From the NCBI GenBank assembly GCA_028717345.1, contig JAQUNZ010000003.1:1-64000 (forward strand): a stretch of 64,000 nt of DNA, in the 5' to 3' direction. The notes under the pieces were generated by a model. It saw only the letters and a list, made by a program, of their open reading frames with translations. It was not told the origin of the DNA and made no database searches. This stretch comes from Candidatus Methanoperedens sp. GTDB taxonomy: Archaea; Halobacteriota; Methanosarcinia; Methanosarcinales; Methanoperedenaceae. Positions within the stretch are counted from its first letter, which is position 1; every line of letters begins with the position of its first letter. Shown here in pieces: positions 1 through 64,000 of this stretch. The translations under genes were made by a program, and so were the position numbers.

Positions 1-139
1 GCTCAAAGCCCAAAGTATATATTGGTTTTCTCTGCTTATACCGCAATAAGAATATGGCAATACAACAATATTTATTTTTCATTATTTATCTATGAATCAT
101 TAGATTCATGATTAGTTTCCTATGCGTAAATTAAATAAT

Positions 140-2161
140 TTACCTTACCCTCGTCCCTTCCTTGATCTTCTTCTCCGGCATCAGCAGCACCGCCCCCTCC
201 ACATCCCCAGCCAGCACCATGCCTTTTGACTCCACGCCAAACAGCTTCGCAGGCTTCATATTAGCCATAACGACGACCTGACGCCCCACAAGATCGGACG
301 GGTTATGGGACTTAGCTATCCCTGCCACTATCTGCCGCATCTCCCCGATATCAACTTGCAGCTTAAGAAGTTTATCAGAACCCTTGATATTTTCTGCCGT
401 TAGCACTGTGCCGATCCTGATATCAAGCTTCTGGAACTCCTCATATGCTATTTCAGTTTTCTCTTCCTTTGGTTCTTCCGCATGCTTTTTCTCTTTCGCC
501 ATCGCTATCTTTATCCTCTTATCAAGGATAGCCTCCATTTCCTTGATCTTCTTATCTTCAAGTTTCGTGAACAATATCACCGGAGGCTCAAGAGAAACTG
601 CATGTAACTCTTCAAGCGCCTCTTCCAGCCTTGCAGCATGTACATCCCCGTCAAACCCAAGCTGCTTCCATGCCTTTTCCATATTTCCTGGAAGTATTGG
701 TTCAAAAAGAAGCACAAGCGCCTTTCCTATCTGGAGGCAGTTCTTAACCACATGTTTGCATGCCTCCGGGTCTTTCTTGATGAGCTGCCAGGGTTCATTG
801 GACTGGAAATAGGCGTTCCCGTACTGTGCCAGCTCCATCATGGCATCAGTTGCTTTCTTGAATTCGTATTCATCAAATGCTGCCACTACCGTATTTATGG
901 CAGCCTCGATCTTATCAAATATCTCCCTGTCAACCTCTCCTTCAGGTATCGCCCCGAAGTTCTTATGGGTGAAATGAAGGGTTCTGTGCAGGAAATTTCC
1001 AAGCGCCCCTACAAGCTCATTATTGACCTTTTCCTGGAAAACCTTCCACGAGAAGTTCAGTTCCTTTGTGTGCGAGGTATAATTAGAGATATAATAGCGC
1101 AAAAGATCAGGATGGAACCCGTGATCAAGGTAATCCTCATCCACCCAGACCACATAACCGCGGCTCTTTGAGAACTTCTTATCGTCAATTTTCAACATCC
1201 CGGAAGCAACAACAGCCCAGGGCTGCGTGTATCCTGCGCCTTTTAGCATCGCAGGCCAGAAGATACAATGATGGTAGGTAATATCCTCTCCAATGAAATG
1301 TATGATGCGGGAATCCTGGCGCCAGTACTTTTCCCAGTCGCCGCCAGTATTGTTCTGCCATTCTTCAGTGAATGATATGTAGCCGATGGGCGCATCCACC
1401 CAGACATAAACCACTAGGTCGTCGTGACCGGGGAACCGCACGCCCCATTCAAGGTTGCGCGTGATACACCAATCCTTCAATTCCTTTGCCCATTCCTTTG
1501 CATAATTGATGGCGTTGGACGTGCCACCAAGCGTTTTCAGGTATTCCTGCAGAAAACCGCCAAACTCTGATAATTTGAAGAAGAAATGCTCCTGCTCCCT
1601 GTACTCTGCCGGGTTCCCGCATATCCTGCACTTTGCATTCTTTATTTCACCGGGTTCAAGATGCTTTCCGCATCCCTGGTCGCATTCGTCGCCTCGCGCA
1701 AGTTTACCGCAGAACGGGCATGTGCCTTCCACGAACCTGTCAGGGAGAAAACGCTCATCATGCGGGCAATACGCCAGCCTTATAACTTTGGGATAAACGT
1801 ATCCGTTATCAATAAGTGCTTCAACAATGCTGTTCGTGCGCGTATGGTTGGTTGGTGAATCCGTGTTCCCGAAGAAGCTGAAGTTCACTTCCATTCTCTT
1901 GAAGATGTTCTCAAAATGATCGTGAAATTTATTGACGAGTTCTTTTGGAGTAATGCCCTGCTCTTCTGCATTCACAACGATTGGAGTGCCGTGCGCATCA
2001 GAACCGCAGACAAAAGCTGCATCCTGACCCTGTTTGCGCAGGGCGCGGACAAAGATGTCAGCCGGAATGTAAGTGCGAAGGTGTCCGATGTGGCATTTAC
2101 CATTGGCGTATGGGAGACCGCAGGTTACGAGAACTGGTTCATTGGATGGAAAATTGGACAT
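140..2161 (-). CDS. metG: Methionyl-tRNA synthetase
   Basis: N-term '[26 protein letters not shown]', KMSKS-like 'KKFSKSRG', Zn-knuckle Cys pairs, C-terminal tRNA-binding OB domain 'LDIRIGTVL'. Confidence 0.97.
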
Positions 2162-2303
2162 GGGATTCTAACATGGAAGTTCAGATATAAAATACATTTC
2201 TCAGATTTCATATTGATTTTAGGACAACCAATATTTTCGTCCCACAGCCAGCCTTACCACAATGTTTAAATCCCTGCCCGAGCAAACTTAATTGAGGTGT
2301 TGA

Positions 2304-2843
2304 ATGGACGTTTCAGAAGCTATAAGAAAGAGATGCAGTGTCAGGCAATTCAGGAATGTGATCATTCCAGACGATGTTCTCCACATGATCCTGGAGGCCG
2401 CAAGATGGGCACCCAGCCCTTTTAACACACAGCCCTGGGAGTTCATTATTATCAAAGAAAAAGAAACGCTAAAGGCGATCTCGAAGTACGCCAGGTACTC
2501 AGGATATCTTTCTGAAGCCCCTATGGCGATAGCTGTGATCGTGCCTCCTATTAATTCGAAATTCTCCTGGGTGGAAAGCATAGGTGAGCCAGGGTTCGCA
2601 GCTGCGATGGCAGTCCAGAACATGATGCTTGCTGCCTGGGAAATGGGTATCGGGAGTTGCTGGGTTAGCATCGAGAGAGAGAAGGTAGCAAAAATACTAA
2701 ATGTTCCAGATACTCATTTCGTTCTCACGGTCATTCCTCTGGGGTATCCAGAAACGATGCCTTCCGAACATGATGATAAGCTCAGGAAAAAGACGGAGGA
2801 CTCCACACACTATGAAATGTATGGAAAAAAGGTGACTAAATGA
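2304..2843 (+). CDS. Nitroreductase family protein
   Basis: 'RCSVRQFRNVIIPDDVLHMILEAARWAPSPFNTQPWEFIII' and 'GIGSCWVS' typical of the FMN nitroreductase fold. Confidence 0.9.
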   Translation: MDVSEAIRKRCSVRQFRNVIIPDDVLHMILEAARWAPSPFNTQPWEFIIIKEKETLKAISKYARYSGYLSEAPMAIAVIVPPINSKFSWVESIGEPGFAAAMAVQNMMLAAWEMGIGSCWVSIEREKVAKILNVPDTHFVLTVIPLGYPETMPSEHDDKLRKKTEDSTHYEMYGKKVTK

Positions 2844-3088
2844 ACGACAAAGAGAATGCAAAACCCGACAGATTTCTTGACTGCATAGGGCTATTCTGTC
2901 CCATACCAATATTCAATACAACACAGGAAATTGAGAAAATAGAGACGGGACAGGTTCTTGAAATGGTCACTGATGACCCTGCTGCTGTGCAGGACATCCC
3001 GCGGTGGGCAAAAAGAGCCGGGCACCAGTTCCTCAAACTATGGAAGGAAGGCGAACATTACCACTTCCTTATAAAGAAAGGGACGTAG
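2840..3088 (+). CDS. TusA/SirA-like sulfurtransferase family protein
   Basis: 'LDCIGLFCPIPIFNTTQEIEKIETGQVLEMVTDDPAAVQDIPRWAKRAGHQFL'; overlaps upstream gene by 4 nt. Confidence 0.88.
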   Translation: MNDKENAKPDRFLDCIGLFCPIPIFNTTQEIEKIETGQVLEMVTDDPAAVQDIPRWAKRAGHQFLKLWKEGEHYHFLIKKGT

Positions 3089-3139
3089 AAATTAAAAAAA
3101 TAATAAAAAAATAATATAGTGTGTCTTAAAAAAATAACC

Positions 3140-3205
3140 TTATTTTGTCTTTTTTGACTTGGTTACTTTTTTTGTTTTCTTTGCTTTTACCATTTTTTTT
3201 ACCAT
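3140..3205 (-). CDS. Candidate 21-aa lysine-rich microprotein (MVKKMVKAKKTKKVTKSKKTK)
   Basis: ATG preceded by GAGGTGA, AT-rich TATA-like region upstream, T-rich run after the stop; below the ORF-track length cut. Confidence 0.4.
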   Translation of the reverse strand: MVKKMVKAKKTKKVTKSKKTK

Positions 3206-3642
3206 TTAGTTTCACCTCAGTATTTAATTAATATATATATTTATAATATATATACTTATGTGAAGAATTTGTCTTTTGCTTTAAGGCATATTTTTTTAGT
3301 CATATGCGCCTTAAACTTGTTCACGGCAATATTGCATCAAATTTTAGGAATAACTCTGTGAATAACTGTGGTGAACTCAAAAAAATCATTGCCCTTTATT
3401 TCTACTGGAAAATAAACCCCAGAACTTATAGAGGTTTCAGAGTGGTTCCGGGCATCAAAATAACATTTAAAGGTTAAAACAATGGAGAAAGGTTATATTT
3501 TAAAAATAAAAGTGATTAACAAGCATATTGTTGTTAAAATGGCTTAAAACCTATATTTCAACTGAAATCTTTAAATAGTTTAAAATACCTATATTCACTT
3601 GTCGTTCACAAAGTATACGATAAACATTTCACCCAGAAGGAA

Positions 3643-3694
3643 GCATCGGAGGGGAAATCCGGATGCGTGCTGTTCGCCTGTCAAGGTGAACAGC
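3643..3694 (+). promoter_or_regulatory. Two consecutive hairpins in the 5' leader of the 3716 gene
   Basis: gcatcgga...tccggatgc, then gctgttcgcct-gtca-aggtgaacagc (11 bp, one G-U), followed by a T-run. Confidence 0.45.
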
Positions 3695-3715
3695 GCTCCA
3701 ATTTTTTGAGGAATT

Positions 3716-4243
3716 ATGAAGATACGGCTCGAACTCGAAGGGAAAAACGCAGGCAGCGTTAGTTACAAGGGACCTGAGTCCGCTGAGATGGCGGCAAGTT
3801 ATCTTAATTCCATTGAAGCAGATGAAGTAGAGGTACATATTGTAAAAGAAGATGGAACAAAGGCATTTGCCGAATTCTCAGGAGATTTCTGGAATATGTC
3901 AGCGACAAAATTCATACTATCAGCTGCAAAAACCAGACCAGCCCCTCTTCCACCCATTTCTTCCAGCGTTGAAGATCTGCCCCAGGAAACACTCACCCTT
4001 AAAGAACGACTTGAGATGTTCCTGCGCTTTGAATACCCCAGGATATGGTTTACTTCCCTGGATGTAAAAAGGCATTACGAAAGTGTTTATGGAAAAATCA
4101 ACCTGAGCACTGTATCTACATATCTGGCAAGGATGCACAGGGACAATATACTTGAGCGAAAAGGAAACCATAACCAGCGGGAATACAGGTTTATAGAACA
4201 AGGAAATTCTTTAATGAATCTGGAATATGCTTCCGTAAAATAA
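3716..4243 (+). CDS. Hypothetical protein with C-terminal winged-helix-like region
   Basis: ORF with RBS-like gagg; C-terminus 'TSLDVKRHYESVYGKINLSTVSTYLARMHRDNILERKGNHNQREYRF' resembles wHTH. Confidence 0.65.
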   Translation: MKIRLELEGKNAGSVSYKGPESAEMAASYLNSIEADEVEVHIVKEDGTKAFAEFSGDFWNMSATKFILSAAKTRPAPLPPISSSVEDLPQETLTLKERLEMFLRFEYPRIWFTSLDVKRHYESVYGKINLSTVSTYLARMHRDNILERKGNHNQREYRFIEQGNSLMNLEYASVK

Positions 4244-4287
4244 TGGATGGGCTGATGAGCTGACCCTTTAGGGCCCACAGCACCCTT

Positions 4288-4309
4288 GCGGCACATATAT
4301 ATGTGCCGC
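4288..4309. repeat. 22-bp perfect palindrome gcggcacatatatatgtgccgc
   Basis: Directly read; ~45 bp after the stop of the 3716 gene. Confidence 0.8.
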
Positions 4310-4488
4310 TTCGCCGTGAATTGCGCTCCATGCGCTTTCTTTTGCACTCCGAATGGACGGGATCACAGTTGAACCATCTTCATTTCTGACCTTGGATGGT
4401 CACGGGGCATTTACACCCTTGAAGTCTGGGCATTTATTGTTCCAGTCAGGTTCTTCTGCCAATCACTTGCTAGCTCATCATAGCGTGC

Positions 4489-4510
4489 ACCTTATACAGC
4501 CGTATAAGGT
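4489..4510. terminator. Hairpin accttatac-agcc-gtataaggt in convergent intergenic region
   Basis: 9-bp perfect stem with 4-nt loop; function as terminator is a guess. Confidence 0.4.
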
Positions 4511-4620
4511 AATTTGTTATATTGGTTTATCATGATTAATAGTTTTCGATAACAGAATTGATAAAAAACCTGATAACAAGGGAACAGTTATTGAATAAAC
4601 TCTTCTTCATGCCATTACGG

Positions 4621-5214
4621 TCAGGGCTCGACCTCGCTTTTATCAAACATTATCATACCTGTTTTGAGAAGGGCTGCCTCATCACCTGTAAGTTTCCTGC
4701 ACACCGCGTTTTCTGCGATTATGGCGCTGTTGCCAAGAGGATCCTCTATCACAAGTGTTATCTCATACTCTCCAGCCCTCGTTTTTTCAATAGTGGAGAG
4801 AAGTTCCTCAGCGCGCGCGGTCTTATCTTCCTCACCCCATCGCGTCACCATGCCCAGTATTTCCTCCACCCTTTCAAGCACCCCTTCAATATTCGAGATA
4901 AAAGATTCTGAAGCTGGTCCGGGTTCGATATCAACACCGAGTTCCGGTATTCGTATTGTTCCCGATGTTGAGCGCACTACTCTTGCATCCAGATCGTTAA
5001 TAGACCTTACCTTCATTTCATGATGCACAGGCTCACGCTGGGACAGAATCAACGTGTCTGAGTACCTGAATCCGCAATCGCATATGGAAGTGATATGCAT
5101 CACTTCCCCAAAAAAAGGAATATTATGAGGTACCCAGTTCGTTATGAGTTCTCTTGAACAAAGAGGACAGGCACTTCTGGTGATCGTGAACGTGGAGAGG
5201 GGTTCTTGATTCAC
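4621..5214 (-). CDS. ZPR1 zinc-finger domain protein
   Basis: 'CPLCSRELITNWVPHNIPFFGEVMHITSICDCGFRYSD' ZPR1 C4 motif. Confidence 0.9.
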   Translation of the reverse strand: MNQEPLSTFTITRSACPLCSRELITNWVPHNIPFFGEVMHITSICDCGFRYSDTLILSQREPVHHEMKVRSINDLDARVVRSTSGTIRIPELGVDIEPGPASESFISNIEGVLERVEEILGMVTRWGEEDKTARAEELLSTIEKTRAGEYEITLVIEDPLGNSAIIAENAVCRKLTGDEAALLKTGMIMFDKSEVEP

Positions 5215-5579
5215 TTTAACTTCTGTCTGTCGATGCGGACACTACGCGGTGTCACAATGACCTGATCTTCCTTCACCATTGCGATATCGCCATGCACATC
5301 GCTCACTACCTGTTTCAGATCTTTTATCGCCCTGTCAAAGAGAAGTTTATCATGTTTTGCAGGCGATACATCAATAAATACAATATTTCCTTCATAAATC
5401 TGTTTCTTTAGCTCAGGCATTATGTCAAGTCCATTAAGTTCAGCCACCCGGACGAACATACTGGCGGGTTCATCTTTAAAACCCTCTTCGAATTCTGTAA
5501 GATCAAGTTCCTCATACTCCTCAGCATCTGACTTCGGCTTTTTCCCGGATCCAAAAAGGTTGTCTATGAATTTAACCAT
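5211..5579 (-). CDS. SepF-like cell division protein (DUF552)
   Basis: 'MFVRVAELNGLDIMPELKKQIYEGNIVFIDVSPAKHDKLLFDRAIKDLKQVVSDVHGDIAMV'. Confidence 0.85.
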   Translation of the reverse strand: MVKFIDNLFGSGKKPKSDAEEYEELDLTEFEEGFKDEPASMFVRVAELNGLDIMPELKKQIYEGNIVFIDVSPAKHDKLLFDRAIKDLKQVVSDVHGDIAMVKEDQVIVTPRSVRIDRQKLK

Positions 5580-5620
5580 GAAATCATCACATGCTCTTTT
5601 AAAGGTCTATTTCTATTTAT

Positions 5621-6103
5621 CTATTTCTGTTCAAGGTTCCAGAGTTCATCGCCCACATAATGAACTGACTTTACTGCTTTACCAGATTTTCCCACCATAT
5701 CTTTGCCTGCCATGAGAGCCTTGCCAATAGCAAGCGCTTTCCCGTGAGCTTTTTCCACAACGATCACAAGGTCACCTTCCCTGATGTCCGGGTCTGCTTC
5801 AACTATTCCCGGACCCATCACATCAGCCCCGTTTATTATGAACTTCACAGCGCCAGGATCCACAACAACTATTCTTTTTGAGGGAACAAGTTTTAGAGCG
5901 CCCTTGACAGAGGGAAATATCTTGCCTTCGATCCTGAAAAGAAGCGGTTCACCGTCAACGAAAATAAACTCTGCCTCATCAGTTTCGACAAGTTCGAGTT
6001 TCCGGTTCCTGAAAGCTGCCGTGTCCCCGAAAGCCTCTTCAATATCATTGATGAGGGCTTTTTCGTCCGTCTTTCTAAGTACATTCCGTGATTTTATCTT
6101 CAT
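5621..6103 (-). CDS. PUA domain RNA-binding protein
   Basis: C-terminal PUA 'KRIVVVDPGAVKFIINGADVMGPGIVEADPDIREGDLVIVV'. Confidence 0.87.
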   Translation of the reverse strand: MKIKSRNVLRKTDEKALINDIEEAFGDTAAFRNRKLELVETDEAEFIFVDGEPLLFRIEGKIFPSVKGALKLVPSKRIVVVDPGAVKFIINGADVMGPGIVEADPDIREGDLVIVVEKAHGKALAIGKALMAGKDMVGKSGKAVKSVHYVGDELWNLEQK

Positions 6104-6162
6104 GTGTCACCAATAGTTTTAAATATTCTCTTGACAACTCAAGGTCACTATTGCGTTAATGA

Positions 6163-6405
<243 letters not shown>

Positions 6406-6421
6406 TAAAAGGTGATAACAA

Positions 6422-6592
6422 ATGTCAAAAGGTACGCCCTCAATGGGACATCGCCAGCATAAGACACATGTGAAATGCAGAAGATGCGGTAAGGTATCAT
6501 TCAATACCCACACAAAGATGTGCGCATCGTGCGGATTCGGAAAGACAGCACACATGAGATCATATAAATGGCAAGAAAAATGCGGATACTAA
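6422..6592 (+). CDS. rpl37e: 50S ribosomal protein L37e
   Basis: Own translation: [56 protein letters not shown]; shorter than the ORF-track cutoff. Confidence 0.94.
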
Positions 6593-6603
6593 GGTGAGAA
6601 CGG

Positions 6604-8004
6604 TTGCATGAAGAATGCGGCGTTGTAGGTGTTTCTTATAGTAATGATACGCCTTCTGCGCTGTCTATCTATTATGCGCTTTATGCTCTTCAGCACAGGG
6701 GACAGGAATCAGCAGGCATAGCTGTCCACGACGGAACACAGGTCATGACCCTGAAAGGAATGGGTCTTGTACCAGATGTTTTCAATCGTGGAGATATCCA
6801 GAAATTAAAAGGCAGCGTGGGAATCGGACATGTCCGTTATTCCACTACAGGGGGATCAAAAATTGAGAACTGCCAGCCATTATTGGTGAGTTTTAGAAGC
6901 GGAACTATAGCTATTGCCCATAACGGGAACCTTGTCAATTCAAAAGAGCTGCGTACTGAACTTGAAAAAGAGGGGAGGATTTTTCTTTCTGATTCAGATA
7001 CCGAGGTCATCGCCCATCTTCTTGTTAAAAAACTCATGCACAGCGACCTTGACGACGCTGTCAGGGAATTGATGAAGCGCCTCGTTGGTTCTTATTCGCT
7101 TGTTATCCTGGTGGATAATACGCTCGTGGCTGTCCGAGACCCGCTGGGCGTAAAACCGCTGTGTCTCGGGCATATAGACAATGGTTATATGGTGGCGTCA
7201 GAGAGCGCGGCTATTGATATCCTGAATGGTGTATTTATCCGGGATATTGCTCCTGGTGAAATGCTGGTAATTAAAAATGGCGAATATGAAAGCAAACAGC
7301 TTGTCAGGTCTAAGAACTCCGCCCACTGCGTTTTTGAGTATATTTACTTTGCCCGCCCCGACTCTGTTATAGACGGCAAGCTTGTTTATAATGTGAGGAT
7401 GCGGATAGGACAGATGCTTTTTTCTGAACATCCGGCAAAAGCAGATATTGTTTCCCCTGTGCCTGACTCAGGAATTACAGCAGCGATAGGTTTCTCAAAG
7501 AGATCAGGGATAGATTATATGGAAGGGCTGATGAAGAACAGGTACATAGGAAGAACCTTCATAATGCCGGGGCAGGATATGAGGGAAACCGCTGTGCGGC
7601 TCAAGCTCAATACCATAAAACCCAATATAGAGGGAAAGAACGTGGTGCTTGTGGATGACAGCATAGTGCGCGGGACAACATCGCGCCGCATAATCGACCT
7701 GATGCGAAAATCAGGAGCAAGGGAAGTGCACATGAGGGTGGCAAGTCCCCCGATAATCTCGCCGTGCTATCTTGGTATAGACATGGCGACAAGAGAAGAA
7801 CTTGTGGCTGCGCATAAGGCTGTGAAAGGCGTGGAGGCTGTTATTAACGCAGACTCACTTGGATTCATAAGTATCGATGGTCTTGTGGGTTCGATAGGGA
7901 TCCCGAAGGACGACCTGTGCCTTGGATGCCTTACCGGAGCATATCCTGTTGAGATCCCGGGCGAACAGTGCGCAAGGAAACAGTTGAAACTGTCAGAGTT
8001 CTAA
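6604..8004 (+). CDS. purF: Amidophosphoribosyltransferase (TTG start)
   Basis: N-terminal Cys Ntn-hydrolase 'CGVVGV', PRPP motif 'VVLVDDSIVRGTTSRRI'. Confidence 0.96.
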   Translation: MHEECGVVGVSYSNDTPSALSIYYALYALQHRGQESAGIAVHDGTQVMTLKGMGLVPDVFNRGDIQKLKGSVGIGHVRYSTTGGSKIENCQPLLVSFRSGTIAIAHNGNLVNSKELRTELEKEGRIFLSDSDTEVIAHLLVKKLMHSDLDDAVRELMKRLVGSYSLVILVDNTLVAVRDPLGVKPLCLGHIDNGYMVASESAAIDILNGVFIRDIAPGEMLVIKNGEYESKQLVRSKNSAHCVFEYIYFARPDSVIDGKLVYNVRMRIGQMLFSEHPAKADIVSPVPDSGITAAIGFSKRSGIDYMEGLMKNRYIGRTFIMPGQDMRETAVRLKLNTIKPNIEGKNVVLVDDSIVRGTTSRRIIDLMRKSGAREVHMRVASPPIISPCYLGIDMATREELVAAHKAVKGVEAVINADSLGFISIDGLVGSIGIPKDDLCLGCLTGAYPVEIPGEQCARKQLKLSEF

Positions 8005-8053
8005 CAGAAAACTAAAAAAGAGAGAACCGATATTAGAATACTGAGGCAAAACA

Positions 8054-8686
8054 ATGGGTATAATAAAAAGTTTGAAGATGAATTTTACCTGGTTTAAGAA
8101 ATTTTTCAAGAAGAAGCGGGCAAGAATTGGTATCTATGGTCCTCCCAATGCTGGAAAAACAACACTTGCTAACAGGATAATCCGCGACTGGACAGGCGAC
8201 GCCATGGGTTCTGTATCAGCGATACCGCATGAAACACGAAGAGCAAGAAGACGCGAGGGGGTGACGATCGATTCCAATGGCTCCTCAGTAACGCTGGACA
8301 TTATCGATACGCCAGGGCTTGCGACAAAAATAGATTTTCATGATTTTATGGCATTCGGGATGTCTGAAGAAGAATCGAAGCGGCGCGCAAAAGAAGCAAC
8401 AGAAGGAGTAATAGAAGCAGTTAAATGGCTGGACGACCTTGACGGTGTAATACTTGTGATGGATGCCACGGAAGATCCATATACGCAGGTGAACGTAACT
8501 GTCATAGGGAACATGGAAGCGCGAAAACTCCCGCTTCTTATAGCAGCGAACAAGATCGATCTTCCCACTTCGTCCCCGGCAAGGATCCACAGCGCTTTCC
8601 CGCAGCATCCCCTTGTGCCGATATCAGCCCTTGAAGGGCAGAACATAGATATGCTTTATAAAGAGATTGCAGACCACTTCGGGTGA
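8054..8686 (+). CDS. Era-like GTP-binding protein (OapA-like)
   Basis: 'GPPNAGKTTLANRI', 'DTPGL', 'NKID'; followed by DUF2073 and Zn-ribbon genes. Confidence 0.85.
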   Translation: MGIIKSLKMNFTWFKKFFKKKRARIGIYGPPNAGKTTLANRIIRDWTGDAMGSVSAIPHETRRARRREGVTIDSNGSSVTLDIIDTPGLATKIDFHDFMAFGMSEEESKRRAKEATEGVIEAVKWLDDLDGVILVMDATEDPYTQVNVTVIGNMEARKLPLLIAANKIDLPTSSPARIHSAFPQHPLVPISALEGQNIDMLYKEIADHFG

Positions 8687-9048
8687 TTACAATGAAAGGA
8701 ATTCAGTTGGATTTGATTTCGGAAGATAAACTTGATGGCATGACATCAATGGAAAAGGTTCGTTTGATACTTGATGAAGTCAGGAATGGGAAAATACTCG
8801 TTCTTGAAAAAGGACTTACCCCAAGTGAGCAGAATAAACTGATCGAACTTACTATGACTGAGATAGCACCAGATGATTTTTCAGGGATAGAGATAGAGAG
8901 CTATCCTGTAAAGCATAATGATAATCTTTTCAGCAAGCTGCTCGGCAAGACAACACTAAAAACAAGGCTTACTGTTATTGGTCCTGCATCCCAGCTCAAG
9001 ACCATAAAAAAGGATAGAGACCTGATAAGCGCCCTTGTATCCCCTTGA
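8683..9048 (+). CDS. DUF2073 family protein (OapB-like)
   Basis: 'GMTSMEKVRLILDEVRNGKILVLEKGLTPSEQNKLIELTMTEI' and operon position. Confidence 0.8.
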   Translation: MITMKGIQLDLISEDKLDGMTSMEKVRLILDEVRNGKILVLEKGLTPSEQNKLIELTMTEIAPDDFSGIEIESYPVKHNDNLFSKLLGKTTLKTRLTVIGPASQLKTIKKDRDLISALVSP

Positions 9049-9051
9049 TCT

Positions 9052-9474
9052 ATGCCTCATAAGTGTACCAGGTGCGAGAACATATTCAGGGACGGAGCAG
9101 CCATAATATTGAACGGCTGTCCGAAATGCGGATGGAATAAGTTCCTTTATGTGAAGGATGAGCATACTGCAGACCAGCCGGCAGCATCCAGAGACGCCAT
9201 ACCTCCCGCTGCAACACAATTCATCAAGGAAGTGGATGAACTGCTGGGGAATAAGCCGCCTGCGCCTGTTGTGAAAGAAAGTAAGGAAGAGAAGAAAAAA
9301 GAAGAGGTCGGTGACAGGGTTGAATCTGTACGAATACTTTCTCCAGGTCAGTATGAATTGAATCTTGATTCAATAATGAAACGGGAGGAGATCGTTATGG
9401 CGCTTAAAGAGGATGGAACATATATTGTTCATCTCCCTTCTGTTTTCCAGAAAAAGAAACATCAAGATCGGTAG
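9052..9474 (+). CDS. Zn-ribbon protein (OapC-like)
   Basis: 'HKCTRCENIFRDGAAIILNGCPKCGWNKF'; operon position. Confidence 0.8.
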   Translation: MPHKCTRCENIFRDGAAIILNGCPKCGWNKFLYVKDEHTADQPAASRDAIPPAATQFIKEVDELLGNKPPAPVVKESKEEKKKEEVGDRVESVRILSPGQYELNLDSIMKREEIVMALKEDGTYIVHLPSVFQKKKHQDR

Positions 9475-9905
9475 AAAGTTGGCTGGGTGGAATTGATGTG
9501 TGAGTATTCCTTTGGTCGGGGTGAGTCAGACGTATAAACATAAACAGTGTCTATGTATTCCCCGAACTTGATCGAGTCGTGAAAATAATATCCCTTATCA
9601 AGCCATGAGACATTCTTTACTCTCAGCACTGCTTTTTCCTGATCCATTTTGACTATTTCGTAATCGAATTCTGAGAACATGGACGTTATTCTTGGCTCAA
9701 GGTTTTTGCTTCCCATAAGAAGAACGAAAATCTTTGAGAGCCCGCCCAGATCGTAATTTACTGTGAAAGTGGCATCTGTTTTTTCAAAATTGATAGTAAG
9801 AGATGTAATCACCAGTGACCTTTTCTCAGACGCACCTACTGAGAATGGGATTATCAATACAAAAATAATTATTAGTAAAGCTGCAATTGTTAATGATGAT
9901 TTCAT
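9462..9905 (-). CDS. Hypothetical exported/membrane-anchored protein
   Basis: N-terminal signal/TM segment 'LTIAALLIIIFVLIIPFSVGA'. Confidence 0.6.
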   Translation of the reverse strand: MKSSLTIAALLIIIFVLIIPFSVGASEKRSLVITSLTINFEKTDATFTVNYDLGGLSKIFVLLMGSKNLEPRITSMFSEFDYEIVKMDQEKAVLRVKNVSWLDKGYYFHDSIKFGEYIDTVYVYTSDSPRPKEYSHINSTQPTFYRS

Positions 9906-9962
9906 TTAGTGAACAATATACTACCAGCAGATATATATTTTTCTGCCGATCCATTATATTAT

Positions 9963-10580
9963 TCACATTCTTTCAGCCGCGACAGATATCATATGCCTTA
10001 TGTAAACGATCCCATCAAACCGTTTCTCTTTTCTTGATTCCTCAATCCTGCATGAAAAACCCTCAAATAATCCCTTCAATTCATCCTTATTAAAATAATG
10101 GTAGATGATCCCATTTTTTCTTTTGAAGGTATTATGCTCAATTTCACTCCCGCCATATCTCATATCCTCTTCTCCCATAACTTCAAGGAAGAGCTTTCCG
10201 CCTCGTGGAAGTATCTGCCTGAATTCGCGGATTGCAAGCTCTCTCTCATCCAGCAGGAGATGCTGAATGACACCGTAGCACCATATGACATCAAACGAAC
10301 CGCCTTTTAATGGGAGATGGCAAATATCAGCAGCCAGAAATTTGATATCAAGTTGTCTCATTTTGCTATCTTTTGCCGCCATCGCAAGAGCGTGCGGCGA
10401 TACATCTATACCGATCACTTCAAATCCGCGCATCTGCAGCGGGATTGAATATTTCCCGCTCCCGCATCCTGCATCAAGCAATCGCCCTTTGCGAATAGAG
10501 CCCAGCAGGTTAAGGGAATAATGTCCTTTCCATATACTGCTCCTGTATTCACTTTTCCATGCTTTGATATGCCCGGTCAT
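9963..10580 (-). CDS. Class I SAM-dependent methyltransferase
   Basis: 'GRLLDAGCGSGKYSIPLQMRGFEVIGIDVSPHAL'. Confidence 0.9.
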   Translation of the reverse strand: MTGHIKAWKSEYRSSIWKGHYSLNLLGSIRKGRLLDAGCGSGKYSIPLQMRGFEVIGIDVSPHALAMAAKDSKMRQLDIKFLAADICHLPLKGGSFDVIWCYGVIQHLLLDERELAIREFRQILPRGGKLFLEVMGEEDMRYGGSEIEHNTFKRKNGIIYHYFNKDELKGLFEGFSCRIEESRKEKRFDGIVYIRHMISVAAERM

Positions 10581-10675
10581 ATATTTCTAAGACGTTCTTA
10601 TTTTCTCTGTGTTCTCTGTGGTTGCTTCTTTCTTGACTGGAAGCATTATAAAGTATGCAGACTATTCTTTAGGAT

Positions 10676-11992
10676 ATGCCAACAGCATTGACTATTGCAG
10701 GAGTTGATCCGGGCGGAGGCGCAGGTATAGCCGCGGATCTAAAGACCTTTGCTGCGCTTGGGGTTCACGGGACATGCGTTATCGCCTCGCTTACGGCTCA
10801 GAACACAAGAGGAGTTATGAGCTCATACGATATCCCTGTGGATTTCATCGAAGAGCAGTTCAAGGCTGTAGTGAGTGATATCAAGATCAACTGCGCCAAA
10901 ACAGGTATGCTCTCCTCACCGGAAATTGTCAGAAACGTGGCAAAGTTGTTAAAAGATAACAGGTTCCCTTTTGTTATCGACCCTGTGATGGCTGCAGAGG
11001 CTGGCGGGGAATTGCTGAAAGATGATGCTGTTAATGTATTGATCGAGGAACTCATGCCCCTTTGCACAGTGATCACTCCGAACGTGGCTGAAGCAGAGCG
11101 GTTGTCGGGTTTGAAGATCACAGACCTTAAAGATGCCAAAAAAGCTGCAAAAAAGATCCATGACATGGGCGCGATCGCGGTTATTGTTACAGGAGGTCAT
11201 CTTGGGGGTACTGATGTTCTTTTTGACGGAGATGTCACTTATATTGAAGGGACGCTTGTAAAAGGGGGTACGCACGGCTCCGGATGCACGCACTCTGCTG
11301 CAATAACTGCAGAGCTTGCAAAAGGCACTTCACTTCTTATGGCTGCGCAACGCGCCAAGAAATTCGTGGAACGTGCGATAATTGCAAGCGTGGCGATAGG
11401 CGGAGGTACTGCGCCAGTGAACCAGATCGGACCACTGCTCACAGATGCGCAAAGGTATCAGGTACTGAGGAGTGTTGAGGAAGCTGTTGGAATTATAGAA
11501 AAGAACATGGCACAAGAGCTTATCCCTGAGGTGGGCTGCAATATCGCAATGGCGGTCCCTAACGCCGCTTCACCGCATGATGTGGCTGCTGTCCAGGGAA
11601 GGATCGTGAGGTTAAGGGGTGCGCCCCATTCTGTGGGCTGCGTTGCTTTTGGCGCAAGCAGCCATATTGCAAGAATAGTGCTTACAGCGATGCACTTTGA
11701 CCCTTCTATGAAGGCTGCGATGAATATCAGGTATTCACAAGAAACGCTTTTGGTATGTGAGAAAATTGGATTGAATATTGCTTCTTTCTCAAGGGAGGAT
11801 GAGCCCGAAGATGTGGCTACAATGGAATGGGGTGTGGGGGAGGCTATTAAAATGGCTGGAGGAAGGGTTCCCGATGTGATTTTTGATACCGGGGGGGTTG
11901 GGAAGGAGGCTATGATAAGGCTTCTGGGAAGGGATGCTGTTGAAGTGGCTAGAAGAGCGGTTGAGATAGCAAAGAGAACAACATCGATGTAA
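10676..11992 (+). CDS. Bifunctional hydroxymethylpyrimidine kinase / thiamine-phosphate synthase (ThiD-ThiN)
   Basis: 'IAGVDPGGGAGIAADLKTFAALGVHG', 'TGGHLGGTDVLFDG', plus C-terminal ThiN-like domain 'EVGCNIAMAVPNA'. Confidence 0.92.
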   Translation: MPTALTIAGVDPGGGAGIAADLKTFAALGVHGTCVIASLTAQNTRGVMSSYDIPVDFIEEQFKAVVSDIKINCAKTGMLSSPEIVRNVAKLLKDNRFPFVIDPVMAAEAGGELLKDDAVNVLIEELMPLCTVITPNVAEAERLSGLKITDLKDAKKAAKKIHDMGAIAVIVTGGHLGGTDVLFDGDVTYIEGTLVKGGTHGSGCTHSAAITAELAKGTSLLMAAQRAKKFVERAIIASVAIGGGTAPVNQIGPLLTDAQRYQVLRSVEEAVGIIEKNMAQELIPEVGCNIAMAVPNAASPHDVAAVQGRIVRLRGAPHSVGCVAFGASSHIARIVLTAMHFDPSMKAAMNIRYSQETLLVCEKIGLNIASFSREDEPEDVATMEWGVGEAIKMAGGRVPDVIFDTGGVGKEAMIRLLGRDAVEVARRAVEIAKRTTSM

Positions 11993-12003
11993 TTTGACCC
12001 CTC

Positions 12004-12306
12004 ATGGACATCAGATTATCCCGTCCCTGCGTAGATGACCCGACTCGCTTTATTGCAGAATGCCATTTTGGTAAGCGGGTATTGATCGGGAAGTTGTGCG
12101 AGCTTCTGCGAAGTTATGGAGCAAAAGGTCTCAAGTGCTCTGTTAAACTCGGAGTGGCGCGCTTTGAACTTGAAGACAGGAGCGTAATGATATACTCAAG
12201 TGGTCGCGTGGATATCAGAAAGATCCTCAATACCGATGAGGCAGGAGCTGTTATGGAAAAAATAACTGATCTGGTAAAAGAGGCTTTTAGCGATATATCC
12301 TCTTAG
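12004..12306 (+). CDS. Conserved hypothetical archaeal protein
   Basis: ORF with conserved-looking content; compact spacing after thiD-thiN. Confidence 0.65.
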   Translation: MDIRLSRPCVDDPTRFIAECHFGKRVLIGKLCELLRSYGAKGLKCSVKLGVARFELEDRSVMIYSSGRVDIRKILNTDEAGAVMEKITDLVKEAFSDISS

Positions 12307-12604
12307 AGAACTCACCGATCGTATGGCTTGTGCTCTGAGCCATTTCTTCCATCCTTTTATCAAGATTTTCTTCAACACCTTTGATATTTATCCTTAATGA
12401 GCGCTCTTTTGTTTCGATCGAATCTTCGATTTTTCTAAGCCTCATATCAAGCAGCAGTATCATCGCTGCAAGAGAACCAGCCAGAAGCATGGCTGATATG
12501 ATAATTACAGGATCGGAATCACCAAACCGGTTAAGCCACCTATCTGTCAATATTATTGATGAAACTATCATGACAGCAGCAAGACCGACATCTTTTACTT
12601 CCAT
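12287..12604 (-). CDS. Hypothetical membrane / coiled-coil protein
   Basis: Two hydrophobic segments followed by a charged helix. Confidence 0.55.
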   Translation of the reverse strand: MEVKDVGLAAVMIVSSIILTDRWLNRFGDSDPVIIISAMLLAGSLAAMILLLDMRLRKIEDSIETKERSLRINIKGVEENLDKRMEEMAQSTSHTIGEFSKRIYR

Positions 12605-12757
12605 TTAGCCACCTCATATATCTTAAGTAACTTCACTTAACTGTAACACTTTTTGGATATATATAGATTTAGTTTTCATTCATTTGTATCAAAGCGGAAC
12701 CTTATCCTGGTGATTAATATTATAACATACCGTAACATAAGTTCGCAGGTGATTGAA

Positions 12758-13606
12758 ATGCCGCATATCATGGAACTTTTTGGAAAGACGCGCGTGGTCG
12801 TTAAGGACGGAAAAGTCGTTGAAGTCGGAGAACCTATGGCAGATTATTGTCCTGTGTTCAAAAAGACAGACGGCGTATCAAAACTCACTGCGAATGAGGC
12901 GAAAAAGAATATGGAATACAGGATACGCGAACTCGGTATGTTCACTCCCGGACGGAGGTTTGACCACGGGGTTTTTGTGAACTTCGGCGCAAGCGAGATA
13001 ATGATGACGGCGCTTCGGCACGGGCTTCTTGATGCCACGGTAACTGTATGTGACGGCGCAGGAACAGTGATCTCAAACAATCCAGGGCTTGTTCAGGGTA
13101 TGGGCGCCCTGATGTCAGGTCTTATCGAGACCGAGCCGATACATGAGATCATAAAAGGTATAGAAGCGCGCGGGGGCGTGGTGGTTGATAAAGAAAAAGC
13201 GCGAATTGACCAGGCAGCAGGTCTTATTAAGGCGTGTGATCTGGGATACTTGAAAATCGCTGTCAGCATCGTTGATCCTCATGATGCTGCAAAACTTCGG
13301 GTGATCGAAAATGAAAGGGGAATTGATCTGATTTTGATAGGCGCGCACCTGACCGGTTTGAATGACACAGAAGCAGAAGCATTGATCAGAGAGCTTGACA
13401 TTGTCACAGGATGCGCTTCGCGAAGTGTGCGGGATAAAATAAAACCAGTTATCCAGATGGGAACCTCTGTCCCGATGTTCGCCATGACGCAGAAAGGAAA
13501 AGAACTGCTGTGCGAGCGCGCAAAGGAAGTTGACTCGACTTTACTTATCAATACCATGAAGCTTCCGGTTCTACCAGATCACAAGCAGCCAAAGCCTCTG
13601 CTATAA
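12758..13606 (+). CDS. Methanogenesis marker 8-like protein (DUF2099)
   Basis: 'HIMELFGKTRVVVKDGKVVEVGEPMADYCPVF', 'VTVCDGAGTVISNNPGLVQGMGALMSGLIET'; ATG at 12758 preferred over the track start. Confidence 0.85.
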   Translation: MPHIMELFGKTRVVVKDGKVVEVGEPMADYCPVFKKTDGVSKLTANEAKKNMEYRIRELGMFTPGRRFDHGVFVNFGASEIMMTALRHGLLDATVTVCDGAGTVISNNPGLVQGMGALMSGLIETEPIHEIIKGIEARGGVVVDKEKARIDQAAGLIKACDLGYLKIAVSIVDPHDAAKLRVIENERGIDLILIGAHLTGLNDTEAEALIRELDIVTGCASRSVRDKIKPVIQMGTSVPMFAMTQKGKELLCERAKEVDSTLLINTMKLPVLPDHKQPKPLL

Positions 13607-13638
13607 GCTCTTATACTTGTAATACAATATAATACAAC

Positions 13639-13926
13639 ATGAGCGAGATGCTTACTTTCAGAGAGGATGACGGGATAATTAAAAAAATTGATGAACTTGC
13701 GCAGCAGAAGATGAGGTCAAGATCTGAGATAGTCAGGATGGCTGTGCGGGATTATGTAAACCGGAAGCTGGAACTCATTGAGATACAGAAACTTGCAGCC
13801 AAGCGATACGCTGAAGGGAAATTGTCCATTGATGAGCTTGTGGAGATAATTGGATTCAACGAAGCAAAAAAAGTTGCGCATTATAAAGATATCGCAGAGT
13901 CGTCCTTTGCTCAGGGCATGTCATGA
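13639..13926 (+). CDS. Antitoxin: ribbon-helix-helix N-terminus with UPF0175-like C-terminus
   Basis: 'RSRSEIVRMAVRDYV' RHH; 'AAKRYAEGKLSIDELVEIIGFNEAKKV' UPF0175-like; 4-nt overlap with next gene. Confidence 0.8.
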   Translation: MSEMLTFREDDGIIKKIDELAQQKMRSRSEIVRMAVRDYVNRKLELIEIQKLAAKRYAEGKLSIDELVEIIGFNEAKKVAHYKDIAESSFAQGMS

Positions 13927-14420
13927 AAGCAGTAGCTGATGCAAGCGCTTTCTTGTCGCTTGAATATATGGGAGTACTTGATGACCTATTGAACATTGCC
14001 GATATCTACACCACAGAATCAGTTAACGAAGAACTTAAAGAGATTACAGGTTTCAGGGATGAAAAATCAGGCATTGCAAAAAAGATACTTTTACATTTCA
14101 GTGATGGAAAAATTAAATGCATTGATGCAATGGGGGATATGCACTCAAAATATATTTCCCTTAACCATTGTTTTGCCTTATGCCTCAGTGCAAAGATACC
14201 AGTCTTGTTGACTGAAGATGCAGATGGTGCGCATTATCTTGGCAGGATGGCGGCGCAAAAAGGTGTAAAACTGCGAACTTGCGTTGCAGTTCTGGTCGAA
14301 TTAATTAAATCTGGAAAGATCGATGCTCAGTCTGCAAGAAGAAAACTTGAAGAACTTATGAAAAAAAGAAGCTGGGAAGGCGGCATTATTGAAATTCTTG
14401 CAAGAAGATATATGGAATAA
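13923..14420 (+). CDS. PIN-like (DUF3368-type) toxin
   Basis: 'AVADASAFLSLEYMGVLDDLL', 'LLTEDADGAHYLG'; partnered with the RHH antitoxin. Confidence 0.75.
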   Translation: MKAVADASAFLSLEYMGVLDDLLNIADIYTTESVNEELKEITGFRDEKSGIAKKILLHFSDGKIKCIDAMGDMHSKYISLNHCFALCLSAKIPVLLTEDADGAHYLGRMAAQKGVKLRTCVAVLVELIKSGKIDAQSARRKLEELMKKRSWEGGIIEILARRYME

Positions 14421-14444
14421 TGGAATAGAACAAACCAGGTAAAT

Positions 14445-15284
14445 ATGAGTTCTCTAATTAAATTCGCACGCCACTGGATCGCTGGTGAGACCTCAGGCGA
14501 AGCCATAAAGATCGCGAAAAAAAAGAACCAGGAAGGTTTTGGTGTAATAATCAATTATCTTGGCGAGCATGTTCTGGATAATATCGAGGCGCAAAAAAAT
14601 ACCGACGAGAACATAAGGTTGGTCGCTGCTATTCATCAAGAAAAGGTCAATGCATCATTATCCATTAAACTTTCCCAGCTTGGTCTGTTGATCGATAAGG
14701 ATTTTTGCCAGTCAAATGTGGAAAAGATCGTCAGCAGCGCCACTTCAAAATGCATATTTGTCTGGATAGACATGGAGAGCTCGCCATTCACAGATGATAC
14801 CATTGACATATATCTTGATATTTTCCACAAATACGGGAACTCAGGTATTGCGATACAGGCGAACCTGAAACGGAGCGAGAACGATATAAAAAGAATAGCG
14901 GGAGAAGGCGGAAACATACGGCTTGTAAAGGGTGCATACAGCGAGAAAAAAGATATCGCTTTTTCAAGGAGGAGCGACATAACGAAAAACTTCTCAAAGC
15001 TTATGGGATATCTTTTCTATAAGAGCGCATACTTTGCTATTGCCTCACACGATGAACTGTTGATCAATGAAGCGATAGAGGTGAATAAAACCCACAAAAG
15101 GAGGATTGAGTTCCAGATGCTCATGGGGGTGAGAGAGGAGCTCAAACACAATCTCGTATCGAATGGCTTTAATGTTGTTGATTACATCCCATACGGCACA
15201 GCCTGGATACCATATACTGTGCGCAGATTAAGGGAGAGAAAGCGGAATATTCTTCTCATAATGAGGTCTGTATTTGACACATGA
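14445..15284 (+). CDS. Proline dehydrogenase family protein
   Basis: 'VNASLSIKLSQLGLLID', 'IRLVKGAY', 'ASHDELLINEAI', 'EFQMLMGVREELKHNL', 'YIPYGTAWIPYTVRRLRER'. Confidence 0.92.
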   Translation: MSSLIKFARHWIAGETSGEAIKIAKKKNQEGFGVIINYLGEHVLDNIEAQKNTDENIRLVAAIHQEKVNASLSIKLSQLGLLIDKDFCQSNVEKIVSSATSKCIFVWIDMESSPFTDDTIDIYLDIFHKYGNSGIAIQANLKRSENDIKRIAGEGGNIRLVKGAYSEKKDIAFSRRSDITKNFSKLMGYLFYKSAYFAIASHDELLINEAIEVNKTHKRRIEFQMLMGVREELKHNLVSNGFNVVDYIPYGTAWIPYTVRRLRERKRNILLIMRSVFDT

Positions 15285-15310
15285 AGCGAAGGTAGATATT
15301 GCTTTACTTT

Positions 15311-16255
15311 TTACACGCTACAACTACTGCCATTGCTGGAAGCTTTTTGGAGCATTCCCATTTCCTTCAATTTCTTGTGCATTATTCCCCAGCCTGTGCT
15401 GCTGGAATACTTCTGACTCACTATTACCTGGGGGTCAACATCCTTCCAGTCCTTGCCTTCCGTGGCTTTGAAGTATACTGCAAGCTCAAAGTATTGCCGG
15501 GAGAACCATATGCTGTTTGCGGCTTTTACCGCTTCCATGATCTGCTCCTCGGTAGCATCTTGTGATGCCAGGAGTTCAGCTAATCCGAGTGTTGCTGCGC
15601 CGTGATTGCAGTCCGGGAAAGAAGCAGGATTGTTGCAGCAGGGACGATAGCTGTTTGTAGCAACACGTTCTACAATGGCTTGCTGCTTTGGTGTGAGTTT
15701 GATGATCTCTGCACTATTCAGGAGCTCTCCGCCAGGTTTTGTTCCAATATCCCATCCACCAGTGCTTGCGAGATTTCCAGCTTGACCCGTCTCAGCATAT
15801 TGACCCATCAACCCCTCGCTGAGGAGATTGTTTTTATTTACCAATCCTAAAGCCCAGAGCGTATTCAATATGAAATGCCCGTTTTCTGGTGTCATGTATA
15901 TGGCATCATTCGAACCTTCGGTGAAAAAAGTAATCTGCTCCTCTGTCAAAGGACGACCCGAACTCTTATACAGTGTCCTGAACTTCTCAAGATCAATCAC
16001 TCCGCTGGCGACGAGCTTAGGGCCAATATTTTTCCATGTGCCAGGGAGTGCTATACCTTCCGGGGGCACAACTTGCGCGTAGAGCGCTGCGGTATTGATA
16101 TCTTTAGATTGCTTTTGATAAGTATCTGCAGGTGTTCCACTATAGTTCTCTTTAACAGAATTTTCTAGTGTTTTAATATTTGATGCAAAAAGAAATCCAC
16201 TGATAAATAATATGGTAATGATCCCAATTACTAATTCGCTAGTTTTTATGGGCAT
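15311..16255 (-). CDS. Conserved exported protein with Cys-rich 'RPCCNNPASFPDCNHG' motif
   Basis: N-terminal TM/signal; Cys/His motif; located in the cytochrome maturation cluster. Confidence 0.7.
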   Translation of the reverse strand: MPIKTSELVIGIITILFISGFLFASNIKTLENSVKENYSGTPADTYQKQSKDINTAALYAQVVPPEGIALPGTWKNIGPKLVASGVIDLEKFRTLYKSSGRPLTEEQITFFTEGSNDAIYMTPENGHFILNTLWALGLVNKNNLLSEGLMGQYAETGQAGNLASTGGWDIGTKPGGELLNSAEIIKLTPKQQAIVERVATNSYRPCCNNPASFPDCNHGAATLGLAELLASQDATEEQIMEAVKAANSIWFSRQYFELAVYFKATEGKDWKDVDPQVIVSQKYSSSTGWGIMHKKLKEMGMLQKASSNGSSCSV

Positions 16256-16311
16256 TTACAATATCACATCATTATTCATGACCGGAGAAGCACTGAAAAG
16301 CAGTTGTCCAA

Positions 16312-18687
16312 CTACCCCGTGCCTCTTGCTTTTGTTTTCGCACTCATTATCAGGATTATCCCGACCGCAAAGAGAATGATCCCGATCCATGCAAGATCCA
16401 CTGCAGGGATTATCTTGAGCGTCAGGGGGATCGAACCTCCGCCAGTTCCCTGGAATATAACATATACGTCACCAGCTAAAAGACCTAAGGACGGGCTGAC
16501 CATCGGGAATGTCCCGCTTCCGCCTTTTCCCTGAAGATATTCTGCAGTACCGCTTCCGATCTTGTTATTCCCCTGGTAGACCTCAAGTTTAACGCTCTGG
16601 ACATTGTAATTACCAGATTCAGTCCCTGCCGCTTCCCCGACATCATCAGGACGCGAGAATATTACAAGATCAAATGTTCTATTGATGGAAGAACTCTTGA
16701 ATTGCGACATCAGGAAACCCTTAGCAGAACGCGTGCTTCCTTCTTCTATGGATATGGGTTCAGCAGACTGTGTTGCAGCCCAGATGCTGCCCGTACCGTC
16801 ATCAAGCCTGATATATGCGGTATAAGTGATTGGGGGTGTCTCGGTCTGGGTTTTTAAAACCTCAACTACCTTGCCTTTTACCTGGATATTTTCGCCGGAA
16901 AATCCTCCCGGATTGGAGAGTACGTCTGATATCTTTGTTCCACCTGCTGAACTGCTTTCAGTCAGGCTGCGAGACGACAGTTCAAGAACCCTTATTCCAT
17001 AACCATCACCTACATCAAAGATCTGTCCCTGTGCTCCTATCGGTATATTGATCCTTTCAATGCTTGTTGTCCTTATAGAACTGACCACAGAGCCAAAGAT
17101 TATCAGTACCACAGCGATATGTATCATCGTCATACCAATGCCCTTGATCCTCACACGAAGGTTGGTGGAGCTCATGTATCCATTGAGATACTCGATCACA
17201 GAGGCAGTGACATATATCAAAGGAGGGAAGATGGATAATACTGAGATGCTGCCAATGAGTTTGTATATTCCCGGTTCCCGTACCCAGAACGGGCTGTTGT
17301 GGTCAAGCACGTAGAAATTATCAGTGCGCGGCAGCATTGTCAATATAGTAAGCGCTGCAACGATGAATAGTGTCTTTTTCTGTTTTTCCTTTTCTGGTTC
17401 CTTATAGTTCAGGCAGAACCCGAGAGCAAGGAGCAGTATCAGCGTAAATGGATAGCTCCATACATTGAAGAAGTTCTTGGTATCTGACGCCACATTCACC
17501 TTCAGACCCTGAGTGATCTGGATAAATACCGGGTATGTTATGCCCCAGAATGAGATGAACGCCAGCACCACGAACATGAGCAGCGTGATATAGAAAACAT
17601 TTGTCTTATTCCAGAATCCCCTGTCTTCTTCTGCGGTTTCTGCTTCTTCAAAGTACCGTTTTATCCCAAGACCAAGAGACACGAGCGTGGTCAGACCTAT
17701 AGATAGCAGCAGCAGTGTTCCTGTTGAGGCTTCTCCAAAAGCGTGCACAGAGTTGAAAAGACCGCTTCGCACCACTATGGCTGCATAAATGATAAGGATA
17801 AAAGAGACCGCTGAAAGCATTGGCGTAGCTATCGCAAAGGTGTTCTTGTTTTTCCTGTGAAGTGCTGCCGCATGGAGGTAGCCTGTGAGTGTGAGCCAGG
17901 GGATGAACGACGCGGTCTCCACCGGGTCCCATGCCCAGAATCCACCCCAGCCAAGGATAAAATATGCCCAGACCCCGCCGACGGCGATGCCCATTCCAAG
18001 GATCAGCCAGGTAAAGCGCGCCCACTGCCTGCCAAGCTCTTCCCATCCTTCATCTTTTGTGATAAGATATACGATGGCTGCAGCAAATGGTATTGTCATT
18101 CCTGCATAGCCGATGAACATTAAAGGCGGATGCAGTATCATCCAGATGTTCACAAGAAGCGCATTAAGCCCATTGCCTGCTGCAGGCACAAAGTTGGCAG
18201 GCAGGTCGCCCCTGGCGATCATATCAGCGATGTTTGGTAACTCGTATATAGATTTAAAAGGTGTCTGGATCAGTGTGAGAACTATGAAATATATCCCTAT
18301 AATAAGCGTTATTATTTGTGTTCTCCTTTCAAGCGGGGTTGAATGCTTTGTGGTGATCGCAAGCCAAGCCGAAGAGAGGAATATAACCCATACCCAGAGC
18401 AGGTATGTCCCGGGCTGACCCGCCCAGGTGCCTGATAACTTGTATATCATAGGCAGATCGGTGCTTGAGTACTCCCATACATATTCGTACGTAAAGTCAC
18501 TCACTGCGAAATAATAGGTGAGGAGCAGGTAGGCGAATGTGAGAAGTCCGGCAGATAGAAGTATCGCAGGTGTGACAAACTTTGAAAAAATCTCGCTCTT
18601 TTTAAACTCTTTCAACAACAATCCAAGAAGCGCAATCGCGCTAACCACTAGTGTGGCATAAAGTATCTGGTTTCCAAAAGTGATCAT
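16312..18687 (-). CDS. ccmF: CcmF/CcsA-type cytochrome c assembly protein (heme lyase) with C-terminal OB-fold-like domain
   Basis: WWD-like 'GWGGFWAWDPVETASFIPWL', multi-TM; 'GENIQVKGKVVEVLKTQ...LDDGTGSIWAAT' OB-like. Confidence 0.9.
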   Translation of the reverse strand: MITFGNQILYATLVVSAIALLGLLLKEFKKSEIFSKFVTPAILLSAGLLTFAYLLLTYYFAVSDFTYEYVWEYSSTDLPMIYKLSGTWAGQPGTYLLWVWVIFLSSAWLAITTKHSTPLERRTQIITLIIGIYFIVLTLIQTPFKSIYELPNIADMIARGDLPANFVPAAGNGLNALLVNIWMILHPPLMFIGYAGMTIPFAAAIVYLITKDEGWEELGRQWARFTWLILGMGIAVGGVWAYFILGWGGFWAWDPVETASFIPWLTLTGYLHAAALHRKNKNTFAIATPMLSAVSFILIIYAAIVVRSGLFNSVHAFGEASTGTLLLLSIGLTTLVSLGLGIKRYFEEAETAEEDRGFWNKTNVFYITLLMFVVLAFISFWGITYPVFIQITQGLKVNVASDTKNFFNVWSYPFTLILLLALGFCLNYKEPEKEKQKKTLFIVAALTILTMLPRTDNFYVLDHNSPFWVREPGIYKLIGSISVLSIFPPLIYVTASVIEYLNGYMSSTNLRVRIKGIGMTMIHIAVVLIIFGSVVSSIRTTSIERINIPIGAQGQIFDVGDGYGIRVLELSSRSLTESSSAGGTKISDVLSNPGGFSGENIQVKGKVVEVLKTQTETPPITYTAYIRLDDGTGSIWAATQSAEPISIEEGSTRSAKGFLMSQFKSSSINRTFDLVIFSRPDDVGEAAGTESGNYNVQSVKLEVYQGNNKIGSGTAEYLQGKGGSGTFPMVSPSLGLLAGDVYVIFQGTGGGSIPLTLKIIPAVDLAWIGIILFAVGIILIMSAKTKARGTG

Positions 18688-18688
18688 A

Positions 18689-19171
18689 TTATTTGCTCCT
18701 GACCTGGTCCCTTACCTGGGTAACAATAGGAAGGAATGTCCCTGCATCCACCGCACCTGCAACCCTTTCGATCACATTCCCCTTACTATCGAGGAAAAGC
18801 ACATATGGCGGGTAGCTTACACCATATTTGCCCGACACGTCCCTGTCAATATCAAGGTCCATTGCTACGAGTACATAGTCATCCTGAAGTATTTTCTTTA
18901 CCTGCGGATTCCCGAGAGTGTCTGATTGGAATTTTGCACAGTACTGGCACCATATAGCCCAGAAATAAACTGCAATTGGCTTGTTTTCAAGTGAAGCCTG
19001 CTCAAAACCTTTCTCAAGACCTGGAGCTGAACGGTACCAGGTGAGACCTGCAAGATATGAGTAATTGCTGTCGCTCAGCCTGAAGTCGGAAAGGGAGATG
19101 TTATATGTTCCAACTGCGATGGCAAGGATCAGTATCAGTACAAATATAGTGGTCAGTTTCTTGGTTTTCAT
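18689..19171 (-). CDS. Membrane-anchored thioredoxin-fold protein
   Basis: 'KPIAVYFWAIWCQYCAKFQSDTL', N-terminal TM. Confidence 0.9.
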   Translation of the reverse strand: MKTKKLTTIFVLILILAIAVGTYNISLSDFRLSDSNYSYLAGLTWYRSAPGLEKGFEQASLENKPIAVYFWAIWCQYCAKFQSDTLGNPQVKKILQDDYVLVAMDLDIDRDVSGKYGVSYPPYVLFLDSKGNVIERVAGAVDAGTFLPIVTQVRDQVRSK

Positions 19172-19260
19172 ATGTATGTTCCTAAATTGTTTGGACTATA
19201 TAAGCTTATTTTGTTTTTTTGGATCTTAGCAGGTTTAATAGCATATATTTTGATGTAAAT

Positions 19261-20655
19261 TCATATTATCGGGATTGTCAGTATCTTCACTCCTATTAAC
19301 AGATAAACAACAGCGGTTACGCCTATCGCAAACATACTCTGGCGCAGTTCTTTTTCAGTTTGTGACAGCCTTTTGCTTATAAGATAGCCAGTCCATACCG
19401 TGAAAATGAAACCTGCAAGAAGGAGGAGGATCTGGATATGGTTTATCGTCTGGAAATTTATTGCAAATTCCCATACTTTCCCGAACATTTTTCCTATAGT
19501 GCTTATTATCAGGAGTATTCCTTTCAGGAACCTGAAGGTGTTCTCAGCAAGGTAAACTGACAGCGCCAGTGGGATAAAGGCATAAGAGAGATCGATGAAC
19601 TTCTGTTTTGTGTTCCCGCCCGAAAAGACCTTTGTTGATAAATACATAAGCCCTGCAGCTCCAAGCGTTATCGAAGTAAATATGATAATAGCCCACATGT
19701 TCCTGTAGTAGTTCACGAAAAAGGTATAGTTGGCAATATAATCGAATGGTGCGGTGGACCTGACAAAATTAATTATGATATTCCTGAACTCGAAGCGTTC
19801 CATTCCCATGACAAAGAGGAATATGATGATTATCCCGTGGACAAGATAAGCCTCGTCCATGTGAGTTTTCCTTGACCTGATGATATCTGCGCCCGGAAGC
19901 CTCGGACTTATCCTGATATTATCCTTTGAGCATGATTTAACGCATTCCATGCACATGATGCAGTAGTTATTGCGCTCCATGGTCTGGGGGAATTCACCCA
20001 CAGGGCAGCCTTTTCCTGCTTCGGTGCCTATCACGCATTCTTTAATATTGTGTTCTGAGCATGTTTTTTTTGATTTGCAGCGAAGCTCAATGATCGAGAG
20101 CATTGAGAACACACCGAGAACAAGACCAATAGGGCAGATGTATCTGCAGAAAGACCTTTTTTCAAATATCGCTCCCATTACCACAGCAAGCCCTGTGAAG
20201 AATATCAGCAGTAATGCTGTGTTCGGGGGATTGCGCGTGAACATGAAAAAGTGGCGTTCAGCAGCGAAAATGAGCAGGAATAAAATTACAGCTATCCAGA
20301 GGTTGCGGTATTTTTCTGGATATTTCTTTTTAAGGCTGAATACTGACTGCGTCCAGTCACCTACTGCGCCTATGGGGCATGCAAAACACCACAGCCTGCC
20401 AAAAAAAATGATCGTGAAAGCAAGTATAGGATGCCAGAGATCCCATATCATGGTCGTGGCAAAGGGAATCCCGCCGTGGAAGCGCAGGTCGGGTTTGCTT
20501 GCAAGACCGTAGTAAAGGATAATAATCAAAACTGCAAAGAATACAAGATTTACCGCGGGCTTAAAGAACCTGTTACTGAAAAGGTTATTGAAGAAATATA
20601 CATCCAGAAGGTCGGGTTTTTCGTTGTTTTCATTGTCCGTTTCGTCTTTATTCAT
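19261..20655 (-). CDS. NapH-like membrane 4Fe-4S protein
   Basis: 'FFGRLWCFACPIGAVGDW', 'CRYICPIGLVLGVFS', 'NYCIMCMECVKSCSKDNI'. Confidence 0.85.
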   Translation of the reverse strand: MNKDETDNENNEKPDLLDVYFFNNLFSNRFFKPAVNLVFFAVLIIILYYGLASKPDLRFHGGIPFATTMIWDLWHPILAFTIIFFGRLWCFACPIGAVGDWTQSVFSLKKKYPEKYRNLWIAVILFLLIFAAERHFFMFTRNPPNTALLLIFFTGLAVVMGAIFEKRSFCRYICPIGLVLGVFSMLSIIELRCKSKKTCSEHNIKECVIGTEAGKGCPVGEFPQTMERNNYCIMCMECVKSCSKDNIRISPRLPGADIIRSRKTHMDEAYLVHGIIIIFLFVMGMERFEFRNIIINFVRSTAPFDYIANYTFFVNYYRNMWAIIIFTSITLGAAGLMYLSTKVFSGGNTKQKFIDLSYAFIPLALSVYLAENTFRFLKGILLIISTIGKMFGKVWEFAINFQTINHIQILLLLAGFIFTVWTGYLISKRLSQTEKELRQSMFAIGVTAVVYLLIGVKILTIPII

Positions 20656-20661
20656 TTTACC

Positions 20662-21387
20662 TCAGAAATATACCGGGAAATAAGGCAAAAGCGCTGCCTT
20701 GATGATCCTATCTATTCCGAATAGCATCATCAGACCGACCAGTATCAAAATGAGTCCTGAAAGTTTCTTAAAGAAATGCCCTCTCTTCACGAACCAGTTG
20801 ACCCGTCCGGATATGCTCTTTCCTGAATACGCTATTATAAGCATTGGAATTGAGACGCCACCCGAATATACGATAAGAAGAAGGGTTCCATATAGCATGT
20901 CAACGCCTCCAGAACTCAACTGAACGTATGCGAACACTGCTCCGAGGATCGGTCCCACGCAGGGTATCCACAGTACGCCCAGGGACATTCCAAGGAATAG
21001 ACCGCTTAAAAGCCCCCCACCGGGAGCTTTCGAGGTAAGTTTGCCAAGGAATGACATCCGCTCCAGCACAGAGTTTACAGCAGAGCTTGAAATTTTCACA
21101 TACATCTGGTTCACATCATCGTCAAAAAGGAGCGCGCCCATTAATATAATGATAAATATAGAGAACCAGCGCAGGTACTCGGCAAAATACCCAAAAGATG
21201 CGACTGCATTAATAAGAATGCCCATCAACGTAAAAGTTATGGACATCCCTGTTACAATAGCTAAGGGTCTCAACCTGCTCCCTACGGAACCTGATAATAC
21301 TGCCGGCAGTATGGGAAGAATGCAGGGCGTGACCACCGTAGCTAGCCCTGCGATGAAAACCCATAATATTGACGGCGCAGCTTCCAT
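20662..21387 (-). CDS. ccdA: CcdA-type cytochrome c biogenesis / thiol-disulfide transporter
   Basis: 'FIAGLATVVTPCILPILPAVLSG', 'LGVLWIPCVGPILGAVFAYV'. Confidence 0.93.
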   Translation of the reverse strand: MEAAPSILWVFIAGLATVVTPCILPILPAVLSGSVGSRLRPLAIVTGMSITFTLMGILINAVASFGYFAEYLRWFSIFIIILMGALLFDDDVNQMYVKISSSAVNSVLERMSFLGKLTSKAPGGGLLSGLFLGMSLGVLWIPCVGPILGAVFAYVQLSSGGVDMLYGTLLLIVYSGGVSIPMLIIAYSGKSISGRVNWFVKRGHFFKKLSGLILILVGLMMLFGIDRIIKAALLPYFPVYF

Positions 21388-21399
21388 TAATAAATGTCC

Positions 21400-22659
21400 T
21401 TAAATATCAATTCCGTAATTTTGCATCGCTTCAGACCTGACGTTAGACAGGGTGGATGTCATTCTTATGATTAATGTATTGTTTTCCATGCTGACTTCAT
21501 ATGACCTGAAGCCGCGACCTGAACTTGAATTCTTAAGGTCATTGTACTTCGCAAGAGGAACAGCCGCTCTGTCTTTGATACTGAATGCGATCTCTCCTGT
21601 AATATCGTTCCCTGATCTTATAAAACCGATGTAACTCGCATTTGCAAAAGAAGATGCATTGGAGTTTATCTTGGCAAATCCTGCATTCTCATCGTTCACT
21701 TTTTCAAGGAGGGACTTATAAGTATTGTATGCAGTTGCATTGCTTTGCTCTTTAAAGAGAGCCTGCACGCTCGCCGTCATGTCTTTCGTGCTGTATATGA
21801 ATGGTCTTGTTGACAGGATATGATCTGCGTCATTACCTGCTCTTGATTGAACGCTGGCTAAGGATTTTCCAACATCATGCAGTTCAACCCACGAGTTTTT
21901 TGAATATTCTGAGTTCAGCATCCCTATTATTTGCGTCCCGTAAAAATCAACACCTGGCATAGCACTTTCCTCAATGCCTGTTCCCTGTTTCAGGTTGGCA
22001 AAATATGCCCATGAGATCCCGGCTGGAGTTAACTTCAAACCATCGCTTAAGGACTTGAAATTATCTGAAAGGGAAAGGGAAGACAGGTCTGTCTGGGGAG
22101 CAGTTGTTTTTGAGGGTGTGGGCAAAGGCGCTGTAGATGCCGCAAGTTTCGGTGTGAGTATTGGGTTATAAGTGTCGCTTACAGGTGGTGTTTTCGTTCT
22201 TCCATCTGCATACTTGGGTCCATATTCCTTATCTATCAATGCCCTGGCTTCCTTGAGGGTCTTACCTGATTCAAGGTAATTCTGGACTTTTAATGCTTCC
22301 CCGATACACACATCGCAGTACCTGGCATGTTCTTCATATGTCCAGTCATCATGAATGAAACAATCGCGAAGGAACCTGTGCCCCGAGTGTCCGCCGCAGC
22401 CGCAGTAGCACGGAATCTGTTCGAGTACATCAGGATGTTTTGTGGCATAAGTGTACCCGCTTAGAGCCAGTGCATCTGTATAAACGTAATCCGGGAATTT
22501 TATTTCAGGGTTCTGTTTATCCTTGTTTGAATCTGTGCCGCTGAAAAAAACATACCCAATGGCTGCCAAAAGGATCACTGCTGCTGCCCCAATGATCAAT
22601 GTGTTATTTCCCTTCTTTTTCGTAACTATCTTATTCTTAGCTTTTCGTTCAGGTCTCAT
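21400..22659 (-). CDS. PCYCGC-motif exported protein
   Basis: 'QIPCYCGCGGHSGHRFLRDCFIHDDWTYEEHARYCDVCIGEALKVQNYL'; N-terminal TM. Confidence 0.87.
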   Translation of the reverse strand: MRPERKAKNKIVTKKKGNNTLIIGAAAVILLAAIGYVFFSGTDSNKDKQNPEIKFPDYVYTDALALSGYTYATKHPDVLEQIPCYCGCGGHSGHRFLRDCFIHDDWTYEEHARYCDVCIGEALKVQNYLESGKTLKEARALIDKEYGPKYADGRTKTPPVSDTYNPILTPKLAASTAPLPTPSKTTAPQTDLSSLSLSDNFKSLSDGLKLTPAGISWAYFANLKQGTGIEESAMPGVDFYGTQIIGMLNSEYSKNSWVELHDVGKSLASVQSRAGNDADHILSTRPFIYSTKDMTASVQALFKEQSNATAYNTYKSLLEKVNDENAGFAKINSNASSFANASYIGFIRSGNDITGEIAFSIKDRAAVPLAKYNDLKNSSSGRGFRSYEVSMENNTLIIRMTSTLSNVRSEAMQNYGIDI

Positions 22660-23125
22660 TTTTAAGTCCTCTTGTTAAATTTGCTATCTCATTTATGGTA
22701 TTCAGGAATGTCTGGTTGTCAACGTATCCAGGCAGCCTTTTTATCTCGCTGCCATTAGCGTAAAGGAACAGTTCACTCGGAGTTCCGCGGACTCCATATA
22801 ATCTTGTAATGTTCTTCTGCTTATAGACGTCGATGGAGACTATCGTAAAGTTATTTGAAAGTATCCCAACTATGCTTTTATTCGTGTACGATTCCTCTTC
22901 GAACTTCTTGCACCACCCGCATGTGTCAGATCTGAAATATACGAATAAAGGCTCGCCTGTTTTGTTTGAAACCTCAAAAGCTTTCGTGAGGTTTGTGAAG
23001 AATTTCAGGTCTTTTAATTCCAGTTTACCGTAGTCTGGAGCAAGTTCCTCGATGCATCCTGACAAAAACAGCGCCGATATAAGTGCCAGTAGAAGTATTA
23101 CTGGTATAAATTTCTTCAAGGTCAT
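22649..23125 (-). CDS. Thioredoxin-fold lipoprotein
   Basis: Lipobox-like 'LFLSGC'; 'LFVYFRSDTCGWCKKFEEES'. Confidence 0.88.
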   Translation of the reverse strand: MTLKKFIPVILLLALISALFLSGCIEELAPDYGKLELKDLKFFTNLTKAFEVSNKTGEPLFVYFRSDTCGWCKKFEEESYTNKSIVGILSNNFTIVSIDVYKQKNITRLYGVRGTPSELFLYANGSEIKRLPGYVDNQTFLNTINEIANLTRGLKNET

Positions 23126-23199
23126 TGACTTTACGATTGGCGTAAAGTAATATAAGGATTGCGGTAATTTTCCATGAAAAAAATAAGAATAATAAAGTA

Positions 23200-23430
23200 T
23201 TATCCTTTCTTTATCCTTGCAACTGCAAGTCTTATATCATCATCTTTGACCGTAGTCCTGCCTGCGTGTTTTGCCAGGGTCATGGCTTCGCGGGAAACTT
23301 CAATTCCGTAGTCTTCAAGAACTCTTGCAAGTTCGATGCCTGCTCCTTCACTCACCCTATCTGCTCCCGCCTTCCTTATAATGCGCTCGACCGGAGCAAG
23401 TGGAAGAACTGGTGGTACCTGTTGTGTCAT
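23200..23430 (-). CDS. Archaeal histone
   Basis: 'LPLAPVERIIRKAGADRVSEGAGIELARVLEDYGIEVSREAMTLAKHAGRTTVKDDDIRLAV'. Confidence 0.97.
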   Translation of the reverse strand: MTQQVPPVLPLAPVERIIRKAGADRVSEGAGIELARVLEDYGIEVSREAMTLAKHAGRTTVKDDDIRLAVARIKKG

Positions 23431-23534
23431 TTATTTTCACCTCTTAATTAAAATCTACGATTGGTTTTAATTGAAAATAAAAGTATTTATAACTTTTCAG
23501 ACTGAATAAACAGTTATAAAAAGAAATTTAAATC

Positions 23535-24392
23535 TTATAATGCTCTAGCGCTTGCTGCTATAAAATCGCGGACAAGTTTCGCTCCCATGACCGCTGTCCC
23601 GCCTGAGTCGTATTCAGGCGCTATTTCGACAAGGTCAAAACCCACTATTTTTGGCGCCAGAGATGATATTACTTCCCTTACATCCCGCGGCGTCAATCCA
23701 TAAGGTTCAGGCGTCCCGAGTGCCGGGGCATAAGCAGGGTCAATTGCGTCCATATCCACAGAGAGGTAAATCGGACCCTTTATCTCATTTCGAATATCAT
23801 CGATCACGCTTTCTATACCATTTGAAAAGACATCCTCGGCAGAGAACACTTTGATATTGTTTTCATTGACATAATCGTATTCCTCCCTATTGCCGCTCCT
23901 TATTCCTACAGATGCATATTTTTGGGTAACATTCTCGATGATATGCCTTGAGATACATGCATGGCTGTTCTTCTCGCCCCTGTACTCCTGCCTGAAGTCC
24001 ATGTGCGCGTCAAGAACAACAAAACCAAGGTCTGGATATTTGCTTTTGCATGCATTTACAAAAGGGAAAGTCAGGGAATGTTCTCCCCCGAGCATAATAG
24101 GGATCTTTCCGTCCCCGATATATTTTTCAGCCGTAACCGATATCATTTCAAGTGTCTCATCTATGGTTGAGGCTACCTCAAGGTCACCCGCATCATGTAT
24201 CTGGACATCTGCCAGGTCAATATCGAAAAAGCTGTTATAAGTTTCAAAATTATAGGATGCAGCCCTCATCTCCTGTGGAGCAAGCCTGCTTCCTGTCCTG
24301 AAGCTTGAGGTGCCGTCAAATGGCACCCCGCAAATCACATACCTGGCTGTCTTATAATCAGAGTTCGCGTCTGCAAAAAGAATATTCTGCAT
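23535..24392 (-). CDS. speB: Agmatinase / ureohydrolase
   Basis: 'GGEHSLTFP', 'DAHMDFR', 'SVDMDAIDPAYAPALGTPEPYGLT'. Confidence 0.95.
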   Translation of the reverse strand: MQNILFADANSDYKTARYVICGVPFDGTSSFRTGSRLAPQEMRAASYNFETYNSFFDIDLADVQIHDAGDLEVASTIDETLEMISVTAEKYIGDGKIPIMLGGEHSLTFPFVNACKSKYPDLGFVVLDAHMDFRQEYRGEKNSHACISRHIIENVTQKYASVGIRSGNREEYDYVNENNIKVFSAEDVFSNGIESVIDDIRNEIKGPIYLSVDMDAIDPAYAPALGTPEPYGLTPRDVREVISSLAPKIVGFDLVEIAPEYDSGGTAVMGAKLVRDFIAASARAL

Positions 24393-24779
24393 CTATATAC
24401 GCATATCAATTTTCATTTTTCCCATCGAGATAAGATAGGAAATGTCTTTCCCTGCAACAATTTTTCCTTTCAGATCTTCGGGTATCTTGAGTTCAAGTGT
24501 TGAATAATCTGCGTTGTCCATTATCTGGACCACATCTCCTGAGACAGAGAGTACCTGCCCGTTTTTCCGTTCTACGATAGGGACATATATCTTTTCTGTT
24601 ACAGGGGCTATTATCGACCGTTTTGTGCCGTCAAAAATGCCGATCGCGTCGATCCTGGATTTTGCCGAGCCATGCTTCCCTGTTTTTGAGTGCGTCATGC
24701 TCTTTATGACGCAGGGCTCCTCATCTATCAGGACATATTTACCTTCTTTCAATGAGCGTACTTCAACTTGATCCTTCAT
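24393..24779 (-). CDS. eif5A: Translation initiation factor IF-5A
   Basis: Hypusination loop 'SKTGKHGSAKSRIDAIGIFDGTKRS'. Confidence 0.97.
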   Translation of the reverse strand: MKDQVEVRSLKEGKYVLIDEEPCVIKSMTHSKTGKHGSAKSRIDAIGIFDGTKRSIIAPVTEKIYVPIVERKNGQVLSVSGDVVQIMDNADYSTLELKIPEDLKGKIVAGKDISYLISMGKMKIDMRI

Positions 24780-24838
24780 TGCTATTCTCCTGCCTTCAAG
24801 ATACCTTCTGGTATAATAAATATGTCGATGATTTGATA

Positions 24839-25264
24839 TTATATATCCAGCACGACCCTGGCAGTCCAGTTATCCCCTTTTTTTGTAACCTCGAACATAT
24901 GGTATGTAACAGCCTTGACATCAGACCTGAGGCTGTGTTTTTCCCTATCTATTTTCTCCCCTTTTGCAGCTGCTTTCAGTATATAATCATCATTTTTCCT
25001 GATATTTATATCAAATACACTAAAAAGGATGTTCTCAGTGTCTTTAAGGAAGACAAGCTCAGAGAGCCAGTCAATGAGCAAACCGTCCACGCTCTCGTTT
25101 TCAAGCTCGATTTCACGGGTTAAAAGCTGCTTCACGGTATTCGTATCTGCCATTACTTCAAAGGTTGCGATTGCAGCGTCGCTGAATAGTTCTTCAAGCG
25201 TTCTTCCCGTTGCTTCAAAAGCCGCGTCTGCACTGGATAGTTCTTCGAGATACCGGTATGGCAT
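24839..25264 (-). CDS. Archease
   Basis: 'ADAAFEATGRTLEELFSDAAIATFEVMAD', 'LLIDWLSELVFLKDTE', 'VKAVTYHMFEV'. Confidence 0.95.
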   Translation of the reverse strand: MPYRYLEELSSADAAFEATGRTLEELFSDAAIATFEVMADTNTVKQLLTREIELENESVDGLLIDWLSELVFLKDTENILFSVFDINIRKNDDYILKAAAKGEKIDREKHSLRSDVKAVTYHMFEVTKKGDNWTARVVLDI

Positions 25265-25388
25265 ATGAATATCTTATATATTCAGTCACTATTTATTCTT
25301 GATGTGGTGTTCCCTTAATAATTATTATTAATCGTTATCAATTAATTATTTATCAGAGCAACCCAGAATTATATGTGGAGGAGAATAC

Positions 25389-25793
25389 ATGATGAGATTT
25401 GAAAATAAACTATTAAGAGATGTGATGACGAGGGGAGTTGTAACTGTGTCTATGGAAGCAACGGTCAAAGAAATAGCTTCTATGTTGACCAGACAGGGAT
25501 TATCAGGTGTTGCTGTAATTGCTCCGGATGGAGGGGCAGTTGGTGTTATCTCGGATATGGATATTCTTAAAGTTATAGGAAAAGATAACTGGGAAAATAT
25601 TACGGCAGAGTCCATAATGACAACAAATATCAAGATCATTAAGCCTACGTGCACGCTGGGTGAAGCGGCAAAGATGATGATGGAGGAATCCATTCATAGG
25701 CTGCTTGTTTTCTCGGAGTCGGGAGTGGGCGCTTCCCAGAGACCTATCGGTATATTGAGTGCAAGCGATATTGTGAGGGAAGCAGGAAAATAA
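25389..25793 (+). CDS. CBS-pair domain protein
   Basis: Two CBS motifs. Confidence 0.9.
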   Translation: MMRFENKLLRDVMTRGVVTVSMEATVKEIASMLTRQGLSGVAVIAPDGGAVGVISDMDILKVIGKDNWENITAESIMTTNIKIIKPTCTLGEAAKMMMEESIHRLLVFSESGVGASQRPIGILSASDIVREAGK

Positions 25794-25838
25794 GTTGTAA
25801 GATATGAGGGAAGTGCTATATCGCATCAAGTAGGTTTT

Positions 25839-26432
25839 TTATCTATTCGATAAACCTGTAATCAATAATGGCGTAATGTACGATTCAACAATGGCAGCAA
25901 GTAATAGCAGAGGAACTATTATTTTAAAATAAAAAACAACACCCTGTTTTAATTCATTTAATAGTTCCTGTGTCGTTTTCTGGTGGATCATCAATAAATA
26001 TGCAATATGCCCCAGCCGGAAGCCGATACCCACACTCATAAGTACCATGGGAAGTTCAATAATTCCGTGAGGGAGGATAGCAGCAATTACAAAAATGGCG
26101 CCCTGCTTCTTTAAAAAAAATTCAACCAGTATGCCAAGTACGATCCCGTTTACAACTACAAAAAAAAACGGTACGATACCAAATCCTAAACCAAAAATAA
26201 GAGCCATAAAGCTGTTGCGTACATTGTTCTTGAATATTTCAAGCATCCTTCCAAAAGGTTCAAGTGATGTAATGCTTCCAAAAGTTTCTTTCAACATCCC
26301 GAGCAAATTTTCGGCTGCATCAGGATTTTTTGCAGATATCAATAATCCGATAAAAAATGAAAAGATGAAAATGCCAGCAGAAGCAATGAAATATTTTCTT
26401 GAAGAATAGATATAATCAATATCTTTTCGCAT
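25839..26432 (-). CDS. SpoIIM-like (stage II sporulation M) integral membrane protein
   Basis: 'FGIVPFFFVVVNGIVLGILVEFFLKKQGAIFVIAAILPHGIIELPMVLMSVGIGFRLG'. Confidence 0.88.
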   Translation of the reverse strand: MRKDIDYIYSSRKYFIASAGIFIFSFFIGLLISAKNPDAAENLLGMLKETFGSITSLEPFGRMLEIFKNNVRNSFMALIFGLGFGIVPFFFVVVNGIVLGILVEFFLKKQGAIFVIAAILPHGIIELPMVLMSVGIGFRLGHIAYLLMIHQKTTQELLNELKQGVVFYFKIIVPLLLLAAIVESYITPLLITGLSNR

Positions 26433-26433
26433 G

Positions 26434-27291
26434 CTATACTCCCATAAGGATGCGAAGCGTGTTCCTTACAGCCGGCGATAAGCCCAGCACTATTATAACA
26501 AGTTTCATGAGCGGTATGAATTTTTTATCCTTATCATCGAACTGGCTGTCAAGCATATAAAATACGGGTATGAATACAAGTAATTTCAGCGGATACATCA
26601 CAAGTGCAGGATGATCAGTGAATTTCCCTGCAATATCTATGAAAAACGTTGGTACCACATGCTTTTCATAATAACCAAGCCAGTCCATCCCTACATACGT
26701 GGAAGAGGCGTCAAGTAAATGGGTGAAAAGGATGGAGATATTAAGTTTATTTGTGAGAAGCGTAAAATTCAACTTGCTGGAAACAAGATACACAACCCCT
26801 GTCGAAACCAGACCCAGTACCAGTATTGCAGCAGCATACTCAAGATGCTGTACTTCACCTAAAACAATAAGAGATGCAATATTTACAAGCGTCCAGGCTA
26901 TTCCCCCGGCGCAGAAAAAAATGTGATAATCCTTTATTATTCTGTTTCTCTCAAGCGCTATGGCAAGTGAAAGAATAGATACTGTTACTGCAAAAATTAC
27001 AAAATAAATGACCGGTGTAATGAAAAGATACTTTATGGGCGGTGAGAATGCACCTGAATCTTCAAGCACTCTCAGTGATGAGCCTGCAAGGATGTAGGGC
27101 GTTACCGCAATTATGAAACTGGTGTCTATTTCTATTTTGAGTTTTACAAGCAATTTATAAACCCCGAACAGACTTATTCCAAGCAATATCGCGTAAGTCA
27201 CAGTATCGACTGGATTGTAGGACGTATCATTGACTATGCCGTTGATGTAATACTTATATATATACTGCCATAAAGTATCTATGATATTCAT
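26434..27291 (-). CDS. DUF63 family membrane protein
   Basis: 'ILAGSSLRVLEDSGAF', 'LFTHLLDASSTYVGMDWLGYYEKHVVPTFFI'. Confidence 0.87.
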   Translation of the reverse strand: MNIIDTLWQYIYKYYINGIVNDTSYNPVDTVTYAILLGISLFGVYKLLVKLKIEIDTSFIIAVTPYILAGSSLRVLEDSGAFSPPIKYLFITPVIYFVIFAVTVSILSLAIALERNRIIKDYHIFFCAGGIAWTLVNIASLIVLGEVQHLEYAAAILVLGLVSTGVVYLVSSKLNFTLLTNKLNISILFTHLLDASSTYVGMDWLGYYEKHVVPTFFIDIAGKFTDHPALVMYPLKLLVFIPVFYMLDSQFDDKDKKFIPLMKLVIIVLGLSPAVRNTLRILMGV

Positions 27292-27302
27292 AGCGAGACC
27301 TT

Positions 27303-28367
27303 ATGAAATCCAGAGAAAATCATAAGAACAAATGGATGGAGCTTCCGAGGATAGTCGACGTTGGTCACGGGGTAATTCATGACACTGGTAAGGTATGTAA
27401 AGACCTTAAACTTAATGGGATTGGACTGATAGTTGCGGGAAGCTCAACACTTAAGGCGGCGGGAAAAAGTGCAGCATCTTCCCTGGAAGACGCGGGGTAT
27501 GATGTGGACACCGTTGTTGCAAAAACACCCACACTTGATGAGATAAATAAAGTTGAGACCAAAGCTTGCGAAGCAAAAATTTCGTTTTTACTGGGAGTAG
27601 GTGGCGGGAAGTCAATAGACATCGCAAAGCTTGCCTCCATGCACCTTGACCTGCCGTTCATAAGCATCCCCACAGCTGCATCGCATGACGGCATAGTTTC
27701 CTCCCGCGCTTCGATCATCAGGGAAGGGAAAACTGTCTCTGAAGCTGCACATACGCCTCTTGCTGTGGTTGCTGATACCGAGATCATAGTAAAAGCACCG
27801 CACAGGCTGCTTGCTTCTGGATGCGGGGATATTATTTCCAATTATACCGCAGTGCTGGACTGGGATCTGGCGCACAGGGTGCGGGGTGAGCCTTTCAGCG
27901 AATACGCTTCCATAATCTCAAACATGACAGCAAGGATGTTGATCGAATCCGCAGATACCATAAAACCAGGTATCGAGGAATCAGCATGGAATGTGATGAA
28001 AGCACTTGTAGCAAGCGGCGTTGCCATGAGTATTGCGGGTTCTTCACGCCCTGCAAGCGGCTCTGAGCACAAGTTCAGCCACGCTCTTGATGAGATCGCG
28101 CCAAAACCTGCCCTGCACGGTGAACAGTGCGGTGTCGGGACAATTATGATGATGTACCTGCACGGAGGCAACTGGCAGGAAATCCGTAACGCTCTTAAGT
28201 TAATTGGAGCGCCGGTAAATGCCTCTGAACTGGGTATAAAGGAAGAATATATTATCGAAGCACTCCTTCATGCCCACAAGATCCGCCCTGAGAGATATAC
28301 CATACTCGGAACAGGGCTTACACGTGAAGCAGCTGAGAATGTCGCAAGGATCACAAAAGTGATTTGA
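27303..28367 (+). CDS. egsA: sn-Glycerol-1-phosphate dehydrogenase
   Basis: '[15 protein letters not shown]', '[18 protein letters not shown]', '[31 protein letters not shown]'. Confidence 0.96.
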
Positions 28368-28386
28368 TAATAATAAAAATAAACAG

Positions 28387-28851
28387 GTGAATTATATGGA
28401 AGAATCAGATACAATAATAACATTGATTGGAACAAAACTTGCAAAAAAAGATACCGAGTTCGTATTTAAAGGCGGTGCAAAGGAGTGTGAGCCATGCAGG
28501 TTAAATAAAACCTGCCTCGGTCTTAACATTGGAGGTAAATACAGGATAACCGGCATACGAAATGGGGGAAAGCTCGATTGTTTCGTGCACGACTCAGGCG
28601 TCTGCGCGGTAGAAGTCATTGAGCTGCCTGTTGAAATAAGCATTGAATCAAGGAAAGCCATCAAAGGCTCAACAGTAGCATACGAGCCTGTGCCATGCAA
28701 TATATCAGGTTGCGATAATTTTGTCATGTGCCGCCCTTCAGGGCTAAGGCGCGGGGATAAGTTCACTGTTGTAAAAGTGGGTGAAGATATATCAGGTTCA
28801 TGCGAGAAGGGATATTCTTTAAAAGTAGCTGAGGTGAAACGGACAACATGA
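28387..28851 (+). CDS. UPF0179 family protein
   Basis: 'TLIGTKLAKKDTEFVFKGGAKECEPCRLNKTCLGLNIGGKYRI' with conserved Cys. Confidence 0.85.
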   Translation: MNYMEESDTIITLIGTKLAKKDTEFVFKGGAKECEPCRLNKTCLGLNIGGKYRITGIRNGGKLDCFVHDSGVCAVEVIELPVEISIESRKAIKGSTVAYEPVPCNISGCDNFVMCRPSGLRRGDKFTVVKVGEDISGSCEKGYSLKVAEVKRTT

Positions 28852-29087
28852 AGAAAATGGATGAGAATAAGTGCATGGACTGTGGGAACGAATTGAATAT
28901 CAAGATACGATATCCTGTATATTCAGCGCGTCTTGCTGTGATCGGATACCGGTGCAAAGACTGCCATGAAAAAGCCAAATCCCCCCAGACCAGGAAGCGC
29001 GAGGAAGAGATGAGCAATTTCATAAAAGAAGTGCCAAAGCCTGAGAACGTAAACCAGGATATCAGAAGATCGCTGGAAAAGAAATAA
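28848..29087 (+). CDS. Small zinc-finger hypothetical protein
   Basis: CxxC pairs 'CMDCGNEL...CKDCHEK'; overlaps the upstream gene. Confidence 0.7.
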
Positions 29088-29089
29088 AG

Positions 29090-30352
29090 ATGTTAACAAA
29101 GCTTATTTCAGAACTTACGCCCGATGAAACAAATCGACTGTTGAACCGGGGCAAAGGGCAATTATCAGGGGTAACCCAATCCGTAGTTTCTATAATGGAG
29201 GATGTAAAGAAGAACGGGGATGAGGCGCTTTTGCGCCTGACGCAGCAATTCGACAAAGCTGTAATAAAAGATATTGAGGTTTCGCGGGAAGAGATTGACT
29301 TGGCTCTCACTGCGGTTGATGAGAAGTTCATTCTACATCTTAGAAAGGCTGCGAATGATATCCGTGAGTATCACCAGGCGCAGATGAGCAAAGACTGGAT
29401 GACCGAATTCGCTCCAGGGCTTATAATGGGGCAACATATTTCACCTCTTGATAGTGTGGGCGCTTATATCCCGGGTGGAAGGGCAACGTATCCAAGTACA
29501 GCGCTAATGACAGTAATACCTGCAAAGATCGCAGGCGTGGAAATGGTGGTGGTATGCACTCCGCCAAGGCAGGATGGAAGTGTGAACCCGCTTACGCTTG
29601 CAGCCGCATCTATTGCAGGCGCAGACAGGGTATTCCGCATTGGCGGGGTTCAGGCGATCGCTGCTATGGCTTACGGGACAAAGACCGTCCCGAAGGTGGA
29701 TAAGATAGTGGGACCTGGCAATGTTTACGTTACTGCGGCAAAGATGGCATGCGGTACTGCGATTGATTTCCCTGCAGGACCCAGTGAAGTGCTAATTATT
29801 GCAGACAGCTCGGCGAGAGCGGATTATATCGCTGCTGACATGATCGCCCAGGCAGAGCACGACCCTGATGCTGTCTGCGTTCTAGTTACAACATCAGAGG
29901 AACTGGCAAAAAAAGTAAGACAAAATTTGGAACTTCAATTGAAGACCTCTGCAAGGCTTGATATCATCAGGAAATCGCTTGATAATGCGGCGATCCTGAT
30001 CGGAACTCTTGATGAGTGCATCATGTTCTCAAACAGGTTTGCACCAGAGCATCTTGAGATAATGGTTGATATGAATATCCTGGGGAAGATCAGGCATGCA
30101 GGTTCGATATTTGTGGGAAATTACGCGCCCGTGTCTGCTGGAGACTACGCTTCCGGAACGAACCATGTGCTTCCAACCGCAGGATATGCCCGCGTTTTCT
30201 CCGGGCTGAACACAGACCATTACGTGACAAAGTCGAGCGTGCAGATGATTGATAAGAAAGGGCTTGAAAGTTTAGGAGATACTATCATCGATCTTGCCGA
30301 GGCAGAGGGACTCCCGGCGCATGCGAATGCTGTGAAGATCAGGCAGAAGTGA
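29090..30352 (+). CDS. hisD: Histidinol dehydrogenase
   Basis: '[28 protein letters not shown]', '[16 protein letters not shown]', '[15 protein letters not shown]'. Confidence 0.97.
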
Positions 30353-30355
30353 ATA

Positions 30356-31759
30356 TCATCCAAAATAATCATCCATATCTTTCAAATCGAAGAGAAGCAC
30401 CCCATTATCACGTGCAACCTTCACCGCCTCTCTTGTAAAACCTGCCTTTGAGATGAAAGCAAAATGCTCCCTTCTATTCTTGTTGAACCAGTTAACCTGC
30501 GGCGCCGTATCCAGTAAATGTTGGACAGCATCAGCATCTGTCTTTCTTTTCTGCCACTTGCACTCACAGAAAAGTATATCCAATGTATCACTGTTCAATG
30601 CCACGATATCTATCTCATTCATCCTGTCCCACCACCTGCCCCAATGGGAGAACTGTGCTGGAAGCCTCCCGGCGCTCCCTATTCCCTGAAGGAACTCCAT
30701 TCCAATATGCTCAAAGACGGAAGATGCATAATCAGGCATTGAAACAAGGATGCTATCAAGCAGGTCTTTTGTGTCTCTCAACTCAATCCGTGAGCGATTG
30801 GGCAGTACGAACCTGAACCAGAAATTCAGGAAATTATCCTCAATACCGTAAACGCCTTTCCTGAAGCGCAGAGGGTCTTCAGTCACAGGAACCTGGCGCG
30901 TTACAAAACCGATTTCCTGGAGCACATCTAAGTATCTTGTCAATTTTTTTCCATCGATTCCCACGAAATTGGAAATTTCATTGAGTTTGGTATGTCCCAG
31001 TGCGATTGCTTTCAGTGTGGAAAGATAGACATTGGGGTTTTTAAACTCCTGTGACAGCAGGAAGATGCTTTCCTGATAGAAAAATCCCTCTTTTTCAAGT
31101 ATCTTCTTTTTTATGAACTCGCCCACGCTGCGCTCTTCTATCAATAACAGGTATTTCGCCACGCCGCCTGTGATGGAATATAACGTCACCCGCTCTTCGA
31201 TGTCAAAATTTTTAAGGAACTTTGAAGCATGTTTGAAGTCAAAGGCTTTCAGGTGTATCTGCGATGTGCGCCTGCCGTATAGCGGGGAATCGTAGTTCAA
31301 CACCTCTCGCAACATCATTCCCACATGAGAACCGCTCACGATCAGGAACATCTTTGTCTTCGAGAAGGACGTATCCCAGTATTTCTGGAGGATGGACAGG
31401 AAAGCGGGTGTGCTCTTGATGATATAGGTTATTTCATCTATGCCGATGACCAGCCTTTTATCCGCTGGCAGTATCTTTGTAAGGTAGCTGAAAAACTGGT
31501 CCCAGTTATCAAACCTTGTCTTTTGCAGAAAATCATCACGCGTGTATTCATATATCTGCTGTTTGAAACTTTCTATCTGCTGGGTCTCTGTCTGCTGGTC
31601 TGCAAGATAGTATATGAAATCCTTTTTGTTTTTCCCGAATTCCTCGATAATGGCGGTCTTCCCAATCCTGCGCCTGCCGTATAGCACTATGAATCTGGAT
31701 GAGTCTTTTGAGTATTCCTCTTCGAGATGGTTTAATTCGGATTCGCGGTTGAGGAACAT
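30356..31759 (-). CDS. Archaeal AAA+ ATPase with DUF234 C-terminus
   Basis: 'FIVLYGRRRIGKTAIIEEF', 'GIDEITYII', 'DILFCECKWQKRKTDADAVQHL'. Confidence 0.92.
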   Translation of the reverse strand: MFLNRESELNHLEEEYSKDSSRFIVLYGRRRIGKTAIIEEFGKNKKDFIYYLADQQTETQQIESFKQQIYEYTRDDFLQKTRFDNWDQFFSYLTKILPADKRLVIGIDEITYIIKSTPAFLSILQKYWDTSFSKTKMFLIVSGSHVGMMLREVLNYDSPLYGRRTSQIHLKAFDFKHASKFLKNFDIEERVTLYSITGGVAKYLLLIEERSVGEFIKKKILEKEGFFYQESIFLLSQEFKNPNVYLSTLKAIALGHTKLNEISNFVGIDGKKLTRYLDVLQEIGFVTRQVPVTEDPLRFRKGVYGIEDNFLNFWFRFVLPNRSRIELRDTKDLLDSILVSMPDYASSVFEHIGMEFLQGIGSAGRLPAQFSHWGRWWDRMNEIDIVALNSDTLDILFCECKWQKRKTDADAVQHLLDTAPQVNWFNKNRREHFAFISKAGFTREAVKVARDNGVLLFDLKDMDDYFG

Positions 31760-31794
31760 GGTATTATAGTTGGCGGGGATGTTATTTAAATTTA

Positions 31795-31875
31795 ACTAAT
31801 CTGGATTAGACTAATTTGGATTAGACTAATTTGGATTAGACTAATTTGGAATAGGCTAATTTGGAATAGGCTAAT
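31795..31875. repeat. Tandem array of a 15-bp palindromic unit actaatttggattag (~5 copies plus a degenerate one)
   Basis: Read directly: actaatctggattag / actaatttggattag x2 / actaatttggaatag / gctaatttggaatag. Confidence 0.92.
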
Positions 31876-32070
31876 TCCGGCATTAAATTAGACTTAAGAA
31901 GAAATTTCTGATTACTAACCATTTTATCATGGAACTAAATCAGTCACTGAACACGTCAAATACAACAACCTTTATCTCATTCCAACCTGAAATCAGCACA
32001 TAATGTTGGTCGAAGGGATGAATCAAACTATGGAAAAACCGCAAAGGGCACAAAGAACACAAAGTAATCA

Positions 32071-32105
32071 TATCTGCGTTTATCTGCGTTCATCTGCGGT
32101 TAATT
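32071..32105 (+). repeat. Dispersed repeat, copy A (tatctgcgtttatctgcgttcatctgcggttaa)
   Basis: Near-identical to 38254-38284 (reverse), 38441-38468 and 55579-55612. Confidence 0.85.
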
Positions 32106-32127
32106 TATTCATGAAAGGGTGCCAATA

Positions 32128-35100
32128 ATGAAATTCGCCGCCAGCACCGCCATGCTTCAATATTTCAACACCCTTGAAATCGAACTCAACCGCGCCATCG
32201 ACATCGCCAACCGTGCACGCACAAATGGAGCAGACCCGACACCCTCGATCGAGATACCGATAGCAAAAGACCTTGCTGACAGGGTGGAAAAGCTCATTGG
32301 AGTTGAGGGCGTGGCGAAGCGGCTTAGGGAGCTTGAATCGACCATGTCCCGCGAGGAAGCTTCATTGCAGCTTGGTTTTGAAGTGGCAAGCGGAAAGATC
32401 AAACAATTCGACTCTAAACGCGATGCTATAGAAGCTGCTGTAAGGATATCCATGGCTGTTCTCACAGAAGGCGTTGTAGCAGCTCCAATAGAGGGCATAG
32501 CTAAGATTGACCTTGCAAAGAACGACGACGGAACGGAATACATCAGGATATATTACGCAGGACCCATACGCAGCGCGGGCGGCACTGCGCAGGCGCTCTC
32601 TGTCCTGGCTGCGGACTACATCCGCGGAAGTTTAGGGATCAACCGCTTCATCCCGCGACCTGAAGAGGTGGAGAGATACGTTGAAGAGATCGGTGCATAC
32701 CACAGGAACGTCCATCTCCAGTACCTGCCCACCGACGATGAAATAAGACTTATCGTAAGTAACTGCCCCATCTGCATAGACGGTGAGCCCACGGAAGAGG
32801 CTGAAGTAGAAGGGCGCCGCGACCTCCAGCGCGTTGAGACGAACAGAATACGCGGCGGTATGGCGCTTGTGATCGCAGAGGGCATCGCGTTAAAAGCCCC
32901 GAAGGTGAAAAAACATGTTGACAAGCTGAAACTTCCAGGCTGGGACTTTCTTGAGAAGTTCGTCGTGACAGTTAAAACAGACGATGCCTCAGCGCAGCTT
33001 AAACCCAAGGACAAGTACCTCCAGGATCTGATAGCAGGAAGACCTGTATTTTCATATCCTTCACGCCCGGGGGGATTCAGGCTCAGGTACGGAAGGGGCA
33101 GGAATACGAGTTTTGCAGCAGCGGGCTTAAGTCCTGCTACGATGGTAATGGTGGATGATTTCATAGCAACAGGCACGCAGCTAAAAGTGGAACGCCCTGG
33201 AAAAGCGGCAGCTATTGGACCTGTGGATACACTCGAAGGACCGACGGTTCGACTGTTCAACGGGGATGTGCTGAGGGTGGACACGGCACATGATGCTCTC
33301 AGGATAAGACCTTCTGTGCAGAGGATTCTTGATATAGGTGAAATCCTTATCAACTTCGGGGATTTTCTTGAGAATAATCATCCTCTTGTGCCATCCTCCT
33401 ATTGCTATGAATGGTGGGTGCAGGAACTTGCTTCAAAGACGTCCATAAAGGAGCACGGGGAATTAAAAAACCCGGACCAGAAAACTGCGCTTTCTTTATC
33501 TGATACATACAAAGTGCCGCTCCATCCCAAATATACATACCTCTGGCATGATATTACGCTTGATGACCTGACAGCACTTGCAGAATACATCCAGAAGAAC
33601 GGGAAATTTGCCGGAAAACTGCATTTCCCTCCTGATGGTAAAATAAAAAACATCCTTGAAACTCTTCTTATACCTCATACTGTCCGTGAAAACCAGATAA
33701 TCATCGAAGAGCCGCTGCCGCTTCTAAGATGTCTTGGACTTTCCCCCGACCTTAAAAAAACATGGACATCCCTCGAAAAAGACATTATGGATACGGTATC
33801 AAAACTCAGCGGGATAAATATCCGCAGTCGCGCTCCGATAAGGATCGGGGGCAGGATGGGACGACCCGAAAAATCGGACAAAAGGGAGATGAAACCGGCG
33901 CCGCATGTTCTTTTCCCGATAGGCGAAGCTGGAGGCAGGCGCAGGTCGCTCCAGAGCGCGAAAGATTATGTCGAAGAGGAGGAAGGGAATGGCGCTGAAA
34001 GGAATAACGAGTTCAGGACAGGACTCACAGTCCAGAAAGAAAAAGTCGGGACGATAAAAGTACAGATAGGTGAGCGCTACTGTCCTTCTTGCAGGACAAG
34101 GACTTTCAAGAACAGATGCCAGTGCGGGAAGTTCACCCAACCATTGCTTAAATGCCAGTCTTGCGGGATCGAAGTCGCCAAACCCATTTGTCCGAAGTGC
34201 AAAAAAGAGACCACATCTGTCACAGAGATGGATATAGATTTCAAGTCAGAATGCCTGCTTGCGCTAAAGAATCTCGGAGAGAGGGATAACCTGGTGTCGA
34301 TAAAAGGAGTTCTGGGTCTGACCTCAAAGAACAAGACGCCTGAGCCGCTTGAAAAGGGGATACTCCGGGCAAAGCACGGCATCGTGATGTTCAAGGATGG
34401 GACAGTTAGGTATGATTTATCTGACCTGCCGCTCACGCATATCAAGCCGAAAGAGATTGGCGTTACTGTGGAGAAACTCGTAGAGATGGGATATGATAAG
34501 GATGTATATGGGAAACCGCTTGTTGATGAGAAACAGATACTTGAACTCAAAGTGCAGGATATTGTTGTTTCAAAGGACTGCGGCGAATATTTGCTCAAGA
34601 CCGCGGGGTTTATTGACGATCTTTTGACGAAATATTATAAAGTAGATCCATACTACAATATCAGCAGCATTGATGAGCTTATCGGCAAACTTGTCATCGG
34701 GCTTGCGCCGCATACATCGGCAGGAGTCCTGGGGAGGCTGGTGGGTTTCACGACCGCGTCCGTGGGCTATGCGCATCCTTTTTTCCATGCTGCGAAGAGA
34801 AGGAACTGCGACGGCGACGAGGACTGCGTGATGCTGCTCATGGACGGTCTCCTTAACTTCTCGCGCTCCTACCTCCCCGACAAGCGCGGCGGTCAGATGG
34901 ATGCGCCGCTTGTGCTGACCTCGCGCATCGACCCGAATGAGGTGGATAAGGAGGCGCATAATATAGATGTGCTTTTCCAGTATCCGCTTGAGTTCTATGA
35001 GGCGACATTGAAGTACACGAACCCGAAGGACATCGTGAAGATCATGGATACAGTTAGCGGAAGGCTTGGAAAACCTGCGCAGTATGAAGGCTTCGGGTTC

Positions 35101-35559
35101 ACGCACGACACCACTGATATCGCAGCAGGTCCAAGGAACAGCGCCTACAAGACGCTGGGGACGATGATTGAGAAGATGGACGCGCAGCTTGCCCTGGCGC
35201 GAAGGATCAAGGCTGTTGACCCGCAGGACGTGGCTGAGCGCGTCATTGAATCGCATTTCCTTCCAGACCTGATAGGGAACCTGCGCTCATTCTCGAAGCA
35301 GAAGGTGAGATGCACGAAATGCAATGCGAAATACAGGCGCCCGCCCCTGCGGGGGACGTGCCCGAAGTGCGGGGGGAATGTCGTGCTTACGGTGCATGAG
35401 GGTTCGGTGAAGAAGTATCTTGAGACGAGTTTGAGGATTGCGGATGAGTATGATGTGAGGCATTATACGAAGCAGAGGCTTGAGCTGCTGGAACTTGAGA
35501 TGAAATCGCTTTTTGAGAGCGATAAGGTGAAGCAGAAGGGGCTGGCGGATTTTATGTGA
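32128..35559 (+). CDS. polC: DNA polymerase II large subunit (D-family, DP2)
   Basis: '[29 protein letters not shown]', '[39 protein letters not shown]', C-terminal Zn fingers. Confidence 0.98.
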
Positions 35560-35652
35560 TACATTTATTGAATACACGTTTATACAGATTATATCAACAA
35601 GAATTAAATATATCTTATTAAAATCTAATATATCTGATGGCTGGAGCAGTTA

Positions 35653-38172
35653 ATGCAAAAAGAAGCAAAAGCACGCATCAAAATCAATAAACTCCTTGAA
35701 CAATCGGGTTGGAGATTCTTTGATGATGAAAAAGGAAAAGCCAATATCGTTTTAGAGAATAATGTCAAGATCACCAGGAAGAATCTTGATGAGTTTGGGA
35801 ACGATTTTGAAAAAACAAAGAATGGTTTCACTGATTTTCTTCTTCTGGATGAAAAAAATTTCCCATTTGTTATTGTAGAGGCGAAGTCAGAAGATAAAAA
35901 TCCTCTCGATGGGAAAGAACAGGCAAGAAAATATGCGCAATCACAAAATGTGAGATTCGTTGTACTATCAAATGGCAATTTGCATTATTTCTGGGACTTG
36001 GAGCGTGGAAATCCAAGTGTTATCACAAAATTCCCAACATTAGAGTCGCTTCATCATACAGGTTCGTTTCAGCCCAATCCCTCCACTCTCGTTAAAGAAA
36101 TAGTCGGAGAGGATTACATTGCCCGGATACAGAACCCCCTTTTTGACAAAGACCCGCGCTGGAGCAATGACAAAACAAGACCTGATTATATACACGAATC
36201 CGGGTTGAAATTCTTAAGACCGTATCAGTTAGATGCGGTTCATGCTTTGCAGGAATCAGTGGAAGATGGGCACGACAGGTTCCTTTTTGAAATGGCGACT
36301 GGAACAGGAAAGACATTGATTTCTGCCGCAGTTATCAAACTGTTTTTGAGATCAGGAAATGCCAAGAGAGTGCTTTTTCTTGTTGACCGGTTGGAACTTG
36401 AAGATCAGGCGAAGAAAAATTTTATTAAATGGTTAAAAAATGATTACAAAGTTGTTATTTATAAAGAAAATAAGGATGATTGGCGAAAAGCTGAGATTGT
36501 CGTTTCCACTGTCCAGAGCCTTTCTTTTGACAATAAATACCAGAGGCTTTTTTCACCCACGGATTTTGATCTTCTGATATCGGATGAAGCCCACCGCTCG
36601 ATCGGATGGAACAGCAGGGCTGTTTTTGAGTATTTTGTTGGCTATAAACTCGGTCTTACTGCCACACCTAAAGATTATCTGAAGTATTTAGACCCCGATA
36701 AAGTAAGTAGGAAAGACCCGCGCGAATGGGAACGAAGACAGCTCAGGGACACCTATATCACATTTGGCTGCGAGAGCGGGAATCCGACTTTTCGCTACAG
36801 TCTTATTGATGCTGTGAAGGATGGATATCTTGTGAACCCGGTTGCTGTTGATGCACGAACCGAGATCACCACACAGCTACTTTCAGATAAGGGTTACTCT
36901 ATTATTATTGAAAACGCTCAGGGGATGAAAGAAGAGCAGATATATTATCATAAGGATTTTGAGAACAAATTCCTCTCTGAAGAAACAAACAAGATATTCT
37001 GCAAGACTTTTATTGAAAATGCTTTCCGAGATCCAATAAGTAGAGAGATTGGCAAAACTATTGTTTTTTGCGTTAGCCAGAACCATGCCTCAAAGATAAC
37101 ACAGGTAATGAATGAGCTTGCAGATAAATTATATCCTGGAAAATATAATTCAGATTTTGCTCTTCAGATAACGTCAAATGTTCAGGATGCGCAGCAATTC
37201 TCTATCAATTTTACTGATACAAGCAATAACTTATCTGGCAATTCTCGGTTTCTGGAAGGTTATAAAACGAGTAAAACAAGGGTATGCGTAACCGTTGGAA
37301 TGATGACTACAGGTTATGACTGCCAGGATATTTTGAATATCTGCCTGATGCGCCCTATATTTTCACCAACGGATTTTATCCAGATAAAAGGGAGAGGTAC
37401 GAGGAAATTTGATTTTTCATTTTCAATGAAAAATGGGCACGATAACGAAGTTATTAAGAAAACTAAAGAGAAATTCAAGCTTTTTGATTTCTTTGCGAAT
37501 TGCGAATACTTCGAAGAGAAATATAATTATAATGAAGTTTTAAAATTACCTCCCAGGGGCACATATACAGGAGGCGGTGACGACCCGGAAAGGACAAGTG
37601 AATATGAGAATCGCAGTTTAGACCCCATGACAAGCTTTGAGGAATACGCTATCGGCATGGATGGAATGAAGATCGACCGTATGTTCTTTGATAAATTTGA
37701 GACTACTGTGAGGACTAATCCTTTCATAAAAGAGAATTTTGAAAAAGAAAATTTCGATGCCATTGAAGAATATATAAAAAGTAAGATCTTTGAAAAGCCT
37801 GGTGAGAATTTCAATCTTGAGAAGTTGAGAAAATCGTTGAGAATAGACCGCCGCCTGAGTTTGCGGGAGATCATAGAGAAGATATTTGGAAGGATTACTG
37901 TATTTAAGACGAAAGAGGAATTGCTTGATGAGGAAGTTGAGAAATTCATCTCCATACATAAACCGGAAAGCAGGGAAGTACCACTCATAAGGAAGTTTTT
38001 AAAAGCATATATTATAGACCATGAAGTGAAGGATATTATGGAATCAAAAGAATTCGGGCGCTTTGCGACAAATTCCCAGTTCTCGATGGAGGAGTACAGG
38101 GAAGTAAGAAAGTGGTGTGAGATGATACCTGAGTATGTGAAAGATTATGTATCGTTAAATAAGTTCATGTAG
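35653..38172 (+). CDS. hsdR: Type I restriction enzyme R subunit
   Basis: PD-(D/E)xK-like 'FPFVIVEAKSEDKNPLDGKEQARKYA', Walker A 'MATGTGKTLIS', 'SDEAHRS', 'QIKGRGTRK'. Confidence 0.93.
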   Translation: MQKEAKARIKINKLLEQSGWRFFDDEKGKANIVLENNVKITRKNLDEFGNDFEKTKNGFTDFLLLDEKNFPFVIVEAKSEDKNPLDGKEQARKYAQSQNVRFVVLSNGNLHYFWDLERGNPSVITKFPTLESLHHTGSFQPNPSTLVKEIVGEDYIARIQNPLFDKDPRWSNDKTRPDYIHESGLKFLRPYQLDAVHALQESVEDGHDRFLFEMATGTGKTLISAAVIKLFLRSGNAKRVLFLVDRLELEDQAKKNFIKWLKNDYKVVIYKENKDDWRKAEIVVSTVQSLSFDNKYQRLFSPTDFDLLISDEAHRSIGWNSRAVFEYFVGYKLGLTATPKDYLKYLDPDKVSRKDPREWERRQLRDTYITFGCESGNPTFRYSLIDAVKDGYLVNPVAVDARTEITTQLLSDKGYSIIIENAQGMKEEQIYYHKDFENKFLSEETNKIFCKTFIENAFRDPISREIGKTIVFCVSQNHASKITQVMNELADKLYPGKYNSDFALQITSNVQDAQQFSINFTDTSNNLSGNSRFLEGYKTSKTRVCVTVGMMTTGYDCQDILNICLMRPIFSPTDFIQIKGRGTRKFDFSFSMKNGHDNEVIKKTKEKFKLFDFFANCEYFEEKYNYNEVLKLPPRGTYTGGGDDPERTSEYENRSLDPMTSFEEYAIGMDGMKIDRMFFDKFETTVRTNPFIKENFEKENFDAIEEYIKSKIFEKPGENFNLEKLRKSLRIDRRLSLREIIEKIFGRITVFKTKEELLDEEVEKFISIHKPESREVPLIRKFLKAYIIDHEVKDIMESKEFGRFATNSQFSMEEYREVRKWCEMIPEYVKDYVSLNKFM

Positions 38173-38253
38173 TGGTGTTGAAGAATATGTTGGAATATAT
38201 AGAATTGAAATTTAAAGGTGTTTCAAGAGGTTGCTCATGGAATATAAAAACCA

Positions 38254-38284
38254 AACCGCAGATAAACGCAGATGAACGCAGATA
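38254..38284 (-). repeat. Dispersed repeat, copy B (inverted)
   Basis: accgcagataaacgcagatgaacgcagata. Confidence 0.85.
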
Positions 38285-38440
38285 CCTGCTATTTGGTTTT
38301 TAGAAAAAGAAGAAAACGTCTTTGCTTATTCAGGCATTAAGAAGTAAAAAATATGCACGTAAATCATAATCATATTTCCCACATAACGTCAAATAATTTG
38401 AGAAAAAATACTGCAAATGATAGCGGTTTCCCATATTACA

Positions 38441-38468
38441 AATCTGCGTTCATCTGCGGTTAAATTTT
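38441..38468 (+). repeat. Dispersed repeat, copy C
   Basis: aatctgcgttcatctgcggttaaattt; forms an inverted pair with copy B in the hsdR-hsdM intergenic region. Confidence 0.85.
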
Positions 38469-38515
38469 TCAATAAAGAACAGAGTATTTGAAAATCATCA
38501 AATGAAGGTTAAAAA

Positions 38516-40957
38516 ATGTTAGATCAGGATACAAAAAGAAAAATAGATAATGCCCGCGACATCCTTGTGGGAAAAGTGCCAGACCCCAAATCCCAGGTCG
38601 AGCAAATAACAATCGCCCTTATCTACAAGTTCATGGACGACATGGATAAAGAATCGCTAGCGCTTGGGGGTAAAGCAGCATTTTTCAAGGGGGAATTTGA
38701 GAAATACACCTGGTCGCGCATTTTTGACCCGAAACTGGGAGGTTTTGATCGCATAGAACTATACGGCGAAGCAATCACGAAGATGAACCTTAACCCGAAT
38801 ATCCCGGAGCTTTTCAGGAACATTTTCAAAAACGCCTTCCTTCCATACCGCGATTCTGAAACCTTGAAAAGTTTCCTGAAAGAGATAAACGAGTTCAAAT
38901 ACGATCACAGCGAGAAGCTGGGGGATGCTTTTGAATATCTCCTGTCGGTGCTTGGCTCCCAGGGTGATGCAGGACAGTTCAGGACGCCGCGCCATATCAT
39001 TGATTTTATTGTTTCTGTTGTTGACCCGAAGAAGAACGAATCCATCCTTGATCCAGCCTGCGGGACTGCGGGTTTCCTGATTTCCTCTTTCAAGCATATT
39101 CTCAACGAGAATACGAAGGTGAGAAAAGGGGACTGCCTGACAATGGATGAGCGCAAGAGGCTGATGAATAGCCTTGTGGGATATGATATTTCCCCTGATA
39201 TGGTGAGGCTCTCGCTTGTGAATATGTACCTTCACGGCTTCCAGACCCCGAAGATTTACGAATACGATACGCTCACGAGCGAGGAGAAATGGAACGAGAC
39301 CTATGACGTGATCCTTGCCAATCCTCCTTTCATGACCCCGAAAGGAGGCATCCGCCCCCATAAGCGTTTTTCAGTGCAGGCAAACCGCAGTGAAGTTCTG
39401 TTCGTGGATTACATCATGGAGCATATTTCCACAAACGGCAGGGGCGGAGTGATCGTGCCTGAGGGCATCATTTTCCAGTCCGCAAACGCCTATAAGGCGC
39501 TTCGTAAACTGCTTGTCGATACCCACCTTTTCGCTGTCGTTTCACTCCCATCCGGCGTATTCCAGCCCTACGCAGGCGTGAAAACAAGCATCCTGCTGAT
39601 GGACAGGACTCTTGCAAAGCGCGCGCCTGATATCCTTTTTGTAAAGATCGAGAGCGACGGTTACGACCTTGGCGCGCAGAGGCGCCCGAACGGCAGGAGC
39701 GACCTCCCGGCGGCGCTTTCTGCGCTTTTAAGGTTCAGGAGGAGTTTGCATGAGGGGAAGGAGTGTGAGTTCAGCGAGGAGGAGATGAGGCTTGCGCACA
39801 GGGTGGAGAAGGGGAAGATTGCGGAGGGCGGGGATTATAATCTGTCAGGGGAGAGGTATAAAGAGACGGCGCATCGACTGAAATCAGATTACCCAATGAT
39901 TGAATTCGATAAAGTTTGTTCCCTTGAATATGGCGCGAGTTTACCTGAAAAAGATAGGATCGCTGGAGAATTTCCAGTAGTCGGTTCAAATGGAATAACT
40001 GGTTGGCATAACAAATTCTTAATTGAAGGTCCTGCAATAATTGTAGGAAGAAAAGGATCAGCAGGCGAAGTTGTATATATCGATAAACCATGTTTTCCTA
40101 TCGATACGACATATTTTGTTAAAATAAACAAAAATGTAGAGACTAATTTTAAATATCTTTATTTTATCCTGAAAGAATTGAATTTGAAAGAATTAAAAGG
40201 CGGTGGCGCTGTTCCAGGATTAAACAGAAATGACGTATATGCAAAACGAAAAATCCCCCTCCCGCCCCTGTCAGTCCAGCAGGAGATCGTGACTGAGATC
40301 GAGGGCTACCAGAAGGTCGTTGATGGGGCGCGGCAGGTGGTGGAGAATTATAAGCCGAAGATAAAGGTGGATGAGGGGTGGGAGGTGGTGGAGTTGGGAG
40401 GTGTTGTGGAAATCAATCCTGGTAAAAGTGAATTAAAAGGATTAGATAAAAATCTGGATGTTTCTTTTTTGCCAATGTCGGATTTGCAACAGAAACAAAT
40501 AAGTTTTGAAGTCAAAGAGAAAAGAAAACTGAGTGAGGTAATCAAGGGATATACCTATTTCAAAAATAATGATGTACTACTTGCAAAAATTACTCCATGC
40601 TTTGAAAATGGTAAATCGGGAATTGCAAAGGATTTGGTCAATGGAATTGGTTTTGGCTCTACGGAATTCATCGTATTTAGACCAATAAGTAATATTATTC
40701 CTGAATGGATTTATTATCACATCTCAGAAAATGGATTTTTATGTTCTGGAAAAAATAACATGACGGGTTCTGCTGGTCAACAGCGTTTATCTGTAGATTT
40801 CATCAAACGCTTCAAAATCCCTCTCCCGCCCCTCCCTATACAGATGGAAATCGTTGCCCGAATCGAAGAGGAGCAGAAATTGGTCGATGCGAATAAGAAA
40901 CTGATCGGGATTTTTGAGGGAAAGATTAAGGAGAAGATTGCAGAGGTATGGGGCTAA
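38516..40957 (+). CDS. Fused type I modification/specificity protein (HsdM-HsdS)
   Basis: N6-MTase 'LDPACGTAGFLISSF' and 'ANPPF', then two HsdS TRD halves each ending in 'IPLPPLxxQxEIVxxIE'. Confidence 0.93.
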   Translation: MLDQDTKRKIDNARDILVGKVPDPKSQVEQITIALIYKFMDDMDKESLALGGKAAFFKGEFEKYTWSRIFDPKLGGFDRIELYGEAITKMNLNPNIPELFRNIFKNAFLPYRDSETLKSFLKEINEFKYDHSEKLGDAFEYLLSVLGSQGDAGQFRTPRHIIDFIVSVVDPKKNESILDPACGTAGFLISSFKHILNENTKVRKGDCLTMDERKRLMNSLVGYDISPDMVRLSLVNMYLHGFQTPKIYEYDTLTSEEKWNETYDVILANPPFMTPKGGIRPHKRFSVQANRSEVLFVDYIMEHISTNGRGGVIVPEGIIFQSANAYKALRKLLVDTHLFAVVSLPSGVFQPYAGVKTSILLMDRTLAKRAPDILFVKIESDGYDLGAQRRPNGRSDLPAALSALLRFRRSLHEGKECEFSEEEMRLAHRVEKGKIAEGGDYNLSGERYKETAHRLKSDYPMIEFDKVCSLEYGASLPEKDRIAGEFPVVGSNGITGWHNKFLIEGPAIIVGRKGSAGEVVYIDKPCFPIDTTYFVKINKNVETNFKYLYFILKELNLKELKGGGAVPGLNRNDVYAKRKIPLPPLSVQQEIVTEIEGYQKVVDGARQVVENYKPKIKVDEGWEVVELGGVVEINPGKSELKGLDKNLDVSFLPMSDLQQKQISFEVKEKRKLSEVIKGYTYFKNNDVLLAKITPCFENGKSGIAKDLVNGIGFGSTEFIVFRPISNIIPEWIYYHISENGFLCSGKNNMTGSAGQQRLSVDFIKRFKIPLPPLPIQMEIVARIEEEQKLVDANKKLIGIFEGKIKEKIAEVWG

Positions 40958-40979
40958 TAAACGGACGGATATATTTTAA

Positions 40980-41828
40980 ATGCCAGTATTAAGCATAATT
41001 GCATGCGGTATGCTTGAAGATGAACTCGCATATGTTCTCTCAGGCGATAGGGAGCTTGCTCAGTTGATACTGGTAGAGAACAGTGAACATTTCGGGCTGC
41101 AAAGAAAGCTAAAATCCCTGGGATGCCTCCCCGCACTTATTCCCCTGGACAGACTTTCGGAAATCCTGATACGCGAACACAACCAATCCCTTCCGGCAAT
41201 CTTAAAACCCCTCTGCCACTTCAATTTCATCAAAAAAATCCGCAGCAAATTGGAAAAACAGCATAAACCAAAAGTAACAGTTGTCGCCAATATGCTGAAA
41301 CGGGGATTACATGCTGATGTTGAAATGGTAAGAGTAGAAGTTTACAAGAAAATCATGGAAATGTCCCTGTTTTCAGACAGGATTCTTATTTTCTACGGCA
41401 CATGCGGGCATTCGCTTTCGAACCTGGAAAAAGATTTTCAAACTCTTGGCTGCCAGCTTTATTTCCTGAAAGACGAAAACGGCGAGATTGTCGAGGACTG
41501 CATCAGCGCAGCGCTTGGCGGGAACGATGCCTATGCCAGAGCCCTGGTCAACGGCGAGGGCGCAGGTACTTTCTACCTTACTCCGATGTGGGCTTCAAAC
41601 TGGGAGGAGAAGCCGAAGAATAACGCGATTCTTTCATCGGATTTTGATAAAAAGTATCTGAAGCTGTACGGAAGGGCTGCAAAGATCAATACAGGACTTT
41701 CGTATGAGCCTGACTTCGATAAAAATGTCAGGGATTTTGCACGGTTTTTCAATTTAAAGATCGTGGAACTTCATGGCAGTAAAAAGATAGCGGAGCAAAG
41801 TTATCAGAACGCCAAAAAGTTTCCTTGA
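40980..41828 (+). CDS. DUF1638-like protein
   Basis: 'IACGMLEDEL', 'ILIFYGTCGHSL', 'DCISAALGGNDAYA...GTFYLTPMWASNW'. Confidence 0.8.
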   Translation: MPVLSIIACGMLEDELAYVLSGDRELAQLILVENSEHFGLQRKLKSLGCLPALIPLDRLSEILIREHNQSLPAILKPLCHFNFIKKIRSKLEKQHKPKVTVVANMLKRGLHADVEMVRVEVYKKIMEMSLFSDRILIFYGTCGHSLSNLEKDFQTLGCQLYFLKDENGEIVEDCISAALGGNDAYARALVNGEGAGTFYLTPMWASNWEEKPKNNAILSSDFDKKYLKLYGRAAKINTGLSYEPDFDKNVRDFARFFNLKIVELHGSKKIAEQSYQNAKKFP

Positions 41829-42014
41829 AAATATTTTCAAAATCAAACGAGCGCTTTTCGATGATTGAACCGGTTAGCGCCCGCGCGCCAATCTGTGTAA
41901 ATCCCACCCTCTTCCCATCCTGCTTTCACCCATGCGGGAAAGAAGAGGAGGACGGCGGCGCGGTATTTTGATGGACATTGGTTGCATGGGGATAACATGC
42001 GCCGCATTTTTATG

Positions 42015-42085
42015 GTTGGTCGATGCGAATAAGAAACTGATCGGAAAATTAAGGAGAAGATTGGGGAGGTATTGGGGTAATAAAT
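42015..42085 (+). pseudogene. Duplicated remnant of the hsdS 3' end
   Basis: 'ttggtcgatgcgaataagaaactgatcgg' and 'attaaggagaagattg..gaggtat.ggg.taataaa.gga' match 40876-40965 with a short internal deletion. Confidence 0.85.
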
Positions 42086-42105
42086 GGAACAGAAAAAACG
42101 AAAAA

Positions 42106-42240
42106 ATCCGTGCGTATCCATCCGATCCGCGTTCCGTCCCCCGACCGCCCACCCCTGCGCACACAAACAGGCGCAGGCACTTTCGGATACTGGCGCGCCC
42201 GCGGCAGGGCAGACCGCCGATACTGCACTGCGCCGGGATT
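42106..42240. repeat. GC-rich hairpin repeat, copy 1
   Basis: gttccgtcccccgaccgcccacccctgcg...gggcagaccgccgatactgcac.gcgccggg, shared with 44475-44633 and partly with 42849-42930. Confidence 0.88.
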
Positions 42241-42256
42241 TTAATTGATTCTCCCA

Positions 42257-42520
42257 TCAAACGTTCTGCTCCTGTAATTTTTCCTGTACCCACAAATTCA
42301 GAAGCGTGCCCGGCGATACACCCCGGAGTCTGGCAAAAGCCTTGATCTTTTCTGATAATTGCTTTTCAACTGCGAAGTATGTCACTTCGGATTGGATATC
42401 GACTTCGAATTCAGCAGGTTTTGTATCTTCCCAGTGCTCAGCGAGGTCATGGGTGTCCCAGTATTCACCTATTTCTTCATGGGTCTGCATTTTCGATATG
42501 GAACTTTTATTTTTCTTCAT
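42257..42520 (-). CDS. BrnA/CopG-like antitoxin
   Basis: 'YWDTHDLAEHWEDTKPAEFEVDIQSEVTYFAVEKQLSEKIKAFARLRGVSPGTLLNLWVQEKL'. Confidence 0.82.
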   Translation of the reverse strand: MKKNKSSISKMQTHEEIGEYWDTHDLAEHWEDTKPAEFEVDIQSEVTYFAVEKQLSEKIKAFARLRGVSPGTLLNLWVQEKLQEQNV

Positions 42521-42730
42521 ATTTCTTCCGTTCTGCCCTTGTCATATCTCTTGCGGATACGACAAGCGCCTGCTTATCTGTTTTGTAAATAAAGAATATA
42601 ATGAGATATCTCCCGGAGATAGTCCTCCCGAATGCTCAAAGACTTCTCGTACTTCATATTGTAGGACATTGTGTTTCTGCTCAAGCTTTTCAATAATTTT
42701 TTCATGCCAGATAAAACCAATGATTTTCAA
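42507..42730 (-). pseudogene. BrnT-family toxin, frameshifted / internally deleted
   Basis: Frame 1 'MKIIGFIWHEKIIEKLEQKHNVLQYEVREVFE' then another frame 'FGRTISGRYLIIFFIYKTDKQALVVSARDMTRAERKKYEEK*'; its stop overlaps the brnA start. Confidence 0.8.
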
Positions 42731-42848
42731 TGTATATCCTTCTCTTTATAATTACTTAAATCCTCGTTAACCATTCCTAACATCATCAAAGTTTAAAGCC
42801 AATAGTTAGTAGTTAACGCTTCCTTATTATTTAGTGATAATGGTTTTG

Positions 42849-42930
42849 CCCAGGCACAGCCCTTCCAGATACCCCGGCGCGCCTGCGGAAGGCTTTCAGG
42901 GCAGACCGCTACTGAACGGCGCCGGGATTT
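42849..42930. repeat. GC-rich hairpin repeat, copy 2 (partial)
   Basis: caggcacagcccttccagataccccggcgcgcctgcgg..ggctttcagggcagaccgc...ggcgccggg. Confidence 0.88.
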
Positions 42931-43002
42931 AAATAAATATAATCTAATACAAACCATGACGATGCCTGCGCCTGTTATGCCGCGCTGCTAAAGAAGCTAA
43001 AC

Positions 43003-43464
43003 ATGAGCGAAGAACATATATTAGCAAAAACCAATTACAGAATAAGCATGATACCATATGAAAAAGAACTAACAGAATATTTCAGCAGCAAGGATGGTAT
43101 AAAACTTGCTTATCTTTTTGGTTCAACGGTCAGGGGCGATACAGGTAGATTGAGCGATGTTGATATTGGAGTCCTGCTGGATGAAAAATTATCTAAAAAA
43201 GACCGCTTCGACCTGGAATTAAAATTGATGGGTGAAATAGCCATTTTGATCAAGAAAAACAAAATAGATCTGATTGTTTTAAACGAAGCGCCCTTGCTCT
43301 TATCATATAATATTATAAAAGATGGAATTAATCTAAAATCCAGTGAAACAGAGAGAGTAAAGTTCGAAACAAAAATCCTTTCTAAATACATAGATGAAAA
43401 ATATTACATAAAAAGGCATACGGAAGAAACTCTGAAAAGGATTGCCGGGGCTGGTTTCGTGTGA
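43003..43464 (+). CDS. MntA-type minimal nucleotidyltransferase (antitoxin)
   Basis: 'LAYLFGSTVRGDTGRLSDVDIGVLLDE'. Confidence 0.88.
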   Translation: MSEEHILAKTNYRISMIPYEKELTEYFSSKDGIKLAYLFGSTVRGDTGRLSDVDIGVLLDEKLSKKDRFDLELKLMGEIAILIKKNKIDLIVLNEAPLLLSYNIIKDGINLKSSETERVKFETKILSKYIDEKYYIKRHTEETLKRIAGAGFV

Positions 43465-43880
43465 ATGATGAAATAGCATCCAAGCTTGAACAGCTTGAAG
43501 AATATGTGAACATATTAAAAGGTTATCAACACTTTAAAATAGAGGACTTGCAGACAGACCATACCCTTAAGGGAGCAGTCGAGTGATATTTGGAGGTTGC
43601 ACTGGAATGTGCCATCGATATCGGTGAAATGATAATATCAAGAGAAAAACTGAAACGACCTGAAGCATATCAGGAAGTGTTTTTGATTCTTGGGGAGCAC
43701 GGCATTTTGCCTAGGGATTTTGCCATAAAATTTGCACCAGCTGCGGGATTTAGAAACATACTTGTTCACATGTACGCAAAAATAGATATCGGACGGCTCT
43801 ACTATTACTTGCAGAACAATATTGAAGATATTGAACAATTTGGTAAATACATAGCTCAGTATGGCAAAAATGAAATTTAA
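43461..43880 (+). pseudogene. HepT-like HEPN toxin with single in-frame TGA at 43584-43586
   Basis: VNDEIASKLEQLEEYVNILKGYQHFKIEDLQTDHTLKGAVE*YLEVALECAIDIGEMII...FRNILVHMY (RX4HXY); GTG start overlaps the mntA stop. Confidence 0.85.
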
Positions 43881-43897
43881 CGCGAATTAAAAGCGCA

Positions 43898-44083
43898 TCA
43901 AGCATGCGATGCAGCAGATTTTTTCCTTGCCGCACCTGCTTTTTTGTGAGCCTTACCTGTATATCTTATCTCGACCACATGACCTTTTACGAGCTTTTCC
44001 CGTTCTAATTCTTTATCCAGTTCAGGGTCGCTTTCAATTTGTTTTATAAGGTCCTCTTCATCTTTGGCTGTGTATTTTCTCAT
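43898..44083 (-). CDS. Small basic protein, probable antitoxin of the BrnT-like gene
   Basis: MRKYTAKDEEDLIKQIESDPELDKELEREKLVKGHVVEIRYTGKAHKKAGAARKKSAASHA; start chosen just downstream of the toxin ORF. Confidence 0.55.
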   Translation of the reverse strand: MRKYTAKDEEDLIKQIESDPELDKELEREKLVKGHVVEIRYTGKAHKKAGAARKKSAASHA

Positions 44084-44084
44084 C

Positions 44085-44375
44085 TTATTCACTTCTTGAC
44101 TTTCCTCTATATAACTTCTTCTTGCTATCTGGCGCATCAAAAGCCGTTATCAACCGCATTTCATTGGTTCCAGAGGGCTCCAGGATTACCACCAGCACCC
44201 TGCCATATGATTCGCCAAGAACAAAATACCTCAAGGTTCCATTCACATTTATCCTGTACGGAATGAAAAATCCATCAAGAACGTTATGCACTTCGGATAA
44301 GTTTACCCGATGTCTGGCAATATGGTCAAGTGTGTTATCACCATATATTAACTTGACATTTTTCCAGTCTGGCAT
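44085..44375 (-). CDS. BrnT-like toxin family protein
   Basis: 'TLDHIARHRVNLSEVHNVLDG...RYFVLGESYGRVLVVILEP...MRLITAFDAPDSKKKLYR'. Confidence 0.75.
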   Translation of the reverse strand: MPDWKNVKLIYGDNTLDHIARHRVNLSEVHNVLDGFFIPYRINVNGTLRYFVLGESYGRVLVVILEPSGTNEMRLITAFDAPDSKKKLYRGKSRSE

Positions 44376-44474
44376 AGCTTATTTCACAGAGCTAAGATGT
44401 CATTCGTAGTTAAAAGCGTTGAGAAAGCGGGGCGAAAGTGAACCATAATATATTAAATTTAAACCAAAAACACA

Positions 44475-44633
44475 AATCTGTGCCCATCCGCTCCGATCCA
44501 TGTCATCCGTGTTCCGTCCCCCGACCGCCCACCCCTGCGGACACAAAAAGGCACAGGCACAGCCCTTCCAGATACTCCGGCGCGTCCGCGCAGGCTTTCA
44601 GGGCAGACCGCCGATACTGCACGGCGCCCGGTA
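44475..44633. repeat. GC-rich hairpin repeat, copy 3 (fullest)
   Basis: See copies 1 and 2. Confidence 0.88.
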
Positions 44634-44640
44634 TGTAATA

Positions 44641-44711
44641 AATGAAATTTAATGCGAACTTAAAGAGCATCACGCATATCTTATCTCGACCACATGACCT
44701 TTTACAAGCCG
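44641..44711. pseudogene. Relic duplicate of the HepT 3' end / antitoxin 3' end junction
   Basis: 'aatgaaatttaa.gcgaa.ttaaa.agcatca' and 'tatcttatctcgaccacatgaccttttac.agc' match 43869-43993 with an internal deletion. Confidence 0.8.
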
Positions 44712-44825
44712 CTGTTTGAACGGTTCAACCTTTTTTGAAGGAATGTACCGGGTTAACAGGATGGACAGGATAATTTAATAACCTCACAGGAATTCTAAGG
44801 GGCATATCATTCAAGAGGAATACAC

Positions 44826-45953
44826 ATGACACAATACAAAATCCCTGTTATCCCCGGCGACGGGATAGGTCCTGAGATCATAAGAGAAGGACGAAAAGCG
44901 CTTGAAGCAGCGGGCGAGCGGTTCGATTTTGACATAGACTGGATAGAATACCCGCACGGTGCAGACCACTATCTTGAGACCGGAGAATTGATCTCCGAGG
45001 ATACGCTAAAAGAGCTTTCACAATATAGAGCCATCTATTTTGGCGCCATAGGCGATGAGAGGATAAAGCCCGGAATTCTGGAAAAAGGCATTCTCCTGAC
45101 GATACGCTTCTATCTTGACGAATACGTCAACCTGAGACCTGTTAAACTGCTGGAGGGAGTCTGGACTCCGCTCAAAGACAAGACGGCAAAGGATATTGAT
45201 TTCGTGGTAGTTCGCGAGAATACAGAGGATTTCTATATAGGCATAGGCGGACGCGCTAAAAAAGGAAAAAGCAAAAAAACACTTGAAGTCGCGCGCAACC
45301 TCTACAATGTGAAATTCGGGCTGGATATTAATTCAGACAGCGATGAGATCGGATACCAGCTTGGTCTTATCAGCAAAGAAGGCACTCGCAGGGTCATACG
45401 ATATGCTTTCGAACTCGCACAGCAGAGGAAAAAGCACCTGTCGTCAGTTGATAAAGCCAACGTGCTGTCAGATATCTACGGTTTCTGGAGAGAGGAGTTT
45501 ACCTCCGTCGGCAACGAATATCCTGATGTAAAGACTGATTTCAATTTCGTGGACGCAATAACCATGTGGTTCGTGAAGAACCCTGAGTGGTTCGATACTG
45601 TAGTTGCACCCAACATGTTCGGGGACATAATAACTGACCTTGGCGCGATGATCCAGGGTGGTCTTGGTCTTGCCCCTGGCGGGAACATTAATCCTGAAGG
45701 TACAAGCATGTTCGAGCCAATACACGGAAGCGCGCCGAAATATAAAGGGCAGAACAAAGTGAATCCTATCGCTACAATCTGGGCAGGAGCGCTACTGCTT
45801 GACCAGATCGGTGAAAAGGAAGCTTCATCCGCGATAGTAAGGGCGATTGAGCAGAACCTTGTGAACGCGGAAGTTAAGACCTATGACCTTGGAGGTTCTA
45901 ATACCACTTCTGATGTCGGTGATGATATTGCGCGGTTGATTAAGGAAAGTTAG
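44826..45953 (+). CDS. Isopropylmalate/isocitrate dehydrogenase family (LeuB-like)
   Basis: '[13 protein letters not shown]', '[13 protein letters not shown]', '[42 protein letters not shown]'. Confidence 0.92.
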
Positions 45954-45973
45954 AGAAATAAAAACCACAGAGA

Positions 45974-46648
45974 ATGGAAGATAATGATCTAATAAAAACC
46001 GGACTGAACAACGTTTTTTCTTTTATTGCCGATAATGGTTCAAAAAGATTAGTCACGAAATCTCTTGTTCCCAGTGTGAAGGATGAAAAGACCATAAAAG
46101 TCTGGAATGAAGAATACCGCTTATGGGACCCTTATCACAGCAAGCTTGCCGCTCTTATCCTAAATGGCGCCAAAATACCTCTAAAAAAGGATTCCTCTGT
46201 GCTGTATCTTGGCGCTGCCAATGGGACTACGGTAAGCCATGTTTCAGATATTGTTTCTGATGGAGTGGTATTTGCTGTTGAATTTTCACCCCGCGCAATG
46301 AAAGACCTTATCCGCATCAGCACACCCAGGAAGAACCTCATCCCGATACTTGCGGATGCCAGGCATCCGGCTACATACAGGAACATGGTCACTGAGGTTG
46401 ATCTTGTTTATCAGGACGTGGCGCAGCGCGAGCAGGCGGAGATAGCCATCAGGAACGCAGAACTCTTTCTTAAAAAAGGAGGTTATATTGTCCTGATGAT
46501 AAAATCAAAAAGCATTGATTCTGTAAAAAATACGGATGATGTGAGCCGTATCGAGATAACAAAGCTTGGGGAGCTTTTCAAGGTTGCAGGATCAATGAAT
46601 TTAGAACCTTTTCATTTAGACCATGTGGCAGTAATAGCGCAAAAATAA
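45974..46648 (+). CDS. flpA: Fibrillarin-like rRNA/tRNA 2'-O-methyltransferase
   Basis: 'VLYLGAANGTTVSHVSDIV', 'VFAVEFSPRAMKDLI', 'VDLVYQDVAQREQAEIA'. Confidence 0.96.
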   Translation: MEDNDLIKTGLNNVFSFIADNGSKRLVTKSLVPSVKDEKTIKVWNEEYRLWDPYHSKLAALILNGAKIPLKKDSSVLYLGAANGTTVSHVSDIVSDGVVFAVEFSPRAMKDLIRISTPRKNLIPILADARHPATYRNMVTEVDLVYQDVAQREQAEIAIRNAELFLKKGGYIVLMIKSKSIDSVKNTDDVSRIEITKLGELFKVAGSMNLEPFHLDHVAVIAQK

Positions 46649-46734
46649 TGTAAAACAAATATTATGAGACAAGTGAATTTGTCAAGCACTGCACAAGGCA
46701 GTATTTAGTGAAAGCTCAATCTGGTGATGGTCAC

Positions 46735-46807
46735 GCCCCGACTGGGATTTGAACCCAGGTCTTAAGATCCGCAATCTCAAAGGATATCCGGACTACCCCA
46801 TCGGGGC
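46735..46807 (-). tRNA. tRNA-Arg (anticodon GCG)
   Basis: Reverse strand GCCCCGA...TCGGGGC acceptor, TTCAAAT T-loop, anticodon loop TTGCGGA; no 3' CCA needed. Confidence 0.85.
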
Positions 46808-46833
46808 CCGGCTCAAAATTCATCTATGAGCTA

Positions 46834-47295
46834 TTAAAGGTTATTGGATAAATGCTTCCGTTCAAGCTTTAAGAGTTTAATCTTTATATCCACTCCGCAT
46901 GAATAACCGCCAAAACCGTCCTTCGCAACAACCCTGTGGCAAGGCACAATTATAGGGACAGGATTACGGGAAAGCGCGCTTCCAACAGCACGCACTGCCC
47001 TGCTCCCGATCCTTCGAGCAAGCTCTGAATACGTGACCACAGTCCCGTATTCTATTTTTTTTGTTTCTTCAAGTACCCTCTGTGTGAAATCAGACATTCC
47101 TGAAAGATCCACATCGCATGAAACCTTTGTCCTTTCTCCCCTGAAATACTCCTCAAGTTCAAAACTTGCCTTCAAAGTCCTTTTCAGAGCCAGTTCCCTG
47201 GAATTGATAAACCTGATAGAAGACAGACATCTGTCGAATCGTATCTCGATATACCTATCAAGCGCAGGTGAGAAAATGATATCTGTATCTTTCAT
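46834..47295 (-). CDS. ogt: Methylated-DNA--protein-cysteine methyltransferase
   Basis: 'NPVPIIVPCHRVVAKDG.GGYSCG'. Confidence 0.95.
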   Translation of the reverse strand: MKDTDIIFSPALDRYIEIRFDRCLSSIRFINSRELALKRTLKASFELEEYFRGERTKVSCDVDLSGMSDFTQRVLEETKKIEYGTVVTYSELARRIGSRAVRAVGSALSRNPVPIIVPCHRVVAKDGFGGYSCGVDIKIKLLKLERKHLSNNL

Positions 47296-47384
47296 TCCTT
47301 GTCAATATAACTGGGGTGGTTTATATATAAAATCTTCACACCCACCAAAGAATATATCAGGTTTGTTACCAAATTAAGTATAGT

Positions 47385-47954
47385 ATGTCCCAGTTCTATA
47401 ACATTCTTACAGATATCCTTTTGCAAAAGCAGATGTCTATAAGCCGGATAGCGCGGGAATTAAAGAAAAGCGGGTACGACCAGCACCGACTGATCCTGAC
47501 TGGATATTTACGCGCTTTAACTGACGTAGGGCATCTTGAGGAGATGGACATACCTCCCTCAAAAGTATATGTTCTAAAGAACAAATCCAAACGCGACATT
47601 TACAGCATCCTGAAAGAGCGATTAAAGGACATCGATATCTCAGAAAGACAGGAAGTTGCCGTATTTATCCTCAATTCCCTTTTCATGCGTCCGTGTTTCA
47701 AATATGAACTTGAGCTTCTCGGCATTGAAGCGCAAAAAACAAAGACTGTAAAGGAATCAAAAGATTCAAAACTCAAGGAACACAGGGCTGCGGTGACCCG
47801 CATCAAGATACCTGTCGATGATCCCGCATTTGAGACTACAACGCAAGACAGCAGGATACAGAGCCGGGGGACAGAGATACTGATAAACATGCTGAATGAT
47901 CTTATCGACCTTGAAGGATTAAAGGCGAAATATCAGCAAACAAAGCTTGCCTGA
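47385..47954 (+). CDS. Conserved hypothetical archaeal protein (HTH-like N-terminus)
   Basis: 'MSISRIARELKKSGYDQHRLILTGYLRALTDVGHLEEMDIPPSKVYVL'. Confidence 0.75.
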   Translation: MSQFYNILTDILLQKQMSISRIARELKKSGYDQHRLILTGYLRALTDVGHLEEMDIPPSKVYVLKNKSKRDIYSILKERLKDIDISERQEVAVFILNSLFMRPCFKYELELLGIEAQKTKTVKESKDSKLKEHRAAVTRIKIPVDDPAFETTTQDSRIQSRGTEILINMLNDLIDLEGLKAKYQQTKLA

Positions 47955-47993
47955 GTTTGACATTCAAAAAACATCCATCTTGAAACCTGGTGA

Positions 47994-48572
47994 TCAAAGT
48001 TCAACCTGGTCTATCCAGTTAATCTTTCCAGGAAGATATTCCTCAGGTATCTTTCCCTTCTTCAAGGACTCAATAATATCATCGACTGTTTTTACAACAG
48101 AGATCAGGTTCATATCAGTTGTGTTTATTTCAAAAACCCGGTCGTTTGCCTCAACAGATTCCACAAGAATCACGTCAAGCGCCTCGGCATCAGAATTCTC
48201 CTTTACCTTTTCAAAGGAATATTCTCTCCGTTTTCCGAGGCGCTTCCTGAGAGCCACGGGCGCTGCCCTGAGCACGATAATGACATCAGCCGGGAGGTAA
48301 TGTGAAATATGCCCTTCAATGATTGTATCCATTCCAACAGGTGTCTGTTTGACAAGTTCTGCCGTCCGTTCCTTGAGCCGTTCCATGTCTGCAATGTAGG
48401 TATCCCGATCTTCATCCCTTCCTGTGTAAAGCTTCTCATCCAGAATAAGCTTATGAAGATCGATTATACGGTACTTATCCCTGTATTTTGAATGTTCCTT
48501 TATGAATTCGCAAACAGTTGTTTTTCCTGTTCCCGGCGTGCCTGTAAGAGCTATTATCATCGAACCTGTCAT
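47994..48572 (-). CDS. AK6/Fap7-like adenylate kinase family protein
   Basis: 'MIIALTGTPGTGKTTVCEFI', 'DTIIEGHISHYLPADVIIVLRAAPVALRKRL'. Confidence 0.9.
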   Translation of the reverse strand: MTGSMIIALTGTPGTGKTTVCEFIKEHSKYRDKYRIIDLHKLILDEKLYTGRDEDRDTYIADMERLKERTAELVKQTPVGMDTIIEGHISHYLPADVIIVLRAAPVALRKRLGKRREYSFEKVKENSDAEALDVILVESVEANDRVFEINTTDMNLISVVKTVDDIIESLKKGKIPEEYLPGKINWIDQVEL

Positions 48573-49660
48573 ATTATCATCTCCATTGCTGCTATTACCT
48601 TTTTGTTCTGCGCCTGTGTTCCTATGCTTATCCGTATCAGCGAATCTCCTGCTTCTCTAAAGGAGGTACAGTCCCTGACTATTATGCCCATTTTCAGCAA
48701 AGATTCACAAACATGTGCAGCTGTGCGTGGGGCAACGTCTATCATTATAAAATTCGCTTCAGATGGATATACCCTGCAAAGATGCTCAAGTCCCCTGGTA
48801 AGCTGCTCACGTCCTTTTTTCACAGTTTCTATGCTTTTCTTAATATACTTGCTGTCAGAAAGTGCGGCAATGCCGCCTGCAAGTGAGAGTACGTCAACCG
48901 AGAACGGGGTCATGACCTTCATATAATCACGTGCGATCCATTCCGGAACGATCGCATAGCCCAGGCGCATCCCAGCTAGACCGAAGGCTTTTGAGAACGT
49001 GCGCCCTACGATCAGATTCTCGTGCTCTTTCACAAGACCTGAAAGGTCTGCCTGTGCAAATTCAACATAAGCTTCATCAATGAACACGATGGCGCGTGTT
49101 TTATCAAGGATCTTCCTGACTTCTTCTTCCCTTATGACGTTGCCTGAAGGATTGTTTGGCGAACAAAGGAATATCATCTTTGTATTGCTGTTGACCTTTG
49201 CAAGAATATCCCTGTGGCTTATTTCGAAGTCACTGTCCCTTTTTACGAACACCGGTTTCCCGCCGTTAGCCAGTGTTGCTATCTCATAATATGAGAACGT
49301 GGGTATCGGGATCACTGATTCTGCTCCGGGCGACATGAAAAGTCTCATCATTGTATCAAGAATGCCGTCCATTCCGTTCCCTGATACAACGATGTTTTTC
49401 TCAGGATAGCTTGTGTATTCTGAGAGCGCGCTTCGTAGATCAAGCGCGTCCGAAGGCGGATATAAATGGACTTTCGCGGCTTTTTCCTGAATTGCCTTAA
49501 CAGCAAGCGGCGATGGTCCAAGCGGATTCTCGTTTGAGCCTAGCTTGATAATATTTTCGGGATCAAGACCGTACTTCAGGGCTATCTCCTCGATAGATTT
49601 CCCTGGAACATACTTCTTTATCTCTTTTACTGAGATCTTCACAAGTTTTTCAAATCCCAT
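48569..49660 (-). CDS. hisC: Histidinol-phosphate aminotransferase
   Basis: 'KLGSNENPLGPSPLAVKAI', 'FLCSPNNPSGNVI', 'VGRTFSKAFGLAGMRLGYAI'; start at 49660 preferred. Confidence 0.95.
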   Translation of the reverse strand: MGFEKLVKISVKEIKKYVPGKSIEEIALKYGLDPENIIKLGSNENPLGPSPLAVKAIQEKAAKVHLYPPSDALDLRSALSEYTSYPEKNIVVSGNGMDGILDTMMRLFMSPGAESVIPIPTFSYYEIATLANGGKPVFVKRDSDFEISHRDILAKVNSNTKMIFLCSPNNPSGNVIREEEVRKILDKTRAIVFIDEAYVEFAQADLSGLVKEHENLIVGRTFSKAFGLAGMRLGYAIVPEWIARDYMKVMTPFSVDVLSLAGGIAALSDSKYIKKSIETVKKGREQLTRGLEHLCRVYPSEANFIMIDVAPRTAAHVCESLLKMGIIVRDCTSFREAGDSLIRISIGTQAQNKKVIAAMEMII

Positions 49661-50807
49661 CAAGCACTTCCACTGTTCTATCAAGTTGTTCCTTTGTGAT
49701 CGAAAGAGGCGGGACAAAACGCAGCGTTGAATCCGATGTGCAGTTAAGTAGCACTCCGCGTTCCCTTGCCTTGCCGACTATGTCTTCGCATTTTATGGAT
49801 AGTTCCATACCGACCATCAATCCTTTGCCGCGTATCTCTTTTACATAATCCTTATTTAGATTTTTGAGCTTTTTCATAAGATATGCGCCAAACTCGTTTG
49901 ATCTTGCAACAAGTTTTTCTTTCTTGATCACTTCTATGTTGGCAAGAGCTGCGGCGCAGGAAAGAGCATTGCCCCCAAAAGTGGACGCATGGTCTCCGCG
50001 CCCGAAATTAGCTGCAACATCTTCACGTGCAAGCATTGCGCCCATTGGGAAGCCTCCTCCCATGGCTTTAGCAAGCGTCATAATGTCTGGTTTTATTCCT
50101 GAGTGCTCCCTGGCGAACCATTTTCCAGTCCTGCCAAACCCGGTCTGCACTTCATCAACTATGAGCAGTGTGCCTGTTTCATCGCATATTTCCCGCACTT
50201 CTTTCATATACCCGTCTGAAGGTATTATAACTCCGGCTTCTCCCTGTATTGCTTCAAGAATCACGCCTGCCGTATCCTCTGTTATAGCTTCCCTTATAGC
50301 GTCTGCATCATCGTAAGGGACAAAAACAGCAGGAGCAAGCGGCTCAAATGGCTTGCGGTATTTTTCCTTGTGCGTTACAGAGAGCGCTCCGCGCGTCCTT
50401 CCGTGGAACGCATGTTCTGCTGCTATGAATTCCTTTTTGCCTGTGGCTTTGCGTGCAAGTTTCAGCGCGCCTTCTACAGCTTCGGCTCCTGAGTTACAGA
50501 AGAATACCCTGTCCATCTCTGTAAGGTTAACAAGCTGTTCTGCAAGGAGCGCCTGCTGCTCTGTGTAATACAGGTTCGAAACATGGATCAACTGTTCTGC
50601 CTGTCGTTTTATCGCCTCTACAACGGCAGGATGGCAGTGTCCCACGTTATTAACTGCGATGCCTGCCACGCAGTCTATGTATTCTTTTCCATTCACATCT
50701 GTCACTACTGCCCCGCAAGCTTTTTTTATCGCCACTGGCTGGCGGGTATAGGTATTGAAAATATATTTATCGAATTTTCCGACTATTTCATCATAATTTA
50801 GCGCCAT
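49650..50807 (-). CDS. argD: Acetylornithine aminotransferase
   Basis: 'NSGAEAVEGALKLARKATGKKEFIA', 'LIVDEVQTGFGRTGKWFA', 'HASTFGGNALSCAAA'. Confidence 0.94.
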   Translation of the reverse strand: MALNYDEIVGKFDKYIFNTYTRQPVAIKKACGAVVTDVNGKEYIDCVAGIAVNNVGHCHPAVVEAIKRQAEQLIHVSNLYYTEQQALLAEQLVNLTEMDRVFFCNSGAEAVEGALKLARKATGKKEFIAAEHAFHGRTRGALSVTHKEKYRKPFEPLAPAVFVPYDDADAIREAITEDTAGVILEAIQGEAGVIIPSDGYMKEVREICDETGTLLIVDEVQTGFGRTGKWFAREHSGIKPDIMTLAKAMGGGFPMGAMLAREDVAANFGRGDHASTFGGNALSCAAALANIEVIKKEKLVARSNEFGAYLMKKLKNLNKDYVKEIRGKGLMVGMELSIKCEDIVGKARERGVLLNCTSDSTLRFVPPLSITKEQLDRTVEVLDGI

Positions 50808-50821
50808 ATCGATCCCGTATG

Positions 50822-51589
50822 TTATTTTGCGCCCACGGTATCAAAAAGGCTCATCTCATCGTTCATCACTGTTTCGGTAGGATGGACGACTATGCCTTTT
50901 TCCTGTATATCGTATGGATGCAAAGTCTCATCATGCTTGACGCCTCGCATCTTTAATATTTCGATGGCTCTCACACGGCTTCCTCCAACCCTGAACACAT
51001 GAAGCCTGATAACTCCTGACGATAGATATTCCTCAACGCTGAACGCCTCCCTGCTGTATATCTCGCTTGTCATGAGCGTTGTGCAGTCAAGATACTCAAG
51101 GTTCTTGATGAATTCAGATACGATATACCTGGCTTCTGACGGCTCGGTGGACAATTTAAGAGATGTTATGGAATCAATGAATACTCTTTTTGCTTTTATC
51201 GCATTCACTTCAGCCTGTATCTGCTGGAATATCTCTCCGATGTTCTTGCTCGATGCGATCACGCTCAGGGGGCTGCCTTCTGGTGTTTTTGCGAATTTTG
51301 TGTATTTGAAGGGATTGGCGTAGATTATTTTAATTTTTTTTTGCGCCACAAGTTTCTCGATATCCCACCCGAACCTCCATGAGTCGCGTATCATCCTTGC
51401 AGGCGTTTCTTCCATGACCACGAGCACACCCGGTTCATTATAAGCGGTAGCACCACCTACAAGATATTGTATCCCAAAAGTGGTCTTTCCAGCTCCAGGA
51501 CCTCCGGTAATAAGAATTACATCGTTCTCGACATATCCGCCTTCGATCAGTTCGTCAAGTCCTTGTATTGCAGTTTTTACTTTGCCCAT
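50822..51589 (-). CDS. KaiC-like RecA-superfamily ATPase (single domain)
   Basis: 'GLDELIEGGYVENDVILITGGPGAGKTTFGIQYL', 'VFIDSITSLKLS'. Confidence 0.93.
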   Translation of the reverse strand: MGKVKTAIQGLDELIEGGYVENDVILITGGPGAGKTTFGIQYLVGGATAYNEPGVLVVMEETPARMIRDSWRFGWDIEKLVAQKKIKIIYANPFKYTKFAKTPEGSPLSVIASSKNIGEIFQQIQAEVNAIKAKRVFIDSITSLKLSTEPSEARYIVSEFIKNLEYLDCTTLMTSEIYSREAFSVEEYLSSGVIRLHVFRVGGSRVRAIEILKMRGVKHDETLHPYDIQEKGIVVHPTETVMNDEMSLFDTVGAK

Positions 51590-51646
51590 TCGTTTCTATC
51601 AAAATCTTATAGGCATGTTAATATATATAACTGACTGTAAAAAAGG

Positions 51647-51850
51647 TCAGGGATGGGCAATGAACCTGTTCTTTGAATACTCGTCCCTTACGAGTTCCTC
51701 AGCAGGGATATCCTCATCTTTGCATTTTTCTTCTTTCCATGCCTCAAGCGAGCGGAAAATGAAGAAAATACCGTCTTTTTCTTTTGATGAAAGAAGGGCT
51801 GGATCATCGCACCTGTCAAAAAATTCACGGTATCCTTTAAGAACTGTCAT
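51647..51850 (-). CDS. Small hypothetical protein
   Basis: 67-aa ORF, no overlap with a better candidate. Confidence 0.4.
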   Translation of the reverse strand: MTVLKGYREFFDRCDDPALLSSKEKDGIFFIFRSLEAWKEEKCKDEDIPAEELVRDEYSKNRFIAHP

Positions 51851-51892
51851 TAGTGTCTGATTGTTCCAGGGATTTATTAAGATTGCGCTATT

Positions 51893-52642
51893 TTATACCA
51901 GTATGAATTTTCCTCCTGCGATCACAAGCACTACTGCAAGCAGACTGTAGAGCGTTGGATTGGCAAGCCTCCTGCTTCCAAGACCTGAACCTATAATACC
52001 GCCAAGCAAAGCGGCAAATGCCCAGACATATATCTCAGGAGGAAGGGAGCTCACACTCGAAATATGTCCTGCAAGACCGGATATCGAGTTCATTAAAATG
52101 AAGGCTGCAGAAACAGAAGCAGTTGTTTTTGTTCCTGCCCAGCCCATGTAAAGTACCAGTGGAGTGAGGAATATCCCACCGCCAACGCCCACGGTACCTG
52201 AAAGTAATCCAATCCCTGCGCCTGCAAATATGGCTGCAGGAACAGGCAAAGGTCTTGTTGAATTCACGGTCGCAGACTGCCTTTGCATAAAAAAGTGGTA
52301 AGCTGCGAATATTAATACGATACCTACTATTTGTTTGTAGATGTTGCCAGGCAGGGACATGGCGCCTCCTATATATGCAAAAGGGATCGAACTGATGGCA
52401 AAAGGCCAGAAAATCTTCCATGAAAAGTACCCTGCCCTGTAGAATTGTATCGTAGCTATTGCAGCCACAAGGATATTCAGGGTTAAAGCTGTAGGTTTCA
52501 TAACTTCCGGGGCAAGACCGAATAGCGCCATGGCTGCAAGATATCCAGAAGCACCGGCATGACCTACTGAAGAATATAGCAGCCCTGCTGCAAAGAGGAT
52601 CAAAAGAAAAAAGATGTCGCCCATATTCAATATCAGGGTCAA
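51893..52642 (-). CDS. TSUP (TauE/SafE) family transporter
   Basis: 'GIGLLSGTVGVGGGIFLTPLVLYMGWAGTKTTASVSAAFILMNSISGLAGH'. Confidence 0.92.
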   Translation of the reverse strand: MTLILNMGDIFFLLILFAAGLLYSSVGHAGASGYLAAMALFGLAPEVMKPTALTLNILVAAIATIQFYRAGYFSWKIFWPFAISSIPFAYIGGAMSLPGNIYKQIVGIVLIFAAYHFFMQRQSATVNSTRPLPVPAAIFAGAGIGLLSGTVGVGGGIFLTPLVLYMGWAGTKTTASVSAAFILMNSISGLAGHISSVSSLPPEIYVWAFAALLGGIIGSGLGSRRLANPTLYSLLAVVLVIAGGKFILV

Positions 52643-53334
52643 CTAAATTCCCGTTCCATATTATCCAGCAATAAATACAATATCCTGTTGATATCCCGGA
52701 CATTATTTATCTGCGATACGATCTCATCAGGCTTCTGGACATATTTGCCTTCCGTGATGTCATCAATGCAGTTCCTGAACATGAGTTCTATACTCTGTCT
52801 TGAATATTCAAGATGGAACTGCAATCCTACAACGCGCCCGTATTCAAATGCCTGATTAAGGCATCCCTCACTTTCAGCAATCCTCCTGGCGCCGCTGGGG
52901 ATCTTGAATGTGTCACCGTGCCAGTGAAAAGCAGTGAATTTTTCTGGAAAAGCAGTGAATATCGAGGAATCCTTTGCTTCTTCTGTCAAAGAGACAGGGA
53001 ACCATCCAATCTCCTTATGTTTGTTCCTGCTCACCTTTCCTCCAAGGACATCTGCGATCAATTGCGATCCAAGGCACACTCCCAGGACGATTTTCTTGCT
53101 GGCAATGGCCTGCGCAATGAAACTCTTTTCATCTTTTAGCCAGGGATATTTATCTTCTTCATAGATGTTCATGGAACCGCCCATTATGAAAAGCCAGTCA
53201 AAGTCGCTGATATCGGGGAGTTCTTCGTTATTGAAAAGAAGCGTTCTTGTGATGCTGTGACCTTTTTTCTTTGCCCATGTTTCGATGTTGGCTAATCCTT
53301 CGAAGGGTTCGTGTTCAAGGGAGTGGATTCTCAT
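52639..53334 (-). CDS. Class I glutamine amidotransferase-like protein
   Basis: 'LFIMGGSMNIYEEDKYPWLKDEKSFI', 'VLGVCLGSQLIADVLGG', 'GLQFHLE'. Confidence 0.92.
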   Translation of the reverse strand: MRIHSLEHEPFEGLANIETWAKKKGHSITRTLLFNNEELPDISDFDWLFIMGGSMNIYEEDKYPWLKDEKSFIAQAIASKKIVLGVCLGSQLIADVLGGKVSRNKHKEIGWFPVSLTEEAKDSSIFTAFPEKFTAFHWHGDTFKIPSGARRIAESEGCLNQAFEYGRVVGLQFHLEYSRQSIELMFRNCIDDITEGKYVQKPDEIVSQINNVRDINRILYLLLDNMEREFS

Positions 53335-53352
53335 CGTTTTTCCACCAATTTA

Positions 53353-53874
53353 TCATCTTTCCAGTTTTTCAATGAAATAACTGAATGAGCTATTCTTCAC
53401 TTTTGCCGTATCTATACAAAATAATTTCAATATTTCTGACATAAAGTCTATTCGAGAATTGAATTTCTTAGGTTTCAGGTCATCAAATGCGCTTTTATTA
53501 ATGTGTTCTGTGTTGGGAAACGATTTTATCCCAAATTTTTTAGAAGATACATCATCAATTCCAGCAAGATACCAGCTTTCTATCTCCCTTACCACTACCA
53601 ATATTTTATTTTTATCAATATTTTTAAAATCAGTTTCTATTCTTTGTTTTCTATCCGTTATGCATGGAGAGCCATTATTATCTGCCACGAAAATATAATC
53701 TGCTTTCATTGCTTGAATGCTTTTGAGGAATTGGAAGATTTTTTCGTTTTTTTCCTGTGCATATTTCCACAATTTAACTTTATCATAATTATTTTCAAAC
53801 ATGGGGATTATAATTCTTTCAAAGAACCTCTCATCATCATCGCCTTCAATAAAGATGAATAATTTAGATCCCAT
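53353..53874 (-). CDS. TOPRIM-like protein (DUF3226/DUF4276/DUF4435-like)
   Basis: 'FIFIEGDDDERFFERII', 'DYIFVADNNGSP', 'VVVREIESWYLAGID'. Confidence 0.7.
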   Translation of the reverse strand: MGSKLFIFIEGDDDERFFERIIIPMFENNYDKVKLWKYAQEKNEKIFQFLKSIQAMKADYIFVADNNGSPCITDRKQRIETDFKNIDKNKILVVVREIESWYLAGIDDVSSKKFGIKSFPNTEHINKSAFDDLKPKKFNSRIDFMSEILKLFCIDTAKVKNSSFSYFIEKLER

Positions 53875-53877
53875 CCC

Positions 53878-55152
53878 TCATATCTCCAATAAATTCTGGA
53901 CATAAAGATCTTCGATTCCCATTTCATTTTCTAAAAATATTTTTATTTCCTCTTTTTCAGATGGTTTTGAAATAGTTGAAAAGCCTTCTTTGTTTCTTGA
54001 TACAAGTAAAATATTCTCCAATCCCGCATGTTTTATTACTTCAGGATTATGGGTGGTAACAATGATCTGTTTTCCTTCTGAGACTTCTTTCATCATGTTT
54101 ATTAATCTGGAAATAAGGTAAGGATGAATGTTCCTTTCGGGTTCCTCAATTATTATGAGTGGCTTTCTGTCAAAATATAAAGCGATAATCAATGCAGTAA
54201 TGCAGATTGTTCCATCAGACAAGAATGGTGCTGGTAAGTATTGATTCTCAGAATATATTTCACGTAATTTAAATAGTAAAGACTTGTCAGAAAATTTTTC
54301 GATATCTAAATCCTCTACAAATGGCAAAACATCTCTCACTAAATTCGAGAATTTTCTTTTTGTATCTTCATTTTCTAAAATGTTCTTTAGAACTATTGCC
54401 AAATTACTGCCATCTTCTTCCAATTCAGCTTTGCCAGTTATTGGGGTGGCTTTTTTGGGCAACTTTGGATCGAAATCGTAAATTGAGAAATCACTGAAAA
54501 TCAGTGGCATAATAAAGATAGAATATTGGAGTAGACTTTTTGATTCAAATTTGTCATCTTTTAAAACTTCCTCTTTAAAAAATGGTGGATATAAATTTTC
54601 TTCTTTTATTTTCACCCCATCAGGTAGATCCAAATTAACCTGAATTTTCCCATTATGACTTGTAACAGTGATTTCCCCTTTACCAAGTTTCTCTTTTTCA
54701 TCATATTTTTTCTTTTCGTCGGGATTTTTCTTTTTTTCTAATCTAACGAAATAGCTTTTCTGCAATATTTTCTCCTCAACAATTTCAAACCCCACACCTT
54801 CATTTTTAAATTTAATTGCCAGATTATAAATCGTTTCATAAGTCTTTATTCCAGTAATTTCTTTTTCATTTGCCCTTGTCACAATCCTTGTATATTTTTT
54901 ATCTGAAGTCACCTCCAATGAAAACTTCTCATTTTGACCAATATTAATATTTCTAAGATATTGAATGCCCCCTTGCATGGATATTGCATTTTCTAAACCA
55001 TGATTTGTCATATCTCTTAAAAATTTAAAGGTCTGGATAAAACTGGATTTCCCAGATGCGTTGGCTCCAATCAATACATTGAATTTACTTAGACTAACTT
55101 CTAAATTCTTGAAACTCTTAAAATTCGATAATTTAATTTTTGTTATGGACAT
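53878..55152 (-). CDS. AAA/ABC-type ATPase (OLD/AAA_15/AAA_21-like)
   Basis: 'ITKIKLSNFKSFKNLEVSLSKFNVLIGANASGKSSFIQTF', 'PLIIIEEPERNIHPYLISRLINMM', 'IIVTTHNPEVIKHA'. Confidence 0.9.
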   Translation of the reverse strand: MSITKIKLSNFKSFKNLEVSLSKFNVLIGANASGKSSFIQTFKFLRDMTNHGLENAISMQGGIQYLRNINIGQNEKFSLEVTSDKKYTRIVTRANEKEITGIKTYETIYNLAIKFKNEGVGFEIVEEKILQKSYFVRLEKKKNPDEKKKYDEKEKLGKGEITVTSHNGKIQVNLDLPDGVKIKEENLYPPFFKEEVLKDDKFESKSLLQYSIFIMPLIFSDFSIYDFDPKLPKKATPITGKAELEEDGSNLAIVLKNILENEDTKRKFSNLVRDVLPFVEDLDIEKFSDKSLLFKLREIYSENQYLPAPFLSDGTICITALIIALYFDRKPLIIIEEPERNIHPYLISRLINMMKEVSEGKQIIVTTHNPEVIKHAGLENILLVSRNKEGFSTISKPSEKEEIKIFLENEMGIEDLYVQNLLEI

Positions 55153-55552
55153 ATTTCTTATATAATAAGGAACTTCTTTCTTTATTAAATCTATGCGTAT
55201 GCAGTATATCATCTGCCCTGATAATACCCACCTTCTCTCCGTGTTCCACCACCGCTATATGCGAGGCTTTGCAGCACTCGAACATCACGATTGCGTCAGT
55301 GAGCCATTTATCCGAATCAATTGCCAGCTCTGGTGAGTGCATCATGATATCAACCGGAATATCAAGATTTGCATTATCTGCAACCGTCTCCATGATATCT
55401 TCCACAGAAATTATTCCTGCTAAATTATTTTTTCCGCTGACCAGAACACATGCGACTTTATTCTTCTTCATGAGCTGTGCAGCCTTGCTGAGTTTTGTCC
55501 CGGTGGGAACTACCACCGGGTTTTTGAGGAGGATGTGGCTTATTTTGGACAT
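55133..55552 (-). CDS. CBS-pair domain protein
   Basis: 'KAAQLMKKNKVACVLVSGKNNLAGIISVEDI' and second CBS; overlaps the ATPase start. Confidence 0.85.
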   Translation of the reverse strand: MSKISHILLKNPVVVPTGTKLSKAAQLMKKNKVACVLVSGKNNLAGIISVEDIMETVADNANLDIPVDIMMHSPELAIDSDKWLTDAIVMFECCKASHIAVVEHGEKVGIIRADDILHTHRFNKERSSLLYKKYVHNKN

Positions 55553-55578
55553 AGTTCTTTTCCATATTATTTTCCTAG

Positions 55579-55612
55579 GTATCTGCGTTTATCCGCGTTC
55601 ATCTGCGGTTTC
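55579..55612 (+). repeat. Dispersed repeat, copy D
   Basis: gtatctgcgtttatccgcgttcatctgcggttt. Confidence 0.85.
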
Positions 55613-55622
55613 ATTTCTCACT

Positions 55623-55892
55623 TCACCTAACCTTCGGCTCGCACACAATATTCTTCTTCGGGCATCCGCGCGCGCACGCGCTGCAGCCGATGCAGTTTTC
55701 AGGATGCGCCACAGTCATGACCTTGGCGCCGCACAGGTCATCGCTGTTGGGATGGTCGATATACTCGAACACACCGCGTCCGCAGACCTTGAAACATTTT
55801 CCGCAGCATCCGCAGTCGTTGATATTGCTTCTGACCACAAAGTTGGGAGTCCAGCTACCGCCTGATGCTGTTATTCCTGTTATGTATTCCAT
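55623..55892 (-). CDS. fdxB: nif-specific ferredoxin III-like 2x[4Fe-4S] protein
   Basis: 'ITGITASGGSWTPNFV...DCGCCGKCFKVCGRGVFEY...VMTVAHPENCIGCSACARGCPKKNI'. Confidence 0.85.
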   Translation of the reverse strand: MEYITGITASGGSWTPNFVVRSNINDCGCCGKCFKVCGRGVFEYIDHPNSDDLCGAKVMTVAHPENCIGCSACARGCPKKNIVCEPKVR

Positions 55893-55901
55893 GATACCGC
55901 C

Positions 55902-57266
55902 TCACTGGTGCAGCTTATTGGGATCATACTTATGTCCCAGGATCGCGTTCGTCATCTGGTCAAGCAGGTATATCGAGCCGTTATAGCCCATAATGGAATA
56001 TCGATACACGCCCACCCGGTCATACACAGGGAATCCGAATCGCACAAGTGGAACGCCCTCATCATCTGCAACGTCCTTGCCCTTGGAGTTGCCAAGTATC
56101 AGTTCTGCTCCATATGTTTTTACAACCTCGTGGAATTCATAAAGGTCAGTGCCTTCAAGGATATGGGTGTCTGTCTTATATTCAGTATTTACTGCCTTTA
56201 TGTCAGGTGCAAAGTCCTTATGTTTCGTTGCAGTCAAAGCAACAGTGGGGTTCATGCCAGCTTCTGCACAGAACCTGACGATAGCTGATACAAGATCAGG
56301 GTCGCCGAAAATCGCGACTTTCTTCCCATACATATAGTGATGAACGTCCACCAGGCTATCTATCAGGCGCCCGCGCTCCTTTATGATCTCATCAGGAATC
56401 TTTGCGCCACTTAACTTGCAGATATTCTGCACGAACCTGTCCGTGTTGATGACTCCTATGGGCGCAGGGTCAGGCACATAAGGTACGTTGAACTTATTCT
56501 TAAGAGACGTAGCTGCAGAACCCGCTGTCCTGCATATTGATATTGTGCCCAGTGAGTTTGCAGAATCTGCTATGTCGGAAAGACTTGTACCTCCGTCAGG
56601 CAGGACGGGTTTGTGCCCTCCAGGCAATATGGGGGTATCAAGGGTTTCGGAGATATCCGACAGGAATATGCTTTGCACATTCATTAAACGCAGCATATTC
56701 TTTATCTCCCTGATGTCGCCGGGATTGATTATTCCTGTGATAATGTTTATTTTGTTGTTTGGTTCACCCTTTACTGCCAGCGTTTCCACAAGCGCCCTCA
56801 GGGCATTATCATAGCCTGTGAGATGCGTGCCAACATAGCTTGGCGTGGACGCCGGGAATATCTTCATCGTATCACCAGGGGTAAGTGCCTTCTTCGATAT
56901 CAGTTTCACATCGTCGCCTATGGTCTCGCTCATGCACGTGGTACAGATACCAATAGCAGCCGGGTTCAGCCTGGACTTGACGTTCTTTATAGCTTCGGTC
57001 AGGTTCCTGGCTCCTCCATATACGGCAGCATCTTCGGCAAGCGATGAAACTGCAACTTCGGCAGATTCCCTGAAATGGCGCGCGATATTGTAGCGGGGAT
57101 ATGTGCTGCATCCCTGGGAACCATGCACCAGCGGAACGCAGCCATGGACTCCCATGTAAGCAAGTATTGCACCCATAGGCTGGCACATCTTGGGTGGATT
57201 AATGGTAACACTGCGAGTTTTACGAACTGTCTTGATAGGCTCAGAAACCTGGTTCATCAAAGTCAT
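55902..57266 (-). CDS. nifK: Nitrogenase beta chain
   Basis: 'NPPKMCQPMGAILAYMGVHGCVPLVHGSQGCSTYPRYNIARHFRES', 'CTTCMSETIGDD', 'STPSYVGTHLTGYDNAL'. Confidence 0.93.
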   Translation of the reverse strand: MTLMNQVSEPIKTVRKTRSVTINPPKMCQPMGAILAYMGVHGCVPLVHGSQGCSTYPRYNIARHFRESAEVAVSSLAEDAAVYGGARNLTEAIKNVKSRLNPAAIGICTTCMSETIGDDVKLISKKALTPGDTMKIFPASTPSYVGTHLTGYDNALRALVETLAVKGEPNNKINIITGIINPGDIREIKNMLRLMNVQSIFLSDISETLDTPILPGGHKPVLPDGGTSLSDIADSANSLGTISICRTAGSAATSLKNKFNVPYVPDPAPIGVINTDRFVQNICKLSGAKIPDEIIKERGRLIDSLVDVHHYMYGKKVAIFGDPDLVSAIVRFCAEAGMNPTVALTATKHKDFAPDIKAVNTEYKTDTHILEGTDLYEFHEVVKTYGAELILGNSKGKDVADDEGVPLVRFGFPVYDRVGVYRYSIMGYNGSIYLLDQMTNAILGHKYDPNKLHQ

Positions 57267-58637
57267 TTACTTCACCTCCAGGGGAAGGTTTATGAACTTC
57301 CACACAGGGCTGTTCACTGCAACATCAATATCCTTCGCAAAATTTACGAATCCCTCAAATCCCGCATACGGTCCTTCTTCGTAGGAATGACCGTTGATAA
57401 AGGGAATGCCAAGCTTGTATGTAAGGTATTTCTCCTTCAAGCCTCCGATAAAGAAATCCGGCTTGAGTTTGGTAAGGTATTCTTCGATCTCAAGTGCATT
57501 GGGATTATCTATGCAGATATGCCCCGGCTTTGCCTTCTCCATTATCTTCTCATAATCGTCCTTGTGACCGAAAGTCGTTGCCGTCAGGATCGTTTCGATG
57601 CCCAGCTCCCGCATTGGTCCCATCCAGTGCCATGCTCTTGGTGCTCCCTGATATATGAAACACTTTTTGCCATCGAGTCTCTTTCTATATTGGTCGATAT
57701 TTGGCTGGTACTTTGCAAGCTCTTCTGTTATCACTTTTTCTGCATTCTCTTCAAGGTGGAAGAACTTACCAACATCACGAAGCGCCTGTGCTGTCTGTTC
57801 CATTCCAAACAGGGATACATTGATATACGGGACACCGTACTTGTCCTGGATCATCTTTGCTATATAAGTGGATGATCTCTGGCACTGCACGATATTCAGC
57901 TTTGCCCTGTGCATAATTGGAATATCATCATAAGAGGCGTTGCCTGTAAATACAGAAAGTACCCTCACACCCATGCGCTCAAACAGCGGTTTTACTATCC
58001 AGGCATCTCCGTCGATGTTGAATTCACCGACAATACACATATCGTACGGAGTGGTCTCTTCAGGTTCTGCTGTTCCAACTACTTTTTCAAACAGAGTGCG
58101 GTTGGCTATGTGATGCCCCAGGGACTGGCTCACGCCCCGGAAACCTTCGCAGTGAAAAGGTACGACCGGTATCCCGATCTTTTCCTGTGCCTGTTTGCAT
58201 ATCGAGTCTGTATCGTCGCCTATCAGTCCGACCACACATGTGGAATAGACGAACACTGCCTTCCCTTCAGGAAACAGTTCATGTGATTCTATTATAGAAT
58301 TCAGCAACTTTTTTGCTCCCCCGTATATCACGCTTTCTTCTGTCAGGTCTGTGCTGAAGCAGTACTTCCTGTGCAGCTTTGTATCAGAAAGGTTCCTGCG
58401 TGTGCCCCACGTATAGTAGGCACAGCCGATTGGTCCATGCACAAGCTGGATAGCGTCCTTTACTGGGCCTCCGACTACACCCCTGCACCCTGCGAACGTG
58501 CAACCGCGCTCGGTCATGTCTCCTGGAACTGTCTGGACATTGCACATGGGCAACATCATGTTCCCAGGCTCATGGCACACGATGTGCGGTTGGCGCTGTG
58601 GAATGGACATATCACATTCCGGTAATATTGTTGTCAT
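57267..58637 (-). CDS. nifD: Nitrogenase alpha chain
   Basis: 'RGCTFAGCRGVVGGPVKDAIQLVHGPIGCAYYTWGTRRN', 'HCEGFRGVSQSLGHHIAN', 'LNIVQCQRSSTYI', 'GHSYEEGPYAGFEGF'. Confidence 0.92.
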   Translation of the reverse strand: MTTILPECDMSIPQRQPHIVCHEPGNMMLPMCNVQTVPGDMTERGCTFAGCRGVVGGPVKDAIQLVHGPIGCAYYTWGTRRNLSDTKLHRKYCFSTDLTEESVIYGGAKKLLNSIIESHELFPEGKAVFVYSTCVVGLIGDDTDSICKQAQEKIGIPVVPFHCEGFRGVSQSLGHHIANRTLFEKVVGTAEPEETTPYDMCIVGEFNIDGDAWIVKPLFERMGVRVLSVFTGNASYDDIPIMHRAKLNIVQCQRSSTYIAKMIQDKYGVPYINVSLFGMEQTAQALRDVGKFFHLEENAEKVITEELAKYQPNIDQYRKRLDGKKCFIYQGAPRAWHWMGPMRELGIETILTATTFGHKDDYEKIMEKAKPGHICIDNPNALEIEEYLTKLKPDFFIGGLKEKYLTYKLGIPFINGHSYEEGPYAGFEGFVNFAKDIDVAVNSPVWKFINLPLEVK

Positions 58638-58668
58638 TTATTGCTCCTCTTATATTCAAGAAAATCAA

Positions 58669-58721
58669 CCACAGAGGACACAGAGTTCACAGATTCATGT
58701 TGTTTTTCTCTGTCCTCTGTG
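58669..58721. repeat. Inverted repeat in the nifI2-nifD intergenic region
   Basis: ccacagaggacacagag ... ctctgtcctctgtg (10 bp + 4 bp with 2-nt bulge). Confidence 0.75.
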
Positions 58722-58752
58722 CGCCCTGAGGGATTTCATTACTTGATCGATC

Positions 58753-59130
58753 TTACTTGATCGCCTGTTCTCCGCTCTCTCCTGTTCTTACTCTTACTGC
58801 ATCCTCCAAATGGCACACGAAAATCTTGCCGTCTCCTATGTACCCGCTCTGGTTTGTTCTGATTATGGTCTCAACCACTTTAGGAACTTCATCATCCTCG
58901 ACCACTGTGTAGATCATCCTTTTGGGGATGAAGCGCATGCTGATACCTGTGTTTTTTTCCTCTACCTCTGCGAGCATAGGATCAAGTTCATAATTCCAGC
59001 CTAGGAGTCCCTTCTGTTTTCCCCTGCCTTCCACGCTTACCATTGTAAGCGCCGGGATCCCTATTCCCAGAAGACCTGCTTTTGTCTCCTGCAGCTTGTG
59101 TCTTCGTATTATTGCGATAACTTCCTTCAT
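58753..59130 (-). CDS. nifI2: PII-like nitrogenase regulator NifI2
   Basis: PII fold 'KEVIAIIRRHKLQETKAGLLGIGIPALTMVSVEGRGKQKG' and 'GDGKIFVCHLEDAVRVRTGE', in nif operon. Confidence 0.92.
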   Translation of the reverse strand: MKEVIAIIRRHKLQETKAGLLGIGIPALTMVSVEGRGKQKGLLGWNYELDPMLAEVEEKNTGISMRFIPKRMIYTVVEDDEVPKVVETIIRTNQSGYIGDGKIFVCHLEDAVRVRTGESGEQAIK

Positions 59131-59138
59131 GACCTCAC

Positions 59139-59456
59139 CTATAATCCCGATGCACCCGTCCTCACGGTGTAAACTTCTGAAACATCGGTCACGAAGATCT
59201 TGCCGTCGCCGATATTTCCGGTGCGCGCGCTGTTCTGGATGACGTTCACAGCCTTTGACACATCTTCATCTTCCACTACAAGCATCAGCATCACCTTTGG
59301 GAGTTCGTCATAACAAACCGTCCCAACCCTGATTCCCTTCTGCTTGCCCCGTCCGAAGACGTTCATCTTGGTCATGGAGTAGAAGCCATCTTTTTCCAGA
59401 TGCTCAACGACTTTTTCTTCCCTGTTTGGTCTGATTATTGCACGTATCATCTTCAT
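59139..59456 (-). CDS. nifI1: PII-like nitrogenase regulator NifI1
   Basis: 'MIRAIIRPNREEKVVEHLEKDGFYSMTKMNVFGRGKQKGIRVG', 'GDGKIFVTDVSEVYTVRTG'. Confidence 0.92.
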   Translation of the reverse strand: MKMIRAIIRPNREEKVVEHLEKDGFYSMTKMNVFGRGKQKGIRVGTVCYDELPKVMLMLVVEDEDVSKAVNVIQNSARTGNIGDGKIFVTDVSEVYTVRTGASGL

Positions 59457-59460
59457 TTTC

Positions 59461-60288
<828 letters not shown>

Positions 60289-60305
60289 TCATCCTCTTTG
60301 CCACT

Positions 60306-60325
60306 AGGTAAACGGCAGCCTACTG
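60306..60325 (-). promoter_or_regulatory. Candidate nitrogen-regulator operator upstream of nifH (CAGTAGGCTGCCGTTTACCT)
   Basis: 15/20 identical to the amt1 element; just downstream of TATA-like tttatatataaata. Confidence 0.55.
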
Positions 60326-60408
60326 TTTATCTATTTATATATAAAGATTTTCAGTATAAAATAATAAATTATGTTTTTTCTAGTTAAATTTAAATACTAT
60401 TAGATGTT

Positions 60409-60428
60409 CAGTAGGTATCCGTATGCCT
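60409..60428 (+). promoter_or_regulatory. Candidate operator upstream of amt1 (CAGTAGGTATCCGTATGCCT)
   Basis: 19/20 identical to the amt2 element; semi-palindromic GGTA-N6-TGCC. Confidence 0.6.
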
Positions 60429-60439
60429 TTGATGGCGGT

Positions 60440-61762
60440 ATGAATATGATGAAAACGAATAAACTCAAAAAACATTTGAAGTATTTCCTGTATGCAGCGA
60501 CCCTTCTCGCTGTTCTGACAGGTACTGTACAGGCGGCGGAAGAACCTAAAATTGATACGGGCGACACTGCATGGATGCTAATAAGTACAGCCCTTGTGAT
60601 GCTGATGATCCCTGCTGTGGGACTGTTCTACGGAGGAATGGTACGCAAGAAGAATGCGCTTTCGACCATAATGTTCAGCTTTGCCATTCTGGCGTTGATA
60701 AGTGTGCAGTGGGTGCTTGTAGGATACACTTTATCCTTTGGCAGTGATGTCAGAGGTATAATAGGGAACCTTGAATGGCTGGGTCTTGCAGGCGTAGGGA
60801 TCGTCCCCAATGCAGACTATGCAGCCACCATTCCGGCACTTGTATTTATGATGTTCCAGGGAATGTTCGCAATAATTACAGTATCCCTGATAACCGGCGC
60901 TTTTGTTGAACGAATAAAGTTCAGTGCATTCCTTGTCTTCTCCCTGCTCTGGGCGACCCTTGTGTACGATCCCATAGCACACTGGGTATGGGGGGCTGGA
61001 GGATGGCTTCGCGGAATGGGGGCGCTTGATTTTGCAGGCGGTACTGTGGTGCATGTTAGCGCAGGCGCAGCGGCTCTTGCATTTGCCATTGTCATCGGAG
61101 CACGAAAAGGATTCGGGAATCAGCCAATGGAGCCGCACAATATACCCATGACCGTCCTTGGGGCAGTACTTCTGTGGTTCGGATGGTTCGGGTTCAATGC
61201 AGGGAGCGCTCTTGGAAGCAATGGTCTTGCAGCAAGCGCATTCGTTGCAACAAATACGGCTGCGGCAGCCGCGGCGCTGACATGGACGCTTTTGAGCTGG
61301 TACCATAAGAGACCAAGCGTTCTTGGAACTGCAACCGGTGCGGTCGTCGGACTTGTGGCGATCACTCCTGCTTCGGGATTTGTCACCCCCATGGCGGCAA
61401 TAGCAATAGGCGCAATAGCTGCAGTGCTGAGCTATTATGTGATGCTCCTGCGGATGAAGAGCAAGATAGACGAATCTCTTGACGTCTTTGCATGTCACGG
61501 TGTGGGCGGCACATGGGGTGCCATCGCCACAGGAATTTTTGCAACAGCAGCCGTGAACTCTGCTGGATCTGGCTTGATAGACGGCAACCCAGGACAGGTA
61601 GTGATCCAGATAATCGCAGTGGCTGCGACCGGGATATTTTCTTTTGTTGCAACATTCATACTTGCAAAAATAATAGATGCGGCCATTGGGCTACGAGTAA
61701 AGGATGAAGAAGAAGCCGTAGGTCTTGATGTCGCTCAACATGCAGAAAAAGCTTATGCTTGA
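60440..61762 (+). CDS. amt: Ammonium transporter (Amt), copy 1
   Basis: 'DTAWMLISTALVMLMIPAVGLFYGGMVRKKNALSTIM', 'FACHGVGGTWGAIATGIFA'; ATG at 60440 leaves the operator upstream. Confidence 0.95.
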   Translation: MNMMKTNKLKKHLKYFLYAATLLAVLTGTVQAAEEPKIDTGDTAWMLISTALVMLMIPAVGLFYGGMVRKKNALSTIMFSFAILALISVQWVLVGYTLSFGSDVRGIIGNLEWLGLAGVGIVPNADYAATIPALVFMMFQGMFAIITVSLITGAFVERIKFSAFLVFSLLWATLVYDPIAHWVWGAGGWLRGMGALDFAGGTVVHVSAGAAALAFAIVIGARKGFGNQPMEPHNIPMTVLGAVLLWFGWFGFNAGSALGSNGLAASAFVATNTAAAAAALTWTLLSWYHKRPSVLGTATGAVVGLVAITPASGFVTPMAAIAIGAIAAVLSYYVMLLRMKSKIDESLDVFACHGVGGTWGAIATGIFATAAVNSAGSGLIDGNPGQVVIQIIAVAATGIFSFVATFILAKIIDAAIGLRVKDEEEAVGLDVAQHAEKAYA

Positions 61763-61772
61763 GGTGAATAAA

Positions 61773-62111
61773 ATGAAAAAAATAGAAGCGGTAATAAGAC
61801 CTGAGAATCTTGAATCGGTACGAGTTTCACTTGAGAAAAAAGGTATAGTGAGCATGACCGTGCTCGAAGTGCAGGGACGCGGGCGGCAGAAAGGCGTGTG
61901 CCTGCAATGGCGCGCTGGCGAATACTGCGTGGAATTCCTTCCCAAGCTCAGGATCGACATGGTAGTTCCTGATGATAAACTGGAAACTGCTATAGAGGCA
62001 ATAACCGCGGTCGCAAAGACTGGAAAGAATGGCGACGGGAAGATATTCGTTTATCCTGTCGAAGAGGTCGTGCGTGTCAGCACAGGAGAGCGCGGAAAGG
62101 AAGCCATATAG
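61773..62111 (+). CDS. glnK: PII nitrogen regulatory protein
   Basis: 'MKKIEAVIRPENLESVRVSLEKKGIVSMTVLEVQGRGRQKG', 'GKNGDGKIFVYPVEEVVRVSTGERG'. Confidence 0.95.
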   Translation: MKKIEAVIRPENLESVRVSLEKKGIVSMTVLEVQGRGRQKGVCLQWRAGEYCVEFLPKLRIDMVVPDDKLETAIEAITAVAKTGKNGDGKIFVYPVEEVVRVSTGERGKEAI

Positions 62112-62232
62112 GTCTGGCTTCCTTAATTTATTAAGGAAATACAAATAAAGATTTCAGGAGTTTAAAGATGTAAATAATCATATATAAATAGTTTACTCTA
62201 TTTTCGAGATAAATTTATATATAATGACTATC

Positions 62233-62252
62233 CAGTGGGTATCCGTATGCCT
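62233..62252 (+). promoter_or_regulatory. Candidate operator upstream of amt2 (CAGTGGGTATCCGTATGCCT)
   Basis: See amt1 element; downstream of aaatttatatata. Confidence 0.6.
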
Positions 62253-62272
62253 TATAAGAGGATTGAGTAAAC

Positions 62273-63589
62273 ATGGGAATGAAAATATCTTTGATGTGTT
62301 CCAAACAAATTTTTCTTGCAGTTATTTTAATTGCAACGCTGGCAAATGCAGCTTCTGCGGCAGAAGAATCAAAAATAGATACAGGCGATACGGCATGGGT
62401 ATTGATCAGCACAGCCCTTGTGATGCTGATGATCCCGGCTGTGGGTTTATTCTATGGAGGCATGGTACGGAAAAAGAACGCCCTCTCCACAATAATGTTC
62501 AGCTTTGCAATCCTTGCGCTCATAAGCGTGCAGTGGATACTGTTCGGCTACAGCCTTGCCTTCGGTCATGATGTCGGAGGAGTTATCGGAAGCCTTGACT
62601 GGATAGGGCTCAATGGTGTTGGAAATGCTCCAAATCCCGATTATGCAGCCACGATTCCCTCCATGGCATTCATGATGTTCCAGGCGATGTTCGCAGTCAT
62701 TACCGTGGTTCTCATTACTGGCGCTTTCGTTGAGCGCATCAAGTTCAGCGCATTCCTTGTATTCTCTTTTCTCTGGGCGACACTTGTCTATGATCCCATA
62801 GCCCACTGGGTCTGGGGCGCAGGCGGGTGGCTTCGGAACATGGGAGCGCTTGATTTTGCCGGCGGATTAGTTGTCCATGTCAGCGCCGGAGTATCTGCTG
62901 TTGCCATCGCGCTTGTGATAGGCGCCAGAAAGGGATTCGGGAAACACGTCATGGAGCCGCACAGCATTCCCCTGACCATCCTTGGGGCGATACTTCTCTG
63001 GTTCGGCTGGTTCGGGTTCAATGCCGGAAGCGCGGTAACAAGCGGAGCACTGGCTTCAAGCGCATTTGCAGTAACCAATACAGGCGGGGCTTCTGCGGCT
63101 TTAACATGGATGATCCTGAGCTGGTACCACAAGAAACCCAGTGTCCTTGGCACTGCGACAGGGGGCGTTGTGGGTCTTGCGGCAGTTACTCCTGCCTCTG
63201 GTTTTGTGACACCGCTTGCTGCCATTGCAATAGGGTCGATAGCAGCCGTGATAAGTTATTATGCGATGCTGTTCAGGATGAAGCGCAACATAGACGAGTC
63301 GCTTGATGTCTGGGCATGCCACGGCATAGGCGGGGCATGGGGCGCCATTGCCACAGGTATTTTTGCAACGACCCTTGTGAACCCCGCAGGCGCGAATGGT
63401 TTGCTGTATGGGAACAGCGCACTTCTTAACATACAGATAATGGCTGTAGCAGTGACCTGGGGTTACTCTTTCGTAGTTACGTTTATACTGGCGAAGGTCA
63501 TAGATGCAACCATTGGCTTACGCGTCGGCGAGGAAGAAGAGGCAGTTGGTCTTGATGTATCCCAGCACGCAGAAAAGGCTTACTCATGA
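62273..63589 (+). CDS. amt: Ammonium transporter (Amt), copy 2
   Basis: Highly similar to copy 1 throughout. Confidence 0.95.
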   Translation: MGMKISLMCSKQIFLAVILIATLANAASAAEESKIDTGDTAWVLISTALVMLMIPAVGLFYGGMVRKKNALSTIMFSFAILALISVQWILFGYSLAFGHDVGGVIGSLDWIGLNGVGNAPNPDYAATIPSMAFMMFQAMFAVITVVLITGAFVERIKFSAFLVFSFLWATLVYDPIAHWVWGAGGWLRNMGALDFAGGLVVHVSAGVSAVAIALVIGARKGFGKHVMEPHSIPLTILGAILLWFGWFGFNAGSAVTSGALASSAFAVTNTGGASAALTWMILSWYHKKPSVLGTATGGVVGLAAVTPASGFVTPLAAIAIGSIAAVISYYAMLFRMKRNIDESLDVWACHGIGGAWGAIATGIFATTLVNPAGANGLLYGNSALLNIQIMAVAVTWGYSFVVTFILAKVIDATIGLRVGEEEEAVGLDVSQHAEKAYS

Positions 63590-63598
63590 GGCCATTGA

Positions 63599-63685
63599 AT
63601 GAAAAAGATAGAAGCAATAATAAGACCCGAAGTCCTTGACCAGGTTCGGACAGTGCTGGAAGAGAAAGGAAAAGAAGCGATATAA
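63599..63685 (+). pseudogene. Internally deleted GlnK remnant (28 codons, frame kept)
   Basis: MKKIEAIIRPEVLDQVRTVLEEKGKEAI* = GlnK N-terminus joined to its C-terminal GKEAI. Confidence 0.85.
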
Positions 63686-63768
63686 GCTTCATTCCTTTTC
63701 CTTTATTTTTCGTTTTTCCTGATTTCAAAGTATATTCTTTAGAGCTTTCGTGAGTATGTATTATATAT

Positions 63769-63786
63769 CTGTGTATGCATACACAG
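63769..63786. promoter_or_regulatory. 18-bp perfect palindrome ctgtgtatgcatacacag upstream of a VapB-like gene
   Basis: Ends 5 nt before the ATG at 63792. Confidence 0.65.
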
Positions 63787-63791
63787 TAATA

Positions 63792-64000
63792 ATGGCGACA
63801 AAAACAATATCTATCAGGGAAGAAGTTTATGACGTCCTCAAGAGCCTGAAAAGAGAGAATGAGAGCTTCAGCGACGTGATCGGAAAACTTACAAAAAAAA
63901 GAAAATCAAACTTAAGAGAATATTTTGGTGTTTTGAAGGATAGTAAAGTATTGAATGAAATCGAAGAAGATACGAGGAAAATAAGAGCGGCAGCGAGGCA
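63792..64000 (+). CDS. VapB-type antitoxin (truncated by window end)
   Basis: MATKTISIREEVYDVLKSLKRENESFSDVIGKLTKKRKSNLREYFGVLKDSKVLNEIEEDTRKIRAAAR... Confidence 0.85.
   Translation, partial: MATKTISIREEVYDVLKSLKRENESFSDVIGKLTKKRKSNLREYFGVLKDSKVLNEIEEDTRKIRAAAR

Follow-up and report, generated by a model that had tools for sequence, protein, structure and literature searches.

A conserved six-gene CcmF operon as a probable extra cytochrome c maturation unit in Candidatus Methanoperedens, and a late-added exported protein at its end

The window, a 64,000-nucleotide stretch of a Candidatus Methanoperedens contig (JAQUNZ010000003.1, positions 1 to 64,000), contains seven minus-strand open reading frames at 15311-23125, which are designated P7 to P1 in gene order (Table 1). 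P7 and P6 overlap by 11 bp, and the later gaps from P6 to P1 are 12, 6, 89, 1 and 56 bp, an operon-like spacing. A sequence-only reading of this DNA had described seven same-strand genes, all of which are found in place. Its family calls for the two thioredoxins (CQYC and CGWC), the NapH-like protein, CcdA, CcmF and the PCYCGC protein are matched by Pfam and NCBIfam profiles, and the Cys/His motifs that it quoted are present in P1 and P6, although its label "Cys-rich" is generous for P1, which has 4 Cys in 314 aa.

Table 1. Coordinates of the genes and motifs at the P7-P1 locus of the window.
Feature	Coordinates	Strand	Description	Basis
P7	22649..23125	-	thioredoxin-like, CGWC, lipobox-like N-terminus, first operon gene	PF13098 E=4e-14
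P6	21400..22659	-	membrane-anchored PCYCGC protein with ~230-aa C-terminal domain	PF13798 68.9 bits
P6 motif IPCYCGCGGHSGH	22378..22416	-	residues 82-94	alignment A5
P6 CDVC	22306..22317	-	C115 and C118 invariant	
P5	20662..21387	-	CcdA (DsbD_TM), membrane thiol electron carrier	PF02683 47.4 bits
P4	19261..20655	-	NapH-like membrane Fe-S protein (Fer4_5)	PF12801 E=4.7e-9
P3	18689..19171	-	membrane-anchored thioredoxin-like, CQYC	PF13098 E=8.4e-15
P2	16312..18687	-	long CcmF, 791 aa, cytochrome c synthase	PF01578 103.7 bits
P2 WWD domain WGGFWAWDPVETASFIPW	17896..17949	-		alignment with E. coli CcmF
P2 extra soluble insert	16618..16980 (approximate bounds)	-	OB-fold-like by eye	alignment
P1	15311..16255	-	membrane-anchored RPCC...DCNHG protein; species-specific, judged outside the conserved operon	
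P1 motif RPCCNNPASFPDCNHG	15599..15646	-	residues 204-219	81-row and 55-row alignments

The alignment places H186, H272, H315 and H523 of P2 at H173, H261, H303 and H491 of E. coli CcmF. Since the four histidines and the WWD domain are intact, P2 is read as a probable working cytochrome c synthase. Its soluble insert is shared with the CcmF of a sister-family genome (G225) and is missing in E. coli CcmF and in the CcmF encoded on contig C20 of the same genome. P2 is also NrfE/CcmF-like by NCBIfam; the assignment as NrfE, the dedicated CXXCK haem lyase, was rejected (233.6 bits against a cut-off of 927.3), and a Virul_fac_BrkB match under the cut-off was dropped. The sequence-only reading had stated that ccmABC are absent here, which holds for the window, and the missing genes sit on other contigs: CcmB at C4:48919-49572, CcmE on C20, and CcmC-sized Cytochrom_C_asm genes on C4 and C93. 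The genome thus contains the CcmB and CcmE that System I requires. No CcmH was found by Pfam among the six operon genes P7-P2, and CcmH is present on C20 and C93. Within the window, the count of haem motifs gave no multihaem cytochrome and a single CXXCH, which lies in a 79-aa open reading frame.

These features resemble the archaeal variant of System I (Ccm) in the four histidines and WWD domain of the synthase, in the CcdA/thioredoxin reductants and in the placement of the CcmB and CcmE genes at other sites of the genome. ANME-2d genomes likewise contain several CcmF copies and CcmH homologs (PMC9012536, PMC9084895); CcmF paralogs occur in ANME, among which CcmH has been reported only for ANME-2d (Chadwick 2022, PMC9012536). 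The operon differs from System I in the extra soluble insert of P2, in the lack of CcmH among P7-P2 and, compared with the descriptions found in the literature, in the fixed arrangement of PCYCGC, NapH-like and two thioredoxin genes around a long CcmF. No description of such an operon was found in the literature searched, an absence that is not proof of novelty. In Methanosarcina acetivorans, CcdA and CcmG are dispensable for cytochrome c maturation under reducing conditions (PMC9084895).

P3 resembles the C-terminal domain of DsbD (39.7 bits with the DsbD model), and P5 scores above the PF02683 gathering score of 27.1. P4 shares the Fer4_5 core and the Cys motifs of the NapH/MauN family of ferredoxin-type membrane proteins but differs in its length of 464 aa and in its neighbours, which are CcdA, thioredoxin and PCYCGC genes rather than nap genes. 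Its score of 35.1 bits with the NapH models is far under the equivalog cut-off of 234, and it was therefore rejected as a NapH equivalog. For the NapH homologs of ANME, a suggestive gene cluster has been noted in only one ANME-2c genome (Chadwick et al., PMC9012536).

The PCYCGC protein had been taken for a member of an unknown family. The family already has a name, PF13798 or the CYCXC (seleno)protein family, and is recorded as function-unknown (PMC13068155). P6 exceeds the PF13798 cut-off of 25 and was rejected as a member of the NF041379 CYCXC (seleno)protein equivalog (71.4 bits against a cut-off of 90). Among 32 aligned homologs, C84, C86, C88, H91, H94, C100, H111, C115 and C118 are invariant, six Cys and three His in all. 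P6 thus has the invariant CYCGC, H, C, H and CxxC of PF13798/NF041379 and is unlike that family in its fused C-terminal domain and its link to CcmF. In one selenoprotein of the PCYCGC family, Sec replaces a Cys of the CxxC (UxxC; PMC13188914), which by analogy points to a redox-active thiol in the family. A PDB sequence search with P6 gave no match, and the matches of the PDB fold search were meaningless, as only residues ~52-172 and some stretches of the C-terminal domain are modelled with confidence.

The long P6 homologs vary in the order of their parts. In 13 of 32, a (K)TLKEVRA.IDxEYG..TNTPPV.DDY.PIL segment precedes the CYCGC part instead of following it (for example L131:7209-8510, L132:9366-10661 and L133:8655-9938; window counterpart 21400-22659). 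This is a natural segment swap, resembling a circular permutation, and the tree of the C-terminal domain requires at least three switches of segment order. The C-terminal domain (21403-22092 in the window) also occurs as a stand-alone protein of ~300 aa in most family genomes, such as locus L172 (G011:C86).

The order Trx-PCYCGC-CcdA-NapH-Trx-CcmF is whole in 21 of the 37 loci extracted from the family, and in six more only the middle CcdA is missing; most of the remaining loci are interrupted by contig ends. P7 keeps its position in most relatives. The six genes also stand in identical order, with 32-56% identity, in G225 (locus L187), which belongs to another family within the order. All 34 family genomes carry both a PCYCGC protein and Cytochrom_C_asm. 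Across Halobacteriota, Cytochrom_C_asm is present in 6/6 genomes with PF13798 versus 183/388 overall, a co-occurrence that is weak alone because four of the six genomes come from one family; the genomes in these counts are not phylogenetically independent. The genome studied here also encodes methanogenesis marker 8. Its genus comprises about 30 other sampled species and its order a second family, of Methanosarcinaceae-like genomes; with the presence of CcmH, this makes Methanoperedenaceae its likely family.

A second maturation locus (locus B; G000:C20, L135:2244-9407) has the conserved order CcmE-CcmF-CcmH-X559-X332-cupredoxin-CcdA-PCYCGC, with a CcmF of 665 aa, two uncharacterised proteins of 559 and 332 aa and a short PCYCGC protein of 160 aa. 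Together with the window operon (locus A), this locus shows that the PCYCGC-CcdA-CcmF link exists in two arrangements within one genome. Several relatives have an additional, different CcmH at locus B, which makes two CcmH genes.

The tie between PCYCGC and cytochrome maturation is supported in this archaeal lineage, and the six-gene operon can credibly be read as an additional cytochrome c synthase unit that brings its own chain for thiol reduction. We favour, with a probability of about 0.62, the reading that P7-P2 form an extra maturation unit of the System I type and that P1 is not one of its components. CcdA (P5), and probably the NapH-like Fe-S protein (P4) as well, would take up electrons from the cytoplasm and pass them to the extracytoplasmic thioredoxin-like P7 and P3. 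These would hold PCYCGC (P6) and the CXXCH cysteines of the apocytochrome reduced and metal-free, and P2 would then attach haem delivered by CcmE, with CcmB and CcmE supplied from elsewhere in the genome. The gene content, the conserved order, the intact CcmF residues and the link of PCYCGC to CcmF at two loci are observed; the part given to PCYCGC, any substrate specificity and the electron flow are inferred, the last of these from the protein families. Most archaea with many multihaem cytochromes are without CcmH/CcmI, and a fixed CcmF/PCYCGC/CcdA/NapH/Trx operon would explain, in a specific and testable way, how one lineage reduces and ligates its apocytochromes.

P1 belongs to no Pfam or NCBIfam family; a pectic lyase match (E=0.1) fell under the cut-off and was rejected. 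It carries the ASTGGW, RPCC-N and DCNHG motifs and the C-terminal Cys that are invariant in its relatives, and in the P1 motif the residues R, P, C, C, N, D, C, N, H and G are invariant. The relatives were first met on Burkholderia/Paraburkholderia plasmids, in copper and mercury islands (NZ_CP090638, NZ_CP099644), where homologs with 32-37% identity stand with P-type ATPases, CcdA, thioredoxins and heavy-metal regulators; the window P1 differs in that no metal transporter adjoins it. A genome-wide scan extended the family to at least 349 loci, spread over CPR, DPANN, Chloroflexota and some further lineages, the lineage names resting on the best 80 of these. In the surroundings of 81 P1 loci, up to six genes away, are DUF1573 (44), P-type ATPases (41), CcdA-like proteins (39), cupredoxins (32), CsoR-type repressors (16) and YHS proteins (16), and such neighbourhoods suggest a possible place for P1 in copper/metal systems. 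In the tree, the window P1 adjoins DPANN sequences with modest support (80/71; 84/92 one fork deeper). The AlphaFold model of P1 is confident (mean pLDDT 90.1), with no fold relative in the PDB (best E=0.63, TM 0.12) and no significant match in a PDB sequence search. P1 was not found in viral contigs, and PADLOC gave no match.

The sequence-only reading had joined all seven genes into one complete reduction/ligation module, in which P1 and the PCYCGC protein would both be new maturation or electron-transfer factors. P1 is indeed co-directional and begins 56 bp after CcmF, and it adjoins PCYCGC in a Chloroflexota operon (L228), so that the two are functionally related somewhere. However, P1 has no homolog in the 33 other genomes of the 34 searched in the family, despite the conservation of its six partners there, nor in the rest of the 394 sampled genomes of the phylum. 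Cytochrom_C_asm is missing from 37 of the 50 P1 genomes tested and likewise from G649, the genome of L228, where NapH, PCYCGC and P1 are consecutive, and genes carrying at least two haem motifs are absent within six genes of the 81 P1 loci. The sequence-only reading had agreed beforehand to give up a factor whose family is widespread in genomes lacking c-type cytochromes, and the 37 genomes without any cytochrome c assembly protein present that very case for P1. The seven-gene module is thereby largely refuted for P1 and very improbable as a whole; what survives of it are the six genes P7-P2 as a module and PCYCGC, tied to CcmF at two loci, as a candidate factor. The seven genes are two parts with different histories: P7-P2 (16312-23125) is genuine and conserved, a variation on a known kind of system, and P1, sporadic and otherwise found in copper/thiol neighbourhoods, is an unrelated late addition. 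From its distribution, neighbourhoods, tree and confident model without a PDB match, P1 is read as a putative exported thiol/metal-associated protein acquired by this species, most likely by horizontal transfer, as a member of a copper/thiol-associated exported family that landed at the operon end. The GC content of P1 (45.3%) fits its neighbours and the window (44.2%), so an assembly chimera is not favoured as its probable origin.

Two other explanations concern the six genes themselves. PCYCGC, NapH, CcdA and the thioredoxins might serve primarily in copper handling or CuA-site assembly, with putative Cu(I) on the C6H3 set and the thiols kept reduced, and CcmF would be present because the same cysteines are contested by copper and by haem attachment. 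Outside this lineage, PCYCGC tends to accompany NapH-like, CuA-type cupredoxin or copper ATPase genes more than CcmF. Among 29 PCYCGC genes (Chloroflexota plus four Bacillota/Thermomicrobium plasmid loci), a cupredoxin is near 12, a NapH-like gene near 10 and a Cu-ATPase/HMA gene near 8; the Exiguobacterium gene adjoins a metal P-type ATPase and a multicopper oxidase, and at locus B the cupredoxin is two genes from PCYCGC. The primary chemistry of PCYCGC may therefore concern copper, and the Chloroflexota neighbourhoods leave room for this explanation. It is nevertheless unlikely for the window operon, which is without a copper transporter or cupredoxin and has CcmF as a fixed member. Alternatively, PCYCGC could be a divergent CcmH, its CxxC and helical tail GKTLKEARALIDKEYG serving the long CcmF as CcmH serves the canonical one. 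Its comparison with the CcmH of this lineage by hhalign gives a probability of 54% (type 1) or 40% (both types), where six control families reach 0.0-0.5%, and locus A has PCYCGC without CcmH. But the type 2 profile alone gives no more than 2%, the principal match spans 33 columns within a generic helical tail, P6 has no Pfam match to CcmH (PF03918) at E<=1, and locus B holds both proteins; CcmH is also not among the top PDB fold matches listed, which come from a low-confidence P6 model. This explanation is quite improbable, and homology of PCYCGC to CcmH is not claimed, the 54% over a short helical tail being suggestive at most. The extra System I type unit remains our preferred account of P7-P2.

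In Chloroflexota, the orders CcdA-Trx-PCYCGC-NapH (L209) and NapH-PCYCGC-P1 (L228) place PCYCGC and P1 in a single functional neighbourhood for which cytochrome maturation is not required. Co-occurrence with Cytochrom_C_asm in this phylum (33/34 PCYCGC genomes versus 270/301) is uninformative because the background is 90%. The loci suggest a shared extracytoplasmic thiol/copper guild of P1 and PCYCGC, and the CcmF link of PCYCGC is a feature of the archaeal lineage. It is possible, if tentative, that P1, PCYCGC, the NapH-like protein and a CC/CxxC-type CcdA-like protein form an undescribed extracytoplasmic thiol/copper relay across CPR, DPANN and Chloroflexota, half of which was rewired to a dedicated CcmF in methane-oxidising archaea. 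In that case an exported protein that handles Cu(I) or disulfides, and whose fold is without a solved relative, would be recharged by membrane thiols, and the rewiring, if true, would assign a function to the "orphan" NapH homologs of ANME. The P1 family, common in CPR/DPANN, exported, unnamed, without a fold match and consistent in its copper/thiol neighbourhood, is a clean target for the study of a new envelope function in organisms that are very hard to cultivate.

Several recurrent gene forms accompany these families. In Chloroflexota, the arrangement PCYCGC, CuA-type cupredoxin, NapH-like protein and COX2-like cupredoxin/cytochrome c (L213:7600-10894) recurs in several genomes. The CcdA-like neighbour of P1 at L063:4952-5770 and 35 further members of its cluster contain paired cysteines (FAPCC...SCCAPV), and the scanned representative of the cluster has no Pfam match to DsbD_TM; most of the 39 CcdA-like P1 neighbours carry FAPCC...CCAPV. 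About 20 P1 homologs, with CPR examples at L042:7567-9060 and L041:9248-10789, are fused to an N-terminal polytopic membrane domain, which in most of them contains a CxxC within a GCPVCG/GCSVCS motif.
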